Below, in pieces: positions 1 to 64,000 of a stretch of DNA of 64,000 nt. The stretch is from Paracoccaceae bacterium. Lineage in GTDB: Bacteria > Pseudomonadota > Alphaproteobacteria > Rhodobacterales > Rhodobacteraceae. The translations under genes and the position numbers were made by a program. Positions within the stretch are counted from its first letter, which is position 1, and each line of letters begins with the position of its first letter. The notes beneath the pieces are model-generated. The model was not told the DNA's origin. It ran no database searches and worked only from the letters and a program-made list of their open reading frames with translations. The stretch lies in NCBI GenBank assembly GCA_947504705.1, contig CANNIA010000001.1, forward strand, positions 1 to 64,000, given 5' to 3'.

Positions 1-1
1 C

Positions 2-856
2 GCCCTCGCCTCGGCCCTGTCCACCGGCAGGACCAAACTGATCGGCCTTGTCTCGAACAACTTCCACAACCCGGTCTTTCTGGAAATCTTCGACCAGTTC
101 ACCCGGGGCCTGCAGGACCGGGGCCTGCGTCCCCTTTTGGTCAACCTCTCCGGCGGGATGGATGAGGCTGCCGCCGTCCAGATGCTGCGCCGCTACAGCG
201 TGGATGGGGTCATCGTTGCCAGCTCGACCCTGCGCGGCGATTTTGCTCGTCAGTGCAAGGCTGCAGGCCTGCCCGTCGTCCATTCCTTCGGTCGCCGCTC
301 TGACCGGCCCGAGGTCAATCTGGTCGGTGTCGACAACCGCGCCTGTGGCAGGCTGGCGGCCTGGACCCTGATGGAAAGGGGCTACCGGCGGATCGCTTTC
401 CTTGGCGGCCCCGAAAGCGCCAGCTCGACCGAAGACCGCCTTGCCGGGTTTCGCGAAGAGGCCGCCCGCCATCCCGGCGTGTCCGTCTCCGCCAGCTTCG
501 CCAGTGCCTATTCCTTCGACGCAGGCCGCGCCGAGATGCAGCGCCTTCTGGCCGCTGGCCCCCCGGCCGAAGCGTGGTTCTGCGGGGACGATGTCCTATC
601 CATCGGTGCCCTCAGCGCCTTGGCCAACCACGGCCTGAGCGTGCCGCAGGACGTCGGCATCATTGGCTTCAACGACATGGAAATGGCCCGCTGGGCCAAC
701 ATCAACCTGACCACGATCCGCCAGCCGATAGCCGAGATTATCGCCGCCAGCATCGACCTTGTGGTTGCGTCCGTTGAAAACGAAGAACTGCCACCATCTA
801 CACGACTTTTCGATTGCTCGGTGGTCGACCGGGGGACACTAAGGTCCAGCGCCTGA
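2..856 (+). CDS. LacI-family transcriptional regulator, 5'-truncated by window edge
   Basis: About 284 residues are visible. The reading frame is open from base 2 and the true start lies outside the window, so the N-terminal helix-turn-helix is missing. What remains is the sugar-binding-protein-like effector domain of LacI/GalR regulators: it opens with TKLIGLVSNNFHNPVF, then shows GVDNRACGRLAAWTL, RIAFLGG and AWFCGDDVLSIGAL, and ends with DVGIIGFNDMEMARW and LTTIRQP, all typical of the family. Such proteins bind palindromic operators with a central CG and release them on binding a sugar. The ligand cannot be read from the sequence. The only good LacI-type operator I see is 10.7 kb away, between the inositol gene arms, so control of that locus is a guess. 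Confidence 0.9.
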   Translation, partial: ALASALSTGRTKLIGLVSNNFHNPVFLEIFDQFTRGLQDRGLRPLLVNLSGGMDEAAAVQMLRRYSVDGVIVASSTLRGDFARQCKAAGLPVVHSFGRRSDRPEVNLVGVDNRACGRLAAWTLMERGYRRIAFLGGPESASSTEDRLAGFREEAARHPGVSVSASFASAYSFDAGRAEMQRLLAAGPPAEAWFCGDDVLSIGALSALANHGLSVPQDVGIIGFNDMEMARWANINLTTIRQPIAEIIAASIDLVVASVENEELPPSTRLFDCSVVDRGTLRSSA

Positions 857-874
857 CTTTTTCGGCCATTTCAG

Positions 875-898
875 GTTGGTCGGATCGGCTAGACCAAC
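875..898 (+). terminator. possible hairpin after the LacI gene
   Basis: A 7-bp inverted repeat (GTTGGTC, 10-base loop, GACCAAC) begins 18 bases after the LacI stop. No T-run follows it, so it is only a weak terminator candidate. It lies between the convergent LacI and sulfotransferase genes. Confidence 0.3.
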
Positions 899-938
899 GG
901 CTTCGCAGTGATGGTCAATTCTCTGCCCGATCAAGGCG

Positions 939-1796
939 TTAACCATTCAGATCAGCAGCACGTTCACCGACATAGGTGCGGATGTCGGCGATGTTAGACA
1001 CGCGGGAACTGCTGACTTGCGGCCGCGTCGGCGCAACAAAGTCAGCCGGAATATCGGCATACTGATCGATGAACCGAAAAATCGCCCTATACTGGTCACG
1101 CCAGGCGGCAGAGATCAGGCCCTCATAGGTCACGGAATGGCTACGGACACCAAGCGCGTCCATTACGGTGCGGGCGTTGTCACTGGCGTTACGCAACTGG
1201 ATGGCGCGGGCCAGAACATCTCTGGGCGAAAGTCGAAGTTGGTTGGCGGCAACTTCCTCACCCGCCTTTACAAGATATTCGCCGTTGTCTTCGGCCACCA
1301 TGAGCGAAATTGCCTGAGCTACCTTGTCGCGACGGGTCAGGTGGAGGAATGGAATGTTCAGCTTGTTCAGTTCTTCAAGAATGACGGGCACCGCAACGGG
1401 AACCTGCATCGCGGCATTCACGCCAAAGGCATAGGCCTGAGGATATTTGATGTCGAGAATGATGCCGCGCCGTTCGGGCATTTGTCGATAGAACCGCGCC
1501 AGAAAATGATGAACGGCCGCATGACCGTCCGTCATCAGGGATGGCTTTGGCCCGCCCTCTGAAAGATATGACTTCAGCGTATAGCCGTCTTCGGGGGCGA
1601 AGCCGTGGTTGAAAGGCTCGGCCGGGGCAGCCATCGAGGCCAATCGCGCCAGCGAAAGCTTAAGCATATGCGATCCGGACCGAAAGCTTGACAGCAAAAC
1701 GACGCTGCGCTGGAAGTCCCTATAGTCTAACCGGGGTGGTCGATCATCGGTTTCCACCGCAGCGGCAGGCTGCATAAGAAGGTCCTTGCTGTTCAT
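939..1796 (-). CDS. Stf0-type sulfotransferase
   Basis: The product has 285 residues. It starts its catalytic domain with LLSSFRSGSHML at about residues 33-44, which fits the 5'-phosphosulfate loop of PAPS-dependent sulfotransferases of the Stf0 type (trehalose and polysaccharide sulfation). A second family feature is FLHLTRRDKVAQAISLMVA near residue 150. It therefore probably moves a sulfo group from PAPS to a carbohydrate hydroxyl; the acceptor is unknown. It is the last gene of a minus-strand run with three glycosyltransferases, a small protein and an outer-membrane-like protein. It starts 15 bases after the upstream stop. The context suggests sulfation of a surface or secreted glycan. Confidence 0.8.
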   Translation of the reverse strand: MNSKDLLMQPAAAVETDDRPPRLDYRDFQRSVVLLSSFRSGSHMLKLSLARLASMAAPAEPFNHGFAPEDGYTLKSYLSEGGPKPSLMTDGHAAVHHFLARFYRQMPERRGIILDIKYPQAYAFGVNAAMQVPVAVPVILEELNKLNIPFLHLTRRDKVAQAISLMVAEDNGEYLVKAGEEVAANQLRLSPRDVLARAIQLRNASDNARTVMDALGVRSHSVTYEGLISAAWRDQYRAIFRFIDQYADIPADFVAPTRPQVSSSRVSNIADIRTYVGERAADLNG

Positions 1797-1811
1797 CCCC
1801 GTTATCCGGGT

Positions 1812-2546
1812 CTAGAACACCGTGCGCAACTGCAGTTCGAAATAGTCGACATCAACCGGCTTGTTGCCACCAACCTGTTGTTCCGCACCTGCTGCAGTTG
1901 CCTTGATCTCGAACTGATCACCCACGAAGTAGACCGCAGACAGGCCGACCGCTTTGCGTGAATAGTCGCCTTCCGAGACATGATTTACAGTGGGTCCCAG
2001 GCGCAGGTTCGAAGACAAATCAAACAGATAAGTCGCGGAAAGATAGTCAGCAGCGACACCATCATGCTCTGCAAGTGCCTGGAAAGTGCCCGCACCCACT
2101 GGACTATATTCAAGCTCGACTGAAACAAATTCACCCGTGTCTGAAGTATCATCAGGCGAGTTCAGCGTGACCGGACGCACATCAACGGTGCGATGGCTGA
2201 TACCACCGGTAAGCGTCAGTGTCGTCATGTCAGAAACCGGAATGCCATAGGATAAGAGCGCCCGGTACGTTCTTCCGGTCCCAGTTCCGGGGACGTTGTT
2301 ATAGTTCGTGTCATACGTGGTCATCGCAGCATCAAACCGGAACCGCAAGCCACCGACCGCATTGCGTTCTGTGCCGCCAATGCCGTCCGCAGCGCCATGA
2401 CCCAAATCGCCGCGAAGGCTAAGCATATAGAAATTCGACCCGTTTCGATCAACATTGCCAATTACAAGCGCTTCGAAATCCTGCGCGCATGCCCATGCCG
2501 GAATCGAGACTATGGCCGCAAGCAGCGCCATCGGTGCATATTTCAT
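1812..2546 (-). CDS. putative outer-membrane beta-barrel protein
   Basis: The product has 244 residues and is not assigned to a named family. I chose the ATG at 2546, not the longer frame, because GAGGAG lies about 9 bases upstream and the new N-terminus is a clean signal peptide (MKYAPMALLAAIVSIPAWACAQ). The rest alternates polar and hydrophobic residues in short strands and ends in LQLRTVF; a terminal Phe is the usual barrel-assembly signal. The general look recalls alphaproteobacterial BcsS-like envelope proteins, but I cannot confirm this. It lies between a small unknown gene and the sulfotransferase, so a role in export or anchoring of the glycan made by this cluster is possible. Confidence 0.7.
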   Translation of the reverse strand: MKYAPMALLAAIVSIPAWACAQDFEALVIGNVDRNGSNFYMLSLRGDLGHGAADGIGGTERNAVGGLRFRFDAAMTTYDTNYNNVPGTGTGRTYRALLSYGIPVSDMTTLTLTGGISHRTVDVRPVTLNSPDDTSDTGEFVSVELEYSPVGAGTFQALAEHDGVAADYLSATYLFDLSSNLRLGPTVNHVSEGDYSRKAVGLSAVYFVGDQFEIKATAAGAEQQVGGNKPVDVDYFELQLRTVF

Positions 2547-2557
2547 CGCTGCTCTCC

Positions 2558-2893
2558 TCAGATGTTTATTAGCCGCGCCGAACCAGTCGTCGCGCAAGGT
2601 TGAAAGTCTACGCTTCCCACATCGGCCTGAGAACCATACTGGCCAGCAGCCGAGTCCGCGGCGCTCGCATCAAGATCACGCAAGCGACAGAAAGCCTCTT
2701 CGATCTCCGAAAGGTCGCCCCCACTCAGAATGAAGCTCGTATAGGCTTCGACGGTGTTCTCACTTGTAGCCTGGTCAAATCCCGTAGAGGCGAACCCCGT
2801 GGATGCAGCACCCGACATACCAAGGCCAAGAAGTATGTTCCGCGCGCCATGGAAAAGCCTATAACCCAGTCCCGCTTTGTCCTTATCGCTCAT
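2558..2893 (-). CDS. small hypothetical protein in the glycan cluster
   Basis: The product has 111 residues and I do not recognise it. The start is well supported: its ATG overlaps the upstream stop as ATGA, and the last codons of the upstream gene form an AAGGAGGAAGCG ribosome site. The N-terminal third has a hydrophobic, glycine-rich stretch (NILLGLGMSGAASTGFA) that could be a poor signal or membrane segment after a basic start. The rest is acidic with two Cys (FCRLRDL and FQPCATTG). It is translationally coupled to a glycosyltransferase and sits 11 bases before the barrel-like gene, so it is probably part of the same system. Confidence 0.7.
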   Translation of the reverse strand: MSDKDKAGLGYRLFHGARNILLGLGMSGAASTGFASTGFDQATSENTVEAYTSFILSGGDLSEIEEAFCRLRDLDASAADSAAGQYGSQADVGSVDFQPCATTGSARLINI

Positions 2894-5217
2894 CGCTTCC
2901 TCCTTCTGGATCTAGGCGCACTTGGAACGCTCACGCGCCCTGCCGCCGAATCCCCCCAGTTTACTGCACCGCGAATCAGTCCCACTGATTGCAGATGTCT
3001 TGAACCAGAATAGGTTACGCTGGCATGCGAAGTCAAATTGCTATCGACATTTCTTTTCTCAAGTGACGATTTCAGGATGCGGTAGAAGCGCGCACCCTGA
3101 AAATGTTCCTGCCGATCGACAGCTTCTGCGACGCGGTCGCGGATCGCACCGATGAATTTGTAATGCATCAGGGCGACTGTCACGTCCGCCACCGGCAGAT
3201 GCGTATGCTGGTGATTGTTCGCAACATAGGCCAAATCGGGAGCCATCTTTACCAAGGGCGACTTGGTCATCAAGAGACTGCGTCCGGTCATGCGCGCCCG
3301 CACACCGCCCTTGACGAAATGATAGGGTGGCAACTCACAGCGCATCCAGACATAGTCGGTGTCGATGTAACGGCTGGCCTCAAACCCGTTCTCTTCGGGA
3401 TCATCGGCAAGCGCATCGGGATAAATGTCGATCATGCAGCCGCCAGTGGCGGCAAATCCGCGACTATCCAGATACGTGACGAAATCACGAAGGCTTCGCC
3501 CTTCGTCCATGCCCGGAAAAACCAGCGCTTCGTCCATATCCAGATGCAGGCACCAATGGCCGACACCGAACCGTCGCATCAGGTGGTTGGCCCAGAACAC
3601 TCCGCAACCAGATGCGGCAAAACTGCCCGTATTCCGGAAGGTCGACACATCGGGCTGGGTCAGCAGGTATTCAAAGGTACCGTCAGTTGAACCATTGTCG
3701 CAGAAGAAGAAGTGTTGAACGCCAAGTTTCCGGTAATAGCTCAGGAACCACTCCATATACTCCATGCCGTTAAACACGGTGACGAAGACAAGAATGTCGT
3801 CCGGGTGCCCGTCATATCGAACGGCAATCTCGTCTGGAAATGACGATCGGGCGTCCAGCGCAATATGAGCACTGTCAGCCAGATACCGCTTCCAGCCCGT
3901 TTTCGCTTCGTCGTCACGCCCGGCTCGCGCAAGGAAGTATAGACCGAACGGCGCAAGCACTGCCGCTTGAACCAAGCCCGTCGGCAGCGCGTCATAGAAG
4001 GCGCGGGCTTCGTCATCGCGATCCAAAGCGATAAACAGCCGCAAATGCAAGGCGATCAGGCCGCTGTCGTCCATCGCATCGGGAACTATACGCGCAACAA
4101 TCTCATGCGCCCGAAGTAACAAAGCGGGGTCCGTTTCGTAATAATACGCAAACAGGGCATACATAATGTAAGGCCCAGGAAACCGGACTCCATCAGCCTC
4201 AAGCATGGCAAGAAAAGCCGCGACGTCGGCGCCTTTCGGATTTTGGCAGGCGGCGCCGAACTGGATGATCATCCAAGTCCAGCTCGAACTTTCACGAACC
4301 GCTTCGGTCAGTCGCGCGGCCGTCTCGGCTTCCCCTTGGTCGATGGCATGATTGCAAAGCACTTCGACAAGTTCGGGAACATCCGGATAGCGCTCGTCTA
4401 TCGTGGAAAGCACGGCCCCCAGGGCCAGTGCGCGGTCGCAATGCTGCGCGGCATGCATTGCTTGGGCATAAAGTGAGACGGCAAGGGGGCTTTCCTCCAA
4501 CCATAGCAGTGCAAGATCAAGGGCTTCGTTGAAGCGCCCCCGTTCATTCAGAAGCGCAAGCTTCAGCACGCGGTAGTTTTCCGAATTGGGGGGAAGCATC
4601 TGTGAAAGCGCATCCAGCCGCTGCAGGGCAGCCTTCGGACCCTCCTCGATCTGGCAAAGGCGGACATCCAGCACCGCCATTTGGGCTGTCAGGCCCGTTT
4701 CGGCAAGTATCTTCGTGTGGGTTTGCCGAGCTTTTGCGGTCTGACCCCAGGAAAGAAGCGCAGCGATCAGTCGGGTATGCCATGTCGCGGCATCGCCCTT
4801 GGCAGCCTGGATCGTCGTGATGGCCTGCCGCGCGCGCGTTTCGTCACGAAGCCCAAGTGCGATCTGCACCTCAATGATTGCCCGGGCGTCTGCAGTCATC
4901 GCTGTGTCTGGGGTGTCGCGCAAAACAGAATCCGCGCCAACATGGTCGTGCGACCAGATCAAACTGCGCGCCAGATCAAACCGATGCGCCGGCAGGTCGG
5001 AAACCACCACAAGGCGCCGGCAAATCCTTACTGACCAACGCAGATCGCCAATCGATCGCACTTTTTGCAGGGCGCTTTCCAGAACGGAAACCTCAGCCTC
5101 CGCAGCGATCATCTGGTCAACGTCCACGCCTTCCGCCATCAGTCGGCCAAAGCTTTTGCCGGTGGCCATGGCTTGCGACAGCGAATAGAGCATCCTTGCG
5201 TCCTGAACGTTCCTCAT
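2890..5217 (-). CDS. large glycosyltransferase with helical-repeat N-terminus
   Basis: The product has 775 residues. Roughly residues 1-450 are alanine- and leucine-rich helical pairs resembling tetratricopeptide-like repeats. From about residue 455 a GT-A domain of the Glyco_tranf_2_4 / family 92-like type follows: ILVFVTVFNGMEYMEWFLSYY, FFFCDNGSTDGTFEYLL and the metal-binding LHLDMDEALVFPG. It should transfer a sugar from a nucleotide donor in the cytoplasm; donor and acceptor are unknown. Both ends overlap neighbours by ATGA, so it is coupled to the upstream glycosyltransferase and the downstream small gene. The C-terminus (RSRRRKR) doubles as the ribosome site of the next gene. Confidence 0.85.
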   Translation of the reverse strand: MRNVQDARMLYSLSQAMATGKSFGRLMAEGVDVDQMIAAEAEVSVLESALQKVRSIGDLRWSVRICRRLVVVSDLPAHRFDLARSLIWSHDHVGADSVLRDTPDTAMTADARAIIEVQIALGLRDETRARQAITTIQAAKGDAATWHTRLIAALLSWGQTAKARQTHTKILAETGLTAQMAVLDVRLCQIEEGPKAALQRLDALSQMLPPNSENYRVLKLALLNERGRFNEALDLALLWLEESPLAVSLYAQAMHAAQHCDRALALGAVLSTIDERYPDVPELVEVLCNHAIDQGEAETAARLTEAVRESSSWTWMIIQFGAACQNPKGADVAAFLAMLEADGVRFPGPYIMYALFAYYYETDPALLLRAHEIVARIVPDAMDDSGLIALHLRLFIALDRDDEARAFYDALPTGLVQAAVLAPFGLYFLARAGRDDEAKTGWKRYLADSAHIALDARSSFPDEIAVRYDGHPDDILVFVTVFNGMEYMEWFLSYYRKLGVQHFFFCDNGSTDGTFEYLLTQPDVSTFRNTGSFAASGCGVFWANHLMRRFGVGHWCLHLDMDEALVFPGMDEGRSLRDFVTYLDSRGFAATGGCMIDIYPDALADDPEENGFEASRYIDTDYVWMRCELPPYHFVKGGVRARMTGRSLLMTKSPLVKMAPDLAYVANNHQHTHLPVADVTVALMHYKFIGAIRDRVAEAVDRQEHFQGARFYRILKSSLEKRNVDSNLTSHASVTYSGSRHLQSVGLIRGAVNWGDSAAGRVSVPSAPRSRRRKR

Positions 5218-7133
5218 GCCGCGATCAACTCCATCACGCGGCGCGGCGCCTGGCCGCTGGCGTTCATCACCCGCTCATAAAGCGTTGGCAGAAAGCCATC
5301 TCCCTGTGGCGGCTCGGAAAGCCCAAGTCCGATCAATCGCCAGGTCTCAGTATAAACATGCAGGTTGTGGGCTTTCTGCAATACCGGCAAATGACGGGTT
5401 GCGCCGAAAGGTTGCAGCAATCGGCCGGTTTCCATCCATCCGATCGGATTCAGGAAATGCGGTGGCAGAACCTGATAGCCCTGCTGCCCCCCCTGCCCCA
5501 TCAGTTCCGCAAGCAGTTCCGGACCTATCCGGGCAAAATGCATGGTACCGCTCGCCAGTATTTCCTCGGCAGCAACCAGGGCCTGACACTGCATGGGGTC
5601 GTTTGCTGGTGCGGCCATCATCGCCCCATTCGGACCAATCAGACCCGCATCCGTCCATTCCGAACAGACAAGGCGATGACTTGCAGGTTCAAAGGCGCGC
5701 AAGTTCACAACATCGGTATCGGTCCAAAGTCCGCCGATCCGCGCCAAAAGCGCATAACGGAAGAGATCAGAAAACGCCCCCAGCGACCCTTTGTGCGCGC
5801 CGCTGCCATCCCCTTCGCGAAAGATCGCGCTGCGCGGCAAGACTGCAGTCGCATCGCAGATTTCAACACCCTCCGGCACCCCTTCGGGTTCGTCATAGAC
5901 GTAAAGCCGATAGCGCCAGCCGTTCAGAAGATAGGTCTTCATGGAAAGCTGCTCGATCCAGCGCAGTCGCGGCCCGACCCAAAGTGATTGCGCCAGTGGC
6001 CTTCCCTTTCCCGGGGCCAGCTCCGGTGAAGCAAGTTTGTCTACCGGGGTGCCACCGTCTTCAAGAATGCGCCGCGTCATGCCGATCAGCGATGCCCGAC
6101 CCCGCAAGAACCATGGCGACTTGCTTCCAAATCGCACATGATCGACGGCTGCACGGGCGTTGTCGTGATCCCCGGTATTTGCAAGTGCCATCGCACGAAG
6201 GCAGACAGCAGCATTTCGATGGTCGCGATGGTCCAAAAGCGGCTCGGTCAGGTCCAGCACCATAGGCCAGTCACCCAGCGCGACACAAAGACGTGCCCGC
6301 ATCAACTTCCGGTCGTCAACCGCTTCAGGTGCGGCAAGCGCGTCGTGCAGGTCTACGGCAGCTTGTATCAAGCCGTTGGTCTGCGATGCCCCCAGAAGAT
6401 AGGCCGCAATCCGCTCCCGTTCACGGACCCCGGTCAACTCACGCGCCAAAGTAAAGGCCTGTGCCATGTCCGATTGACGCAGGATCATCAAATAGACGCC
6501 GATCAACGGCTCCAGATCCGTCCGCCCGACCTGTAGTAAAAGCGCCGGTCCACGGGTTTCGGCCGGATCTCCACCAAGTTCGGACCAGCGGCGGGCAAGC
6601 CCCTGATACTGCCAGTAATCGGGAACGAAACCGGCATCCTTGCGCAAAAGATGAACAAAGATAGCCTCAAGCTGCACTGGATTGCCCCCGGCAAAACACC
6701 AGGAAACCGCTTGATACTGAAGCCCGAAATCGGCTGTCGGAAGGTGATCCCAAATGGCCATCGCGAGACTTTGGGAAACCTCGGTCGCACCGATATGCAC
6801 TTCAGCAGTTTCGGCCATCTGGTAAGCCGGCCAGATGTTGCCCGAAGCGCGCGCCGCTTCCAGCGCAAAGTACCAAGATCCAACCGCGTCAAGCCGTTCG
6901 GTCAATCCGGCAAAGCGCTGCGACCAGATCCGCCGCCAGAATGTCAAACCCAGCCTGTGTTCGGCCGACGTCAAGTCCGTCAGCGGCAGATCCAAAAGCT
7001 GCCGCTCAGCCGTCGCGAAATCGCAAGCGTCCAGCAGTTTGGCGATCTCGATGAATCGAGAGGGGTTGATCTTCGCCGTCCCGCGCGGACGCCAAACCTT
7101 CGCGATAAGCTTGGAAAGGAAACTGCCGACCAT
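5214..7133 (-). CDS. glycosyltransferase with DXD motif (GT32-like) and helical N-terminus
   Basis: The product has 639 residues. An alpha-helical repeat region of about 370 residues comes first. Then PLAQSLWVGPRLRWIEQLSM, FSDLFRYALLARIGGLWTDTDVV and a long tail mark the sugar-binding DXD glycosyltransferase / capsular polysaccharide synthesis fold. The catalytic metal site is the DTD in GLWTDTDVV. This architecture (repeats plus glycosyltransferase) is shared with the next gene although the catalytic domains differ, which suggests a common scaffold. Its stop overlaps the next start as ATGA. The likely role is building a surface glycan; substrate is unknown. Confidence 0.82.
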   Translation of the reverse strand: MVGSFLSKLIAKVWRPRGTAKINPSRFIEIAKLLDACDFATAERQLLDLPLTDLTSAEHRLGLTFWRRIWSQRFAGLTERLDAVGSWYFALEAARASGNIWPAYQMAETAEVHIGATEVSQSLAMAIWDHLPTADFGLQYQAVSWCFAGGNPVQLEAIFVHLLRKDAGFVPDYWQYQGLARRWSELGGDPAETRGPALLLQVGRTDLEPLIGVYLMILRQSDMAQAFTLARELTGVRERERIAAYLLGASQTNGLIQAAVDLHDALAAPEAVDDRKLMRARLCVALGDWPMVLDLTEPLLDHRDHRNAAVCLRAMALANTGDHDNARAAVDHVRFGSKSPWFLRGRASLIGMTRRILEDGGTPVDKLASPELAPGKGRPLAQSLWVGPRLRWIEQLSMKTYLLNGWRYRLYVYDEPEGVPEGVEICDATAVLPRSAIFREGDGSGAHKGSLGAFSDLFRYALLARIGGLWTDTDVVNLRAFEPASHRLVCSEWTDAGLIGPNGAMMAAPANDPMQCQALVAAEEILASGTMHFARIGPELLAELMGQGGQQGYQVLPPHFLNPIGWMETGRLLQPFGATRHLPVLQKAHNLHVYTETWRLIGLGLSEPPQGDGFLPTLYERVMNASGQAPRRVMELIAA

Positions 7134-7186
7134 AATCTCACTTTGCCATGGCTAAAAGGTCTGTGCGGCAGTGTGCCGCGATGCTC

Positions 7187-8173
7187 TCACCACGCATTGT
7201 CGTGGTCAACTACACCAGAAAGATAGTCGGTTTCATACAACTGAAACGACTGCTCGATCTTGTTCTGGATCATGCCAATCGCAGGAACCGCACGAAAACT
7301 GGCCAGCATTTCGTCAAGGCTCGGCTTCAACGCAAGGATAGAGCGGTCCTCCACATCATTGCAGTTCGCCGTCGCATAATGCTCGTCCTTATAGCCCTCA
7401 CGGTCGGTTTCGGCCTTCTGCGGTGCCATGCCTCCAACTCCGCGCCGATGCTTCATCGCAAAGCAGGCACGCGACCGGGTGAAATAATGGTTCATCTGCA
7501 CCTGCTCATAGCTTGTGTCCTGCGGTTCGAACGCCGCTATTTGCCCCTGCTCACGCCACTTTGCGTAGATGGGCAGTTCCGGATCAATGTCGGTCAACTT
7601 AGCGGAAACGAATGGCCTTCCGTTTGACCAATAGTCGGCTGTCATCTTCGGTGTAAGGACGCCCAAGAAGTCGACTTCGGGCCCGTACCGCAACAATGTC
7701 TTAACGACGCGGTTTCTTGGATTCTGATCGGCAGCCGCACGACAATAGACGGGATCGATGCTTCGGCCGGAAAACCTTGCTTGACCGGCATCCCCGAAAA
7801 GCCGCCAGGGCACCAGAATCCCCTGTTTTTGCTCAAGCAGGCCAAGCAGGTCATCCAACCGTCGAGATCCGAATTTGATGTTCAGAAATTCGTCCGGGTC
7901 CGACAACATGATCCAGTCACCGGCTTTCACCCGACCCGAGCGGCGCAGCATCCAGGCCGCGTGGCCTTGTGGTGCGCTTTCCGCGGGGTCATGGATGTGG
8001 TGTTCGACAAGTCCCTCAGCCGCCAGTGCCGCCAAAAGCCGGTCGGTGTCGTCGGTCGAGTTGTTCGAGTACACGATCACCGTGTCGAAACCGATCATGC
8101 GCTGAAAGGCCACCCATTCCAGCAGAAAGGGGGCTTCATCCTTGACGACGGTAAACGCGATCTTGTCGCCCAT
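7187..8173 (-). CDS. glycosyltransferase family 2-like (Glyco_tranf_2_4)
   Basis: The product has 328 residues from the ATG at 8173. A GTG four codons upstream is in frame, but the ATG places the first beta strand (KIAFTVVKDEAPFLLEWVAF) at the usual position. Family features are VIVYSNNSTDDTDRLL and the metal site WIMLSDPDEFLNI. It lacks the long helical N-terminus of its two neighbours and is the first gene of the minus-strand cluster, 53 bases upstream of the next start. It probably adds a sugar in the cytoplasm; donor and acceptor cannot be read. Confidence 0.83.
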   Translation of the reverse strand: MGDKIAFTVVKDEAPFLLEWVAFQRMIGFDTVIVYSNNSTDDTDRLLAALAAEGLVEHHIHDPAESAPQGHAAWMLRRSGRVKAGDWIMLSDPDEFLNIKFGSRRLDDLLGLLEQKQGILVPWRLFGDAGQARFSGRSIDPVYCRAAADQNPRNRVVKTLLRYGPEVDFLGVLTPKMTADYWSNGRPFVSAKLTDIDPELPIYAKWREQGQIAAFEPQDTSYEQVQMNHYFTRSRACFAMKHRRGVGGMAPQKAETDREGYKDEHYATANCNDVEDRSILALKPSLDEMLASFRAVPAIGMIQNKIEQSFQLYETDYLSGVVDHDNAW

Positions 8174-8330
8174 TACTCCATCCACGGTGTCAGTGGCACG
8201 TGACCCAAGTTCTATGATTGCGCAAGGGCGTCAAGGGCAATGACCATCCAAGGCTGTAAGAACAAGGGCAGACGTTTCCTAAGGCCAAGCAGAACGTCCC
8301 TCAGGCATCACATAAACGTGACAGCGGAGA

Positions 8331-8356
8331 GGCGCGGGCCCCGGAAGTCCCGCGCC
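8331..8356 (-). terminator. GC-rich hairpin after the minus inositol arm
   Basis: An 8-bp perfect inverted repeat, GGCGCGGG and CCCGCGCC with a 10-base loop, lies just past the stop of the dehydrogenase gene at 8364. The minus strand has no long T-run after it, so termination may be partial or factor-aided. Confidence 0.45.
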
Positions 8357-8363
8357 TGACGGT

Positions 8364-9497
8364 CTACCGATACATCGGCGGCCGCGCCTCGACCCAGGCG
8401 CCGCCCGCCTTGACTGACGCCACCGCCGCATGAACCGCTGCAATCGACCGCACCCCGGCGGATGCCAAAGGTAATCCGTCCCGCTTCACCCCGCGAATGC
8501 TGTCGGCCAGCTCGCAATAGATATTCGCCACCGCCAGCGGAAAGCCTTCGGGATGGGCAATCGCCACCCGGCTCAGGCGTTTCGCTTCATCATAAAGCCC
8601 GGCCTCGCCCTTTTCGATGATCTGTGTCCGCCCACCGACCGGCGTATAGATCAACTGGTTCGGCTGTTCCGAGGCCCAGCGCAGGCCGCCCGTTTCCCCG
8701 AACACCTGAATGTCGAACCCATGCTGCCGCCCGATGGCCACGGATGAGGTCCACAACCGCCCAACCGTCCCCCGCCCCATGCGGAAGTTGACCATCGCGT
8801 CATCCTCCAAGACCCGACTCGGGATGGTCGAGGCGAAGTCCGCTGAAAGCTTCTCAACCTCATCATCACAGATGAAACTCGCCATATGCAGCGCATGAAT
8901 GCCGCAATCGGCGAACTGGCCGGAAACCCCGGCCATGGCGGGGTCATAGCGCCAGCGGACGCGCGGGTTGTCGGCGTCGGTCGCGTCGCCATGATGGCCG
9001 TGGCTGAAGTTGGTCACCACCAGCCGCACCTTGCCGATATCGCCCGCCCGCACCATGGCGCGGGCCTGACGGATCATCGGATAGGCCGAATAGCAATAGT
9101 TGACCGCGCAAATCCGCCCGGTCCGCGCAGCGATGCGGACGATCTCTTCGCCCTCTTCCACCGCCACCGTCATCGGCTTTTCACACAACACGTGGAACCC
9201 GGCCTCAAGGAAAGCCTTGGAAATCTCGAAATGGGTCGAATTCGGCGTCGCCACCGTCACCAGATCCACCCGATCCGCCCGCCCCTTTTCGCCCGCCAGC
9301 ATCTCGCGCCAGTCGCCATAGGCGCGGTCTTCCGCTACCCCATGCTTCCGCGCAAAGGCCCGGCCTTCCTCGGGCCGGTGGTCAAAAGCCCCAGCCACAA
9401 GGTCGAAATGCCCATCCGCCAAAGCCCCCAACCGATGCGCCGGGCCAATCTGACTGCCCTCACCGCCGCCGACCATTCCCCATTTCAACCGTGCCAT
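8364..9497 (-). CDS. Gfo/Idh/MocA-family NAD(P)-dependent oxidoreductase
   Basis: The product has 377 residues. The start at 9497 is chosen because AAGGGGG lies upstream and the Rossmann fold begins at once (MARLKWGMVGGGEGSQIG). The catalytic EKP motif appears in VLCEKPMTVAVEEG. Members oxidise or reduce sugars and inositols at a ring hydroxyl. It is the last gene of the minus arm of the inositol locus, 10 bases after the TIM-barrel gene. It could act on a scyllo- or chiro-inositol isomer or on a keto-inositol. The exact substrate is unknown, and an iolG/iolW-type symbol would be a guess. Confidence 0.85.
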   Translation of the reverse strand: MARLKWGMVGGGEGSQIGPAHRLGALADGHFDLVAGAFDHRPEEGRAFARKHGVAEDRAYGDWREMLAGEKGRADRVDLVTVATPNSTHFEISKAFLEAGFHVLCEKPMTVAVEEGEEIVRIAARTGRICAVNYCYSAYPMIRQARAMVRAGDIGKVRLVVTNFSHGHHGDATDADNPRVRWRYDPAMAGVSGQFADCGIHALHMASFICDDEVEKLSADFASTIPSRVLEDDAMVNFRMGRGTVGRLWTSSVAIGRQHGFDIQVFGETGGLRWASEQPNQLIYTPVGGRTQIIEKGEAGLYDEAKRLSRVAIAHPEGFPLAVANIYCELADSIRGVKRDGLPLASAGVRSIAAVHAAVASVKAGGAWVEARPPMYR

Positions 9498-9507
9498 GCC
9501 CGCCCCC

Positions 9508-10398
9508 TTAAAACCCGAGTGATGCCAGATAGTCCCGGTTCGCCTTCGCGTCGTCCATTGGCCGGACGTCCAGCGTCGGGTCGCAATCCTGTTCGACCGT
9601 GCACCAGCCTTCAAAGCCAGCGTCCAGCAAGATTTGCCGCACGGCCGGGAAGTCCACATCCCCCTTCCCAAGGTTGCAGAAAATCCCCTGCCCGCAGGCG
9701 TCATAGAAACCGGTCCGGTTCGCGATGACCCGCGCCTTCACGGCAGGGTCGATGTCCTTGAAATGCATATAGCTGATCCGCCCGATATGGCGGTGCATGA
9801 ACGCCACCGGATCGAACCCGGCATAGGAATGGTGCCCAGTGTCGAAACAGATCTTCAGGATCTTCTCGTCCACCTCGCCCAGCAGCCGCTCCAGCTCCGG
9901 CTCGAAATCGATGAACCCCGCCGCATGGGCGTGGATGCCGACCGTCAGCCCGTACTCCTCAGCCCCCATCCGGGCAACCGTGGCAATCCGATCCCGGAAC
10001 GCCGCCCATTCCACAGCACCCATCTGCTCGGCCTCAGCCGCCCGCCCCGCCGTCGGCGCACGGCGCGGCGAGATGGAATCGATCAACACCAAATGCCGCG
10101 CCCCATGCGCCACCAGCGCCTTGCAGGTCCGGCGTGAGGCGTCCATCACCTCATCCCAGGCACTCGGGTCGTGGAAGGGTCGGAACACCACCCCGCCAAT
10201 CAGCGTCAGGTCATGGCGCGCCAAAGCCTCGCCCAAGACCCCGGCATCCTCGGGCATGAACCCGATCGGCCCCAGTTCGATCCCCTTATAGCCTGCCCCG
10301 GCGCATTCCTTCAGCACCGTTTCCCAAGACGGATTGCGGGGGTCATTTGCGAATTCCACACCCCAGGAACAGGGGGCATTGCCGATCCGAATGGTCAT
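9508..10398 (-). CDS. TIM-barrel sugar isomerase/dehydratase, IolE-like role
   Basis: The product has 296 residues from the ATG at 10398, which has GAGG 7 bases upstream; the longer frame has no support. The sequence opens TIRIGNAPCSWGVEF and contains KGIELGPIGFM, CFDTGHHSYAG and YMHFKDI, the metal-binding TIM-barrel pattern of the xylose-isomerase-like / IolE / IolI superfamily. Classical IolE (2-keto-myo-inositol dehydratase) opens differently (a GINP-like motif in the versions I know), so the name is not certain. No other candidate for the dehydratase step lies in this locus, hence I infer that function or an inosose isomerase. Confidence 0.7.
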   Translation of the reverse strand: MTIRIGNAPCSWGVEFANDPRNPSWETVLKECAGAGYKGIELGPIGFMPEDAGVLGEALARHDLTLIGGVVFRPFHDPSAWDEVMDASRRTCKALVAHGARHLVLIDSISPRRAPTAGRAAEAEQMGAVEWAAFRDRIATVARMGAEEYGLTVGIHAHAAGFIDFEPELERLLGEVDEKILKICFDTGHHSYAGFDPVAFMHRHIGRISYMHFKDIDPAVKARVIANRTGFYDACGQGIFCNLGKGDVDFPAVRQILLDAGFEGWCTVEQDCDPTLDVRPMDDAKANRDYLASLGF

Positions 10399-10405
10399 TT
10401 GGTCC

Positions 10406-11533
10406 TCATGTCTTGGGAACAGCCCGCCAGCGCCCACCCTCGGACGACTGGTGCGCGGTCTCGATCAACTGGCTGACGGCAAGCCCGTCACGGAAGGTGG
10501 GCCAGACTTGGCTGCCACTGGCAATGGCGGTCAGAAAATCCTTGGCCTCGATGATGATCTGGTCCTGATAACCGGTGCCATGGCCCGGCCCCTGACAGAA
10601 GGCCAGATAATCGGGATGCGCAGGCCCGGTCAGGATGCGGGTAAAGCCCCGCGTCGCCTCTGGCCCTTCGGCCCGATACAGCCAGACGACGTTCTGATCT
10701 TCCTGATCAAAGCGGATGCTGCCCTTGGTGCCATGGATTTCATAGGCATAGCCCATCTTCCGACCCGTCGCCGTCCGGCTGGTGTAAAGATGCCCCATAG
10801 CCCCGCCCTCAAAGCGCAGCATGATCTGGGCATGGTCATCATTCGTCACCGCTTCCGGGCCATTCGGGCCGGGACGAGTGGCATGAACTGTTTCGATCCG
10901 CGCCGAAAGCTCGGCCACCGGCCCCATCAGGGCCAGCATGCAATTGATCGGATGCGGGGCCAGATCCCCCATGCAACCATTGGCGCGGTCCCTGGTCCGC
11001 CAGGTCGCGGGGATTTCGGGATCGGCAAAGAAATCCTCGGTATGCTCGCCCCGGAACCAGGTCATGCGACCAATCGCGCCCTCGGCCAAAAGCTTCCGCA
11101 CGAACTGTGTGGCCGGAGTGCGCACATAGTTGAACCCGATCATGTTGATCTGTCCACTGGCCTCCGCCGCCGCAACCATCGCCTTGCCATCCGCCAGCGA
11201 TGCCCCCAATGGCTTTTCGCAGAACACCGGCTTGCCAGCCGCAAACGCCGCCTCGGCAATCGCCCGGTGCGTCGCCTGCGGGCTGGCGATCACCACCGCC
11301 TGAACCTTCGGGTCCGCGACCAGCTCTTGCCAATCCTTCGCAGCGCGCTGAAACCCGAACGCCGCCCGATACCGCTCGGCCGAGGCCGGCGACCCCGCCG
11401 CCACCATCTCCAGCCGGGGCCGCAGCGGCGTATCAAACACCGCCCCCACCGCCGAATAGGCCACCGCATGCGCCTTGCCCATGTAACCGCCGCCGATGAT
11501 GCCTATCCCAATCTCGGGCCCGATTTCAGCCAT
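10406..11533 (-). CDS. Gfo/Idh/MocA oxidoreductase, probable inositol dehydrogenase
   Basis: The product has 375 residues. I use the ATG at 11533, which has GGGAGGGG upstream and leads straight into IGIGIIGGGYMGKAHA, the NAD-binding loop. The catalytic pair of the family is seen in VFCEKPLGASLADG and in the HPINCML region. It is the first gene of the minus arm and starts 23 bases from a perfect LacI-type operator shared with iolD. The placement opposite iolD makes myo-inositol 2-dehydrogenase activity likely, giving 2-keto-myo-inositol. A related glucose- or galactose-type dehydrogenase cannot be excluded. Confidence 0.82.
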   Translation of the reverse strand: MAEIGPEIGIGIIGGGYMGKAHAVAYSAVGAVFDTPLRPRLEMVAAGSPASAERYRAAFGFQRAAKDWQELVADPKVQAVVIASPQATHRAIAEAAFAAGKPVFCEKPLGASLADGKAMVAAAEASGQINMIGFNYVRTPATQFVRKLLAEGAIGRMTWFRGEHTEDFFADPEIPATWRTRDRANGCMGDLAPHPINCMLALMGPVAELSARIETVHATRPGPNGPEAVTNDDHAQIMLRFEGGAMGHLYTSRTATGRKMGYAYEIHGTKGSIRFDQEDQNVVWLYRAEGPEATRGFTRILTGPAHPDYLAFCQGPGHGTGYQDQIIIEAKDFLTAIASGSQVWPTFRDGLAVSQLIETAHQSSEGGRWRAVPKT

Positions 11534-11555
11534 TCCAGCCCCTCCCAGATATCTC

Positions 11556-11573
11556 TTTGCAACCGGTTGCAAA
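11556..11573. promoter_or_regulatory. perfect LacI-type operator between divergent inositol arms
   Basis: TTTGCAACCGGTTGCAAA is an exact 18-bp palindrome with a CCGG centre, the usual form of LacI/GalR-family operators. It lies 23 bases from the start of the minus-strand dehydrogenase and 69 bases from the start of iolD, so one bound dimer could control both arms. Confidence 0.75.
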
Positions 11574-11641
11574 AACCTTATGCTGTCTTCCATCGCCCCG
11601 CAACTGCCTTTCTGCGGCGGTGCTGCACAGGAGCATGATGG

Positions 11642-13522
11642 ATGACTCGGACCGAAATCTCAAACGGCACCATCCGCCTGACCGTGGCCCAAGCCATCGT
11701 CAAATGGCTCATGGCCCAACACATCCTGATCGACGGCGTGGAGACGCGGATTTGCGGTGGTGGGTTCGGCATCTTCGGTCACGGCAACGTGCCCTGCCTG
11801 GGTGAGGCGCTTTATCCCGTCCGCCACGAATTTCCGCTGTACCGGGGCCAGAACGAACAAAGCATGGGCTTCGCCGCAGCCGCCTATGCCAAGTACCACC
11901 TGCGCCAGCGTTTCATGTTCTGCACCGCCAGCGCGGGCCCCGGAACCGCGAACCTGCTGACCGCTGCAGCCTTGGCCCATGCCAACCGCCTGCCGATGCT
12001 GATGCTGTGCGGGGATACCTTCCTCACCCGCCTGCCCGACCCGGTCCTGCAACAGCTTGAACATTTCGGCAATCCGACCCTTGGCGTGAACGACGCGTTC
12101 AAAGCCGTCACCCGCTACTGGGACCGGATCACCCATCCCGCCCAGATCCTGCAATCCCTGCCCGCAGCCCTAGCCACCATGCTTGACCCCGCCGATTGCG
12201 GCCCGGCCTTCCTTGGCCTGCCGCAAGATCTGCAAGGCTGGGCCTATGACTATCCCACGGCTTTCTTCGCCCACCGCACCCACCACATCCGCCGCCAGTC
12301 ACCCGACGAAACCGAACTCGCAAACGCCATCGCCGCCCTGCGCGCCGCCCAGCGCCCGCTGATCATCGCCGGGGGCGGCGTCCAATACTCCCGCGCAACG
12401 GCCGAGCTTGCCGCCTTCGCCCATGCCCATAGCATCCCGGTCGTGGAAACCATCGCTGGCCGTGCGAACCTTCTGTCTGATGACCCGATGAACATCGGCC
12501 CCATCGGCGTCACGGGTTCCAACAGCGCCAACGCCACCGCCGCCCGCGCCGATGTGGTGCTTGCTGTGGGCACGAGGCTTCAGGATTTCACCACCGGCTC
12601 CTGGACCGCCTTCGCCCCCGGCGCCAAACTCATCACCCTGAACGTTGGCCGCCACGACGCAGCGAAGCACGCAGCCCAACCCGTTGTCGGCGACGCCAAA
12701 CTCGGCCTCCTCGCCCTCGGCGCAGCCCTCGGCCCCCACAAAGCCCCCGCCGACTGGCTGGCCTTCGCGCAAAGCCAGCGCCGCGACTGGGACACCTATG
12801 TCGCCACCAACACCGCCCCTGGCAACCGCCCGAACTCCTACGCGCAAGCCATCGGCGTGGTGAACGCCCTGTGCCACCCCCAAGACCGCATCGTCGCCGC
12901 CGCTGGGGGCCTTCCCGCCGAAGTTACCGCCAACTGGCGCACACTTGGCCTTGGCACGGTTGACGTCGAATTTGGCTTTTCCTGCATGGGCTATGAAATC
13001 GCCGGCGGCTGGGGCGCCCGCATCGCGCAATGCGAAAAGCACCCCGACCGCGACACGATCGTCTTCACCGGCGACGGCTCATACCTATTGATGAACTCCG
13101 ACATCTACTCCGCCGCCCTGACCGGCAAGAAGCTGATCATCCTCGTCCTCGACAACGGCGGCTTTGCGGTGATCAACAAACTGCAGAACAACACCGGCCA
13201 GCCCAGCTTCAACAACCTGATCAAGGACTGCCCCACCGTCACCGCTCCCTTCGCCGTCGACTTCGAAGCCCATGCCCGCGCCATGGGGGCCGAGGCCGTG
13301 ACCGTCGCCACCCCCGCCGAACTGGCCGAAGCGTTCATGCGCTCCAAAACCTCGCCCAAGACGCAAGTCATCGTCATGCAGGTCGACCCCTACGAAGGCT
13401 GGACCGCTGAGGGCCATACCTGGTGGGAGGTCGGCACCCCGCAAATCTCAACCAACCCGCAGGTCACCAAGGCCCACGAAGACTGGGAAGCCGGCCGCGC
13501 AAACCAAAGGCCCGGCCTCTGA
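11642..13522 (+). CDS. iolD: 3D-(3,5/4)-trihydroxycyclohexane-1,2-dione hydrolase
   Basis: The product has 626 residues, the normal length for IolD, a thiamine-diphosphate enzyme that opens the ring of the diketo-inositol intermediate to give 5-deoxy-glucuronate. The N-terminal domain has RICGGGFGIFGHGNV and FPLYRGQNEQSMGFAAAAYAK, with the catalytic Glu in QNEQ. The C-terminal cofactor motif starts at TGDGSYLLMNSDIYS and ends near LDNGGFAVIN. AGGAG lies 9 bases before the ATG. It heads the plus arm, and its stop shares bases with the iolC start (TGATG). The LacI operator is 69 bases upstream. Confidence 0.95.
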   Translation: MTRTEISNGTIRLTVAQAIVKWLMAQHILIDGVETRICGGGFGIFGHGNVPCLGEALYPVRHEFPLYRGQNEQSMGFAAAAYAKYHLRQRFMFCTASAGPGTANLLTAAALAHANRLPMLMLCGDTFLTRLPDPVLQQLEHFGNPTLGVNDAFKAVTRYWDRITHPAQILQSLPAALATMLDPADCGPAFLGLPQDLQGWAYDYPTAFFAHRTHHIRRQSPDETELANAIAALRAAQRPLIIAGGGVQYSRATAELAAFAHAHSIPVVETIAGRANLLSDDPMNIGPIGVTGSNSANATAARADVVLAVGTRLQDFTTGSWTAFAPGAKLITLNVGRHDAAKHAAQPVVGDAKLGLLALGAALGPHKAPADWLAFAQSQRRDWDTYVATNTAPGNRPNSYAQAIGVVNALCHPQDRIVAAAGGLPAEVTANWRTLGLGTVDVEFGFSCMGYEIAGGWGARIAQCEKHPDRDTIVFTGDGSYLLMNSDIYSAALTGKKLIILVLDNGGFAVINKLQNNTGQPSFNNLIKDCPTVTAPFAVDFEAHARAMGAEAVTVATPAELAEAFMRSKTSPKTQVIVMQVDPYEGWTAEGHTWWEVGTPQISTNPQVTKAHEDWEAGRANQRPGL

Positions 13523-14487
13523 TGCAGCGCCTAGCCCTCAACCGCCACCTCGTCCTCGGCCGCGCCGGGATGGACCTGTACGCCGATCCCCCCGGCACTG
13601 AAATCCCGCAGGCCACGCGCTTCGTCTCCCACCTCGGCGGTTCCGCCGCCAACATCGCCGTCGCCCTCACCCGTCAGGGCGCAAAGACAGCCCTGCTCAC
13701 GCGCCTCTCCGACGACGCCGTCGGCCGCTTCTGCCTGGCCCAGCTGGACGCCTACGGCATCGACCGCCGCCTCGTCACCCTTACCGGCAACGAGTCCCGC
13801 ACCTCCCTCGCCGTCGTCGAAACCCGGTTGGAGAACTGCCAATCCGTCATCTACCGCAACCAGGCCGCCGATTTAGCGCTCACGCCCGAGGACGTCGCCC
13901 AGACCGATTTCAGCCAATACGACAGCCTGATCATCACCGGCACCGCGCTGGCGCAAGACCCCTCCCGCACCGCCGCGATGCAAGCCCTGACCAAGGCCAA
14001 AGCCGCAGGCCTCGTCACCATCATGGACGTGGACTTCCGCCCCTATTCCTGGCCCTCAACCGCCGAAGCCCGCGACATCAACCTCGCCGCCGCCCGCCTT
14101 TGCGACATCGTCGTCGGCAATGACGTCGAATTCGGCCTTCTTGCTGGAGACATGGAGCAAGGCCTCACCATCGCCCGCCAACTGGTCGCCGACACCGCCC
14201 AAATCGCCGTCTACAAACGCGGCGAACTCGGTGCCGTCACCATCACGCCCACCGAGGAATTCACCTCCGGCATCTACCGCACACAGGCCCTGAAACCTAC
14301 AGGAGCAGGCGACGCCTTCATGGGGGGCTTCCTCGCCGCCCTTGCCCGCGGCCAGACCCCACATGACGCCACCCTACGCGGGTCCGCCAATGCCGCGATG
14401 GTCGTCGCGCGCGTCGGCTGTGCCCCGGCAATGCCGACGGCAGCCGAACTTGACGCCTTCCTTGCCACGCACCCCGCCCCGATCTGA
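13522..14487 (+). CDS. iolC: 5-dehydro-2-deoxygluconokinase
   Basis: The product has 321 residues. The ATG at 13522 overlaps the iolD stop, so translation is probably coupled. It is a PfkB-family sugar kinase: SHLGGSAANIAVALTRQG near residue 45 is the first signature, and KPTGAGDAFMGGFLAAL near residue 255 holds the catalytic Asp and the anion-hole glycines. In the pathway it phosphorylates 2-deoxy-5-keto-gluconate before aldol cleavage. Its place between iolD and iolB supports the name. Earlier in-frame starts lie inside iolD and have no family match. Confidence 0.93.
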   Translation: MQRLALNRHLVLGRAGMDLYADPPGTEIPQATRFVSHLGGSAANIAVALTRQGAKTALLTRLSDDAVGRFCLAQLDAYGIDRRLVTLTGNESRTSLAVVETRLENCQSVIYRNQAADLALTPEDVAQTDFSQYDSLIITGTALAQDPSRTAAMQALTKAKAAGLVTIMDVDFRPYSWPSTAEARDINLAAARLCDIVVGNDVEFGLLAGDMEQGLTIARQLVADTAQIAVYKRGELGAVTITPTEEFTSGIYRTQALKPTGAGDAFMGGFLAALARGQTPHDATLRGSANAAMVVARVGCAPAMPTAAELDAFLATHPAPI

Positions 14488-14496
14488 AAGCACAAG

Positions 14497-15357
14497 ATGC
14501 ATATCGCCCCCCACGACAACCAGAACCGCCCCATCGTCGACGTGGGCAATCCACTGGTTCCGCTTAACTATTTCAACATCGTCAAACTTACGAAGGGTGA
14601 GCTTTTCGGCTACTCCGTCCAAGGCTTCGAGACCTGCATCGTCCCGGCTACCGGCACGATCAAGGTCGAGGTCGGCGGCCAGACCCACACCAACCTTGGC
14701 CAGCGCCGCACGCATGTCTGGGACGGCGAACCCGAAGGCGTCTATGTCCCGACCGGCATGACCGCCAAGATGACCTGCCTGTCCGATACCGCCGAAGTCT
14801 TCGTGGCAGGCGCGAAATTCGACCAGACCCTGGAACCCTTCGCCGTCCGCGCCGACGAGATCGACCGCATCCAGTATGGCTCGGACGACACCAAGACCCA
14901 CCGCAAGATCAAGCATATCCTCGGCACCAAATACCATGGCCGCGTCGGTCGCCTGCTGGTCAGTGAACTATACACTGTCGGCGCAGGCGGCTGGTCGGGC
15001 TTTCCCAGCCACAAGCACGACACCGACCGCCACGATCCCGCGACGGGCGAGTTGATCGAGACCCGCCATGATGAGACCTACAACTTCCGCTTCAAGCCCA
15101 ACCACGGCTCGGGCCTGCAGATGCTGCAGCGCAAGGATAACGAACCCGGCGACGCCTACCACATCATGGATGGCTCCACGATCCTGATCGACAAGGGCTA
15201 TCACCCCTGCTCGGTCCTGCCGGGATACGAGATGTATTATTTCACCATCCTCGGCGGCCTAAGCCAGCGCAGCCTGAAGCAGTATTTCCAGCCAACCCAT
15301 GCCGACCAGATCCATACGATCCCCGGCATCCTTGACATGGTGGCCAAGTTCAAATGA
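14497..15357 (+). CDS. iolB: 5-deoxy-glucuronate isomerase
   Basis: The product has 286 residues, typical for IolB, a double-cupin metal isomerase that converts 5-deoxy-glucuronate to 2-deoxy-5-keto-gluconate. The metal ligands are visible in GWSGFPSHKHD and RHDETYNFRF. The start is 9 bases after the iolC stop; a clear ribosome site is not seen (GAAAGCACAAG), which fits re-initiation from the upstream gene. Confidence 0.95.
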   Translation: MHIAPHDNQNRPIVDVGNPLVPLNYFNIVKLTKGELFGYSVQGFETCIVPATGTIKVEVGGQTHTNLGQRRTHVWDGEPEGVYVPTGMTAKMTCLSDTAEVFVAGAKFDQTLEPFAVRADEIDRIQYGSDDTKTHRKIKHILGTKYHGRVGRLLVSELYTVGAGGWSGFPSHKHDTDRHDPATGELIETRHDETYNFRFKPNHGSGLQMLQRKDNEPGDAYHIMDGSTILIDKGYHPCSVLPGYEMYYFTILGGLSQRSLKQYFQPTHADQIHTIPGILDMVAKFK

Positions 15358-15367
15358 CGGGTGAGGC

Positions 15368-16210
15368 ATGACACGGGCGACCCTGGCCGAGGTTCTGCAA
15401 CCCGCGCTCCGCAACGGTCACGCCGTCGCGGGCCTCGTCTGCCTTGGCTGGGAGGACGCCCGCGCCTATGTTCGCGCCGCCGAGTTGGAAGGCTCCCCCG
15501 TCATCCTGCAAGCTGGCCCCGGCGCCCGCGCCCACACCCCGCTGCCCGTGCTTGGCGCCATTTTCCGCCATCTCGCCGACTGTGTCTCCGTCCCGGTCGT
15601 CCTGCACCTCGACCATGGCCGGGGTGCCGATGAGGCCCGCGAAGCGATGGACCACGGCTTCACTTCCGTCATGTTCGACGGCTCTGACCTGCAGCTGTCC
15701 GAAAACATCCGCCAAACGCGCGACATCGCCCGCATGGCGCATGACCGCGGCGTCTCTTGCGAAGGCGAGATCGGCTTTGTCGGCTATGCCGCAGGTGCCG
15801 CCTCGGCCCGCACCAACCCCGCAGATGCCGGTGATTTCGCGCTGGAAACCGGTATCGATGCCATGGCCATCTCAGTCGGAAACACCCACCTGCAAGAGGG
15901 CCAAACCGGCGGCATCGACGAACGCGCCCTCGCCGCCATCGCCATCGCCACCCGTGGCCGCGTGCCCCTGGTCATCCACGGCGGCTCGGGCGTGCCCTCC
16001 GACCAGCGCAAATGGCTGGCCCGCACCACCCCGATCTGCAAGTTCAACATCGGCACCGAACTCCGCCAATGCTTCGGCGCAGCCCTGAGGCAAAGCCTGG
16101 CCGACCAGCCGCAAGAGTACGACCGGATCAAACTCCTCGCGCCCACTGAAGCCCCGCTCATCGAAGCCGCCCGCAAGATCCTGCGCGAGATGAAGGGCAT
16201 GGGCCATTAG
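15368..16210 (+). CDS. iolJ: class II aldolase, probable 2-deoxy-5-keto-gluconate-6-P aldolase
   Basis: The product has 280 residues of the zinc-dependent class II fructose-bisphosphate / tagatose-bisphosphate aldolase family. Zinc and catalytic motifs are VVLHLDHGRG, SVMFDGSDLQ, SCEGEIGFVG, AISVGNTH and LVIHGGSGVP. In this operon the expected reaction is cleavage of 2-deoxy-5-keto-gluconate-6-phosphate to dihydroxyacetone phosphate and malonate semialdehyde. The family alone would also allow another sugar phosphate. It ends the plus arm; a hairpin follows at 16317. No iolA-type dehydrogenase or inositol transporter is in the window. Confidence 0.82.
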   Translation: MTRATLAEVLQPALRNGHAVAGLVCLGWEDARAYVRAAELEGSPVILQAGPGARAHTPLPVLGAIFRHLADCVSVPVVLHLDHGRGADEAREAMDHGFTSVMFDGSDLQLSENIRQTRDIARMAHDRGVSCEGEIGFVGYAAGAASARTNPADAGDFALETGIDAMAISVGNTHLQEGQTGGIDERALAAIAIATRGRVPLVIHGGSGVPSDQRKWLARTTPICKFNIGTELRQCFGAALRQSLADQPQEYDRIKLLAPTEAPLIEAARKILREMKGMGH

Positions 16211-16316
16211 GCCAAATGCGGCCTAAACCAACCCTCCTCGTTCGACTTCGTCTTCTCGTCGGGAGTTCCGCGAGGAGTGACTAAGTCATCGACGAGCATA
16301 GCCGCTTAACGCGAAA

Positions 16317-16344
16317 GGCGCGCCGGACCCTCGCCCGACGCGCC
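16317..16344. terminator. hairpin between convergent iolJ and aminotransferase genes
   Basis: GGCGCGCCGG and CCGACGCGCC form a 10-bp stem with one mismatch and an 8-base loop, followed on plus by GAATTTCTT. The position between convergent genes suggests a shared terminator. The rest of 16211-16426 holds nothing else I can identify. Confidence 0.45.
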
Positions 16345-16426
16345 GAATTTCTTAAAATTTCCTGAACGCCCACGCCCAACCCCTTGATCTTGAAAGGATC
16401 AGCCAGCGCGTCCACCGTGGACAGGC

Positions 16427-17818
16427 TTAGCCCGCAACGAACAACCCATCGGCCTTCAAGGCCGTATAGCTTTCATCCAGGCTCTTCTTCGCCCGGTCGA
16501 TCAGCACGTCGATTTCAGCCGGGGTGATGCACAGCGGCGGCGCAATGATCATCCGATCCCCCACGTGGCGCATGATCAGATCATTGGCAAAGCAGCGCTC
16601 CCGCGTCCGGTAGCCGACAGTCCCGGCCTCGGAAGCAAACTTCGCCCGCGTTGCCTTGTTCGGCGTCAGGGCAATCGAGCCCATCAGACCGACCAGCTTC
16701 GCCTCGCCGACCATCGGATGCTCAGTCAGCGCGTCCCAACGTTCCTTCAGATAGGGGTGCGCGACGTTCCGGACATGCTCGATCATCTTCTCTTCCTGGA
16801 TGATCCGCAAGTTCTCCAGCGCCACCGCAGCGGCAACCGGATGGCCGGAATAGGTGTAGCCATGGTTGAACTCGTCCGAAGCGATCACTTCCGCCACCGT
16901 GTCCCGGACAATCGAACCACCAATCGGCTGGTACCCCGACGACAGACCCTTGGCCACAGTCATGATATGCGGGCGGATGCCAAAGGTTTCCGACCCGAAC
17001 CAGTTGCCAGTGCGGCCGAACCCGGTGATCACTTCGTCGGCGATCAGAAGAATCCCATACTTGTCGCAGATCCGCTGGATTTCCGGCCAATAGGTCGACG
17101 GCGGCACGATCACCCCGCCCGCGCCCTGGATCGGCTCGCCGATGAAAGCCGCGACGTTTTCCACGCCCAGCTGCTTGATCATCGCTTCCAGCTCTTGCGC
17201 ACGCGCCAGACCAAAGGCCTCCGGCGTCGCATCGCCACCTTCCGACCACCAGTCCGGCTGGCCGATATGGACGATCCCGGCCAGAAGCCCGCCATGTTTG
17301 TGGATGCCCGACATCCCGCCAAGCGAGCCGCCACCGATGGTTGACCCGTGATAACCGTTCCTGCGCCCAATGATGATGCGCTTTTCCGGCTGACCCAGGA
17401 TGTCCCAGTACCGACGCACGATGCGGATGTTGGTGTCATTGGCCTCCGACCCCGACCCGGCAAAGAACACGTGGTTCATCCCCTTCGGCGCAATCTCGGC
17501 GATCTTCGCGGCAAGGGCGATGGCCGGGATGTGGCTGGTCTGGAAGAAGGTGTTGTAATAGGCCAACTCTTCCATCTGCTGGGCTGCAACCACGGCCAGT
17601 TCCTTGCGGCCATAGCCGATGTTGACGCACCACAGACCCGCCATCCCGTCGATGATCATGTGACCTTCGGTGTCGGTCAGCCAGACACCCTTGGCCGACT
17701 TCATGATCCGCGCGCCCTTCTTGGCCAAAGCAGAGTTGTCGGTAAATGGGTGCATGTGGTGGGCCGCATCCAGCGCCTGAAGTTCGGCGGTCGGCATGTG
17801 GTTGGTGATCTTGTTCAT
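16427..17818 (-). CDS. class III aminotransferase (omega-amine:pyruvate type)
   Basis: The product has 463 residues from the ATG at 17818, which has GAGG 8 bases upstream. Family motifs are FAGSGSEANDTNIRIVRRYW, IADEVITGFGRTGNWFG and the PLP lysine in IMTVAKGLSSGYQPIGG. Length and motifs fit pyruvate-dependent omega-transaminases such as putrescine (SpuC-like), taurine or beta-alanine enzymes. Two TGATCA-centred sites lie upstream, and the GntR gene lies next to it. The same site precedes a polyamine-type binding protein gene at 24562, so an amine substrate is likely. The precise amine is unknown. Confidence 0.87.
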   Translation of the reverse strand: MNKITNHMPTAELQALDAAHHMHPFTDNSALAKKGARIMKSAKGVWLTDTEGHMIIDGMAGLWCVNIGYGRKELAVVAAQQMEELAYYNTFFQTSHIPAIALAAKIAEIAPKGMNHVFFAGSGSEANDTNIRIVRRYWDILGQPEKRIIIGRRNGYHGSTIGGGSLGGMSGIHKHGGLLAGIVHIGQPDWWSEGGDATPEAFGLARAQELEAMIKQLGVENVAAFIGEPIQGAGGVIVPPSTYWPEIQRICDKYGILLIADEVITGFGRTGNWFGSETFGIRPHIMTVAKGLSSGYQPIGGSIVRDTVAEVIASDEFNHGYTYSGHPVAAAVALENLRIIQEEKMIEHVRNVAHPYLKERWDALTEHPMVGEAKLVGLMGSIALTPNKATRAKFASEAGTVGYRTRERCFANDLIMRHVGDRMIIAPPLCITPAEIDVLIDRAKKSLDESYTALKADGLFVAG

Positions 17819-17867
17819 GGGGTGACCTCGCGGAATCAGCAGGGCCAAACGCCCCGACTTGAGAACA

Positions 17868-17883
17868 GGATATGATCAAACGT
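17868..17883. promoter_or_regulatory. TGATCA-centred site, upstream copy before aminotransferase
   Basis: GATATGATCAAACGT carries the core TGATCA with flanking A/T, and is 29 bp centre-to-centre from the perfect copy at 17897-17912. It matches the copy at 24398 at the core and flanks (TATGATCAAA in both). Confidence 0.55.
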
Positions 17884-17896
17884 CGCCGCCTTCAAG

Positions 17897-17912
17897 AAAT
17901 TTGATCAAATTT
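17897..17912. promoter_or_regulatory. perfect 16-bp palindrome, likely GntR operator
   Basis: AAATTTGATCAAATTT is an exact palindrome in the promoter region of the aminotransferase. The same core recurs before the gntR gene and before the polyamine-type binding protein gene. The adjacent FCD-type GntR regulator is the obvious candidate to bind it. Confidence 0.65.
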
Positions 17913-18008
17913 TTTCATACCCCGACCCGCCCCTGCCAACCCAAGGAAAGAATGAGTATTTTTGCCAGGAGGAACCCCATTTCCTCTTGGTCAAAATTCT
18001 CCCTACCC

Positions 18009-18040
18009 CGAGAAGGAGGCGAAGCCCGACGACGAGACAA
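18009..18040. repeat. 32-bp intergenic repeat, copy 1
   Basis: This stretch matches 22994-23025 at 31 of 32 bases; it contains GGCGAAGCCCGACGACGAG. It lies in the gap between the aminotransferase and gntR, after a GAGTATTTTTGCCAGGAGGAA tract that resembles extragenic repeats common in Rhodobacterales. No coding function is seen. Confidence 0.6.
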
Positions 18041-18082
18041 AAGACTTGCGCCTGCCAAGGCGCTCCATTCAGCAAGCGTGGG

Positions 18083-18739
18083 TCAGGGCGCGTCGGCCAG
18101 AGCCTGGCGAACATGGTCGACGCCCTGCTGAATGTCGCGCTCGATCGCCGAAGCAAGGGCCTTGCTGTCACCGGCGCGAATCGCGGCTATCGCCTCGCGG
18201 TGGAGATCGGGGGCCGCGTCGCGCCCAAAGCGGTCAAGCACGGCCCGCAACGAGGGCCCCGCCCGCAGCCAAAGCGATCGTGCGAGGTCCAAAAGCACGG
18301 GTGCCTCCGCTGCTTCATAAAGCGCAAAGTGGAAGGCATGGTTCGCGGCCAGATAGTCCGACAGCTTTCCGGCATCGATTGCCCGGTTCACCGCCCCGTC
18401 AATCGCCTCCAGCCGGTCGATCTGCGCCGGTGTCAGCCGACGCGCGGCCAGTTCGGCCAGTTTCGGTTCGATGGCAAGGCGGGCAAACGCCACCTGATCC
18501 AGCATTTCCGCCGAAAGCTCGGGCACAGCGACCCGCCGGTTGCCTTGTGGCAAAAGTGCCCCTTCTGCTGTCAGCCGCCGGATCGCCTCACGCACCGGCG
18601 TCATCCCCGCGCCTAGATCGGTGATCAGCCCCTGGATCGTGACCGGCTGGCCGGGGGCCAGATGGCCATAAAGGATCATGTCGCGCAATTGCGCGTAGGT
18701 GACCTCATGGCTGGGGATCTTGCGGGTCTCTTCGGGCAT
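18083..18739 (-). CDS. GntR-family regulator with FCD domain
   Basis: The product has 218 residues. The winged helix is at residues 10-75 (YAQLRDMILYGHLAPGQPVTIQGLITDLG, then MTPVREAIRRLTAEG), and the rest is an all-helical FCD effector domain with metal-type His and Asp residues (NHAFHFALYEAAEAP, DLHREAIAAIRAGD). Such regulators usually repress nearby catabolic genes and respond to a small acid or amine. A TGATCA site lies 56 bases upstream of its start, suggesting autoregulation, and more sites precede the aminotransferase and the binding-protein gene. Confidence 0.9.
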   Translation of the reverse strand: MPEETRKIPSHEVTYAQLRDMILYGHLAPGQPVTIQGLITDLGAGMTPVREAIRRLTAEGALLPQGNRRVAVPELSAEMLDQVAFARLAIEPKLAELAARRLTPAQIDRLEAIDGAVNRAIDAGKLSDYLAANHAFHFALYEAAEAPVLLDLARSLWLRAGPSLRAVLDRFGRDAAPDLHREAIAAIRAGDSKALASAIERDIQQGVDHVRQALADAP

Positions 18740-18789
18740 CTGCGCTCTCTTCGGCTTGCCCCTTTATGCCCGCATCTGCGGCGCAATCA

Positions 18790-18805
18790 AGATGTGATCA
18801 AATCC
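18790..18805. promoter_or_regulatory. TGATCA-centred site before gntR
   Basis: AAGATGTGATCAAATC holds the TGATCA core in the 86-base gap between the trgB stop and the gntR start. One half (GATCAAAT) matches the perfect palindrome at 17897. Confidence 0.5.
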
Positions 18806-18825
18806 TGAGCCCCTTCAAGTTGGAC

Positions 18826-19749
18826 TTAGCTGGTAAGGGGGACAATTTTGCCCAGCTTACGCAGACGGTCCCGCTCGCGGTCCAGCCAGAGCGCGGTCAG
18901 CATCAAGGGAGCATTGCCGATGTCACCGCGCGACAGCGCGGCCATTAAGTCTTGATGTGAAAGCAGCATGCCGCGAATATCCTCGGCTTCGGCTTCTTCC
19001 CCGAAGACCCCCGCCACATCATCCGGCAGATCGCAAACTGCGACATAGGAGTAGATATATTCCGAAACCGCCCCCGGGCTTGGGTAATATTCGCCAACCT
19101 TTTCCAGCCGCCCAAGCTGCAGGCCCGCCTCCTCGACCGCCTCGCGCCGGGCGCAATCCTCGGGGCTTTCACCGGGATCGATCCGCCCGGCGATGGCCTC
19201 GATCTGCCAGGGCATCGGGTCACCCCGTCCCAGCGGCCCCATCCGCATTTGTTCAATCACCAGCACCCGGTCGCGGACCGGGTCATAGGGCAGGACGGTG
19301 ACCGCATCGCCCGCAAGGAAGATTTCCCGCCGCAAGGTCGGGCTCATTGCACCGTCAAAGCGCCGATGGGTCAGACTGACGACATCTACGCCAAAGAACC
19401 CCGCAAAGCCCGGTTCCCGTTCCAGAACCTCGACTTCGCCAGTGCCCTGCCGCAGCCCCATTGCACTTTGGCTTGCCGCACGAACGGCGCTTGCCGCCAG
19501 CACCCGAAGCGACCCAATCCGCCCTCGTATCGCATCAACCGAATGCAGCCCGAAAGCGGCAAGGATAAGTCGGGCAAGTTCCACATCTTCGGCCCGCCGA
19601 AGGCCAAGGTCACGCTCACCCCCGGCCACGGGGCCGCAGACTGGGACGGGCAAACCCACGACATCGCAATAAAACTGCAGCCGATCCTGCGATCCAGACA
19701 GAAGGGTCTTAATCCCGGCCACGCCCCGCGCTTCGGTTGGCCCGCTCAT
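18826..19749 (-). CDS. trgB: NUDIX hydrolase, TrgB-type ADP-ribose pyrophosphatase
   Basis: The product has 307 residues. The NUDIX box runs from AGRIDPGESPEDCARREAVE through EAGLQ, about residues 200-225, with the catalytic REAVEE. This domain type hydrolyses ADP-ribose. The first 100 residues form an extra domain with a weak resemblance to gamma-glutamyl cyclotransferase folds (LQFYCDVVGLPVPV); its function is unclear. The start at 19749 follows the trgA stop by one base. The trgA-trgB order is the arrangement known from the tellurite resistance locus of Rhodobacter sphaeroides, so I use that symbol. Confidence 0.82.
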   Translation of the reverse strand: MSGPTEARGVAGIKTLLSGSQDRLQFYCDVVGLPVPVCGPVAGGERDLGLRRAEDVELARLILAAFGLHSVDAIRGRIGSLRVLAASAVRAASQSAMGLRQGTGEVEVLEREPGFAGFFGVDVVSLTHRRFDGAMSPTLRREIFLAGDAVTVLPYDPVRDRVLVIEQMRMGPLGRGDPMPWQIEAIAGRIDPGESPEDCARREAVEEAGLQLGRLEKVGEYYPSPGAVSEYIYSYVAVCDLPDDVAGVFGEEAEAEDIRGMLLSHQDLMAALSRGDIGNAPLMLTALWLDRERDRLRKLGKIVPLTS

Positions 19750-19750
19750 C

Positions 19751-20203
19751 TCATCGCCAGCGCCGACTTGCATACTCGGTCACAAAGCCCCCGATGGCGC
19801 CGCCGAAGAACATGACAGTGAACACTTTCATGGTCATCGCCGTCTGCGATCGCTTGAACATCTGGTAGAAGATGTCCGCAATCGCCTCGATCGGATCGTT
19901 ATAAACCATTCGGGTCGACTGCTTGAGCATTTCGGAAAGCCCGAACGTAAAAAGCGCCACCACGACAAGGACAATCACGGTCTTCCAGCCATAACCGACC
20001 GAATCGATATACTTGTGTCCTACCGAATTTCCCATGACCGCCCAGCCGACGATGGCACCGACGATGGCGTTGTATTCGCGCATGTGGCCAGCGCCAGTCG
20101 CGTCGGCCATGCCGGGAATATAGGCATTGGCAACCAGCCAGCCGACAATCGCGAACGAGACAGCTCCGGCAGCCTTGGCCGCAGTCGGCATTGATGTCGC
20201 CAT
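19751..20203 (-). CDS. trgA: TrgA-family membrane protein
   Basis: The product has 150 residues with about four membrane segments: GAVSFAIVGWLVANAYIP, a middle pair around NAIVGAIVGWAVMG and VIVLVVVALFTFGLSEML, and VFTVMFFGGAIGGFV. The opening MPTAAKAAGAV and the EMLKQSTRMVYNDPIEAI region match the TrgA tellurite-resistance protein family of Rhodobacter. Its biochemical role is not established. It precedes trgB with one base between stop and start. It lies 12 bases after the cfa-like gene, so the three may be co-transcribed. Confidence 0.85.
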   Translation of the reverse strand: MATSMPTAAKAAGAVSFAIVGWLVANAYIPGMADATGAGHMREYNAIVGAIVGWAVMGNSVGHKYIDSVGYGWKTVIVLVVVALFTFGLSEMLKQSTRMVYNDPIEAIADIFYQMFKRSQTAMTMKVFTVMFFGGAIGGFVTEYASRRWR

Positions 20204-20215
20204 AAGGCTAACCCC

Positions 20216-21430
20216 CTAAACCGGACGCCCAACCGTAATCTGCGTCACATCGCAATTTCCACCCTGAAAGGCTCCTGCGCAAGATGCCAGATAAAAATCC
20301 CACATCCGCTTGAAACGGTCGTCGAATCCCAGCTGTTTCACCTGCAACCAGCGCGTCGCAAACACCTCGTGCCAGCGCCGCAGCGTCTGGCTGTAGCTTT
20401 GGCCAAACTCCTCCGACCCCCTGACCGTCAGCCCGGCCCTTTCCACCTCGGCCCGCAGCACGGAAGGTGAGGGCAGCATCCCGCCGGGGAAAATGTATTT
20501 CTGCAGGAAATCGACGCTGCGCCGATAGGAGTTCCACCGGCTTTCGGCAATCGTGATGATCTGCAGCGTGGCATTGCGGCCCGGCTTCAGCCGGTCGCGC
20601 AGGGTTTTGAAATAAACCGGCCAATACTTTTCTCCCACGGCCTCGAACATCTCGATCGAGGCGATGCCGTCATAGCTGCCCCGCTCGTCGCGATAATCCT
20701 GCAGCTTGATTTGCACCCGATCCGAAAGCCCTGCCTTGGCGATCCGCTCCACCGCATAGTCATGCTGCGCTTGGCTGATCGTCAGGCCGGTCACCTGAAG
20801 GCCCCGCTCTTTCGCGGCAAATTCAGCAAAGCCACCCCAGCCGCAGCCGATCTCCAGCACATGGTCGCCTGCTTTGGCCCCCATCCGGTCGATCATGCTG
20901 GCATATTTCCGGCGCTGCGCGGTTTCCAGGCTTTCCTGCGGGTCCTCGAAGATCGCCGAAGAATAGGTCATCGTGTCATCCAGCCAAAGCCGGTAAAATT
21001 CGTTGCCAAGGTCATAGTGATAGGCGATGTTCTTCTGCGCCTGTCGCTTGCTGTTCGACTGCAGCCAGAACCGCAGCCGCTCATAGGCGCGCACCAGGCT
21101 AAGGCCCGGGAAACCATCCATCACCACGGTGTTCGAAGGTTGCAGGATCAGGTCCAGAAAGGCCTGCAGGTCGGGCGTGGTCCAGGCCCCGTCCAGATAG
21201 GCATCGCAAAAACCGAGGCTTCCGTCCCGGATCATCCGGGCGAAAAGATCCGGATCGACGACGGTGATTTCCGCGGTCAGCCCCTTGGCCTTGCCACCCG
21301 CCCGGAACCGGCGCCCATCCGGAAGCACGAAATCCAGCGCGCCCGCTTCCAGCTTACTGGCAATCTCGAACACCGCTGCAAAATAGCGCGGCACTCCCGC
21401 CTGCCCCTTTATTGTCGTCAGAACGTCCAT
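20216..21430 (-). CDS. cyclopropane-fatty-acyl-phospholipid synthase family protein
   Basis: The product has 404 residues from the ATG at 21430; earlier in-frame codons overlap the photolyase gene. The SAM-binding motif is HVLEIGCGWGGFAEFAA, preceded by the family segment NIAYHYDLGNEFYRLWLDDTMTYSSAIF and followed by GLTISQAQHDYA. The enzyme transfers a methylene group from S-adenosylmethionine to the double bond of membrane lipid acyl chains at the inner membrane. Alphaproteobacteria carry several paralogues, some of other specificity, so I give no symbol. It lies 55 bases after the photolyase gene. Confidence 0.88.
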   Translation of the reverse strand: MDVLTTIKGQAGVPRYFAAVFEIASKLEAGALDFVLPDGRRFRAGGKAKGLTAEITVVDPDLFARMIRDGSLGFCDAYLDGAWTTPDLQAFLDLILQPSNTVVMDGFPGLSLVRAYERLRFWLQSNSKRQAQKNIAYHYDLGNEFYRLWLDDTMTYSSAIFEDPQESLETAQRRKYASMIDRMGAKAGDHVLEIGCGWGGFAEFAAKERGLQVTGLTISQAQHDYAVERIAKAGLSDRVQIKLQDYRDERGSYDGIASIEMFEAVGEKYWPVYFKTLRDRLKPGRNATLQIITIAESRWNSYRRSVDFLQKYIFPGGMLPSPSVLRAEVERAGLTVRGSEEFGQSYSQTLRRWHEVFATRWLQVKQLGFDDRFKRMWDFYLASCAGAFQGGNCDVTQITVGRPV

Positions 21431-21485
21431 GGCTGACCCCAACCCTCTGTCGATGCGGCCAGTTTCGCCAAACCTGCCCTCAGGC

Positions 21486-22892
21486 TCAAGTCTTTCCTTC
21501 AGCAAGGGCAGCAAGTGCCCGCGCCCGCCCTTCCGCCAGATCGACCAGCGGCAACGGATAGGCCGCGTCGGCATACAAGCGCCAAGACCGGGGCACGGCG
21601 TCAAAGAAGCTCATCGCCTCGGGCCCCGGCGCAAGTTCGGCCAGAAACCTGCGCCGATAGGCCGTGTCGGCATCGAACCGAACTGCCTGCCCCGCCGGGT
21701 TGAATATCCTGAAAAAGGGCGCGGCATCAGGTCCCGACCCTGCCACCCATTGCCAGCCCATCGCATTGGCCGCCGGGTCCCAGTCGGTCAGGCACTCGGC
21801 AAACCAGTCAAGCCCGACCCGCCAGTCGGTCAAAAGATGCTTGGTCAGATAGCTTGCCGCAATCATCCGCGCGCGGTTGTGCATGCGCCCCGTCACATAC
21901 ATCTCGCGCATGGCTGCATCGACAAAGGGCTCGCCCGTCATCCCCCGCCGCCAGCTTTCCGCATCCCCATTGTCACCGCGCCAGGGAAAGCGGTCCCAAC
22001 CTGGCTTCCAGTTGCGGCTGACGATCTCGGGCGTGTGATGGATCAGATGATAGCTGAAATCGCGCCAGGCAAGCTGCCGCAGGAACGCCTCTGCCCCGGC
22101 TTTGCCCTCATCCCGTGCCCGCAACCCGGCATGCCAGACCTCGCGAACCCCGATCTCGCCATAGGTCAGGTTCTCCGACAGGCCCGAGCATCCCGGCACG
22201 CCCGGAAAATCCCGCCGCTCGGCATAACCCTGCACCGGCCCCGAAAGGAACCTGTGCAACCGCGCCCGTGCAGCAGCTTCTCCGACCACCTGATAGCGGG
22301 CCACAACCGCGGCCCCGCGGTTCATCCCTGCCCCAAGATGCCAATCGTCCAAGCTGTCACTGGTCGGCCAGACCTTGAGGCCCTGCGCGACTTTCGGCGC
22401 GGGCTCAGGGGCCGGAACCGCCCTTTGCAGCACTGCATTCCAATAGGGCGTGAAGACCCGGTAGAACCCGCCCTGCCCGGTCGCCACATCGCAAGGCTCG
22501 TGCATAAGATGCCCGGGAAAACTCCGCGCCGCGCGCCCCTCAGCCTGCAGCGCCGCCTTGATCCCGCTGTCCCGCGCCACGCTTGCCGGATCATAGGCCC
22601 GTGACCACCAAACCCCGCCCGCCCCGGTTTCCGCCACCAACTCCCGCAGCGCCGCCAGCGCCGGCCCGCGCCGCAACACCAGCCGCAGCCCGATCCCGGC
22701 CAGCGCCTCGGCAAAAGCCGCAACCGCCAACCCCAACCGCCATTTCGGCGCGGCCCCGATCGCATCGGTCTCGGGGTCCAGAATGAAGACCGGCAGCAAG
22801 GGCCGCCCGGTCGCCACAGCAGCCGCCAGCATCGGCTGATCGGCAAGCCGCAAGTCACGACGGAACCACAGGATCAACGGCTCATCCGACAT
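21486..22892 (-). CDS. phrB: deoxyribodipyrimidine photo-lyase
   Basis: The product has 468 residues. The N-terminal photolyase domain starts LILWFRRDLRLADQPML, and the FAD-binding C-terminal domain has GEPFVDAAMREMYVTGRMHN, RARMIAASYLTKHLLTDWR and NAMGWQWVAGSGPDAAPFFR. It repairs UV-induced pyrimidine dimers using blue light. GAGGGG lies 8 bases before the ATG. It is first in a minus run phrB, cfa-like, trgA, trgB. These are all stress or membrane functions, but common control is only an inference. Confidence 0.93.
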   Translation of the reverse strand: MSDEPLILWFRRDLRLADQPMLAAAVATGRPLLPVFILDPETDAIGAAPKWRLGLAVAAFAEALAGIGLRLVLRRGPALAALRELVAETGAGGVWWSRAYDPASVARDSGIKAALQAEGRAARSFPGHLMHEPCDVATGQGGFYRVFTPYWNAVLQRAVPAPEPAPKVAQGLKVWPTSDSLDDWHLGAGMNRGAAVVARYQVVGEAAARARLHRFLSGPVQGYAERRDFPGVPGCSGLSENLTYGEIGVREVWHAGLRARDEGKAGAEAFLRQLAWRDFSYHLIHHTPEIVSRNWKPGWDRFPWRGDNGDAESWRRGMTGEPFVDAAMREMYVTGRMHNRARMIAASYLTKHLLTDWRVGLDWFAECLTDWDPAANAMGWQWVAGSGPDAAPFFRIFNPAGQAVRFDADTAYRRRFLAELAPGPEAMSFFDAVPRSWRLYADAAYPLPLVDLAEGRARALAALAEGKT

Positions 22893-22938
22893 TCTTGCCC
22901 CTCAAGGCTTTCTCTTCCCCAAATATCCTCGGGGGGGG

Positions 22939-22988
22939 AACGCAAACGGTTCCCCGAACCGTTTGCGTTTGGGGGGCGAAGCGCCCCC
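22939..22988 (-). terminator. two tandem strong hairpins after the class V aminotransferase
   Basis: Arms of 14 bp (AACGCAAACGGTTC at 22939-22952 and its complement at 22956-22969) flank a 3-base loop. A second hairpin (GGGGGCG, 3 bases, CGCCCCC) follows at 22972-22988. They lie downstream of the minus gene at 23065 and may end its transcript or protect the 3' end. The nearby AAATATCCTCGGGG is like extragenic elements common in Rhodobacterales. Confidence 0.55.
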
Positions 22989-22993
22989 ATCAC

Positions 22994-23025
22994 CGAGGAG
23001 GAGGCGAAGCCCGACGACGAGACAA
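22994..23025. repeat. 32-bp intergenic repeat, copy 2
   Basis: This is the second copy of the repeat at 18009-18040 with one mismatch and the same orientation. It is directly next to the double hairpin. I see no third good copy in the window. Confidence 0.6.
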
Positions 23026-23064
23026 GGAAAACGCGCCCAGAATGGGCGCTCCGGTTCGCTGACC

Positions 23065-24291
23065 CTATAGCACCCGGTCCAGCGCTGCGATCAACTGCGC
23101 CACTTCGCCCGCGCTGGTGTAATGCACCGCTGACATCCGCAGGACCCCCTTTTCCAGATCGATCCCAAGGGCCTGCAACGGCCGCACGGCATAGAAATCC
23201 CCGGCCCAGCAGGCAATGCCGTTCCGCCCCAGCTCCTCGGACACCGGCTCCGCCGCCCGGTTCAGCTCCACCGCCACCGTCGGCGCCCGCTTCGCCCCAT
23301 CGCGCGGGCCCAGCAGCCGCACGTCATTTCGGGCCGACAGATAGTCCAGCAACGGCTGGATCACCGCCACTTCCTGCGCGCGCATCAGATCATGCACCCC
23401 CCGGTTCCGCGCCGCTGCATCGCCCGTGACCCCGTGCTGTGCCGCCAAAGCGTCGATGTAATCCGCCATCCCGGCGCAAGCCGCGATCTGGGCATGGTCT
23501 GGACCTGCGGGCGTATGCCGCTTGTACAGCGTGCCATGGTTGAAGAAATGCGCCTGCCCCGGCAATTCCATCCCGAACGCCTCACGCAGCACCATGATCC
23601 CCTGATGCGGCCCATAGGTCTTGTAGGCCGAGAACAGGTACACATCGCATCCCAAGGCCGGAATATCCGGGAAACCATGCGGGGCATAGCTGACCCCATC
23701 CACCACCGTCCGCGCGCCGCCGTCCTTGGCCATGGCGCAGATCGCGGCCACATCGTTGATCTCGGCAATCACGTTCGAACAATGCGGGAAGCAGACCAGC
23801 TTGACCATCCCGTCCGCCAGCAGCGCCGCCAGCGAGGACATCTCCAGCGACCCGGTGTCGGGGTCCACCTGCCACTCCCGCACCTCGATCCCGTCCTCGG
23901 CCAGCCGCCGCCAGACACCCGAGTTTGCCTCGTGGTCCTGGTTGGTCACCACGATCGCGCCGCCCGAATGCGCCAGCCATTTCCGCGCCGCTTGCGCCAG
24001 CACATAGGTATTGGCGGATGTCGATGGCCCGAAGGACACTTCCTCGCCCGCCACCCCCATCATCGCCGCCAACCGGGTCCGCGCCTCGTCCATCTCCGCG
24101 CCCCCCGCCTGCGCCCCCGGATAGGGCCCATAGGGCTGCACCTTGCGGTCGCGGTAGAACCGCGTGAGCCGGTCCACGACTTGCTGGCAGGGGTAACTCC
24201 CGCCCGCGTTTTCAAAGAACGCGTGGCTGGACAGCACCGGCGAAGTGAAGGCCGGGAACTGCGCCCGGACGAAATTCAGGTCAAGTTGCAT
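23065..24291 (-). CDS. class V aminotransferase-fold PLP enzyme (cysteine desulfurase-like)
   Basis: The product has 408 residues from the ATG at 24291, which has AAGGAG upstream; the longer frame has no such site. The PLP lysine is in DVYLFSAYKTYGPHQGI and the phosphate loop near FGPSTSANTYVLAQA. A substrate-side VTNQDHEANSGVWRRLAE pattern puts it with cysteine desulfurase-like enzymes of unassigned reaction. It lacks an obvious catalytic Cys loop in the usual place, so I do not call it IscS/SufS. It is divergent from a polyamine-type binding protein gene and shares that intergenic TGATCA site, so it may take part in amine or amino acid breakdown. Confidence 0.78.
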   Translation of the reverse strand: MQLDLNFVRAQFPAFTSPVLSSHAFFENAGGSYPCQQVVDRLTRFYRDRKVQPYGPYPGAQAGGAEMDEARTRLAAMMGVAGEEVSFGPSTSANTYVLAQAARKWLAHSGGAIVVTNQDHEANSGVWRRLAEDGIEVREWQVDPDTGSLEMSSLAALLADGMVKLVCFPHCSNVIAEINDVAAICAMAKDGGARTVVDGVSYAPHGFPDIPALGCDVYLFSAYKTYGPHQGIMVLREAFGMELPGQAHFFNHGTLYKRHTPAGPDHAQIAACAGMADYIDALAAQHGVTGDAAARNRGVHDLMRAQEVAVIQPLLDYLSARNDVRLLGPRDGAKRAPTVAVELNRAAEPVSEELGRNGIACWAGDFYAVRPLQALGIDLEKGVLRMSAVHYTSAGEVAQLIAALDRVL

Positions 24292-24397
24292 CTGGATCTC
24301 CTTTCCCCATGCATCGCCCAGCCTTTGCACCGGGTCAACGGCCAAGCGTTAGCGCCAACTCAACCGGCAAGGCTGAAATACAGACGACACGGCTAAG

Positions 24398-24413
24398 AAA
24401 TATGATCAAATTC
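24398..24413. promoter_or_regulatory. TGATCA-centred site in the divergent promoter
   Basis: AAATATGATCAAATTC differs from the perfect palindrome at 17897-17912 (AAATTTGATCAAATTT) at two bases only. It lies between two divergent genes, 107 bases from the class V enzyme start and 149 bases from the binding protein start. Confidence 0.65.
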
Positions 24414-24561
24414 GGCATCTGCACGAAGATTCTACTTGTCCTTTTCCCCGCAGCGAACCAGTTTCACCGGGTCGGGACGCCCAATTGCGGGCCGCACCCG
24501 TGCCCATTTCGCAAACTGAAGGACGGTCGCGGGGAGCGGCCACCATCACAAAGGAGCCACA

Positions 24562-25608
24562 ATGACTGTAAAATCCCTTGCCCTGCTTAGCGCCGCCTCG
24601 ATCCTGTCGCTGACCGTCGCCGCCCATGCCGCCGATCCCGAACTGACCGTCCTTGACTGGGCCGGCTGGGAGATTGACGGCATGCTGCAGCCCTATGTCG
24701 ACAAGAACGGCGACAAGCCAAGCTATGTTTTCTTCGCCGACGATGACGAAGCCTTCCAGAAAATGTCCTCGGGCTTTGCCGCCGATGTTGTCCACCCCTG
24801 CGCCGCCGCCGTGCCGCGCTATATGGATGCCGGGCTGATCGAGCCTTGGGATACCTCGAAGATCCCGGAATTCGCCAATATCCCGGCGCGGATGTCGGCC
24901 CCCTTTACCGATGATCAGGGTGTCTGGTTCATCCCGACCGACTATGCCTATACCGCCATCGCCTACAACGCCGAGACGGTTCCGGTCGAAGACGTGGCCT
25001 CGGTCCAGGTGTTCGCCGACCCGAAATATGCCGGCCGGATCGCGCTCCCGGACAACACCGATGACATCTGGTCGCTGGCCTTCATGGCAACCGGCGTTCC
25101 GAACTGGGACAACGTCACCGACGAACAGTTCCAGGCCGCTGCCGACTGGCTGCGCATGGTGCACCCGAATGTCCGCGCCTACTGGGCCGACCCGTCGGAA
25201 CTGGCGCAGCTTATGGCCTCGGGCGAAGTGCAGGTTGCCTTCTCGTGGAACGACCCGGTCGCCATCCTGAAGGCCGAGAACTTCCCCGTCGGCTTTAACC
25301 GGGCCCCGAAAGAAGGTGCCGCAACCTGGTACTGCGGCTTCGTCAACGTCAAGGGCAGCGCCGGAAGCGAGGACAAGGCCTATGACCTGATCAACTCGCT
25401 GCTGTCGCATTCCTCGGCCCAGCCGCTATTGGACGCAATCGGCTATTCGCTGTCCAACGACGCTGCCATGGCGGAAATCCCGGCCGAGGCCTTGCAGGCC
25501 GCCTATATCGACCCGGTCACCACGCAGCTTTTCGTGCAGTCGCCGCCCACGACCGAACTCCGCGACCGCATGATCGAGGAATTCGAGATGATCAAGTCGG
25601 GCTTCTAA
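24562..25608 (+). CDS. ABC transporter substrate-binding protein, polyamine (PotD-like) type
   Basis: The product has 348 residues. A signal peptide (about residues 1-23, ending AAHAAD) sends it to the periplasm. The mature part begins LTVLDWAGWEIDGML and has DVVHPCAAAVPRYMDAGLIEPWD and WFIPTDYAYTAIAYN, a pattern of spermidine/putrescine-type binding proteins. No permease or ATPase gene is next to it, and a strong terminator follows 20 bases after the stop, so it is transcribed alone. AAGGAG lies 5 bases before the ATG. The ligand is probably a polyamine or related amine, from family and from the shared GntR-type site. Confidence 0.83.
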   Translation: MTVKSLALLSAASILSLTVAAHAADPELTVLDWAGWEIDGMLQPYVDKNGDKPSYVFFADDDEAFQKMSSGFAADVVHPCAAAVPRYMDAGLIEPWDTSKIPEFANIPARMSAPFTDDQGVWFIPTDYAYTAIAYNAETVPVEDVASVQVFADPKYAGRIALPDNTDDIWSLAFMATGVPNWDNVTDEQFQAAADWLRMVHPNVRAYWADPSELAQLMASGEVQVAFSWNDPVAILKAENFPVGFNRAPKEGAATWYCGFVNVKGSAGSEDKAYDLINSLLSHSSAQPLLDAIGYSLSNDAAMAEIPAEALQAAYIDPVTTQLFVQSPPTTELRDRMIEEFEMIKSGF

Positions 25609-25628
25609 GCCGCCCTGACCCAAAGACC

Positions 25629-25663
25629 GGGCCGTCTCCGCGCAGGGGGCGGCCCTTTTCTTT
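25629..25663 (+). terminator. rho-independent terminator of the binding protein gene
   Basis: An 11-bp stem starting GGGCCGTCTCC with two G-U wobbles, a 5-base loop and GGGGGCGGCCC is followed by TTTTCTTT. This is the clearest intrinsic terminator in the window. Confidence 0.9.
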
Positions 25664-25817
25664 GCCGCAATGCCATCTGGCCCGACATCGACTTCACCTG
25701 CCATTAATATGACAGGAAGTGTCACTAACCGATGCCAAGGTTTCGTGCCAAAGATCGCGATATGTTTCCCAAGCTGGACGCTTCGGAAAACCCGCCACGC
25801 CAAAGAATGAGGATAGT

Positions 25818-27245
25818 ATGCTGCCCAACCCACCGAGTGCCATCCCGCCGAGCCCCGCCCGCTCCCGGTCCGGTCCGACCCGCTTCCTGCAATCCTTGGT
25901 GCTGGCAGTCGCGACAGCGCTTCTGCCCGCCGGGGCCGCACTGGCCGAAAAGGGCCTGCCGAAACCCTATGTCTCGCCCTCTCTTGATGCGGTCCTGTTG
26001 CCGATCACCGCCGAGGTCCGCAAGGAATTCAAGCTGGGCAAAAAGGCCGCAGGCGTGGTCGTCGTCTCGGTCGAACCGGGTGGCATTGGTGAGCTTTACG
26101 GGTTGGAGCCCGGTGAGGTCATCACCGAGCTGAACGACAAGATCATCCGCCGCCCCGTCGATATCGACACGATGATCCGCTACGGGCTGAACGGTGACAC
26201 CAATTACTTCTTCTTCGATGGCACCTGGAAGAACCGCAAGCAGAAGACCATCGTCTACCTGACCCCGGACGACTACACCAAACCCGTCGCCATTGACGAC
26301 ATCAGCAGATGGCACGCCTTCAATGTCGGCGGCTCAAAATCGAAAGCCAAGCGCGGCAACGGCTATCGCGGCGATGATGGCTATTACTACGCCGGCGGTG
26401 GCTTTTACTATTACGACTTCTGCGACAGCTACTACCCCGACTTTTACGAGGTCTACGACTATACCCTGATCTACGTCGATCAGGTGATCATCACCGAGGT
26501 CTACATCACCTCGATCGAAAGCTCGGAAACCGTCTTCTACTACGATGATGCCGCCACCGGCTATGACTGGCCGGATGACGACTATTACATCGCCGAAGTC
26601 GACGACTATGTCGCATCGGACGAGTTCTACTCCGCATACGACTCGACCGAAGTCTATTACGACGATCAGGACTACGACCCGGAAACCGGGCTGAGCTATG
26701 AGGAAGCCGAAGCTGACGGCTATCTTGATCCCGAAGCCTATGACGAAGCACCCGCATCGGATGAGGCCTATGTCGACGATGGCTCAGGCGACGAAGGTTA
26801 CGTCGACGAGGGCACGGATGACACCTCGACCGACGAAGGCTATGTCGATGAGGGTTATGTCGATGACGGGTCTACTGATGAAGGCTATGTCGACGAAGGC
26901 TACGTAGACGACGGGTCGACCGATGAAGGCTATGTCGACGAAGGCTACGTGGACGATGGTTCGACCGATGAAGGCTATGTCGACGAAGGCTACGTGGACG
27001 ACGGGTCGACCGATGAAGGCTATGTCGACGAAGGCTACGTAGACGACGGGTCGACCGATGAAGGCTATGTGGACGAAGGCTACGTAGACGACGGGTCGAC
27101 CTACGAGGAACCGGTCGAGGAGACTTACGAAGAGCCGGTCTACGAAGAGCCAGTCTATGAAGAACCCGTCTATGAAGAGCCCTCTTATGAGGATTCGGGT
27201 GGCGGTGGCTGCTATGTCGATGAAAACGGCTATGAGGTTTGCTGA
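25818..27245 (+). CDS. secreted PDZ-domain protein with acidic tyrosine-rich repeats
   Basis: The product has 475 residues. The ATG at 25818 is preferred because GAGG lies 7 bases upstream and a signal peptide follows (FLQSLVLAVATALLPAGAALAE). Residues 50-150 hold a PDZ-like fold (GVVVVSVEPGGIGELYGLEPGEVITELNDK). After that come long stretches rich in Asp, Glu and Tyr. Six 15-residue repeats of STDEGYVDEGYVDDG follow at about residues 337-426, then four PVYEE-type short repeats, ending with a two-Cys tail (GGGCYVDENGYEVC). The protein is strongly acidic and probably acts in the periplasm or outside. Its function is unknown; cation binding or surface attachment are possible. Confidence 0.78.
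   Translation: MLPNPPSAIPPSPARSRSGPTRFLQSLVLAVATALLPAGAALAEKGLPKPYVSPSLDAVLLPITAEVRKEFKLGKKAAGVVVVSVEPGGIGELYGLEPGEVITELNDKIIRRPVDIDTMIRYGLNGDTNYFFFDGTWKNRKQKTIVYLTPDDYTKPVAIDDISRWHAFNVGGSKSKAKRGNGYRGDDGYYYAGGGFYYYDFCDSYYPDFYEVYDYTLIYVDQVIITEVYITSIESSETVFYYDDAATGYDWPDDDYYIAEVDDYVASDEFYSAYDSTEVYYDDQDYDPETGLSYEEAEADGYLDPEAYDEAPASDEAYVDDGSGDEGYVDEGTDDTSTDEGYVDEGYVDDGSTDEGYVDEGYVDDGSTDEGYVDEGYVDDGSTDEGYVDEGYVDDGSTDEGYVDEGYVDDGSTDEGYVDEGYVDDGSTYEEPVEETYEEPVYEEPVYEEPVYEEPSYEDSGGGGCYVDENGYEVC
26826..27095 (+). repeat. six tandem 45-bp in-frame repeats
   Basis: Six units of exactly 45 bases encode STDEGYVDEGYVDDG. The units are not identical at third positions (for example GTAGAC versus GTGGAC), which shows that they are not a very recent expansion. 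Each unit has an internal half-repeat (EGYVDEGYVD). Such arrays can change copy number in frame. Confidence 0.9.
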
Positions 27246-27314
27246 CCTGTAACAAACCATGCGCCCGGTCGCTTCTGCCGCCCGGGCGCTTGCCTCTCCG
27301 CCTCTGATCCCCTG

Positions 27315-27743
27315 TCACCAGACAACAGCAATACCTTTGACATTGCCCTTGTAACAAAGGAACACCAGCATATAAAGTTCGACCGACGCTAAGGCGACTA
27401 GCGTGACCGTGTTCGCGTCCGGCCCACCATTCAGCAACAACCCGACCAGAACGTCGCCAAGCTCGATGAAGATCCTCGTTGCCAGCATCAACGCCAAAAG
27501 CGCAGTACTGTTCAGCGTCAAAGCGATCACGATCCCCAGGACTGAACCCAGAATCCGGACCCCTGTGCTGTAAAGTCCGAAGCGTTCCGAAAATGACTCG
27601 ACCGTCACGCCGGGAAAGAACCCGCCGGGCGCGGCCATGTAGACCCAGGCAAAGAAGCATCCTGCCAGCACAAGTATCCAGCCGAATGCCTTGGCGCGCA
27701 TTGGGATGGGCTGAAAAAGCGCCGTATTGGTCGATGTGATCAT
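27315..27743 (-). CDS. small four-helix membrane protein, unknown
   Basis: The product has 142 residues and I do not recognise its function. Four likely membrane segments are seen: AFGWILVLAGCFFAWVYMA, RILGSVLGIVIALTL, ALLALMLATRIFIELG and VALASVELYMLVFLCY. A GLYSTGVRILG motif before the second helix and an Arg and Glu within the third are polar and may be functional. It is divergent from a LysR-type gene and a dyad lies between them, so it is the probable target of that regulator. No ribosome site is obvious. Confidence 0.7.
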   Translation of the reverse strand: MITSTNTALFQPIPMRAKAFGWILVLAGCFFAWVYMAAPGGFFPGVTVESFSERFGLYSTGVRILGSVLGIVIALTLNSTALLALMLATRIFIELGDVLVGLLLNGGPDANTVTLVALASVELYMLVFLCYKGNVKGIAVVW

Positions 27744-27815
27744 GCGAAAAGTCCTGTTCGACGCGACCCCAGTGCCGCCCTGTCACGTTTCCTCTGCCAC
27801 TTGTATTTGCATGCG

Positions 27816-27833
27816 ACAAATGAAATCATTTGT
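27816..27833. promoter_or_regulatory. inverted repeat between LysR and its divergent neighbour
   Basis: ACAAATG, four bases, then CATTTGT forms a perfect dyad with T-N11-A type spacing, as expected for a LysR-family binding site. It is 21 bases from the LysR start and 72 from the divergent membrane gene start. Confidence 0.5.
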
Positions 27834-27854
27834 TGTTTTCCATGCAGCAGATGA

Positions 27855-28796
27855 ATGAAGCCGGACCTGAATCTCCTCGCTGTCCTTGATGCCATCTGCC
27901 GGACCGGTTCCGTCTCGGCGGCTGCAGCAGCCTTGTCACTTAGCCAGCCCGCTGTCAGCCATGCGCTGAACCGGCTGCGCGCCGCCACCGGCGACCCGCT
28001 CTTCACCCGCAGCGGACGGGGCCTTGTGCCAACTGACCGCGCTCGCGGCATGGCCAGCGCTGCGGCCGAGTTGGTCGAATCCGGGCGCCAGCTTCTTGGT
28101 TCATCCACGTTCGACCCCGGCACGGACCGCCCCCGCTTTCACATCGCGGCCAGCGAATTTGCAGCGCAGACCGTTTTACCGGGCCTGCTCGCCGCCTTGC
28201 AGTGTCTCGCCCCTGGTTCCCTGGTCGGGGTTGCAACCATCGGGACCACGACGCTTCGCCAGCTTGAGGACGGAACGCTTGACCTCGCGTTCTGGGGGGC
28301 TGCGGCCCCAGCGCCTCCCCTGCGCTATGCGCCGCTTTTCAGCGATCATTTCGTCGCGGTCCTGCGTCGCGGCCACCCGGCCTTGGCCGCATCTGCGGGC
28401 CTGAGCATGACCGACTACCTCGCCTTTCCTCATGCCGTCGTTGCTTTGCGCGACCCGGGCACCAGCCTCGTTGACTCGGCCCTTGCCGGTGCCGGACTAA
28501 CCCGCCGGATTGGGCTTGCCTCACACAGCTTTTCAGGAAACCTCGCCGCCGTGGCGCAAAGCGACCTGATCGCGACCATACCGTCGCGGCTTTCTTCGGC
28601 GCTTGGGCCCTCGCTGGTGACCGCCCCTGTGCCGCTGCAGGTGCCAAGCTTCACCTATGGCATGATCTGGCACCTCCGGACCAACGCCAGCCCCGCCCAG
28701 GTCTGGCTGCGCGACCTGATCCAGCGGCAGGTGGGGCACCAGGAGGCGAGAGCCGCTCCGGTGTCGATGCCGGCTGCAAGTATTGACAGAGGGTAA
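27855..28796 (+). CDS. LysR-family transcriptional regulator
   Basis: The product has 313 residues. The helix-turn-helix is at residues 4-65: DLNLLAVLDAICRTGSVSAAA, LSLSQPAVSHALNRLR and GDPLFTRSGRGLVPT. The C-terminal part is a substrate-binding fold (HIAASEFAAQTVLPGLLAAL, then LDLAFWGAAAP and HFVAVLRRGHP), with the NodD/SyrM-like look of LysR regulators. The inducer is unknown. It is divergent from a small membrane protein gene and probably controls it, with the dyad at 27816 as binding site. Confidence 0.92.
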   Translation: MKPDLNLLAVLDAICRTGSVSAAAAALSLSQPAVSHALNRLRAATGDPLFTRSGRGLVPTDRARGMASAAAELVESGRQLLGSSTFDPGTDRPRFHIAASEFAAQTVLPGLLAALQCLAPGSLVGVATIGTTTLRQLEDGTLDLAFWGAAAPAPPLRYAPLFSDHFVAVLRRGHPALAASAGLSMTDYLAFPHAVVALRDPGTSLVDSALAGAGLTRRIGLASHSFSGNLAAVAQSDLIATIPSRLSSALGPSLVTAPVPLQVPSFTYGMIWHLRTNASPAQVWLRDLIQRQVGHQEARAAPVSMPAASIDRG

Positions 28797-28861
28797 ATGC
28801 CCACAGCCAACCCCTTGATTTCTTGTGGACCAGTCAAACCGCCCCGCGTGGACAGCCCGCC

Positions 28862-28890
28862 TTGCGCCCCTGCCCCGGCCCCCCTATATT
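28862..28890 (+). promoter_or_regulatory. promoter of the tmRNA gene
   Basis: TTGCGC (28862-28867), a 17-base spacer and TATATT (28885-28890) form a sigma-70-type promoter. The expected start is about 28897, at the beginning of the tmRNA acceptor piece. Confidence 0.6.
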
Positions 28891-28896
28891 GACCCT

Positions 28897-29216
28897 GTCG
28901 GGGGCAACCCCGAATATGGCGATAAACGCACCTGTAATAATCGGCTCGGACCCGGGGGCGGTACCCGGCGACTCCACCAGACTTTCCCGTTCATTGCGGG
29001 CGTGTGGGGTCGAAATAGGATCGACGAACGACCAAAGAGGCCAGCTTTTGCTCGGTGAGGTACCACCGTTATCGGTCCAAGATCACAGTTGCCAATGACA
29101 ACCGTGCTCCGATGGCGCTGGCCGCGTAAGCGGCTCGCAATATCAAAACTAAGTCCTTGCGGTTAGCCCCGTAAGGCGGGGCCCGCCGGAGCCTGGCAAC
29201 AGAATCCGGCACTTTC
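28897..29216 (+). ncRNA. ssrA: two-piece, circularly permuted tmRNA (alpha type)
   Basis: The order is permuted. First comes the acceptor piece ending in a T-arm and ACTCCACCA (CCA at 28977-28979). A spacer follows, and then the coding piece opens GGGGTCGAAATAGGATCGACG at 29006. The tag reading frame is at 29091-29129 and encodes ANDNRAPMALAA followed by TAA. The tag is added to stalled peptides and targets them for ClpXP degradation. This arrangement is known in alphaproteobacteria, where the precursor is cut into two RNAs. A promoter precedes it. The 3' end is approximate; a GCCGGA/TCCGGC stem closes near 29210. Confidence 0.93.
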
Positions 29217-29239
29217 ACCCTTCCCGACGCAAAGGCTCG

Positions 29240-30117
29240 TCACACCGCCAAGTTGCGGCCGAGCATCCGGATCAAGCCAAGGCACCAGGCATAGACCTCG
29301 GTCATTTCGTGGTTGAAGGCAAAGCTGAAGGCAAACCAAACGGCATAAAGTCCAAGGCGGTCCCGTACTGCGGTCCCATGCCGTGCCGCGATCAGATCCA
29401 TCAGAAAGCGGGTATCCTCCGGCCCGTGCGGATTGGCGATGTCATGAAAATAGACCGCCGCGGCAAGGTCCATCAGGGTGTCGCCCGCCCGAGTGGTGAA
29501 GCTGAAGTCGATCAGCCTCGTGACCCGCAGGTCATCATCCATCATCACGTTTGGCGGCCAGATATCACCTTGGACCACGCATTTCTCCGGGTCCGGCAGC
29601 GCCAGAAGCCGCGCATTCATGCGCCCGACGATGGCGTCAAGATCGGGAATATCCGCTGCCAGCACCGGATCATCGGCGAACCCCTTCAACCTTGCCGCCA
29701 GATATTCCCCCCAATGCGCGAATCGAACCGGCTTTGGCACCAAAAGATCGCCATAGTCGCCAGTCGCGCGCACCGCAGCCATGGCCTCTGCGACGTCCAG
29801 ATTGGCCGCAAGTGCCACCCTGCGCTTCTTGCCCGCCAACCCTGGCAGAATATCGGCCAATGAGCGTCCCGGGATCCGGTCCTCAATGGTGTGATCAGCG
29901 TGCCGCCGACACGGGTGATCTCGCGCACCCGGGGCACCGCAAAGGGCAACGGGGGTAAGGCAAAGGCCTGCTGCGCCCGCACAACCCCTTCGGCCCCAGG
30001 ATCGGGATTGGGGATTTTCAGGATGCGGTCCTTGCCCAAGGCATAGATCTGGCTTTCCCAGCCTTTGCCCAAGAGGTCGGCCTCGTTCAGACCATAGGCG
30101 CGCAGCACGTCATCCAT
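29240..30117 (-). pseudogene. frameshifted aminoglycoside phosphotransferase (APH)-like gene
   Basis: Two overlapping frames make one kinase-like protein. The N-terminal part (from the ATG at 30117, with GGAG 6 bases upstream) reads through LLGKGWESQIYALGKDRILKIPNP to GGTLIT. The C-terminal part, in another frame, continues IEDRIPGRSLADILP and holds the catalytic VVQGDIWPPNVMMDD and LIDFSFTTRAGD. A single-base deletion near 29888-29893 (GGTGTG on plus) would join them; the intact product would be about 290 residues, normal for the family. It is either a decayed gene or a sequence error. The substrate of such kinases is variable and cannot be inferred; antibiotic resistance should not be assumed. 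Confidence 0.82.
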
Positions 30118-30250
30118 AGCCCGCTCCAAAGCTGTCGTCAGTCCTTAAAGGGTAACCCAAGCGGGATCAATTCGTCCGAAATTTCCGGAAAGCTCCCCGA
30201 CCCATGGCGACAGCCTTGCCCGGAGCCGCCCGGGCGGGCACTCTACACCA

Positions 30251-30907
30251 ATGTTGCGCGCCCTCATGGCCTTGACCGGAAGTGCCCTCGCAACCCCCTG
30301 CGCGAGTTGCGAGACTGCGCTTGTGCTGTCGGTCGATGTGTCAGGCTCGATTGATGCGGGCGATTACATCTTTCAAACCGAAGGCATCGCCGCCGCCCTT
30401 GCCGACCCGACCGTCGCCGAAGCGCTGGTGAAGGACGAGGTGGCGCTGGCCGTCGTCCAATGGTCGGGCACCGAAGATCAGGCGCTGGTCATGGACTGGC
30501 AGCAGATGCTGTCCCCGCAGGATGTCGCGGATTTTGCCGCCCGCGCGCTTGCGCTGCCACGGGCTTTCAATGCGTCGGATACTGCTGTCGGCGAAGGGCT
30601 GAGGTTTGCCATCGCCCAGTTCGCCGCCGTCCCGGACTGCCGCCGCAAAGTGATCGACGTTTCAGGCGACGGGCAGGAAAACGCGGGGTTCAGCGATGCC
30701 AAGGCAAGGGGCGAAGCCATCAAGGCCGGGATCATCATCAACGCCATCGCGATCGAGGAACAGGGGCCCGCCTCACCCATCACCAACTATTACCAGCACT
30801 GGGTGATCACGCCGGACGGCTTTGTCTTCACGGCCCACGGGCTGCAGGACTATGCCGAGACCCTCCGCCTGAAGCTGCAGCGCGAGCTCGTGAAACCCAT
30901 CGGCTAA
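30251..30907 (+). CDS. DUF1194 protein with von Willebrand A-like domain
   Basis: The product has 218 residues. A short signal-like N-terminus (MLRALMALTGSALATPCASC) is followed by the metal-site motif ALVLSVDVSGSIDAGDY and, later, VIDVSGDGQENAG, the features of the DUF1194 family with a VWA-type fold. It is probably periplasmic or secreted; binding partners are unknown. No good ribosome site is seen before the ATG. The sequence starts 131 bases upstream of the frameshifted kinase on the opposite strand. Confidence 0.8.
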   Translation: MLRALMALTGSALATPCASCETALVLSVDVSGSIDAGDYIFQTEGIAAALADPTVAEALVKDEVALAVVQWSGTEDQALVMDWQQMLSPQDVADFAARALALPRAFNASDTAVGEGLRFAIAQFAAVPDCRRKVIDVSGDGQENAGFSDAKARGEAIKAGIIINAIAIEEQGPASPITNYYQHWVITPDGFVFTAHGLQDYAETLRLKLQRELVKPIG

Positions 30908-31024
30908 CCCTTGACCTTGGGGTCACGCTCGGCCTACCCATGGCGCATGGGGCCCGCGACCGCACCCCGTGAGGCCTCGGCCAGAAGCGTCGCATCCCTG
31001 ACCCCAATCCCAAGGATGCACCCG

Positions 31025-31822
31025 ATGCCCCAATTCGGCCAGATCACCCCCGCCGCCGCCTTTCGCCTGATCGGCTTGCCGGACGCGCCCGTCATTCTGG
31101 ATGTCCGAATCGCCGAGGATATCGCCGCCCTGCCCAGGTTGATCCCGGGTGCGCGGCTTCTGCCACATGATCAGATCGCCACCCTGACCGACCCGCCCGG
31201 CCGGGCGATCACCGTCTGCTCCAAGGGCAAGAAGCTGTCCGAAGGCGCCGCCGCCTGGTTGCGTAGCATGGGCTGGCAGGCCGAAAGCCTGGAAGGTGGC
31301 ACGCTGGCCTGGGAGGCGGCTGGCCTGCCGATGCTGCCGCTTGCAACCGTGCCCGCCCCCGGCACACCTTGGGTCACCCGGCACCGCCCGAAGATCGACC
31401 GGATCGCTTGCCCTTGGCTGATCCGCCGCTTCATCGACCCCACCGCCCGCTTCCTGTTCGTGGCCCCCGCCGAGGTCGAGGCCGTGGCCGACCGCTTCAA
31501 CGCGATCCCTTACGACATCGACGGCGTCATCTTCAGCCACCGGGGCGACCAGTGCAGCTTTGATGCGCTTCTGGATGACTTCGCCCTGCATTGCGAGGCG
31601 CTTGACCGCATGGCGACCGTGATCCGCGCCGCCGATACCGACCGGCATGACCTTTCGCCACAAGCTGCCGGTCTTTTGGCGCTGTCGGTCGGTCTGTCGC
31701 GCATGTACCGCGACGACCTTTCCCAGTTGGAGGCCGGAATAGCGCTTTACGACGCGCTTTACCGTTGGGCGCGCGATGGGCATGAGGAAGGTCATGACTG
31801 GCCAGCGGGGCGCAAGGCATGA
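31025..31822 (+). CDS. rhodanese-ChrB C-terminal domain fusion
   Basis: The product has 265 residues. I prefer the ATG at 31025, since AAGG lies 9 bases before it; an ATG at 31016 is also possible. The first 100 residues are a rhodanese fold with a candidate catalytic Cys in AITVCSKGKKLS. The rest is the ChrB C-terminal domain (RPKIDRIACPWLIRRFIDP, FSHRGDQCSFDALLDDF). ChrB-type proteins accompany chromate transporters and serve as sensors or processing factors. Its stop overlaps the chrA start as ATGA. Confidence 0.82.
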   Translation: MPQFGQITPAAAFRLIGLPDAPVILDVRIAEDIAALPRLIPGARLLPHDQIATLTDPPGRAITVCSKGKKLSEGAAAWLRSMGWQAESLEGGTLAWEAAGLPMLPLATVPAPGTPWVTRHRPKIDRIACPWLIRRFIDPTARFLFVAPAEVEAVADRFNAIPYDIDGVIFSHRGDQCSFDALLDDFALHCEALDRMATVIRAADTDRHDLSPQAAGLLALSVGLSRMYRDDLSQLEAGIALYDALYRWARDGHEEGHDWPAGRKA

Positions 31823-33075
31823 CGCCGACGGTTGGGGAGTTGACCCGCACCTTTGCCAAGATCGGCTGCCTGTCCTTTGGCGGCCCTGCGGCGCAGATCG
31901 CGCTGATGCATCGGGTGATCCTGGACGAAAAGAAATGGGTCTCGGAGCCCGATTACTTGCGCGCCCTCAGCTTCTGCATGCTTCTGCCGGGACCCGAGGC
32001 GATGCAGCTTGCCACCTGGATCGGCTGGCGGCTGCATGGGGTAAAGGGAGGGCTGATCGCGGGCGGGTTGTTCGTTATACCCGGCGCGCTGGTGGTGCTT
32101 GGCCTTAGCCTGATCTATGCGGGCTTCGGTCAGGTTCCCCTGATCGCGGCCCTGTTTACCGGCGTGCAGGCCGCTGTGATTGCCATCGTGATCGAGGCGC
32201 TGATCCGCGTCTCCAAGCGCGCGCTGAAATCGCGTGAGGCCTACCTGATTGCCGCCGCCGCCTTTGCGGCGCTGTTCCTGTTCAAGCTGCCCTTCCCGCT
32301 GGTGATCCTTGCGGCTGCCACTTGGGGCTTCCTGAGGACGAAGGCGGTCGCCAAGGACCCAGCCGCCCCCGCCCCGCCTGCCGCTTTGGCCCGGTCCTTG
32401 CGGGCGGCGGCGGTCTGGCTGGTGCTTTGGCTGGCCCCGTTGGGGGTTTTGGTCCTGCTGGTGCCCGGACGGTTAGCCGAGATCGGGATCTTCTTTTCCA
32501 AGCTCGCGGTCCTGACCTTTGGTGGGGCCTATGCCGTGCTGGCCTGGATGGCGCAGGACGTGGTCGAGGCGAAGGGTTGGCTGACTCTGCCGCAGATGAT
32601 GGATGGGTTGGGGCTGGCGGAAACCACTCCCGGCCCGCTGATTCTGGTCAATGAATTCGTGGGCTTCATGGCCGCGCATCAGCAGGGCGGATGGACAATG
32701 GGGCTGGCCGGGGCGGGGATTGCGCTTTGGATGACCTTTATCCCTTCGTTCCTGTTCGTCTTTACCGGAGCGCCCTTCATCGATCGGCTGACCCACATGC
32801 CCCGCCTCTCGGGCGCATTGGCGGCCATCACCGCTGCCGTCGTGGGCGTTATTGCGAATCTGTCACTGTGGTTCGCGCTGCATGTGCTTTTCGCGAGCCT
32901 GCCCGAAGTCGCACTTGGCCCGCTGCATTTGGCCTTACCGGACCCTGCGACCCTGCGACTGATTCCCGCAGCTATCGCCCTCGCCGCCGCGTATCTTTTG
33001 CTGAAACGGCACTGGCCGCTCCTCTGGGTGCTTGCGCTTTCTGCAGCAGCCTCAGCGCTGGCAGCCGTTCTTTAG
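31819..33075 (+). CDS. chrA: chromate transporter
   Basis: The product has 418 residues with about ten hydrophobic segments. It has two related halves: the first begins GELTRTFAKIGCLSFGGPAAQIALMHR, the second SKLAVLTFGGAYAVLAWMAQDVV, as in long-chain ChrA proteins of the CHR family. These are inner-membrane pumps that export chromate. It overlaps the rhodanese-ChrB gene by four bases. The family resemblance is strong; the actual anion has not been shown here. Confidence 0.93.
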   Translation: MTPTVGELTRTFAKIGCLSFGGPAAQIALMHRVILDEKKWVSEPDYLRALSFCMLLPGPEAMQLATWIGWRLHGVKGGLIAGGLFVIPGALVVLGLSLIYAGFGQVPLIAALFTGVQAAVIAIVIEALIRVSKRALKSREAYLIAAAAFAALFLFKLPFPLVILAAATWGFLRTKAVAKDPAAPAPPAALARSLRAAAVWLVLWLAPLGVLVLLVPGRLAEIGIFFSKLAVLTFGGAYAVLAWMAQDVVEAKGWLTLPQMMDGLGLAETTPGPLILVNEFVGFMAAHQQGGWTMGLAGAGIALWMTFIPSFLFVFTGAPFIDRLTHMPRLSGALAAITAAVVGVIANLSLWFALHVLFASLPEVALGPLHLALPDPATLRLIPAAIALAAAYLLLKRHWPLLWVLALSAAASALAAVL

Positions 33076-33158
33076 GCTGGCCAAGACAATCCCTCCGCCG
33101 CCCCTTCCCTTGGGCTTTGAAATCCCTATGCTGCACCTCAACCGGGAAAGGACGGCAC

Positions 33159-33617
33159 ATGGCGCGCAGTATCGACTATGGCAACCTCATGCACCGGGCT
33201 ATGCGAAGCCTGATCCAATCCGTGCTGACCGATGTTTCCGAACACGGGCTTCCGGGGGCGCATCACTTCTTCATCACCTTCGACACCCGCCATCCCGGCG
33301 TGGCCTTGGCCGACTGGCTGCGCGAGCGCTATCCGACCGACATGACCATCGTCATCCAGCATTGGTTCGAAAACCTGACGGTTACCGACGAAGGCTTCAG
33401 CATTACGCTTAACTTCGGCAACAATCCCGAGCCGATGGTGATTCCCTTCGACGCATTGCGCACCTTTGTTGATCCGTCCGTCGAGTTCGGCCTGCGCTTC
33501 GAGACGCAGGAAGAAGATGACGAGGAAGACGCGGACCAGACCGACATTGAGGTCGAAGAAGAGCCCGAGCAACGGAACGCGGAAATCGTCTCGCTTGACC
33601 AGTTCCGGAAACATTGA
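33159..33617 (+). CDS. sspB: ClpXP adaptor SspB, alpha type
   Basis: The product has 152 residues from the ATG at 33159, with AAAGGA upstream; earlier in-frame codons overlap chrA. The core runs HHFFITFDTRHPGVALADWLRERYP, MTIVIQHWFENLTV and FSITLNFGNNPEPMVIPFDAL. After an acidic linker comes a C-terminal ClpX-binding motif, EIVSLDQFRKH. It delivers ssrA-tagged proteins to ClpXP. The ssrA gene is 4 kb upstream on the same strand. Confidence 0.9.
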   Translation: MARSIDYGNLMHRAMRSLIQSVLTDVSEHGLPGAHHFFITFDTRHPGVALADWLRERYPTDMTIVIQHWFENLTVTDEGFSITLNFGNNPEPMVIPFDALRTFVDPSVEFGLRFETQEEDDEEDADQTDIEVEEEPEQRNAEIVSLDQFRKH

Positions 33618-33620
33618 CTG

Positions 33621-34172
33621 ATGAGTGACCTGGCGCTGTTTCGCCGTAAGCTTCTGCGCAATCCCAGGCAGGTTTCGGCGCTAACACCCTCGTCCCGCTT
33701 TCTGGCCGCAGCCATGGCCGAAGGGCTTGGCCCAGCTACGGGCCGGGTGGTCGAATTCGGTCCGGGCACCGGGCAACTGACCCGTGCGATCCTTGCCACT
33801 GGCGTGGCACCGCAGGATCTGGAGCTGTTCGAGCTGGACGCTGATTTCGTCGCCCATCTGGCCCCGATCTTTCCCGGCGTCACGGTGCACCATCTGGGCG
33901 CGGACCGCGCGGCCGAGGTGACCCCGCCCGGCATCGGCGCGGTCGTCTCTGGCCTGCCGCTTCTGTCGATGCCGACGCCGATCCGCGAAGCCATCGTCAG
34001 CGCCGCCTTCGCGATCCTTGCCCCCGGCGCGCCGATGATCCAGTTCACCTATGGCCGCAAACCTCCGCTGACACCGGAAAGTCTTGACCGGCTTGGCCTT
34101 CGGGTAGAAGTGGGCCGCAAGGTCTGGGCCAACCTTCCACCCGCTCGGGTCTATCGGTTCTATCGGGTCTAG
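33621..34172 (+). CDS. SAM-dependent methyltransferase, phospholipid N-methyltransferase-like
   Basis: The product has 183 residues. SAM-binding motif I is VVEFGPGTGQLTRAIL, and VVSGLPLLSMP and MIQFTYG follow. Size and motifs resemble the short soluble phospholipid (phosphatidylethanolamine) N-methyltransferases of alphaproteobacteria. It begins 3 bases after the sspB stop and may be co-transcribed. The lipid substrate is inferred. Confidence 0.7.
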   Translation: MSDLALFRRKLLRNPRQVSALTPSSRFLAAAMAEGLGPATGRVVEFGPGTGQLTRAILATGVAPQDLELFELDADFVAHLAPIFPGVTVHHLGADRAAEVTPPGIGAVVSGLPLLSMPTPIREAIVSAAFAILAPGAPMIQFTYGRKPPLTPESLDRLGLRVEVGRKVWANLPPARVYRFYRV

Positions 34173-34177
34173 GGGCG

Positions 34178-36040
34178 ATGCGGTGCCTGCTCATCGGTCT
34201 TTTGGCGGTGATGGCAGGGGGTGGGCAGCTGCGGTCCGAGGGTCTGGTGCCGGGGATCGTGCCTTGGCAACCGACGCTGATCTGGGACAAATCGCCTGAC
34301 ATCTGCGCGCGTTTTGAAACGGGATTGCGGGAGTCCTTTCGTCGTGGCTGGCCCGAGATGCGCGAACGCCATTTCTCGAACGAACCAACGCCACCGGACC
34401 CCATTGCAACGGCCTTTCCCGGCGCGCAGTGGTTTTCAGGCAACGGGGCCAATCCGTTCAACTGGACGGCGCAGGATGGCTTCAGTTTTGCATCGGCAAA
34501 GCTTGACCTTGACCATGATGGCACGCCGGAAGTCCTGCACGCCGAGACCTATGAAGTCGCGTGGCGGTATTTTGGTGCGCGCCTCTACATTCTGGACAGC
34601 GACCCGGTCGAGGTGACCAAGACCACCGACATGGACGGCGTCGAGACGACACTCCTGTCCGTTCCCAAACCGCCTGACCGTCGGGAGGATGTCCTCTATC
34701 ACTGGAGCATCGGCATCCCGATCTTCGCCTTCGACGGGGCCTATTACACCTACTGGTCCACCGCCCATGGGACCGGCCAGCTCCACAATGAAGACTGGAC
34801 CCAGGAGTATTCCCTGATCCGCCTTGATGGGTCGAAGGCACAACAGGAAATCTGCCGCGTTCTCTTCTATCCGCCGCAGACCTCGCTTGATGCAGTCAGC
34901 GCCCAGTCGCCTTTCCTGTCCGGCCTGATGCCCCTTTATGGCGGCAGAAGGCGAGAGGCGCAAAGTGACGAGGATCGCGAAGGAACCTGCAACGGGACTG
35001 CGGGTTGGGCTGGCGTTGATCCGCGCAGCGCGATGATGACGGTGTTCTATCGGCCTGAACTGATGCTTTCGTCCTATAGTGCGCCCAAGCTGGTGGCGGA
35101 CATCGACAGCGAACGCGAAAGGCGGCTTCTGGACTGGGCGACGACCGACCCGACTTCGTGGCGCACCTATGTTTCGATGCGGCAGGATCGACCGAATTTC
35201 ACCGGGATGATGCAGGAATACTATGCCCAGAAGCTTGGATATGAACGCCCGGAAGCCGCCATTCTGGCGCGGAAGGCCTATGTCTTCCTGATCGACCATG
35301 TGCTTTTCAACTATCGCGACAGTCTGAAAAGCCTTGACGGTTCGCCTGTCGCGATTGTCGCTGAACCCTTCCCCCACCTGGACGACACGCCCGGCGACGT
35401 GGCGGATCGGGCGATTGACCTTGCACTGGCCCTTCCCAACACGCCCGCGTCCGACACCTTTCTTGCAACACGGACCCTGGATTTCGCGATGCGCGCGGCA
35501 GCCTATACCGGCAAAAGCCCCGAGCTTCTGTGTCGCCTTATCCGCCCGCTGACCGCCGCCATGTTGTCGTATCCGTGGCTACTGGATGTGCCGGCGACCG
35601 AAATCGACGTTCGTGGATCATTGCTGTCCAGGGTCCTGTTGGCTGCGATGGAAAACCCCCCGCTTTTTCAATGGGCCCTTGCGCAAGGGGCCGATGTCAA
35701 CGCCCCGACAAACTGGTATGGCAAGACCGCGCTGATGTATGCGGCGCAACTTGATCTGCCAGACGCTGCGGCGCTTTTGCTTCAGGCCGGGGCAGACCTC
35801 AATATCGCGACAGATGGATCGGGCCGGAATTGCGAGCGGCTTGCGCGCGATCACCGCACCGCCCTGATGTTTGCGGATGAAAACGCCTCGCCCGCGTTGA
35901 TCCGGCTTTTGCTTGCGGCAGGCGCGGACCCAAGGGCAAAGGACAGCCAAGGCAATGGCGTTCGCTGGTATGTCCTTCAAAACACGCGGTTGACGACAAG
36001 CGAAAGAGACTCGCTGCTGGCCGGGCTTGGTCAGGACTGA
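34178..36040 (+). CDS. exported ankyrin-repeat protein of unknown function
   Basis: The product has 620 residues. The N-terminus (MRCLLIGLLAVMAGGGQLRSEG) is a signal peptide. Residues 25-480 match no family I know; they include DLDHDGTPEVLHAETYEV, a D-x-D-x-D calcium-type loop as in FG-GAP-like repeats. Two to three ankyrin repeats occupy about residues 500-600 (TALMYAAQLDLPDAAALLLQAGADLN, ASPALIRLLLAAGADP). It starts 6 bases after the methyltransferase stop. A periplasmic protein-binding role is plausible. Confidence 0.75.
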   Translation: MRCLLIGLLAVMAGGGQLRSEGLVPGIVPWQPTLIWDKSPDICARFETGLRESFRRGWPEMRERHFSNEPTPPDPIATAFPGAQWFSGNGANPFNWTAQDGFSFASAKLDLDHDGTPEVLHAETYEVAWRYFGARLYILDSDPVEVTKTTDMDGVETTLLSVPKPPDRREDVLYHWSIGIPIFAFDGAYYTYWSTAHGTGQLHNEDWTQEYSLIRLDGSKAQQEICRVLFYPPQTSLDAVSAQSPFLSGLMPLYGGRRREAQSDEDREGTCNGTAGWAGVDPRSAMMTVFYRPELMLSSYSAPKLVADIDSERERRLLDWATTDPTSWRTYVSMRQDRPNFTGMMQEYYAQKLGYERPEAAILARKAYVFLIDHVLFNYRDSLKSLDGSPVAIVAEPFPHLDDTPGDVADRAIDLALALPNTPASDTFLATRTLDFAMRAAAYTGKSPELLCRLIRPLTAAMLSYPWLLDVPATEIDVRGSLLSRVLLAAMENPPLFQWALAQGADVNAPTNWYGKTALMYAAQLDLPDAAALLLQAGADLNIATDGSGRNCERLARDHRTALMFADENASPALIRLLLAAGADPRAKDSQGNGVRWYVLQNTRLTTSERDSLLAGLGQD

Positions 36041-36120
36041 TTTAGTATACCTTTGCATACCGATTGCTTTTTCTGCCCTGCAGCGATATGGGGCGGACGA
36101 GAGCTTGCGAGGAGACCCCC

Positions 36121-37527
36121 ATGTCTGCAACGACCCCTGCGACCCGTACCGAGACCGACAGCTTCGGCCCGCTTGAGGTTCCGTCCGACAAATACTGGGG
36201 CGCGCAGACCCAGCGGTCGATCATCAACTTCCCTATCGGCTGGGAGCGCCAGCCCGTCCCGATCATCCGCGCGCTTGGGGTGATCAAGAAGGCCTGCGCC
36301 TTGGTCAACATCGACCAGGGCGACATCTCGCCCGAGCTGGGTCAGGCGATTGCCGCCGCCGCAACCGAAGTGATCGAGGGCAAGTTCGACGACAACTTCC
36401 CGCTGGTGGTCTGGCAGACGGGTTCCGGCACCCAGTCGAACATGAACGCAAACGAAGTGATTTCGAACCGCGCCATCGAGGTGATGGGCGGGGTGATGGG
36501 GTCCAAGAAACCCGTCCATCCGAATGACCACGTGAACATGGGCCAGTCGTCGAACGACACTTTCCCGACCGCGATGCATGTGGCCATTGGCATGCACACC
36601 CGCGACGTGCTGATCCCGGGGCTGACGAAGCTGCTGGCGGCGCTTGAGGCCAAGGTCGAGGAATTCAAGGACATCATAAAGATCGGCCGCACCCATACCC
36701 AGGATGCCACCCCCCTGACGCTGGGGCAGGAGTTTTCCGGCTATGCGATGCAGGTCCGCAAAGGGATCGAACGGGTCAAGATGTGCTTGCCCGACATCTA
36801 TGAACTGGCGCAGGGCGGCACGGCGGTTGGCACGGGCCTCAACACACGCGTCGGCTGGGACAAGCGCGTCGCGGCGCGGATTGCCGAGATCACCGGCCTG
36901 CCCTTTGTCACCGCACCGAACAAGTTCGAAGCCCTTGCCGCGCATGACGCGATGGTCATGTTCTCGGGGGCGCTGAAGACCGTGGCGGTCAGCCTGTACA
37001 AGATCGCCAGCGACCTGCGGCTGCTGGGCTCTGGCCCACGCTCGGGTCTTGGGGAACTGATCCTGCCGGAAAACGAACCGGGCTCGTCGATCATGCCGGG
37101 CAAGGTGAACCCGACCCAAGCCGAAGCACTCACCATGGTCTGCGCCCATGTGATGGGCAATGACGCGGCGGTGGGCTTTGCCGGGTCGCAGGGTCACTTC
37201 GAACTCAACGTCTACAACCCGATGATGTCCTATAACGTGCTGCAATCGATCCAGCTTCTGGGCGATGCGGCGTCAAGCTTCACCGACAACATGGTCGTGG
37301 GCACGCAGGCCAATGTCGCGCGGATCGACAAGCTTATGAAGGAAAGCCTGATGCTGGTGACGGCTTTGGCCCCCACCATCGGCTATGACAACGCGACCAA
37401 AGTGGCCAAGACCGCGCACAAGAACGGCACGACCTTGCGGGAAGAGGCGATTGCGTTGGGCTTCGTCGATGGCGAGACTTTCGACAGGATCGTCCGGCCC
37501 GAAGACATGGTCGGCCCGAAGGGCTGA
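36121..37527 (+). CDS. fumC: fumarate hydratase class II
   Basis: The product has 468 residues from the ATG at 36121, which follows GAGGAG by 6 bases. The signature [15 protein letters not shown] is present, with [14 protein letters not shown] and [16 protein letters not shown]. The tetrameric enzyme interconverts fumarate and malate in the citric acid cycle. Downstream genes for DUF4169 and a ribbon-helix-helix protein are the usual companions in Rhodobacterales. Confidence 0.97.
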
Positions 37528-37528
37528 G

Positions 37529-37708
37529 ATGGCCGAGGTCATCAATCTTGCCCGCGTGAAAAAGCAGGCGGCCCGCAAGGCCGCCCGCGCTGCGGCAGAC
37601 GGCAACGCTGCGAAGTTCGGCCGGACCAAGGCCGAGCGCGCATTGGAGAAAGCACAGGCCGAAAAGGCCGCGCGGGAGTTGGACGCACACCGGCGCGAAA
37701 CAGATTAA
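37529..37708 (+). CDS. DUF4169 family small basic protein
   Basis: The product has 59 residues, starts one base after the fumC stop, and reads MAEVINLARVKKQAARKAAR. It is nearly all charged helix (Arg, Lys, Ala, Glu) and resembles DUF4169 proteins found after fumC in this group. Function unknown. Confidence 0.8.
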   Translation: MAEVINLARVKKQAARKAARAAADGNAAKFGRTKAERALEKAQAEKAARELDAHRRETD

Positions 37709-37756
37709 CCCGCGTTTAACCTTGCCTTGGCAGATTTCGCCAAAGGGAGGTGCGCG

Positions 37757-37987
37757 ATGACAGCCATGCCAGAATTCCTTTCGTCCGATCACTGGAAATC
37801 TCACCTCTTTTCATCACAAGCCGCCCGGGAAGGCGGTGTCGTGCGGCGCAAAGTACGAGATGTTGAGCGGTTTGTCGGTCGCCACCTGTTTCTTGACGAA
37901 ATGCGCCGACGCGGGTTTCCGGTGGTGGAAAATGCCGGGCAGTTTGTGATCTTCTGCAATCGTGAACCGATCCGTCGGGTGGTTTAG
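37757..37987 (+). CDS. small conserved protein, unknown
   Basis: The product has 76 residues from the ATG at 37757, which follows GGGAGG by 7 bases. The core GGVVRRKVRDVERFVGRHLFL and GFPVVENAGQFVIFCNREPIRRVV matches a small family in Rhodobacterales that is sometimes labelled as a phosphoribosylanthranilate isomerase; that label is doubtful at this size. It lies between the fumC group and the palindrome array. Confidence 0.7.
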   Translation: MTAMPEFLSSDHWKSHLFSSQAAREGGVVRRKVRDVERFVGRHLFLDEMRRRGFPVVENAGQFVIFCNREPIRRVV

Positions 37988-37989
37988 CC

Positions 37990-38056
37990 GATTTCTTCGA
38001 AGAAATCATGCCGGACCCTTCGAAGGGTCCGAACCGGAGTTTTCGAAAACTCCGGT
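37990..38056. repeat. array of three perfect palindromes centred on TTCGAA
   Basis: Three perfect palindromes follow one another: 37990-38007 (half GATTTCTTC), 38012-38031 (half CGGACCCTTC) and 38033-38056 (half ACCGGAGTTTTC). All share a TTCGAA centre but not their arms. They begin 2 bases after a stop and end 35 bases before a start. They could form hairpins in RNA or bind a dimer. Two more such palindromes occur at 42201-42244. Confidence 0.85.
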
Positions 38057-38091
38057 GACAACCTCAGCCGGAGCGCGCTACGCTCACCCCC

Positions 38092-38310
38092 ATGACCACC
38101 CGCCCCGCCAAACACTCTCTCACCCTGCACGGCCACCGGACCAGCGTTTCGCTGGAGCCGGAGTTCTGGGACGCCTTCCGCGCCATTGCCGCCGAAAGGT
38201 CCACCCCCCTCAACGCCCTTGCCGCCGAAATCGACGCCGCACGTCGCGGAGAGGAGGGCCTTGCCTCGGCAATCCGGGTCTTCTGTCTGAACCATTACAA
38301 AGGTCCATGA
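38092..38310 (+). CDS. ribbon-helix-helix domain protein
   Basis: The product has 72 residues. HRTSVSLEPEFWDAFRAIAAE and TPLNALAAEIDAAR match the ribbon-helix-helix type of the RHH_4 family often found after fumC in Rhodobacterales. It may bind DNA as a dimer. Its stop overlaps the alcohol dehydrogenase start as ATGA. Confidence 0.82.
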   Translation: MTTRPAKHSLTLHGHRTSVSLEPEFWDAFRAIAAERSTPLNALAAEIDAARRGEEGLASAIRVFCLNHYKGP

Positions 38311-39347
38311 TGCGCGCCGCAGTCCTCCGTGCCTTCCGCGAACCCCTGTCGCTGGAAACCGTCGCCGATCCCACCTGCGAAGCCGATGGCGTCGTGCTGA
38401 AAACCCTCGCCTGCGGCATCTGTCGCAGCGACTGGCATGGCTGGGTCGGCGAACACCCCAAGGTCAAGCTGGGCGACATCCCCGGCCATGAATATTGCGG
38501 TGAAGTGATTGAGGCTGGCCCGCTGGCCAAATGGCGCAAGGGCGACCGGGTCATCGCTCCCTTCATTCTGGCTTGCGGCGATTGCCCGGAATGCCGATCC
38601 GGCCAAACCACCACCTGCCGCGCCCAGCGGGTGCCGGGGTTCGGCGACCGGGGGGCTTATGCCGAATATGTCTCGGTTCCCCATGCCCATAACCTGACCC
38701 GCCTGCCCGAAAGCCTTTCCCCCGCGCTGGCCGCGGGCCTTGGCTGCCGGGTGACCACCGCCTTTCACGCCCTCACGGGGCGCGCCGCGCTGCAGGCCGG
38801 CGAATGGCTAGCCGTCCATGGAACTGGCGGCGTTGGCCTTTCCCTTCTCCTCATCGGCAAGGCGCTTGGCGCGCGGGTGGTCGTGGTCGATGTCGTGCCC
38901 GAAAAGCTGGCCCATGCCTTGTCGCTTGGGGCCGAGGCCGCGCTTGACGCCCGCGATGGCGATGTCGCTGCCCGCATAGTTGATCTGACCCAAGGCGGCG
39001 CCCATGTCAGCGTCGAGGCCTTGGGGATCGAGGTCACCGCGAACAATTCGCTCCGCTGCCTCCGGCCCTTGGGGCGGCATGTGCAGGTCGGCCTGCCGGT
39101 CGGCCATACCGCCACAATGCAAATCGACATGAACGCGCTTTACATGCGGCAGCTTTCCGTCTTCGGCACAAGGGGCATGCCCGCCTGGCGCTATCCGACG
39201 CTGCTGTCGCTGATCGAGACTGGCAAGGTCGACGTCAGCCCCATCGTCGCCCGCACGGTTGCGCTTTCCCAGGTGACCGAGGAATTACGCGCCTTTGACG
39301 GTCCAACTGCACCCGGCGTTGCGGTAATCACCAATTTCGCGGGCTAA
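38307..39347 (+). CDS. zinc-dependent alcohol dehydrogenase family protein
   Basis: The product has 346 residues of the medium-chain dehydrogenase family. Catalytic zinc ligands are in ACGICRSDWHGW and IPGHEYCGEVIEAG. The structural zinc site is CGDCPECRSGQTTTC, and the NAD-binding loop is HGTGGVGLS. It oxidises an alcohol to an aldehyde or the reverse; the substrate is unknown. It overlaps the ribbon-helix-helix gene by four bases and converges with the DUF1638 gene, overlapping its end by four bases. Confidence 0.88.
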   Translation: MMRAAVLRAFREPLSLETVADPTCEADGVVLKTLACGICRSDWHGWVGEHPKVKLGDIPGHEYCGEVIEAGPLAKWRKGDRVIAPFILACGDCPECRSGQTTTCRAQRVPGFGDRGAYAEYVSVPHAHNLTRLPESLSPALAAGLGCRVTTAFHALTGRAALQAGEWLAVHGTGGVGLSLLLIGKALGARVVVVDVVPEKLAHALSLGAEAALDARDGDVAARIVDLTQGGAHVSVEALGIEVTANNSLRCLRPLGRHVQVGLPVGHTATMQIDMNALYMRQLSVFGTRGMPAWRYPTLLSLIETGKVDVSPIVARTVALSQVTEELRAFDGPTAPGVAVITNFAG

Positions 39348-39973
39348 CCTGCAACGCGCCCCAAGACCACGGCCAGATCACCATAGCCAGTAAAGCGGCG
39401 TTCATATGCCAGACCCAGCCGCTTGGCGCAGTCCTCGGCCTTGGCGTCCAGCGCGGGATCGTTTAGCTGCGCCTGATACACGAGCTTGGTGTAATTGCCG
39501 AAATACATGTCGCGCAGCGCGGGGTGGCGGTCGAGGCCCAGAGGCTTCCAGATAAAGGCATCGAACTGGCGGACCGAGAAATCCGTCAGGTAAAAGGCCG
39601 TCATCTCGTCCAAAGCTGCAAAAGCGTCGTTCCCTTCAAAGAAACTATAGCAATGCGGCCCCGCGATCATCTTGACCTCAAGCCGGTCGCAGGCGGCCTG
39701 CAAAAGCCCGCCGGTACCGCAATCGGCATAGACGACGAAGATGCTGTCATACTCGGCGCGGCGCGCCGGGACCATCTTTTCAATCGCCGGGACGATTCGA
39801 TCAGGATAATGGTGCCAGTTCGCCGGGAGGCACTGCAGGTCGAGATGATCCCATCCTCCGGTCCGCTTAAGCGCCAGAATTTCGCGCGCAAGCGCTCCGC
39901 AGGCGATCAGAAGCACACGACCCAACCGGGCAGCTTCATCAAGGCCGGCTTGGCTGAGGGTAGGGTCATCCAT
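39344..39973 (-). CDS. DUF1638 protein, likely corrinoid/methyl-transfer partner
   Basis: The product has 209 residues from the ATG at 39973, chosen over a start 15 codons upstream because AAGG lies 9 bases before it. Motifs are LIACGALAREILALKR, LQCLPANWHHYPDRI and VVYADCGTGGLLQAAC, with conserved Cys and His. DUF1638 genes are known as neighbours of corrinoid methyltransferases. Here it lies 3' of a corrinoid protein gene. I infer a role in methyl transfer or cofactor reactivation; the reaction is unknown. Confidence 0.78.
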   Translation of the reverse strand: MDDPTLSQAGLDEAARLGRVLLIACGALAREILALKRTGGWDHLDLQCLPANWHHYPDRIVPAIEKMVPARRAEYDSIFVVYADCGTGGLLQAACDRLEVKMIAGPHCYSFFEGNDAFAALDEMTAFYLTDFSVRQFDAFIWKPLGLDRHPALRDMYFGNYTKLVYQAQLNDPALDAKAEDCAKRLGLAYERRFTGYGDLAVVLGRVAG

Positions 39974-39996
39974 CGGGGGGCCTTGCGAGAAGGGGC

Positions 39997-40155
39997 CTAG
40001 CGACTGACCCGGGTCCAAGTCAGGATCAGGCTGGCCGAAAGCGTGGCAAAGACCAGCGCCGCAAAGGGAAGCCCCGACCAGAGGGCAAGCCAGATCGTCA
40101 ACCCTGCCGACAGGATCACCAAAGCGATCAGTCCAAGGAAATGCGTCAATGGCAT
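39997..40155 (-). CDS. small membrane peptide, 52 residues
   Basis: The ATG at 40155 follows GGGAGG by 8 bases. The short product has two hydrophobic stretches: HFLGLIALVILSAGLTIWLAL and LPFAALVFATLSASLILTW. It lies between the corrinoid protein gene and the DUF1638 gene on the same strand. Longer in-frame starts have no ribosome site. Function unknown. Confidence 0.6.
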   Translation of the reverse strand: MPLTHFLGLIALVILSAGLTIWLALWSGLPFAALVFATLSASLILTWTRVSR

Positions 40156-40243
40156 GCGCCGGCCTCCCTGCAGGACAATCTGGGCTTCGGGCGGGCTTAA
40201 CGCAAGCCCCGCCCGGAACACGGCTTCGTGCGCGACTTCGGGC

Positions 40244-40939
40244 TTAGCCAGCCAACTGGTTGTGCTTGCGCGCGATATAGGCCTTGGCGGTTTCCACTGC
40301 GACAGCCGCGTCACGGCAGTAAGCGTCCGCGCCGATAGCTTTGGAGAATTCCTCGTTCAAAGGCGCGCCGCCGACCAGGACGATATAGTCCTGACGCATG
40401 CCCTTTTCTTTCAGCGTGTCGATCACGACCTTCATGTAGGGCATCGTCGTGGTCAGCAGTGCCGACATGCCAAGGATATCGGGCTGCTCTTCTTCCAGCG
40501 CGGCCAGATACTTCTCGACCGAATTGTTGATGCCAAGGTCTTTGACCTCGAAGCCCGCGCCTTCCATCATCATGCCGACAAGGTTCTTGCCGATGTCGTG
40601 GATGTCGCCCTTGACGGTGCCGATCACCATCTTGCCCATCCGCGGCGCGCCGGTTTCAATCAGCAGCGGCTTGAGGATGAACATCCCGGCCTTCATCGCG
40701 TTGGCTGCCAGCAGCACTTCCGGCACGAACAGAATCCCATCGCGGAAGTCGGCACCAACGATGGTCATGCCTGCAACCAGAGCCTTGGTCAGCGTGTCAT
40801 AGGGCGTCCAGCCACGCGAGATCAGGATATTCACGCCCTCTTCGATCTCTTCCTTCAGACCGTCATAGAGGTCGTCGTGCATCTGCAGCACAAGCTCGTC
40901 GTCCGAAAGTTCAGAGAGGTTGATATCGTCGTCGGCCAT
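40244..40939 (-). CDS. corrinoid (B12-binding) protein
   Basis: The product has 231 residues from the ATG at 40939. The cobalamin-binding motif is seen as GDIHDIGKNLV (DxHxxG), MSALLTTTMP (SxL) and VLVGGAP (GG). A four-helix cap precedes it (LVLQMHDDLYDGLKEEIEEGV and following). The protein carries a methyl group between two methyltransferases. The DUF1638 and homocysteine S-methyltransferase genes on the same strand suggest that it is the B12 module of a split methionine synthase. Other methyl-donor systems are possible. Confidence 0.88.
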   Translation of the reverse strand: MADDDINLSELSDDELVLQMHDDLYDGLKEEIEEGVNILISRGWTPYDTLTKALVAGMTIVGADFRDGILFVPEVLLAANAMKAGMFILKPLLIETGAPRMGKMVIGTVKGDIHDIGKNLVGMMMEGAGFEVKDLGINNSVEKYLAALEEEQPDILGMSALLTTTMPYMKVVIDTLKEKGMRQDYIVLVGGAPLNEEFSKAIGADAYCRDAAVAVETAKAYIARKHNQLAG

Positions 40940-41097
40940 GGGGCACGCTCCAAGCGCAGGGGGTTTGATGAAGTGAATGGTGGCAAAGCCAGTCATCCAC
41001 TTTCCGACAAGCGACATACACCAGTTTAAAGCCGACAGAAAGTCGTCGCGGGTGGGAAACTTGTGGCAGATGTTCCTCATTCGTTCTAAACTGCAGC

Positions 41098-42183
41098 ATG
41101 GGCGACGGTGAAGGCATCCTTCCGGGTCAACGGATTCGTGCTCGCGGGGCGGAAAGCAACCGTGCCGGGCGGTTCGAATCTGCTGGCCGTGAGGCCTATG
41201 ACGACGGTTGGGACCTTCCCGAAGAGGACCGTCTGGTCGCGACCGAAGTTCGCCTCGAACGCCCCCGCTCGGCCATCACCTACAACCGCTCACCCGACCT
41301 GCCGTTTGACCGGTCGATCAACCCCTATCGCGGCTGCGAACATGGTTGCATCTATTGCTACGCCCGCCCCAGCCACGCCTTTCTGAACCTCTCGCCCGGC
41401 CTTGATTTCGAAACCCGCCTGATCGCCCGCCCGGGCATTGCCGAAGTTCTGGAGGCCGAACTGCGCCGCCCAGCCTATCGGGTGCAGCCGATCTCCATCG
41501 GCACCAACACCGATCCCTATCAACCGCTGGAGCGCGATCATGGCCTGATGCGGCAAGTCCTTGGCGTGTTGTCGGATTTCCGCCATCCGGTCTGGATCAC
41601 CACCCGTGGCACGACCATCGAACGCGACATCGACCTGATCGCTGCCATGGCGGCCGAGGGGCTGGCTTCAGTCTCGATCTCGGTGACAACCTTGGACGAA
41701 AGCCTTGCCCGCAAAATGGAACCCCGCGCACCGGCACCGAAGCGGCGGCTCCAGATGATCCGTAGGCTGGCCGATGCAGGGATTCCCGTCCGAATTCAGG
41801 TCTCGCCCCTGATCCCGGCGCTGACCGACCATGAGCTTGAGGCGGTGATGGAGGCGGGCCGCGACGCGGGTGCCAGGGCCGCGAACACCATCCCCCTGCG
41901 CCTGCCACTGGAGGTGTCAGAGCTGTTCCGCGACTGGCTAACCGCCACTTTCCCCGACCGCGCCGCGCGTGTCATGGGCCGGGTCCGAGAGCTGCACGGC
42001 GGGCGCGATTATGACCCGGAATTCGGCAAGCGGATGACCGGCCAAGGCCTTTGGGCCGATCTCATCCACCGCCGCGCCGATCTGGCCCGCAAGCGGCTGG
42101 GACTGAGCGAAGGTCTGCCCCGGCTGCGCTGCGACCTGTTTCGCCCGCCACCCAAGGCAGGCGACCAGTTGTCGCTGTTCTGA
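41098..42183 (+). CDS. radical SAM protein, PA0069/SplB-like
   Basis: The product has 361 residues. The iron-sulfur cluster motif is GCEHGCIYCYARP (CxxxCxxC), preceded by INPYRGCEHG. ISIGTNTDPYQPLE and ISVTTLDESLARKMEPR follow. It resembles the spore photoproduct lyase-related PA0069 family, widespread in Gram-negatives and of unknown reaction. It is divergent from the corrinoid protein gene and convergent with the methyltransferase gene. Confidence 0.87.
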   Translation: MGDGEGILPGQRIRARGAESNRAGRFESAGREAYDDGWDLPEEDRLVATEVRLERPRSAITYNRSPDLPFDRSINPYRGCEHGCIYCYARPSHAFLNLSPGLDFETRLIARPGIAEVLEAELRRPAYRVQPISIGTNTDPYQPLERDHGLMRQVLGVLSDFRHPVWITTRGTTIERDIDLIAAMAAEGLASVSISVTTLDESLARKMEPRAPAPKRRLQMIRRLADAGIPVRIQVSPLIPALTDHELEAVMEAGRDAGARAANTIPLRLPLEVSELFRDWLTATFPDRAARVMGRVRELHGGRDYDPEFGKRMTGQGLWADLIHRRADLARKRLGLSEGLPRLRCDLFRPPPKAGDQLSLF

Positions 42184-42200
42184 ACGGTGGTTACCGGGCC

Positions 42201-42244
42201 CAAATCTTTTCGAAAAGATTTGCAAAATCCTTCGAAGGATTTTG
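42201..42244. repeat. two tandem perfect 22-bp palindromes centred on TTCGAA
   Basis: Palindromes at 42201-42222 (half CAAATCTTTTC) and 42223-42244 (half CAAAATCCTTC) abut exactly. They fill the gap between the stops of two convergent genes, so they may act as a two-way terminator. Their centres match those of the array at 37990-38056. Confidence 0.85.
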
Positions 42245-42247
42245 GCC

Positions 42248-43261
42248 CTACCCCCGCCGCCCGCGCCGTTCCCGCTTGGGGTCACCCGAGGTGTCGCCCG
42301 TCCCGTCCGAGGCCGAAGAGAACCCACCCAGCGCCGCGTTGATCGCCTCCAGCGTCGGGCGATCACCCTTCGGCCGGGTTTCCAGCGCATCCCGCATCGC
42401 GCGCAGATGGTCCGGCATCGTGCCGCAGCAGCCGCCGATGATCCGAATGCCTGCATCCCGCGCCAGCACGGCATATTCCGCCATCAATTCCGGCGTGCCA
42501 TCGTAATGGATATGCCCGTCATGGTATTTCGGGATCCCGGCATTGCCCTTGGCAATCAGCGGGCGTTCCGTCCCCGTCGCGGCAAAGCCCAAGACCGTGC
42601 GCATCAGGTCCGACGCCCCCACCCCGCAATTCGCGCCAAAGGCAATCGGCGGGTTCGGCAGTTTCTCTACCATCTCGGCCATCGCTGCCGAGGTGACACC
42701 CATCATTGTGCGCCCAGCCGTGTCAAAGCTCATCGTGCCGCACCAAGGCATGCCCGCCCGCAGTGCCGCCTCGGCCGCCGCACGGTATTCCTCGGGCGCA
42801 GACATCGTCTCGACCCAAAGAACATCCGCCCCGCCTTCCTTCAGCGCCTCGGCCTGTTCCTGGAAGATCTCGACCGCGACAGCATGGGTCATCGTGCCCA
42901 TCGGCTCGAAAATCTCGCCCGTCGGACCGACCGAGCCCGCCACCACAACCGAACGCCCCGCCTTGTCGGCAATCTCGCGCCCCAGTTCAGCGCCCACACG
43001 GTTCAACTCCCGCACCCGGCCCTGCGCCGCATGCAGCTTCAGCCGCGCTGCATTGCCGCCGAAAGTATTGGTCAGAAAGATATCCGACCCCGCCGCAACC
43101 GCCGAGCCATAAAGCTTGCGGATGTTGTCCGGCTTGTCGGTGTTCCAGAATTCCGGCGGCTCGCCCGATTCCAGCCCCATGTTGAACAGGTTGGTCCCCG
43201 TAGCCCCATCGGCCATCAGCCAATCGCGCGAGGCCAGCAGGCGGGAAAGTGCGTCAATCAT
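42248..43261 (-). CDS. homocysteine/betaine-homocysteine S-methyltransferase domain protein
   Basis: The product has 337 residues. The ATG at 43261 is preferred: GAGGG is 9 bases upstream, whereas the ATG at 43270 has no gap to it. The zinc ligands appear as FGANCGVG and IGGCCGTMPDH, and the barrel opens with MADGATGTNLF. It transfers a methyl group to homocysteine to form methionine. On its own it could use betaine or S-methylmethionine, but the nearby corrinoid and DUF1638 genes suggest it works as the homocysteine half of a split methionine synthase. The C-terminal tail is basic and low complexity. Confidence 0.88.
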   Translation of the reverse strand: MIDALSRLLASRDWLMADGATGTNLFNMGLESGEPPEFWNTDKPDNIRKLYGSAVAAGSDIFLTNTFGGNAARLKLHAAQGRVRELNRVGAELGREIADKAGRSVVVAGSVGPTGEIFEPMGTMTHAVAVEIFQEQAEALKEGGADVLWVETMSAPEEYRAAAEAALRAGMPWCGTMSFDTAGRTMMGVTSAAMAEMVEKLPNPPIAFGANCGVGASDLMRTVLGFAATGTERPLIAKGNAGIPKYHDGHIHYDGTPELMAEYAVLARDAGIRIIGGCCGTMPDHLRAMRDALETRPKGDRPTLEAINAALGGFSSASDGTGDTSGDPKRERRGRRG

Positions 43262-43370
43262 GGTCTTCATCCCTCAATGGGCGCGTTCCCTCCGGTCTGC
43301 CATGACCGAAAGGAAGAAACAAATTCATATTGCGCATGAAATCTTGCGGTTCACCGCAAGTCCGGGCAGG

Positions 43371-43685
43371 TCAGATCTCGCTCATCAGCTGGGCCTTGGC
43401 GACCGGCAGCATTTCGGCCAGCTTGGCGCGAACATTGTCAGCGCTTGCCTTGCCGGCAAGGTCGGCGACAACCTTGCGCACGACATCCTCGTCGCCTGCT
43501 TCTTCGAAGTCGGCGCTGACCACTTCCATGGCATAGGCAGCCGCAGCATCGCCCGACTTGCCCATCAACCCGGCGGCCCAAAGGCCCACCAGCTTGTTGC
43601 GCCGCGCCTCGGCCCGGAACTGCATTTCGCTGTCATGGGCGAACTTGGCCTCGAAGGCATTCTCGCGATCGTCAAACGTGGTCAT
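43371..43685 (-). CDS. DUF1476 protein, F1-ATPase zeta inhibitor type
   Basis: The product has 104 residues. The ATG at 43685 has GGGGGAG upstream. FDDRENAFEAKFAHDSEMQFRAEARRNKLVGLWAA is the conserved start of DUF1476, known in Paracoccus as the zeta subunit that inhibits F1-ATPase. The body is helical. It stands alone, upstream of the methyltransferase gene. Confidence 0.9.
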   Translation of the reverse strand: MTTFDDRENAFEAKFAHDSEMQFRAEARRNKLVGLWAAGLMGKSGDAAAAYAMEVVSADFEEAGDEDVVRKVVADLAGKASADNVRAKLAEMLPVAKAQLMSEI

Positions 43686-43872
43686 TGGCTCCCCCAAAAA
43701 ATCTGGCGTGATGTCTGGCCTTTCCCCTCATATGCCCATAGCGACCGGGCACTGCAAGACCCCACGCGCCTTGCGCCCCCAAGCCTTGCGACCTTGCCCC
43801 CCTTGGACTATAGGCCATCAGAACCGCCCGCGCGACGTCAGGTCGCAGCCGGGCCCCCTGATCGAGTGAACC

Positions 43873-44625
43873 ATGGCACGGCGCAAGAAGGTCTACGAAG
43901 GCAAGGCCAAGATCCTGTATGAAGGCCCGGAACCGGGCACGCTGATCCAGTATTTCAAGGATGACAGCGCCCCCACCGTGGCCGCCCCCGCCACGCTGGA
44001 AGGCAAGGGTGTGCTGAACAACCGGCTGTCGGAATTCTTCATGGCGGGTCTGAACCAGATCGGCGTGCCCACCCATTTCATCCGCCGCATCAACATGCGC
44101 GAACAACTGGTGCGGATGGCCGAAATCATTCCGTTGGAAGTCGTGGTCCGCAACTTCTCGGCTGGTGCGCTGGCCGAACGTCTTGGCATCCCCGAGGGCA
44201 CCCAGCTGCCCCGTCCGATCGTCGAATACTACTTCAAGGACGAAAAGCTTGGCGCGCCCCTCGTGGCCGAAGAGCACATCGTCGCCTTCGGCTGGGCCAA
44301 CCAGCAGGACCTTGACGATGTCATCGCGCTGGCCTTGCGCGTGAACGATTTCATGTCCGGCGTGATGATGGGCGTCGGCATCCGGCTTGCCGATTTCCGG
44401 ATCGAGGTCGGTCGCGTCTGGGAAGGCGACTTCATGCGCCTGATCGTCGCGGATGAGATCAGCCCCGACAGCTGCCGCCTGTGGGACATGCGCCAACCCG
44501 AACGCCCGGATGGCACGATCCCCGATCCCCTGCCCATGGCCGACGTCTACACCGAGCTTGCCCGCCGCCTTGGCGTGCTGCCGTCGAACGTGACCCACGC
44601 TCTGAAGCCGACGCTGATCAATTGA
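43873..44625 (+). CDS. purC: phosphoribosylaminoimidazolesuccinocarboxamide synthase
   Basis: The product has 250 residues. RRKKVYEGKAKILYEGPEPGTLIQYFKDD and VVRNFSAGALAERLG are typical of PurC, which joins aspartate to CAIR in purine synthesis. It is first in a purC-rraB-purS string. The distance to the next gene is one base. Confidence 0.97.
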   Translation: MARRKKVYEGKAKILYEGPEPGTLIQYFKDDSAPTVAAPATLEGKGVLNNRLSEFFMAGLNQIGVPTHFIRRINMREQLVRMAEIIPLEVVVRNFSAGALAERLGIPEGTQLPRPIVEYYFKDEKLGAPLVAEEHIVAFGWANQQDLDDVIALALRVNDFMSGVMMGVGIRLADFRIEVGRVWEGDFMRLIVADEISPDSCRLWDMRQPERPDGTIPDPLPMADVYTELARRLGVLPSNVTHALKPTLIN

Positions 44626-44626
44626 T

Positions 44627-45019
44627 ATGCTCTCTCACTTGCTCAAAAAGCTCTTCGGTAAAGCCAAGCCAGACTTCGCCGTCAAATTGGACCAGGCCGC
44701 GGCCAACGAACAGATCAGGCAGATTTTGCGCAAGCATGGCGACGATGGTAGCACGTTGCGGACGGTCGAGCACTTTGCATACCCCTCAAAGTCTGGCGAG
44801 GGGGCAGAGGCAAGTGCAGTTGAGGCACTGCTGAAGCAATTCGGATTTGCAACAAAACCCGCTGTTCAAGATGGCGGACTGATTGCCGAACACGAATCCG
44901 CCGTTGCAGCCGGCGAGTTTGATCTGTTCACAACGAGGGTCGCGGCGGCAATTGGTGAACTTGGTTGGGATTACGATGGCTGGGGATGTCCCGTCGTCAC
45001 ACGGAAGGAAAACTCATGA
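44627..45019 (+). CDS. RraB-family RNase E inhibitor-like protein
   Basis: The product has 130 residues. The segment LRTVEHFAYPSK and the pattern around WDYDGWGCPV match the RraB (ribonuclease E inhibitor) family. In E. coli RraB binds RNase E and changes its RNA degradation pattern. It starts 1 base after purC and its stop overlaps purS as ATGA. Its insertion between purine genes is unusual; RNase E itself is coded 4 kb downstream. The family assignment is good but not certain at this length. Confidence 0.7.
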   Translation: MLSHLLKKLFGKAKPDFAVKLDQAAANEQIRQILRKHGDDGSTLRTVEHFAYPSKSGEGAEASAVEALLKQFGFATKPAVQDGGLIAEHESAVAAGEFDLFTTRVAAAIGELGWDYDGWGCPVVTRKENS

Positions 45020-45255
45020 AAGCCCGTGTCACCGTCATGCTGAAAAACGGCGTCCTTGATCCACAGGGTGAGGCTGTGCGCCACGCGCTTGGCTCCTTGG
45101 GGTTTCAGGGCGTGAATGGCGTCCGTCAGGGCAAGGTGATCGAGCTTGATCTGGCCGAGACTGATGCCGCCAAGGCCGAGGCGGATGTGAAAGCGATGTG
45201 CGACAAGCTGCTCGCCAATACCGTGATCGAAAGCTACCGGGTCGAGATTCTGTAA
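45016..45255 (+). CDS. purS: phosphoribosylformylglycinamidine synthase subunit PurS
   Basis: The product has 79 residues from the ATG at 45016, which follows AAGGA by 7 bases. KARVTVMLKNGVLDPQGEAVRHALGSLGF is the PurS signature. It forms the FGAM synthase complex with PurQ (coded at 56479) and PurL (outside this window). Its start overlaps the rraB-like stop. Confidence 0.96.
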   Translation: MKARVTVMLKNGVLDPQGEAVRHALGSLGFQGVNGVRQGKVIELDLAETDAAKAEADVKAMCDKLLANTVIESYRVEIL

Positions 45256-45262
45256 CCCATTC

Positions 45263-45290
45263 GTAGGATGGGCAATATTGCCCATCCTAC
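45263..45290. repeat. perfect 28-bp palindrome between purS and P450 genes
   Basis: The half is GTAGGATGGGCAAT and the second half is its exact complement. It lies 7 bases after the purS stop and 7 bases before the P450 stop on the other strand. A degenerate copy (GTAGGGTAGGCAATCTGCCCACC without perfect pairing) lies at 45302-45324 and codes for the last residues of the P450. Confidence 0.85.
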
Positions 45291-45297
45291 AGGCATG

Positions 45298-46662
45298 TCA
45301 CGTAGGGTAGGCAATCTGCCCACCTTCCCGCTGAATGACCCTTAACCAGATCCCATCCTTCGCCCGCACCGTCAGATGCGCCATCGGCACGGGAACCCGG
45401 TCCGCCAACGCCTCGAACCGGAAGGCGCGCAGCAGATGCGCCAAGAGCAGCGTCCCCTCCAGCATCGCAAACCCCGCACCGGGGCAGACCCTTGGACCAC
45501 GGGAAAACGGCAAATACCCCTCCCGCGATGACTCGCGCCCCGCTTCCGTAGACCAACGGTCGGGGTCGAACTCATCCGGCCGCTCCCAGATCCGCTCATG
45601 CCGGTGCAGATGCCATGGGCTTAACACCACCTGCGCACCAGGCTTGACCTTGCGGCCCCTAAAGTCTTCAACCGTAAGGTTTTCTCGCACCATCATCGGC
45701 ACCGGCGGATAAAGCCGCAGCGCCTCGCGGAACACATCGCGGGTAAAGCGAAGGCCCCCGACCGTGCCAAACTCCGGCCGCAAGCCCGAAGCCTCCGCCG
45801 CCACCCTCTCCTGCGCCTGCGGATGCGTCGCCAGCAGATACAGCGCCCAACCAAGCGCCGAGGCACTGGTCTCATGCCCGGCCAGAAAGAAGATCGCCAC
45901 CTGATCGACCATCTCGCCCGTGCCAAACGGCGCACCCGTCACCGGGTCCGGCGTCGTCATGATCTTGGTCGCCAGATCCAGCGGAGCCACGCCCGCCGCA
46001 ATCGCCTTGGCCCGGTCCGCCGTCAGCCCCGTGATCAGCCCCCGGATCACCTTGGCCGAGGCCTTCGTCGCCCTCCGGTGCAGGCGCGGAAACCAGCGCG
46101 GCAGCGGCAGAAAGGCCGCAAGGTTAAGGATCGGCGCGGACCGCTGATAGGCGCGGAACTCGTGGAACACGGCCTGCGCGACCTGATCCTCGATCGGGAT
46201 GGAAAACAGCGTCCGAAAGATCACATCCGCTGCCGCATGGCTGGCCGCCAGTTCGACCTCCAACTCGCCCGGAACCATCCGCGCCACCGCCGCCTCGGAT
46301 GCCGCCCAGATCGCCGGGAAGGCTTCTTTCACCCGCCCACCCTCAAACGCCGGGTCAATGATCCGCCGCTGATGCAGCCATTCCTCGCCGTTCGTCACAA
46401 AGACCGACCGGCCCAATAGTGGCCGCAGCCCCTCGGTCACCCGGTCCGATTTCGGGAAATCCGCCGGCCGCTCCTCCAGCACCCGGCGGATCAGCACCGG
46501 GTCGTTGCACATATAGCTGCGGAAAAAGGGCGTGCGGAGTTCCGCCATCCAGGCCCGGTATAGCCGCGCAGGTTGCGCCGACAGGATGTCGCGCCGGAAC
46601 AGCCGCAAATAGGTGAAAAGCGACACCCGATCCGCGCGCGGTGTGGGCTTCGGCGGCGTCAT
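45298..46662 (-). CDS. cytochrome P450
   Basis: The product has 454 residues. The heme-binding loop is PFSRGPRVCPGAGF, the I-helix oxygen site is AGHETSASALGW, and the ExxR motif is in VFREALRLYPPV. It is a soluble class of P450 that needs redox partners, none of which are here. The substrate is unknown. Its start overlaps the upstream hydrolase stop as ATGA, so the two genes are coupled. The last eight residues (GGQIAYPT) are encoded by a palindrome-like repeat. Confidence 0.93.
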   Translation of the reverse strand: MTPPKPTPRADRVSLFTYLRLFRRDILSAQPARLYRAWMAELRTPFFRSYMCNDPVLIRRVLEERPADFPKSDRVTEGLRPLLGRSVFVTNGEEWLHQRRIIDPAFEGGRVKEAFPAIWAASEAAVARMVPGELEVELAASHAAADVIFRTLFSIPIEDQVAQAVFHEFRAYQRSAPILNLAAFLPLPRWFPRLHRRATKASAKVIRGLITGLTADRAKAIAAGVAPLDLATKIMTTPDPVTGAPFGTGEMVDQVAIFFLAGHETSASALGWALYLLATHPQAQERVAAEASGLRPEFGTVGGLRFTRDVFREALRLYPPVPMMVRENLTVEDFRGRKVKPGAQVVLSPWHLHRHERIWERPDEFDPDRWSTEAGRESSREGYLPFSRGPRVCPGAGFAMLEGTLLLAHLLRAFRFEALADRVPVPMAHLTVRAKDGIWLRVIQREGGQIAYPT

Positions 46663-47876
46663 GCGATGTCCCTGTGGGGGCTGCAGGCCCGCGTGATCCG
46701 GCTGGCTGAGGAACTGCGGCCCCGGAACCGTTCGGCCAAGGTCAACGGCCCCGCCGTGATGCGGAAATAATCATACTCACCGGGCCGGTCAAATGCGTGA
46801 AGATACTGAAAATGCAGCCAGAAGAACTGCCGCTTCACCTGCGACCACCGCTCCGGGCTTAACGTCTGACTAAAGGCCGCCGACAGCACCAAAGGCCAGC
46901 GCTGCCCCCGTGGCGCAACTCCTGAAACCGCCACCGGATCGCACAAAGCATAGCTCGCCCCATCGCCAGGAGCCGTCACATCGACCCAGGTCAGCTCCTC
47001 GCACAACGAAAGATAGGCCAGGTCGCCCCGCAACCTTTTCGCCCCCGGCAGGAAGGACACCATCGGGATCGCCTGCCCAAGGCTGAGAAACCCCAGCGCC
47101 GGTCCCGGATCCGGCAGCCCCTCACGGATAAGATCGGCCAAGAGCGACACCCCTATCTGCGCACCGGAAGAGTGGCCGACAACTAAAACCTCATCCACAC
47201 CCGAGTCCATGACCTGCTGCAGACGCACCAGAAACTCCCCCATCCGCGCGGCCAGAACCGGCGGCCAGGCTCCGCGGCCTTGGGTCGTGAAGGCATAGTC
47301 ATGCATCAGGTAATAGACCAGCAACCGCCGGTCCAACCGCCGGAACCCCTCCAGCACGCCGTAAGCCACCAGCGCCGCCAGAGCACCGCCCGCCAAGACC
47401 GGCAGCCCGCCAAATCGCAGCACCAGCCACCCGGCCAGACCTGCCACCAAAGCCTGCAGGATCAGCGCCACAGCCGGATACAGCGCCGCGATCATTGGCC
47501 CCTTGCGCAGGCCCACCAGCCGCACCAATGCCCCCGAAGACAGATAGAGCCACGCCGTCCGCACCAGAAGACCATAAGTCCCGATCACCCCCCGCTGCAT
47601 CGAGCCTTTGACGAGGTCGCCCCAGATCAGAACCTCGACCTCAGCTTCCGCCGGACGCTCCATCACCGTGCTGACCTGCCAGCCATAGCCCGCACCCTGC
47701 CGCGCCCGCATCGACAGGGCATAGCCGGAAATGGCGGCCTGAGCGGCGCCTTCCTTGCGATAGATCTCGCGATAGCGCCGGGCGGGGAACGGGTCGTAAC
47801 CGGGGATATACAGAACATGACGGCGAAAGGGCGCTTGCGCCGCTTTGCCTGTCTCACTGCCCCCGGTTTCCGCCAT
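46659..47876 (-). CDS. alpha/beta-hydrolase-like membrane protein
   Basis: The product has 405 residues. The ATG at 47876 has GAGG 8 bases upstream. A hydrolase-type HVLYIPGYDPFPARRY opens it. Two membrane segments lie near residues 125-175 (AALYPAVALILQALVAGLAGWLVL and VLAGGALAALVAYGVL). The nucleophile elbow VLVVGHSSGAQIG follows at about residue 230. It may be a lipase or esterase at the inner membrane. It is coupled to the P450 gene downstream. No exact match to a characterised family. Confidence 0.72.
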   Translation of the reverse strand: MAETGGSETGKAAQAPFRRHVLYIPGYDPFPARRYREIYRKEGAAQAAISGYALSMRARQGAGYGWQVSTVMERPAEAEVEVLIWGDLVKGSMQRGVIGTYGLLVRTAWLYLSSGALVRLVGLRKGPMIAALYPAVALILQALVAGLAGWLVLRFGGLPVLAGGALAALVAYGVLEGFRRLDRRLLVYYLMHDYAFTTQGRGAWPPVLAARMGEFLVRLQQVMDSGVDEVLVVGHSSGAQIGVSLLADLIREGLPDPGPALGFLSLGQAIPMVSFLPGAKRLRGDLAYLSLCEELTWVDVTAPGDGASYALCDPVAVSGVAPRGQRWPLVLSAAFSQTLSPERWSQVKRQFFWLHFQYLHAFDRPGEYDYFRITAGPLTLAERFRGRSSSASRITRACSPHRDIA

Positions 47877-48029
47877 GCCATCCCTCATTGTCCGGCCAGT
47901 CTATCCTGAACCGGGCGATAGGGAAGCCTATGAGGCTGACCGCAAAAAGTGGACTCCGGTTTTGGCGAAAGGCAGGCGGCCAACAAGAAACTAAAGACAG
48001 CCGGGTGCTTTCTCGAGCGCCTGACAGGC

Positions 48030-48785
48030 TCAGCCCGGCACCGGCAGACCAAGCGCGTCATAGGTTTCCAGCATCCAATAGCTGAAATCGGTAAACGCTC
48101 CGGTCAACAGCGCCAACCCGACAAGGATCAAAAGCCCGCCCATCATCTGCTCGATCAGCTTCATGTGACGCTTGAGCTTTGACATCCAATGCATTGCGCT
48201 TTCGATGAAAACCGCAGCCAGAAGGAACGGCAGACCCAGCCCCAGGGCATAGACGCCCAGCAGCAATGTCCCGCGTGCCGTGCTGTCTTCCTGCGCCGCC
48301 AGAGACAGGATCGCGCCCAATTGCGGGCCAATGCAAGGGGTCCAGCCAAAGGCAAAGGCCAAGCCCAGAACATAGGCCCCAAGCGCCGAGCCACCCCGAT
48401 CCCCCGCATCCAGCCGCATTTCCCGGTGCAGGAAGGGAATGTGGAAGATGCCAAGGAAATGGATGCCGAAAATGATGATGATTCCGCCCGAGATTCGCGC
48501 CAGAAGCAACTGATTGCTCAGCACAAAACTGGCAAACACCGAGGCGGTGAAACCCAAGAGAAGGAAGACCGTCGACAGGCCCATGACGAAGAACAGCGCG
48601 GGCAGGATCACCCGGTGCCGCGACTTGCCACCCGCCATGTCACTGACCGAAATCCCGCCCATATAGGCCAGATAGGGCGGCACAATTGGCAGCACGCAGG
48701 GGGAAAGGAAGGACAGAACCCCCGCCACCAGCGCGACCAGCATCGCGGGCAGAAGGGCAGCGTCGATGATCTCGATTCCGAACAT
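48030..48785 (-). CDS. ccdA: cytochrome c biogenesis thiol-disulfide transporter
   Basis: The product has 251 residues with about six membrane segments. The two conserved Cys sites are SPCVLPIVPPYLAYMGG and GWTPCIGPQLGAIL. CcdA moves electrons across the membrane to keep periplasmic thioredoxin-like proteins and apocytochromes reduced. It stands alone, divergent from the TusA-like gene. Confidence 0.93.
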   Translation of the reverse strand: MFGIEIIDAALLPAMLVALVAGVLSFLSPCVLPIVPPYLAYMGGISVSDMAGGKSRHRVILPALFFVMGLSTVFLLLGFTASVFASFVLSNQLLLARISGGIIIIFGIHFLGIFHIPFLHREMRLDAGDRGGSALGAYVLGLAFAFGWTPCIGPQLGAILSLAAQEDSTARGTLLLGVYALGLGLPFLLAAVFIESAMHWMSKLKRHMKLIEQMMGGLLILVGLALLTGAFTDFSYWMLETYDALGLPVPG

Positions 48786-48904
48786 TTGGCCTCCGTTCCT
48801 GCGACATAGCCGGTTTGCGCCCCGCCGTCACCTCTGCACAGTGTCACTTCCCCGTGGCCGGTCGTAACCTTGTCGGCGGTGGCTGGGGTCGCTACACCCC
48901 TGTC

Positions 48905-49135
48905 ATGACCGACTGGGACGAGATCATCGACTGCGCGGGGCTGCTTTGCCCGCTTCCGGTGCTGCGCGCCCGCAAGCGACTTTTGTCGCTGCCCTCGGGC
49001 ACGGTGGTTTGCGTCCAGGCGACAGACGGGATGGCCGCAATCGACCTGCCGCATTTCTGCGCTGAGGCTGGCCACAGCTATCTTGGTTCGCAAACCGAAG
49101 GTGCCGTCACCCTACACCTGATCCGGCGCGGCTGA
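48905..49135 (+). CDS. TusA-family sulfurtransferase-like protein
   Basis: The product has 76 residues from the ATG at 48905. DCAGLLCPLPVLRARKRL is the CPxP motif of TusA-like sulfur carriers, where Cys bears a persulfide. Its partner is unknown. It is divergent from ccdA and convergent with rne. Confidence 0.87.
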   Translation: MTDWDEIIDCAGLLCPLPVLRARKRLLSLPSGTVVCVQATDGMAAIDLPHFCAEAGHSYLGSQTEGAVTLHLIRRG

Positions 49136-49142
49136 CCGAAAA

Positions 49143-49172
49143 GGAAAGGCCCCTCCCGTTGCGGGAAGGGCC
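49143..49172 (-). terminator. intrinsic terminator of rne
   Basis: On minus, GGCCCTTCCCG, CAA, CGGGAGGGGCC (10 of 11 paired) is followed by TTTCCTTTT. It begins 8 bases beyond the rne stop and may also serve the convergent TusA-like gene. Confidence 0.8.
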
Positions 49173-49179
49173 GTTAGCT

Positions 49180-51843
49180 TTAGCGGGCCAGCGACCACCA
49201 ACCCTTGCGCTTGGGCTTGGTCGGGTCGTCCGGCGCGGGCGCCGCAGCTTCTGCCGGGTCTGCAACCACGGTTTCAGCCACCGGAACCAGACCCGGATCG
49301 GGGGCAAGCATCGGGGCCTCGGCAACCGGAGCAACTTCGGCCACCGCCGCAGCCTCAGCCGCCGGGGCTGCCTTCGCCCGCGAACGGCCCTTGGCGGGCA
49401 TCGGCGCGGCGTCAACGGCCTCTACCGCCTCGGGTTCGGCCTTCTTCGTCCGGCTCGCACGCTTCTTCGGCGCGGGGGTTTCTTCTGCCACCGGCTCGGC
49501 CACCGGTTCGGAAGCAACGTCCACAACCGGTTCGCTTACCAGCGCAGCTTCGACAGCTGCTTCAGCCTTGCCACCACGCGGCTTGCGGGTGCGCTTGGGT
49601 TTGGCCGTCGGTTCCTTCGCTGCATCGGCAACAGGCGCTTCAGCCGAAGCTTCCGCCTCATCGCCCTCGTCATCATCCCCGTCATCACCCTCAGCGCCGG
49701 CATCGCCCGCCTGGGCCTCACCCTCACGCGGACCACCACGCCGACGACGCCGACGACGGCGCTTCTTGCGTCCGCCTTGGCCATCACCCTCGGCAGCCGG
49801 GGCCAGAGCCGCAGCGGCTGGCACCTCCGCCGCGTCGGCTTCCTCTTCGACCAGATCCTCGACGATATCCTCGTCTTCTTCCTCTTCGACCAGCGCGCCC
49901 ATCAGTCCGGCATGGCCCGACACCACCGGAGTATCCGGCACGACCCGAAGCGCGGTCTTGAACTTCTCGATGGAGTAGTCGGGCGAGACCAGCATCGGAT
50001 CAGCTTCGATCCGCACCGACATCCCATACCGCGCCTCGATCAGCGCGATATGCTCGCGTTTCTGGTTGATCAGATAGTTCACGATGCCAATCGGAGCTTT
50101 CAGCAGCACCTCTTTCGACCGCTTCCGCGTGCCCTCTTCCTCCAGCGCACGCAGCACGGTCAGCGCCATCGAATCGTCCGACCGGATCAGCCCGGTGCCA
50201 TGGCAATGCGGGCAGGGCTGGGTCGTCGATTCCAGCATCCCCGGCCGCAGCCGTTGGCGGCTCATCTCCATCAGGCCAAAGCCCGAAATCCGCCCCACCT
50301 GAATGCGCGCGCGGTCGGTCTTCAGCTTGTCCTTCAGCCGCTTTTCAACCGCGGCATTGTTGCGCCGCTCTTCCATGTCGATGTAGTCGATGACGATCAG
50401 ACCGGCCAGATCGCGCAGGCGCAACTGGCGGGCCACTTCGTCCGAAGCCTCAAGGTTGGTCTTCAGCGCGGTGTCCTCGATGGACCCCTCTTTCGTGGCC
50501 CTTCCCGAGTTCACGTCAATCGCCACCAGCGCTTCGGTCACGCCGATCACGATGTAACCGCCGGATTTCAACTGCACCACCGGGTTGAACATGCCGCCCA
50601 GATAGCCCTCGACCTGAAACTTGGCGAACAGCGGCGTCGGCTCGGTATAGCGCACCACCTGCCGGGCGTGGCTCGGCATGATCATCCGCATGAAGTCCTT
50701 GGCGGTGCGATAACCGCCCTCGCCCTCGACCAGCACTTCGTCGATCTCGTTCGAATATAGATCGCGGATCGAGCGTTTGATCAGATCGCCCTCTTCATAG
50801 ATCTTCGCGGGCGCCACCGATTTCAGCGTCAGCTCGCGGATCTGCTCCCACAAACGCATCAGATATTCATAGTCGCGCTTGATCTCGGGCTTGGTGCGGT
50901 TGGCACCCGCCGTCCGCACGATCAGGCCAGCCCCTTCCGGCACCAACAGCTCGCTGGCGATTTCCTTCAGCTTCTTGCGGTCCGCCGCCTGGGTGATCTT
51001 GCGGGAAATCCCGCCGCCCCGCGCCGTGTTCGGCATCAACACGCAATACCGGCCCGCCAGCGACAGATAGGTGGTCAGCGCCGCACCCTTGTTGCCACGC
51101 TCTTCCTTGACGACCTGAATCAGCATGATCTGCCGAACCTTGACGACCTCTTGGATCTTGTAGCGCCGGGCGCGCGGGCGGCGCTGCGCACTGATTTCCT
51201 CGGCCACATCCTCGTCGGCAATCGATTCGATTTCCTCGTCGGTCTCGCTGGCGTGGTCCATCGCCCGATAAGGCTTGACGTCGTTGCCGTTTTCGCCGGC
51301 TTCCGAATGGTCATGATCATGCGAATGGCCATGATCATGATCGTGGCTGTGGTCATGATCGACTGCCGCTTCCACCGGGGCTTCCGGCGCAACAGCAACC
51401 GCCTCCACCGGATCATCGTCATCCAGATCAACGACATCCATACCAGCCGGACCGCTGGCCACAGGATCCTCGGTCTTCACCACCTCGGCCTTGCGCTGCG
51501 GGCGCGGAGAGCGACGGCGCGAGGGGCGGTTCTCTTCCTCTTCCTCGGCGCGGGCCATCGCCCGCTCTTCCTCGATCAGCGCCTGACGGTCAGCGACCGG
51601 GATCTGATAATAATCCGGGTGGATTTCGGCAAAGGCCAGAAACCCGTGCCGGTTGCCACCGTATTCTACAAAGGCCGCCTGAAGCGAAGGCTCCACGCGG
51701 GTCACTTTGGCAAGGTAGATATTTCCGGCAAGCTGGCGTTTGTTTACGGTCTCGAAGTCGAACTCTTCGACCTTGTTTCCGTCGACCACGACCACCCGAG
51801 TTTCCTCGGAGTGGGTGGCATCGATAAGCATTTTCTTGGCCAT
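49180..51843 (-). CDS. rne: ribonuclease E
   Basis: The product has 887 residues from the ATG at 51843 (MAKKMLIDATHSEETRVVV). It has the N-terminal S1-type RNA-binding part, interrupted by an acidic, histidine-rich insert at about residues 90-215. The catalytic core includes GLIVIDYIDMEERRNNAAVEKRL with the magnesium-site Asp. The zinc-link is CPHCHGTG at about 560. The C-terminal 200 residues are Ala/Glu/Lys-rich and likely disordered, with a basic RKKRRRRRRRRGG tract that could bind RNA. It is the main mRNA decay and RNA processing endonuclease and scaffold of the degradosome. Confidence 0.96.
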   Translation of the reverse strand: MAKKMLIDATHSEETRVVVVDGNKVEEFDFETVNKRQLAGNIYLAKVTRVEPSLQAAFVEYGGNRHGFLAFAEIHPDYYQIPVADRQALIEEERAMARAEEEEENRPSRRRSPRPQRKAEVVKTEDPVASGPAGMDVVDLDDDDPVEAVAVAPEAPVEAAVDHDHSHDHDHGHSHDHDHSEAGENGNDVKPYRAMDHASETDEEIESIADEDVAEEISAQRRPRARRYKIQEVVKVRQIMLIQVVKEERGNKGAALTTYLSLAGRYCVLMPNTARGGGISRKITQAADRKKLKEIASELLVPEGAGLIVRTAGANRTKPEIKRDYEYLMRLWEQIRELTLKSVAPAKIYEEGDLIKRSIRDLYSNEIDEVLVEGEGGYRTAKDFMRMIMPSHARQVVRYTEPTPLFAKFQVEGYLGGMFNPVVQLKSGGYIVIGVTEALVAIDVNSGRATKEGSIEDTALKTNLEASDEVARQLRLRDLAGLIVIDYIDMEERRNNAAVEKRLKDKLKTDRARIQVGRISGFGLMEMSRQRLRPGMLESTTQPCPHCHGTGLIRSDDSMALTVLRALEEEGTRKRSKEVLLKAPIGIVNYLINQKREHIALIEARYGMSVRIEADPMLVSPDYSIEKFKTALRVVPDTPVVSGHAGLMGALVEEEEDEDIVEDLVEEEADAAEVPAAAALAPAAEGDGQGGRKKRRRRRRRRGGPREGEAQAGDAGAEGDDGDDDEGDEAEASAEAPVADAAKEPTAKPKRTRKPRGGKAEAAVEAALVSEPVVDVASEPVAEPVAEETPAPKKRASRTKKAEPEAVEAVDAAPMPAKGRSRAKAAPAAEAAAVAEVAPVAEAPMLAPDPGLVPVAETVVADPAEAAAPAPDDPTKPKRKGWWSLAR

Positions 51844-52244
51844 GATGTTCCAATGCACCCCAAGCGCACGGCATCCCCTGGCGGACCAAGGGGGTGTTCA
51901 TGCGGGGCGGGGCGGCTTGTCTGTGCGCGGGCGGCTGGCAGATGCGCGGATCTCCGGCCCAGGGGGCCGAGCATTCCGGTGCGCAATACCTTTACACGCC
52001 TCATCGCGGTTACAACTAAAGGGCCTTGCAGCCCTTCACCTAATAAAGCCAGCAAATCCAGGAACTTGCGGGCAATGTGCACGGCCTTGCGGCCGATCCG
52101 GCTCCCCCAGGGGGACACATTTGGGCGCGTCCGGCAGCGGGGGAGAGAATTTCTTGGGCAGTCAAGCTGCCCTTCTGCGACCCTAGCGGGAAAGACCGCA
52201 GAAGAGCAATGGCGAATTTTCTGCAGGCGCACGGGTCTAGGGCG
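51844..52244 (-). other. 401-bp non-coding region upstream of rne
   Basis: No credible gene lies here on either strand. It is long for this genome, so it probably holds the rne promoter and a long 5' leader. In E. coli such a leader lets RNase E regulate its own message, which would be analogous. I could not define a promoter with certainty. Confidence 0.4.
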
Positions 52245-53147
52245 TCAATCCAGATCGTTCTGGCAGTTCCAGACTTCCATCGCGCCATCCGCTGGGCAGA
52301 ACATCTGAAGCAATGCGTCACCAGACGCGACCTCGTTCGCCGGACTTTGCGTGTTGTAAGGGGCAAGCGGGAAGGCCAGCGCCTTACTGAACAGCGTCAG
52401 GTCCAACACGTCGAATTCCAGTTCCGGAAGCGCCAACTTGCCCCCCGAAAGCGGGGCCATCACCAGATGCACCAGCTCGTCGTCGCGCAGATCAGCAAGC
52501 CCGGGCGATTGGCGCAAGGCGGTCTCGACTGGGGCTGTGTCATCGGCGTACAGGGTCTGCCGCGCCAGCACCAGATAGTCGATCCTTGTGGCAGCCTCTT
52601 GCCGTTCAGCGGCTGTCAGCGGTCGGGCGCGGATCACCCCGGTGCCGTCGGTCGGGTATTGCCAAAGCTCCAGCGGCAGGTCGGCCAGTGGGATTGGCTT
52701 CGTCAGATCAAGCCCCTCCAGCGCCGTGAAGGGCAGACCGTAAGCCCCCGTCTCACTCATCGACCAAAGGACCGGCGCGCAGGGGCCATAGCCGCAGACA
52801 TAGTATCCATCATCGACCAAAAGCGGCACATGCGCGGCAAGGGCCCGAGGCTGCCCCGCCACTTCGCGGCTTTCCATCTGATGCACCCGCCAAGCCTGCC
52901 AACCCTGCGAGATCAGTGGCACGCCAAAAGCGATCACCAGCGTCGCGATCAAAAGCTTGACCCCGCCCCCCCGCCATTTCGCCCGGATCAGCATGACCAG
53001 AACCACGATGCCGATACCGCCATAGACCAGCATCGCGACCAAGGCGCCGATAATGCCATCCATGCAGCTTCCCATGCACTCGGCCCGCACCGGCCCCGCC
53101 AGCCCCACCAAAAGGGCCAAAAGGCCCGCCTGTCCGATCCTGCGCAT
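52245..53147 (-). CDS. membrane-anchored protein, unknown
   Basis: The product has 300 residues and no family I can name. It starts with a signal peptide-like segment (QAGLLALLVGLAGPVRAEC) and two membrane helices follow (GALVAMLVYGGIGIVVLVMLI and LLIATLVIAFGVPLI). The rest is soluble, with Cys pairs such as VCGYGPCAPV, and has no catalytic motif that I can see. It is on the same strand as rne and ends just before the rne leader. Confidence 0.7.
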   Translation of the reverse strand: MRRIGQAGLLALLVGLAGPVRAECMGSCMDGIIGALVAMLVYGGIGIVVLVMLIRAKWRGGGVKLLIATLVIAFGVPLISQGWQAWRVHQMESREVAGQPRALAAHVPLLVDDGYYVCGYGPCAPVLWSMSETGAYGLPFTALEGLDLTKPIPLADLPLELWQYPTDGTGVIRARPLTAAERQEAATRIDYLVLARQTLYADDTAPVETALRQSPGLADLRDDELVHLVMAPLSGGKLALPELEFDVLDLTLFSKALAFPLAPYNTQSPANEVASGDALLQMFCPADGAMEVWNCQNDLD

Positions 53148-53332
53148 GGGTTTCGCCCCCGTGTTTCCTGCCCCTGCAATCAGCCACAGGCAAGCGCTTC
53201 AGGCAAGTCTGGAAGACCTGTCCCACACAGGCGAAGTCGGGGTCGTGGAATATCTTAAGAAACCCCTAACGACCACGCGCAACCAATTGGTTTGGTTTCA
53301 TAATCCAAAAACGCCCACCGTGGACACTTTTG

Positions 53333-54661
53333 TCAGACATAGTCCCCACGGGTCAGCCCATACTTGGCCATCTTCTCGTTCAAGGTCCGGCGCGGCAGGC
53401 AAAGCTCGTCCATCACCGCGACAATCGACCCCTTGTGCCGCCGCATCGTGTTGTCGATCAGCATCCTTTCAAAGGACTCGACATAGTCTTTCAGCGGCTT
53501 GCCTTCCGTGGTCAGCGCCGGCCCCGAGGCCTCATTCTCCGCCATCAGAAGGCTGGCAATTGACCCCGACCCCCGCCGGTTCTGCAAGACCGCCCGTTCC
53601 GCGATATTCACCAGCTGCCGCACATTCCCCGGCCAGGGCGCCTGCAAAAGCTGGGCCGCTTCCTGAGCCGTCACCTGCGGGGCATCGCAGCCGTATTCCT
53701 CGGCGAACTGTTCCGAAAGCTTGGTGAAAAGCTGCAGAATATCCTCACCCCGCGTCCGTAGGGGCGGCAGCACGATGGTCATCGCCCCCAGCCGGTAGAA
53801 AAGGTCAGGCCGCAGAAGCTGTTCCAGCGTCATATCGGGGGCATGATGGTTGCAGATCGCGATGATCCGGGTTTCGGGCGGGGTGCCCTGATCGTTGATG
53901 CAGGTCAGAAGCCGGGCTTGCAGCGCGCCTGGCATCGCCTCGATATCCTCCAGACACAGCGTGCCGCCCCGAGTTTCCTCAACCAACGGCAGCGCGCCGT
54001 CACTGGCCGGGCCGAACAAACGGGCGGCAAGCTGATCTTCGCTCCAGGCCGCGCAAGAGATCTGCACGAACTTCTTCGAAGCCCGCGGCCCCACCGCATG
54101 CAGGGCGTGGGCGACCAAAGTCTTGCCGGTGCCGGTTTCGCCGTCGATCAATACGTGGCTGTCGGCCTGGCCCAGATCAAGGATATCCTCGCGCAGGCGG
54201 TCCATCGCGGGCGAAGTTCCGATCAGCTTCTTGATGATGGTAGACCCGTCCGACAGTTCCTTCCGCAGCGCCCGGTTGTCCAGCGTCATCCGCCGCGCCT
54301 GGGTCGCGCGCTTGGCAAGCTCGGTCATCCGGTCGGGGTTGAAAGGCTTTTCAAGGAAATCGAACGCACCCACCCGCATCGCCTCGACCGCCATCGGCAC
54401 GTCGCCGTGGCCGGTGATCATGATCACGGGCAGGCCCGAATCCTGACCCATCAGGCGTTTCAGGAAGGCCATCCCATCCATCCCCGGCATCTTGATGTCG
54501 CTGACCACGACGCCCTGGAATTCCGGGCCGATCACCTTCAGCGCCTCCTCGGCGCTGGCATAGGTTTCGGTATCGAACCCCGACAGGGCCAGCCACTGGC
54601 TGATCGACTGCCGCATGTCTGCTTCGTCATCGACGATTGCCACTTTCATTGCGCGGGCCAT
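53333..54661 (-). CDS. dctD: DctD-type response regulator lacking the GAFTGA loop
   Basis: The product has 442 residues from the ATG at 54661, which follows GAGG by 5 bases. The receiver domain is intact (AIVDDEADMRQS and VVVSDIKMPGMDGMAFL, with the phospho-accepting Asp). The AAA+ domain has Walker A (GETGTGKTL) but a changed Walker B (GGTLCLEDIEAMP, normally LFLDE). About 12 residues, including GAFTGA, are missing between ARLFG and GGTL. A Fis-type helix-turn-helix closes it. It pairs with DctB 10 bases upstream to control C4-dicarboxylate uptake, but probably not by the usual sigma-54 contact. Confidence 0.85.
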   Translation of the reverse strand: MARAMKVAIVDDEADMRQSISQWLALSGFDTETYASAEEALKVIGPEFQGVVVSDIKMPGMDGMAFLKRLMGQDSGLPVIMITGHGDVPMAVEAMRVGAFDFLEKPFNPDRMTELAKRATQARRMTLDNRALRKELSDGSTIIKKLIGTSPAMDRLREDILDLGQADSHVLIDGETGTGKTLVAHALHAVGPRASKKFVQISCAAWSEDQLAARLFGPASDGALPLVEETRGGTLCLEDIEAMPGALQARLLTCINDQGTPPETRIIAICNHHAPDMTLEQLLRPDLFYRLGAMTIVLPPLRTRGEDILQLFTKLSEQFAEEYGCDAPQVTAQEAAQLLQAPWPGNVRQLVNIAERAVLQNRRGSGSIASLLMAENEASGPALTTEGKPLKDYVESFERMLIDNTMRRHKGSIVAVMDELCLPRRTLNEKMAKYGLTRGDYV

Positions 54662-54671
54662 TTGGTCCTCA

Positions 54672-56432
54672 TCATTCTGCTGCTTCTTGTTTCTTGTCGT
54701 GCAGGGGCAGTTCCATCTCGAACACTGCCCCGCCATCTTCTGCGTTGCGGGCGGTCAGGCGTCCGCCAAGGTCGGTCACGATCCCGGACGAGATCGCAAG
54801 CCCAAGGCCGATGCCTTCGCCCGGTTTCTTGGTCGTGTAGAAAGGCTCGAACACGTTTTCGAGCTGGATGATCCCATGCCCGTTGTCGCGCACGATCAGA
54901 CTGGCTGTTTCGCCTGCCGAGAGAAGAATGTCGATCTGCGGCTCGTCCTCGTCCTTGGTCGCATCCAGCGCGTTGCGCAAGAGGTTGATGATCACCTGTT
55001 CAAGCCGCAGCCGGTCAGCCATGACCAAGACCGCTTGCCGGGGCATCGTGCGGCCGATCTTCACGACGCGGGCGCGAAGCTGGGGCTCCATCATTGCAAG
55101 GGCCGAGGAGACACAGGCGCGAAGGTCAACCTCTTCAAAGGCCTCTCCGCCCTTCCTTGCGTAGGACTTCAACTGCCTTGTGATCGCGCCCATCCGTTCG
55201 ATCAGATCGTCAATCCGCTGAAAGCTGGACAGGGCCTCATCCGGGCGGCGGCGTTGCAACAACAGCCGCGCGCCAGCAAGGTAGGTTTTCATCGCGGCCA
55301 AGGGCTGGTTCAGCTCATGGCTGACCGCTGCCGACATCTCACCCAAGGCTGCCAGTTTCGACGCCTGCAACAGCGTCAGTTCAGCTTCCTCAAGGTCCCG
55401 TTTGACCTTTTCACGTTCAGCAATCGCCCGCTGCAGCCGCGCGTTCAAAAGCCGCAGTTCCGCCGATTCCCGTTGGAAAGAGATCGAACGTGACCATGCC
55501 TTGCGTGACAAAAGGTAAAAGCTGAAGGCCAGCAGGATCGCAAAGCCCATGATCATCAGCGCCAGGATCCCGTTCACCTGATCGCGGACCGAGGCATAGT
55601 TGGTGAAGCTGGAAATCTTCCAGCCGCGGAACGGCACCCGGGCTTCGGTTTTCAGGACCGCGACGCCGCTGACATAGGCATCCGCCGGTTGCTGCGCCCA
55701 GTCAGTCGTGGCCTGCAAGGCCCGCGACAGGGCTGACGGAACATCCTTGCGCGCCAAAGCCTCTTCTACGGTCTGGCCGCGCCAGCGCATCTCGGTCGAC
55801 AAGACGACAATGCTCTCGCTGTCGGTGACAAGGACCGCATCCTGCAGCCCCGACCAGGCGCGTTCGTATTTCATCAGGTCAACCGAAACCACAATCACGC
55901 CCAGCGTGTCGGTTTCCGACTGAACCGCGCGGGAATAGACGAAATCATAGCCCCCCGCCTCACGCGGGGCGGCCATGAAGAAGGTGCCCTTGGTATGCAG
56001 CGCCTCAAGAAACTGGGGGTCTTCGCCCTGACCCGACCCGAGGATATTGCGGTTTGTCGCGCCGACGACCCGCCCGTCCTGATCCAAAAGCCGGATCGAG
56101 AGCACGCCAATTTCGGACTGGAGCGCGATCAGCTTGGCCGAGGTTTGCGAAAATTCCTTTTCCTTCAACGCCTTGACCAGATCCGGGTCGCGCGCCAGCA
56201 AAAGCGGCACGACCGAGGTACGCTGCAATTCCGCCATCAGGTTGCCCGTGTAAAGCGCCAGTCGAAGCTCGGCGCGGTTGCGGGTGTCGGCAGTATAGCG
56301 TTCGGTCAAAAGCCGGTTGGACACCAGAACCAAGCCAATCGCCACCATGATCAGGAAGGCAATCGCGAATTTCGCGCGCAGCGGCAGACCTGCGTTTACA
56401 GCAGAGCTAAGGTTCGGTGGGGTCTCGGTCAT
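54672..56432 (-). CDS. dctB: C4-dicarboxylate sensor histidine kinase
   Basis: The product has 586 residues. Membrane segments lie at about residues 20-42 (AKFAIAFLIMVAIGLVLVSN) and 293-316 (ILALMIMGFAILLAFSFYLL), with a periplasmic sensing domain of about 250 residues between. The H-box is AAVSHELNQPLAAMKTYL, the N-box NLLRNALDATKDED, and the G-box DNGHGI. It senses dicarboxylates and phosphorylates DctD, coded 10 bases downstream. No dctA or dctPQM transport gene is nearby. Confidence 0.9.
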   Translation of the reverse strand: MTETPPNLSSAVNAGLPLRAKFAIAFLIMVAIGLVLVSNRLLTERYTADTRNRAELRLALYTGNLMAELQRTSVVPLLLARDPDLVKALKEKEFSQTSAKLIALQSEIGVLSIRLLDQDGRVVGATNRNILGSGQGEDPQFLEALHTKGTFFMAAPREAGGYDFVYSRAVQSETDTLGVIVVSVDLMKYERAWSGLQDAVLVTDSESIVVLSTEMRWRGQTVEEALARKDVPSALSRALQATTDWAQQPADAYVSGVAVLKTEARVPFRGWKISSFTNYASVRDQVNGILALMIMGFAILLAFSFYLLSRKAWSRSISFQRESAELRLLNARLQRAIAEREKVKRDLEEAELTLLQASKLAALGEMSAAVSHELNQPLAAMKTYLAGARLLLQRRRPDEALSSFQRIDDLIERMGAITRQLKSYARKGGEAFEEVDLRACVSSALAMMEPQLRARVVKIGRTMPRQAVLVMADRLRLEQVIINLLRNALDATKDEDEPQIDILLSAGETASLIVRDNGHGIIQLENVFEPFYTTKKPGEGIGLGLAISSGIVTDLGGRLTARNAEDGGAVFEMELPLHDKKQEAAE

Positions 56433-56478
56433 GGGCCAAGATTAGGCCCGCTACGGGCAGGCCTCAAGCCGATGGCCC

Positions 56479-57147
56479 TTAGGCCAGCGCCATCCCGCGC
56501 ATCAGGCTTGCGAACATCGGCGCGCCGTCTTGGCTGCCCAAGGTGGCTTCGGTCGCGCGTTCGGGGTGCGGCATCATGCCAAGGACGCGGCGATTTTCCG
56601 AAAGGATGCCCGCGATGTCGGCCATGCTGCCGTTCGGGTTCTGGGCATAGGTGAAAGCAATCCGATCCTCGCCCTTCAACCGGGCCAGACCTTCGGCGTC
56701 GATGGTGTAGTTGCCGTCGTGGTGCGCAATCGGGATGCGGATTTCTTGGCCCTTAGTGTAGGCGCTGGTGAGATCCGACCCAGTGGTCGCGACTTTCAGC
56801 ACTACGGTGCGGCAGGTGAATTTCAGCGTGGCATTGCGCATCAAGACGCCGGGCAGAAGGCCCATTTCGGTGATGACCTGAAAGCCGTTGCAGATCCCCA
56901 TCACAAAGCCGCCCCGCGCCGCATGGGCGCGAATCGCGGTCGAGATCGGGGATTGGGCGGCAATCGCCCCGCAGCGCAGATAGTCGCCGAAGCTGAACCC
57001 GCCGGGGATGCCAACCACGTCGACGCCCTTGGGAAGCTCGCTGTCCTTGTGCCAGACCCGTGCCACGTCAAAGCCCGCGCCTTCGAAGGCCACGGCCAAG
57101 TCGCGGTCGCAGTTCGACCCGGGAAAGGTGATGACGGCGGCTTTCAT
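56479..57147 (-). CDS. purQ: phosphoribosylformylglycinamidine synthase subunit PurQ
   Basis: The product has 222 residues from the ATG at 57147, which follows AAGGGAGAG. The glutaminase Cys is in MGICNGFQVITEMG and the His/Glu pair in MMPHPERATE. PurQ gives ammonia to the PurL/PurS synthase. It stands apart from purC and purS (11 kb away) next to dctB, so it is probably transcribed by itself. Confidence 0.96.
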   Translation of the reverse strand: MKAAVITFPGSNCDRDLAVAFEGAGFDVARVWHKDSELPKGVDVVGIPGGFSFGDYLRCGAIAAQSPISTAIRAHAARGGFVMGICNGFQVITEMGLLPGVLMRNATLKFTCRTVVLKVATTGSDLTSAYTKGQEIRIPIAHHDGNYTIDAEGLARLKGEDRIAFTYAQNPNGSMADIAGILSENRRVLGMMPHPERATEATLGSQDGAPMFASLMRGMALA

Positions 57148-57242
57148 GGGCGCTCTCCCTTTGGCGGATGGCGGCCTTCTAGCCGAAGCGGTGGAAAAGG
57201 GCCAGAGCTTGCGCTGCCCGGAGCAGAGGTTAGGTTGGCCGG

Positions 57243-58619
57243 ATGCTGACCGATACCGCCCTTTCCGATTTGCGCGCCCTTTTCGGGGATCGGGTGTCGG
57301 TTGCCGGGCCGGTGCTGGCCGAACATGGGCAGAGCGAAAGCCTGGTGACGGCGGGCTTGCCTTGGGCTGTGGTCTTCCCGCAGGCGACTGAGGATGTAGC
57401 GGCGTTGGCCCGCTGGTCCAGCCGCCATCTGGTGCCGCTGATCGGCTGGGGGGCCGGAACCTCGCTTGAGGGCCACGCGCTGACCTTGCACGGCGGGGTG
57501 GTGGTCGATTTCCGCGACATGGCATCGGTGCTGGAGCTTCGGGCCGAGGATCGGCTGGTTCGCGTGCAGCCCGGCATCACGCGAGAGGCCTTGAACCGCG
57601 AATTGCGGACGACCGGGTTGATGTTTTCGGTCGATCCGGGGGCCAATGCCACTTTGGGAGGGATGGCCGCCACCCGGGCTTCGGGCACGACAGCGGTGCG
57701 CTATGGGACGATGCGCAACAACGTGCGGGGGCTGGAGGTGGTCATGGCCGATGGTCAGGTGATCAAGACCGGCACCGGGGCACCCAAGTCCTCGGCCGGT
57801 TATGACCTGACGGCGCTGTTCGTGGGGTCCGAAGGCACGCTGGGCCTGATCACCGAACTGACCCTGCGCCTGCACGGCCAGCCCGAGGCGGTAATGACCG
57901 CGATTGCCGCGTTCGGTTCAGTCGGGGCGGCGGTGGATTGCGTGATTGCCACGATGCAGAGGGGGCTTTCCCCGGCGCGGATCGAGTTTCTGGATACCGA
58001 GACGGTCGCCGCCTGCAACGCCTTTTCAGACCTAAGCCTGCCCCCTGCCCCGCAGTTGCTGGTCGAGTTTCATGGCCACCCAGAAGGCGTTGCCGAAGAC
58101 ATCCGCCGCTTTCGCGAAGTTGCCGAGGCTCACGGGGCCGAAGGCCTGCAATGGGCTGAGAAACCTGAGGACAGAAGCCGCCTTTGGGCCGCGCGGCATG
58201 CCGCTTATCGCGCAATCCTCGCCTCACGCCCCGGCGCCAAGGCCATTGTGACCGATGTCTGTGTGCCGATTTCCGCGCTGGCAGAGGCGGTCGAGGAAAC
58301 GCGGGCCGATGTCGCCGCCTCGGGGATCAGCGGGCCGATCCTTGGGCATGTCGGGGATGGGAACTTTCACGCCGTTCTTCTGGTCGATCCAGCTTGTGCG
58401 CGCGACGTATCCACTGCCAAGGCGCTTGCGGAACGGATGGCCGAACGGTCGCTGCGGCTGGGCGGAACGATCACCGGCGAGCACGGCGTGGGCTTTGGCA
58501 AACTGGGCCTGATGCCCGCCGAACATGGCGCGGCGCTTGGGGTCATGGGTGCCGTCAAGCGCGCATTGGACCCGTTGGGCCTGATGAACCCCGGCAAACT
58601 GGTGCCCGGTCTGCCCTGA
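57243..58619 (+). CDS. FAD-binding oxidase, GlcD/D-lactate dehydrogenase type
   Basis: The product has 458 residues. The FAD-binding domain of the PCMH type has GWGAGTSLEGHALTLHGGVVVDF and KSSAGYDLTALFVGSEGTLGLITE. The C-terminal domain ends with TITGEHGVGFGKLGLMP and GLMNPGKLVPG. Members oxidise 2-hydroxy acids such as glycolate or D-lactate. The substrate here cannot be read. It is divergent from purQ. Confidence 0.9.
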   Translation: MLTDTALSDLRALFGDRVSVAGPVLAEHGQSESLVTAGLPWAVVFPQATEDVAALARWSSRHLVPLIGWGAGTSLEGHALTLHGGVVVDFRDMASVLELRAEDRLVRVQPGITREALNRELRTTGLMFSVDPGANATLGGMAATRASGTTAVRYGTMRNNVRGLEVVMADGQVIKTGTGAPKSSAGYDLTALFVGSEGTLGLITELTLRLHGQPEAVMTAIAAFGSVGAAVDCVIATMQRGLSPARIEFLDTETVAACNAFSDLSLPPAPQLLVEFHGHPEGVAEDIRRFREVAEAHGAEGLQWAEKPEDRSRLWAARHAAYRAILASRPGAKAIVTDVCVPISALAEAVEETRADVAASGISGPILGHVGDGNFHAVLLVDPACARDVSTAKALAERMAERSLRLGGTITGEHGVGFGKLGLMPAEHGAALGVMGAVKRALDPLGLMNPGKLVPGLP

Positions 58620-58781
58620 TCAGAACGCAAAGCTTTGACGGCGCAGCATGCCCAGTTCAATTTCGCGCTGACGGCGTTCAAGGTCGGCCAAGGAGACCGA
58701 GGCGTTCAGATAGGCCAGCTCGCGGTCAGCCTCGGTTGGGGCGGAATGACGCGAGATCAGCGACTTGATCATGGTGAACAT
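58620..58781 (-). CDS. DUF3563-like tiny protein
   Basis: This 53-residue gene is convergent with the FAD oxidase, and its stop codon begins right next to the oxidase stop. GGAG lies 8 bases before the ATG. The protein reads MFTMIKSLISRHSAP, then AYLNASVSLADLERRQREIE, and ends RRQSFAF. The LADLERRQREIE segment matches the DUF3563 family of short alphaproteobacterial proteins of unknown role. Confidence 0.72.
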   Translation of the reverse strand: MFTMIKSLISRHSAPTEADRELAYLNASVSLADLERRQREIELGMLRRQSFAF

Positions 58782-59043
58782 TTTTTTCTCCATCTCTTAC
58801 GGATGGAATCTAGGATGCTGCGATGCGGCGCAACAGGCCCAATGTGGAAATCCGGTTATGCAGTGGGCGCATGGGTCTTGTCATACTGCCGCAACATCGG
58901 GCATCGGTGCGGTCATTTGCCGAAACCCCGGGCAGTCAGCCCTGCAACAGCGACCCTGCCGCTCGTCCCTCCCTGTCGGGCGGTCCTCGCTGGGCGGCCC
59001 GCAAGCGACAAGCGCCCGCAAGGGAGCGTGGAGCGGCTGGATG

Positions 59044-60687
59044 TTACCCCGCTAGCAGCGACCGCGCCGCCGCGCGGGCGGCTTCGGTGACGGTGTCACC
59101 CGCCAGCATCCGGGCGATCTCCTCAACCCGTTCAGCTTGGCCCAGCCCGGTGACGGTTGACAGCGTCTGATCACCTGTGACCCGCTTTTCCACCCGCCAA
59201 TGCTGCGCACCAAAGGCCGCAACCTGCGGCGAATGGGTCACGACCAAGACCTGCGCCCCCGTGGCAAGCGCCTTCAGCCTGCGCCCTACGGCATCCGCTG
59301 TGGCCCCGCCGACACCCCGGTCAATCTCGTCAAAGATCAATGTCAGGCCCGGGCTTTCGCCAGTCAGGCAGACCTTCAACGCCAGAAGGAAGCGGCTCAG
59401 CTCGCCACCGGAGGCGATTCGGTTCAGCGGCCCCGAAGGCGCGCCGGGGTTGGTGGCGACGGTGAAGGTCACCGCGTCAACGCCCTCTGGCCCCGGCTCG
59501 CCCGCGGAGACTTCGGTGGCGAAAACCGCGCGTTCCATCTTCAGCGGGGCAAGCTCTGCCGCCATCGCTGTATCCAGTCGCCCCGTCGCTGTGCGCCTTG
59601 CGGCAGTCACCCGTGTGGCTTCGGCCTGGTAGGTTATTTCGGCGTCGGAAACTGCCTTGGCAAGCCGCGCCAACCCTGCCGCCCCGCCGTCAATCGCGGC
59701 CAGCCGGTTGCGCAGCGTCCCGGCATATCCGCCCAGATCGTCGGGCAGGACGGTATGCTTCCGTGCCAGCGCCCGGATTGCGAACAGCCGCTCCTCCGCC
59801 CGCTCCAACTCGCCCGGATCAAAGTCCAGGGCCTCCAGCGCCCGTTCGACGCCGCCCTGCGCCTCTCCCAACTCGATCAGCGCGCGGGCCAAGGCTTCCA
59901 GCGGCGCATCAAGCCGCCCTTCGGCCTTGTCCGACGCCGCCTCAAGCCAGCGAACAGCATCGCGCATCCGGCCTTCGGCGCCTTCGTCCGACAGGGCAGT
60001 CAGCGCCTTGGCCACATCCTCGCGAATGCGCCCTGCGCCCTGCATCAGGCGACGGCGGGCGTCCAAACGCGCCTCTTCACCCGGTTCGGGGTTCAGCTTG
60101 TCCAGTTCGGCCACGGAATGGTGCAGGAAATCCTCTTCCGCCGCTGCCCGCGCCAGAACCGCCTCAGCCTCGGCCAAGGCCGCCCTTGCCTGCCTTTGCG
60201 CCGCCCAAGCCGTGCGCAAGGCCGTCAGGTCCAGCCCCGCAAAACTATCCAGCAATGCCCGATGCCCGCGCTGGTTCAGAAGACCCCGGTCGTCATGCTG
60301 GCCGTGCAGTTCCACCAGATGATCGGACAGATCGCGCAGCACCTCGCCCGAGACGCGGCGGTCGTTGACCCAGGCTGTCTTGCGGCCATCAGCGGCATTC
60401 ACCCGGCGCAGGATCAGCTCATCCTCAGCCTCAATCCCGGCTTCCTCCAGCACGCCCCGCGCGGCATGGGTGGGGGGCAGATCGAAGACCGCCGTCACCT
60501 CGCCCTGTGCGGCCCCCTGTCGCACCAGTTCCGCCCGACCGCGCCAGCCCAGCACAAAGCCCAAAGCGTCAAGAAGGATCGACTTGCCCGCGCCGGTTTC
60601 ACCGGTCAGCACATTCAGACCGGGGCCAAGCTCAAGGCTCAGCCGGTCGATGATCAACACATCGCGGATATCCAGGCTACGCAGCAT
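59044..60687 (-). CDS. recN: DNA repair protein RecN
   Basis: The product has 547 residues. Walker A is GETGAGKSILLDALGFVLG at about 31-49, and the C-terminal ATPase half has GELSRFLLALKVCL (signature) and LIFDEIDRGVGG (Walker B). The middle is a long coiled coil. RecN is an SMC-like protein that acts at double-strand breaks. Its gene lies after bamD on the same strand, with a short hairpin between. Confidence 0.97.
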   Translation of the reverse strand: MLRSLDIRDVLIIDRLSLELGPGLNVLTGETGAGKSILLDALGFVLGWRGRAELVRQGAAQGEVTAVFDLPPTHAARGVLEEAGIEAEDELILRRVNAADGRKTAWVNDRRVSGEVLRDLSDHLVELHGQHDDRGLLNQRGHRALLDSFAGLDLTALRTAWAAQRQARAALAEAEAVLARAAAEEDFLHHSVAELDKLNPEPGEEARLDARRRLMQGAGRIREDVAKALTALSDEGAEGRMRDAVRWLEAASDKAEGRLDAPLEALARALIELGEAQGGVERALEALDFDPGELERAEERLFAIRALARKHTVLPDDLGGYAGTLRNRLAAIDGGAAGLARLAKAVSDAEITYQAEATRVTAARRTATGRLDTAMAAELAPLKMERAVFATEVSAGEPGPEGVDAVTFTVATNPGAPSGPLNRIASGGELSRFLLALKVCLTGESPGLTLIFDEIDRGVGGATADAVGRRLKALATGAQVLVVTHSPQVAAFGAQHWRVEKRVTGDQTLSTVTGLGQAERVEEIARMLAGDTVTEAARAAARSLLAG

Positions 60688-60701
60688 GGGTCAGCCCGTA
60701 G

Positions 60702-60721
60702 GGTGGGTGCTGGCACCCACC
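60702..60721. repeat. hairpin repeat between bamD and recN
   Basis: GGTGGGTGC, two bases, then GCACCCACC, preceded by GTAGG. The start resembles the palindrome at 45263 (GTAGGATGGG versus GTAGGGTGGG), suggesting the same kind of element. It lies in the 38-base gap between the two genes. Confidence 0.6.
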
Positions 60722-60725
60722 ATTG

Positions 60726-61565
60726 CTACAACCACTCGCCCTTGATCATCTGGCGATAGATCTTGCTCAGCCAGCTTTCGCCCTTCGCTTCCGGGGCCAG
60801 ACCTTGGCCCTTCAGCAGACGATAGCTGTCGTCGTAGAACGGGGAGGATTGGTAGTTATAGCCAAGGATGGCGGCAGCTGTCTGTGCCTCATCCGTCAGA
60901 CCAAGAGCTAGATAGCATTCGACCAAGCGATGCAGCGCCTCGGCCGTGTAGGTCGTGGTCTGGTAATCCTCGACCACGGCGCGGAACCGGTTCAGAGCTG
61001 ACGTATAATGGCCGCGCTTGAGGTAATAGCGACCGACTTCCATCTCTTTGGCGGCAAGCTGGTCGAAGGCCAGATCGAACTTCAGCATCGCCGAACGCGC
61101 ATATTCGCTGTCGGGATAGGTTTCGATCACGTCGCGCATTCCAAGTAAAGCCTGATAGGTGATCCCCTGGTCGCGGCCGACATCGTCGATCTGGTCGTAG
61201 TAGGACAGCGCCATGAGATAAAGCGCATAGGGCGCGTCTTCATCACCTGGGTAGAAGTCAAGGAAACGCTGCGCGGCATCGCGAGCTTCGGGGTATTCCT
61301 TGGCCTTGTGATGGGCGAAGGCCTGCATGATCAAGGCGCGCTTGGCAAAGTCCGTATAGGGATAAAGCCGCTCGACCGCCTCGAAGTACTCAAGCGAATC
61401 CTTGGGATGCTTGCTGGTTTCCAGTACCAGCTCGCCCTGCTTGAAGATCTGCTCGGCCGTCTGCGACTCGAGCGGGTTCTTTTCGGCCCGGTTACCGCAG
61501 CCGGTCACCACCGCAATCAAAATCGCCGCCTTCAAGAACCCTAAGCCGGGGTGTCTGCCTGACAT
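60726..61565 (-). CDS. bamD: outer membrane assembly lipoprotein BamD
   Basis: The product has 279 residues from the ATG at 61565. The lipoprotein signal ends AVVTGC (Cys at residue 23). Tetratricopeptide repeats follow, with QIFKQGELVLETSKHPKDS, FAHHKAKEYPEARDAAQRFL and FYPGDEDAPYALYLMALSYY. BamD is the essential outer-membrane lipoprotein partner of BamA in beta-barrel insertion. It sits between lpxC and recN, a common alphaproteobacterial order. Confidence 0.95.
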   Translation of the reverse strand: MSGRHPGLGFLKAAILIAVVTGCGNRAEKNPLESQTAEQIFKQGELVLETSKHPKDSLEYFEAVERLYPYTDFAKRALIMQAFAHHKAKEYPEARDAAQRFLDFYPGDEDAPYALYLMALSYYDQIDDVGRDQGITYQALLGMRDVIETYPDSEYARSAMLKFDLAFDQLAAKEMEVGRYYLKRGHYTSALNRFRAVVEDYQTTTYTAEALHRLVECYLALGLTDEAQTAAAILGYNYQSSPFYDDSYRLLKGQGLAPEAKGESWLSKIYRQMIKGEWL

Positions 61566-61718
61566 CTTCCGCCTATCCAAACCTGCTGGCCCATTCGGCC
61601 GTCCGGGCGATTTGCCCCGTCTTTGCCTCGTCCTAGCACAGAAAAATCCGGGGCGCAAAACGCCTTTCATAACTTTGCACATCCGAAATTGAACTTCGTT
61701 CTCATCCGACGGGTGCCA

Positions 61719-62672
61719 TCAGCCCCAGAGGGTTGGCAAATCCCCGGAATGCACGCCCACGCCAGGGAGTTTGCCCAGGGTTTGCGGCCCGCAATCCACT
61801 TCACACCATGCCGTAGGATCAGCGAAAAGCTCGCGCAGCAGGCGGTTCGTCAGGGCGTGACCGGCGCGGTCCCCGGTATATCGGCCAAGAATCGGCCCGC
61901 CAGCCAAAGCGAGGTCACCCAAGGCATCAAGCATCTTGTGCCGCACGGGCTCGTCGGCATGACGAAGGCCGCCCGGTGACAGCACCGAATCCCCATCGAA
62001 GACCACCGCATTTTCCAGCGTTCCGCCAAGGGCCAGGCCGGCCTCACGCATGCTGACGACGTCGGACTGACGGCAGAAGGTGCGGCTGTTCGAAAGCTCA
62101 CGGACAAAGGCACCGTTGGCAAGGTTCAGGCGGCGCACCTGCGTGCCGATGGCCCTTTCGCTGAAGGAAATCCGAAAGTCGATTTCCAGCATCTCGGCGG
62201 GTTCAAGCCGCGCGACCGCCAGGCCGTCCTGCACCTCGACTGTCTTCAGCACCCGGATCGCCCGAACGGGCGCTTCCAACTCTTCAAGCCCAGCCCGAAG
62301 AAAACCTGCGACAAAGGGGGCAGACGATCCGTCAAGGATTGGCACTTCCGGTCCGTCGATCTTGATCAACGCATGATGGATGCCGCAACCCGCCAAGGCT
62401 GCCATAAGATGCTCGATGGTCGAAACCGAGACACCCTCGGCATTTTCGACAACCGTGCAAAGGCGCGACGCCGTAACCGCATCCCAGAGTGCCGGGACGC
62501 GTGCGTCACGATCCGTCACATCGGTGCGAAGAAACCAGATGCCGTGGCCCAATTCTGCCGGGCTTACATGCATGCACACTGCCGCACCCGAGTGCAGGCC
62601 TTGGCCGGAAAAGCTTACTGGGGATTTCAGCTGGTTCTGCAATTTAAGCCTTGCTCGTCTGGTCGCGGTCAC
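61719..62672 (-). CDS. lpxC: UDP-3-O-acyl-N-acetylglucosamine deacetylase
   Basis: The product has 317 residues. It starts with GTG at 62672, with AAGGG 7 bases upstream. Zinc ligands are in TIEHLMAALAGCGIHHA and RHKMLDALGDLAL, and the catalytic His is in RAGHALTNRLLRE. LpxC performs the first committed step of lipid A synthesis. It follows ftsZ after a terminator and precedes bamD. Confidence 0.96.
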   Translation of the reverse strand: MTATRRARLKLQNQLKSPVSFSGQGLHSGAAVCMHVSPAELGHGIWFLRTDVTDRDARVPALWDAVTASRLCTVVENAEGVSVSTIEHLMAALAGCGIHHALIKIDGPEVPILDGSSAPFVAGFLRAGLEELEAPVRAIRVLKTVEVQDGLAVARLEPAEMLEIDFRISFSERAIGTQVRRLNLANGAFVRELSNSRTFCRQSDVVSMREAGLALGGTLENAVVFDGDSVLSPGGLRHADEPVRHKMLDALGDLALAGGPILGRYTGDRAGHALTNRLLRELFADPTAWCEVDCGPQTLGKLPGVGVHSGDLPTLWG

Positions 62673-62771
62673 TATTGACCCTTGCTATGCGTCACGGGTC
62701 GCAATCTCAACTCACTCTTTGTGACCGTCTGTAACAAGTTCGGAGCGGCGCAACTCTTTGCAAACATTAAG

Positions 62772-62799
62772 AAAGGCCCAGAGTTCTGGGCCTTTTTTT
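62772..62799. terminator. terminator between ftsZ and lpxC
   Basis: GGCCCAGA, two bases, TCTGGGCC gives a perfect 8-bp stem. On minus it is followed by TTTCTT, which would end ftsZ transcripts; on plus a T7 tract follows. It is 18 bases past the ftsZ stop. Confidence 0.8.
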
Positions 62800-62817
62800 C
62801 CAGTTTGTTTGCGCGAC

Positions 62818-64000
62818 TCAGTTTGCTTGGCGACGCAAGAATGCAGGAATCTCGATCCGGTCGTGATCGCTGCCCATATCGGGGTCGTCGTCATAGGCCG
62901 TGACCGGCGGCTGGCTCCGGGCCGGCGTCGGGGCGACACGCTCGGCCTCGGTGTGGCCGGCCATCCGGTTGATCAGCGATCCAATCCCAAAGCGCGGCTT
63001 TCCCGGGGCGGCGGCTGGCGCCGCAGCAGGCGCAGGTGCGCTGTTGACCGGGGCCGGGCGCGCGAATTTCGGCGCGGCACCGGCGACCGGACGGGTCACT
63101 GCGGCTTGCAGACGCGCAAGTGCCTCGGGGGTCGGCTGACCTGCGGGGCGCGGACGCGGTGCGACGAAATCCCCAGCATTCGCATCGATCGCCGAGGGTG
63201 TGGGGCGCGTCATCGCTGGTTGAGGAGCCGGGGCGGAATGATAGACCGGCGGCGGCAAATCGTCGTGCATGACCGGCTCGGCCCGGGCGGCAGGCTGCGA
63301 TCCCATCGCATCGAACTCACGGTGCAGGGCTTCGAACTCGGGACGGGTAGAGACCGGCTCGGCCGCCGAAACAACCGGCGCGGGCGTCGGGGCGGGCCGC
63401 GGCGTTTCGGTTTGCTGCATTGGGCTTAGCGTCAGGGGCGCAGCCATGCTCCGCCGAACCGCTGGTTCCGCAGAGCGCGCGCCGGAGACATCGATACCGG
63501 TGGCGACAACCGAAACCCGGATGCGGCCCTCCATCGACGGATCAAGCGTCGAGCCGACGATGATGTTCGCGTCCGGATCGACCTTTTCCCGAATGATATT
63601 CGCGGCTTCGTCCAGTTCGAACAGGGTCAGATCGTGGCCGCCAGTGATGTTGATCAGCACACCCTTGGCGCCATGCAGGCTGATTTCGTCCAAGAGCGGG
63701 TTGGCAATCGCCTTCTCGGCCGCCTGGATCGCGCGATCTTCGCCCGAGGCTTCGCCGGTGCCCATCATCGCCTTGCCCATCTCGTCCATCACCGCGCGCA
63801 CGTCGGCGAAGTCAAGGTTGATGAGGCCGGGACGCACCATCAGATCGGTCACACCCTTGACGCCCTGATACAGAACGTCGTCCGCCATTGCGAAGGCTTC
63901 GGTAAAAGTCGTGCGTTCGTTGGCCAGACGGAACAGATTCTGGTTCGGAATGACGATCAGCGTGTCGACAACGTTCTGCAGCGCGTCGATGCCCATTTCG
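62818..64000 (-). CDS. ftsZ: cell division protein FtsZ, C-terminal part (5' end outside window)
   Basis: About 393 residues are seen; the N-terminal GTPase domain with the GTP-binding loop lies beyond base 64000. Visible are [60 protein letters not shown] and the end of the core at [22 protein letters not shown]. Then comes a Pro/Ala-rich linker of about 180 residues, long as in alphaproteobacteria. The conserved tip is [13 protein letters not shown], the FtsA/ZapA-contact peptide. FtsZ forms the division ring. Confidence 0.97.

Follow-up and report, generated by a model that had tools for sequence, protein, structure and literature searches.

Background

To our knowledge, few genetic systems for the sulfated glycans of bacteria have been described. 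Capsule and exopolysaccharide operons of the Wzx/Wzy or ABC types resemble the locus analyzed here in that glycosyltransferases and modification enzymes are grouped in an operon-like run, but our locus is devoid of a polymerase, a flippase, an ABC exporter and an outer-membrane export lipoprotein. The known members of the KdgM/NanC group of acidic-oligosaccharide porins import sugars; they are reminiscent of the barrel protein of our locus in having 12 strands, at sequence identities of 5-11%. BcsS is an outer-membrane protein of cellulose operons, whereas no cellulose synthase is found among the six genes considered below. Stf0-type sulfotransferases, including trehalose 2-sulfotransferase (NF047724), bear a borderline family likeness to the sulfotransferase of the locus and keep other gene neighbors, and the likeness does not imply trehalose as a substrate. 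Two of the glycosyltransferases recall Caulobacter FlmG, a cytoplasmic alphaproteobacterial protein in which N-terminal TPR-type repeats are likewise joined to a C-terminal glycosyltransferase; flagellin, its acceptor, is bound there by the TPR domain on its own, and the catalytic half is described as GT-B (PMC7591256). They differ from FlmG in that Pfam points to Gly_transf_sug (gene 2) and PF13704 (gene 3) for their catalytic halves, and also in that the locus codes for two such enzymes together with a sulfotransferase, a barrel and a small exported protein. Clusters for synechan and other sulfated exopolysaccharides share the theme of bacterial polysaccharide sulfation (PMC8205485).

A six-gene cluster between two convergent genes

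The window, i.e. the whole stretch of DNA that was analyzed, comprises the first 64,000 nucleotides of contig CANNIA010000001.1 from a Paracoccaceae bacterium. As stated in the preliminary description, it contains a run of six genes in one direction: all six ORFs lie on the minus strand and are transcribed from position 8173 down to 939, and we number them genes 1 to 6 in that order. The ATGA overlaps that had been ascribed to the run are present at two of the five junctions (both -4 bp, on either side of gene 3; genes 1 to 6 are spaced by +53, -4, -4, +11 and +15 bp), the other three being gaps. Spacing alone suggests that the six genes might be co-transcribed; in scans of the cluster, promoter-like sites (4 versus 2.5) and terminator-like sites (8 versus 8.2) were not commoner than in shuffled sequences. 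Pfam searches recovered no polymerase, flippase or ABC exporter among the six genes, and the cluster is therefore not an ordinary capsule operon, as had been proposed.

The six genes occupy an inserted island (857..8363), recognized by its GC content and by comparison within the genus, between the convergent genes for a LacI-type regulator (ending at 856 and truncated where the contig begins) and a Gfo/Idh-type oxidoreductase (ending at 8364), which are separated by 7,513 bp. In 25 of 31 genomes of the same genus the best matches of these two genes adjoin each other, also convergently, 0 to 251 bp apart; in the remaining six (G004, G005, G006, G011, G018 and G029) the pair lacks close matches. 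Compared to the nearest genome (G023), about 7.5 kb stand in place of 81 bp. The sulfotransferase occurs in one of the 31 relatives, and an uncultured Rhodobacterales bacterium (Loclat_bin-14305; hereafter G013) carries the module elsewhere, its own LacI-Gfo site being empty. At 57.3%, the GC content of the island is below the 63.1% of the remainder of the window and below that of each of 193 overlapping segments of its size (lowest 61.7%). Exact repeats of at least 10 bp are absent between its ends. A phage or plasmid origin was considered and rejected: the matches of gene 2 in 14 plasmid records, one phage record and two viral contigs are all confined to its catalytic half or to under 45% of the query, and gene 6 has no match among plasmids.

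Conservation of a five-gene module

Genes 2 to 6 recur in the same order in seven loci, with protein identities of 26-88%. These are the window, G013, L051 (Pseudooceanicola antarcticus), L052 (Rhodobacterales bacterium RIFCSPHIGHO2_02_FULL_62_130), L053 (= G161, a genome labelled Maritalea mobilis), L054 (= G514, Roseibacterium persicicum) and G953 (= L096); the G013 module is spread across two short contigs and is presumed to be contiguous. A gene 2 profile detected five of these (G013, L051, L052, L053 and L054) in 84,980 genomes, a scan that used two short peptide patterns and hence sees near relatives only, G953 not being among its matches. G953, with all five genes in order, was added by the sulfotransferase profile from 394 genomes of the family. 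Searches of 390 genomes from the order with genes 5 and 6 also led to G161 and G514, and the surroundings of these matches hold genes 2 to 6. The gene 5 search of this set gave seven matches, those in the window genome, G161 and G514 being genuine; the other four, from a single genus, were discarded as weak matches (E-values in the 1e-4 range) to parts of frames about 2,900 residues long. At E-values up to 0.001 the gene 6 profile matched 17 of 385 genomes class-wide and 55 of 394 family-wide, counts that are not additive because the order, class and family sets overlap. Below 1e-30 it matched the window genome alone in the class and the window genome together with G953 in the family, no other match being stronger than 2.6e-16. 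G977 and G905 (E = 2.6e-16, 7.5e-15 and 1.7e-12) were rejected as carriers of the module, the other four core genes being absent.

Identities to the window proteins are 46-88% for gene 2, 39-79% for gene 3, 26-76% for gene 4, 35-83% for gene 5 and 32-84% for gene 6, with the G953 copies at 29-37%. Gene 1 is present in three of the seven loci (the window, L052 and, as a C-terminus, G013). The earlier proposal that the six genes form one system hence holds for genes 2 to 6, kept in order throughout, and falls short for gene 1, which is better viewed as an optional partner. Among 148 relatives a full-length gene 2 is found in the window genome and G013 only, both of which also have the sulfotransferase; no locus among those examined carries both repeat glycosyltransferases without the barrel and sulfotransferase genes, an arrangement that the preliminary description had named as speaking against its proposal. 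The genes of the module are under purifying selection, with Ka/Ks values of 0.09-0.23 in all seven comparisons with G013 and of 0.07-0.15 in four of the six with L052, namely those for which Ks was computable. In base composition the module of G953 is again GC-poor relative to its flanks (56.9 versus 61.4%), those of L051, L052 and L053 are within 1.3 points of their flanks, and that of L054 is richer.

We conclude that the module is a real, conserved and horizontally moved unit, which occurs in scattered Rhodobacterales, has moved between genera and is optional within one genus. Each of its enzymes falls in or close to a known family, and their combination appears to be undescribed in the literature searched: a search for it, with most subscription journals outside its scope, returned no matching system.

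Glycosyltransferases and sulfotransferase

Gene 1 (7187..8173; 328 amino acids) and gene 3 (2890..5217) both exceed the 27.5-bit cut-off of the GT2-like PF13704 (Glyco_tranf_2_4) family, with 68 bits (E = 1e-18) and 81.7 bits (E = 5.9e-23), respectively. Gene 1 lacks repeats and corresponds to the third, repeat-free glycosyltransferase of the preliminary description. In gene 3, found in all seven loci, the catalytic half is preceded by a TPR-like region whose similarity to TPRs is weak. Gene 2 (5214..7133) is predicted to combine an N-terminal helical-repeat domain with a catalytic half of the Gly_transf_sug/DXD type (GT32-like), an assignment near the cut-off, since it scores 22.6 bits against PF04488 (Gly_transf_sug), just below the threshold of 23, and its G953 counterpart is also below it at 20.4 bits. 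The DXD motif lies within a G-G-x-W-T-D-T-D signature that is invariant in the six aligned members. In the AlphaFold2 model of gene 2, residues 26-334 form helices, mostly with good confidence, in line with the N-terminal repeats expected earlier; past residue 334 there is no confident model, the catalytic half having pLDDT values below 50. The structural matches of the helical part have Z values of 9-11, which for a model made up mostly of helices may reflect no more than a widespread arrangement; a likeness to a type III chaperone was discarded as chance. When their catalytic halves were compared by profile, genes 2 and 3 showed no similarity, in line with the claim that two repeat glycosyltransferases of different catalytic type are encoded side by side. 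A structure search returned no noteworthy solved relatives for gene 1, the catalytic half of gene 2 or gene 6.

Gene 6 (939..1796) codes for a Stf0-like PAPS sulfotransferase. The Stf0 label given to it previously finds a match to PF09037 just above the cut-off (22.6 versus 22 bits, residues 150-227 only) and is borderline, because a six-frame search of its own genome with PF09037 gave 0/1. At E-values up to 1, PF09037 matches all six aligned members, in which residues R39, G41, R155, R156, D157 and S164 are invariant and the PAPS-loop-like and 3'-phosphate-loop-like residues are conserved. The G953 sulfotransferase has no match to any Pfam sulfotransferase family and by eye lacks the RRD triplet. 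The gene 6 profile matched no solved sulfotransferase at E-values up to 0.1, and the score of gene 6 against trehalose 2-sulfotransferase (NF047724) is 13.1 bits, far under the cut-off of 400. The capacity to form PAPS is present, with an APS kinase in all three genomes checked (G000, G013 and G953).

Predicted periplasmic and outer-membrane components

Gene 4 (2558..2893; 111 amino acids) has no match to any Pfam family, in agreement with its earlier listing as a small unknown protein. Judged by eye, it is probably exported in most copies, the hydrophobic core being weakest in the window copy. Its identity is 26-54% among five aligned copies and its Ka/Ks against G013 is 0.11-0.15; it retains a short helical stretch, EAYTxFIL, and in G953 it is detected by profile only. 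A C-terminal motif, R-[LI]-x-x-I, was striking in three sequences and was then dropped: it is lacking in G953, and the six full-length copies end in NI in three cases and in I in five. A likeness to flagellin (19 bits versus a cut-off of 450) was discarded as chance.

Gene 5 (1812..2546), described earlier as barrel-like, is modelled as a 12-stranded barrel (mean pLDDT 79.4, pTM 0.74). The C-terminal phenylalanine, an N-terminal hydrophobic stretch that by eye is a signal peptide and the even number of modelled strands are consistent with an outer-membrane location; the score against OMP_b-brl, 22.3 bits, is below the Pfam cut-off of 28.7. Among the best structural matches of the model is KdgM (Z 17.9, rmsd 2.8, 169 aligned residues, 5% identity), with NanC at Z 16.2, and the autotransporter BrkA equals KdgM at Z 17.8; as autotransporter domains score like KdgM, the fold of gene 5 does not reveal what passes through it. 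Pfam gave no sequence match between gene 5 and the KdgM family. One of the six aligned barrels, that of the relative L048, exceeds the cut-off of PF17036 (BcsS) over nearly the whole profile (28.5 versus 24 bits), and the window protein and the other members have no Pfam match to this family. In G953 the barrel ORF is without an in-frame signal peptide. Taken together, the structural matches of the barrel and the BcsS-like relative suggest that a charged sugar product may pass through the outer membrane or be anchored there, although a fold by itself does not demonstrate a function.

Proposed function

Our leading reading, which we hold tentatively and at somewhat less than an even chance, is that the module is a horizontally moved cassette whose proteins build a short sulfated glycoconjugate and display it. 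It sets out from the observed gene set, gene order, insertion and PAPS capacity and from the modelled barrel and repeat folds, and from these we infer an order of reactions, an acceptor, the sugars, their sulfation, export across the inner membrane and display. Genes 1, 2, 3 and 6 have no clear membrane helix (largest 19-residue Kyte-Doolittle means of 1.14-1.54) and gene 5 has a signal-like start, so sugar transfer and sulfation would most likely be cytoplasmic. There, the glycosyltransferases would add sugars one after another to an acceptor held by the N-terminal helical repeats of genes 2 and 3, probably in the way that the TPR domain of FlmG holds flagellin (PMC7591256), and the sulfotransferase would next transfer sulfate from PAPS, supplied by the resident pathway, onto a sugar. 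The product would then be carried over the inner membrane by machinery that the cluster does not encode, gene 4 might act in the periplasm as its escort or be the acceptor itself, and the 12-stranded barrel could pass the product through the outer membrane or anchor it there. In the fuller cassettes described below, a one-module peptide synthetase may add an amino acid. The conserved gene order, the purifying selection, the juxtaposition of two types of glycosyltransferase with a PAPS-type sulfotransferase, the APS kinases, the barrel with its KdgM and NanC matches and its BcsS-like relative, and the recurrence of GT4 genes suggest such a pathway. Against it stands the absence from the cluster of any polymerase, flippase or ABC exporter, which leaves its way out missing. 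The borderline Stf0 match, the deviating G953 sulfotransferase, the equally high autotransporter scores of the barrel, the poorly modelled catalytic half of gene 2 and the fact that a single copy of the seven adjoins a known polysaccharide gene count against it as well. The glycan nature of the product, its sulfation and its location at the surface, all put forward in the preliminary description, are likewise predictions from gene content. Were they correct, the compact five-gene module would constitute a tractable system for the delivery of sulfated sugars to the Gram-negative surface, where the product may serve as a phage receptor or in adhesion or host contact.

The same repeats could also bind a protein, the likeliest candidates being gene 4 and other exported proteins, in which case the module would glycosylate this acceptor in the cytoplasm and send a sulfated glycoprotein to or through the barrel. 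The presence of repeat domains on two enzymes, the precedent of FlmG (PMC7591256), the absence of polysaccharide export genes among the six and the retention of gene 4 under purifying selection in all seven loci are consistent with this. Nevertheless, gene 4 is short and variable (26-54% identity among five aligned copies) and in G953 does not retain the C-terminal motif, no acceptor site is visible, and Pfam places the catalytic domains in or near families other than the GT41/GT-B type found in FlmG; we regard protein glycosylation as unlikely.

Accessory genes and the peptide synthetase

Additional GT4-type glycosyltransferases, one or two per locus, similar to each other and scoring around the Pfam cut-off, accompany the module in five of the seven loci. 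In L051 they lie inside the run, in L052 and L096 they come after the synthetase and the sulfotransferase, respectively, and in L053 and L054 they are divergent and upstream of the module. In four loci the sulfotransferase adjoins a one-module peptide synthetase that comprises condensation, adenylation and carrier domains. The synthetase follows immediately in the same orientation in L051 and L052, after 3 and 57 bp, respectively, and is convergent with the sulfotransferase in L053 and L054. The four synthetases share 32-44% identity; a thioesterase domain is above the cut-off in two, below it in one and unmatched in one, and a phosphopantetheinyl transferase is encoded nearby in L051 and L054. 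Neither GT4 relatives nor a synthetase were found in the window, and searches for a condensation domain were negative in the window genome, G013 and G953.

The adjacency of synthetase and sulfotransferase, which in two of the four cases lie in tandem, and the two nearby phosphopantetheinyl transferases could mean that the true product is a secreted small molecule, glycosylated, sulfated and bearing an amino acid from the synthetase, with the window copy as a reduced form. We consider this rather unlikely: the core genes are equally constrained in the window genome, G013 and G953, which lack a condensation domain, only two of the four synthetases have a thioesterase domain above the cut-off, and such a product would need neither a small exported protein nor an outer-membrane barrel dedicated to it. 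A further proposal, that the module does no more than add side-chain sugars and sulfate to a resident exopolysaccharide or lipopolysaccharide whose synthesis is encoded elsewhere in the genome, draws on the BcsS-like relative of the barrel and on the G013 copy, which adjoins a priming sugar transferase (PF02397) and is the sole one of the seven beside a known polysaccharide gene; in the flanks of the other six, family-searched in part, no polysaccharide synthesis or export gene was recognized, and we hold this proposal to be improbable. That the genes are mere neighbors devoid of a joint function, each family being common in the order and chance neighborhoods being known to occur, is scarcely credible in view of a five-gene order kept in seven divergent loci and one precise insertion.

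Returning to the sulfated glycoconjugate, one may envisage a mobile, modular assembly line common to the order, a self-contained system for surface conjugates and neither capsule nor classical natural-product pathway, in which the repeat glycosyltransferases and, in the fuller versions, a repeat-tailed synthetase act on a common acceptor to give an amino-acid-bearing sulfated oligosaccharide with its own small periplasmic partner and a BcsS-like barrel as its dedicated outer-membrane exit; in this specific form we think it unlikely. Homology of the repeats to the synthetase tail found no support in profile comparison for gene 2 and a probability of only 12.9% for gene 3, which makes the notion of shared docking repeats speculation. 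Should the synthetase act on the same product, four of the seven loci would offer a case of peptide-synthetase chemistry joined to sugar chemistry. The insertion site, the recurrent GT4-like genes (five of the seven loci) and the synthetase (four of the seven) are observations additional to those of the preliminary description.

Neighborhoods of the island and of related module copies

The sequence at the very start of the window (2-148) encodes the LacI-type protein, beginning with the first residue listed for it. This sequence was found again at the end of contig C23 of the same genome (G000:C23:2-148), which makes C23 the probable left neighbor of the window. On the other side the island is flanked by genes of the inositol-catabolism type (8364-13522), namely two Gfo/Idh oxidoreductases, a TIM-barrel enzyme and a TPP enzyme, which were named mostly by eye and in one case by Pfam. 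The window additionally contains a permuted (two-piece) tmRNA gene (28887-29220, plus strand) with the tag ANDNRAPMALAA.

In the module copy of the carrier genome G953, the barrel ORF (L096 7303-8022, minus strand) is directly preceded by a stop and lacks an in-frame signal peptide, which may reflect either decay or an assembly error. The copy in the uncultured Rhodobacterales bacterium Loclat_bin-14305 adjoins a priming sugar transferase (PF02397; L032 2079-2756, minus strand). The region behind the cluster of Rhodobacterales bacterium RIFCSPHIGHO2_02_FULL_62_130 (L065 9385-11391) codes for an FAD monooxygenase (PF01494) and also for another sulfotransferase, which belongs to a family (PF17784) different from that of the module's sulfotransferase. 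In the genome labelled Maritalea mobilis, the synthetase gene is immediately followed by one for a second protein with adenylation and carrier domains (L066 5115-7328).
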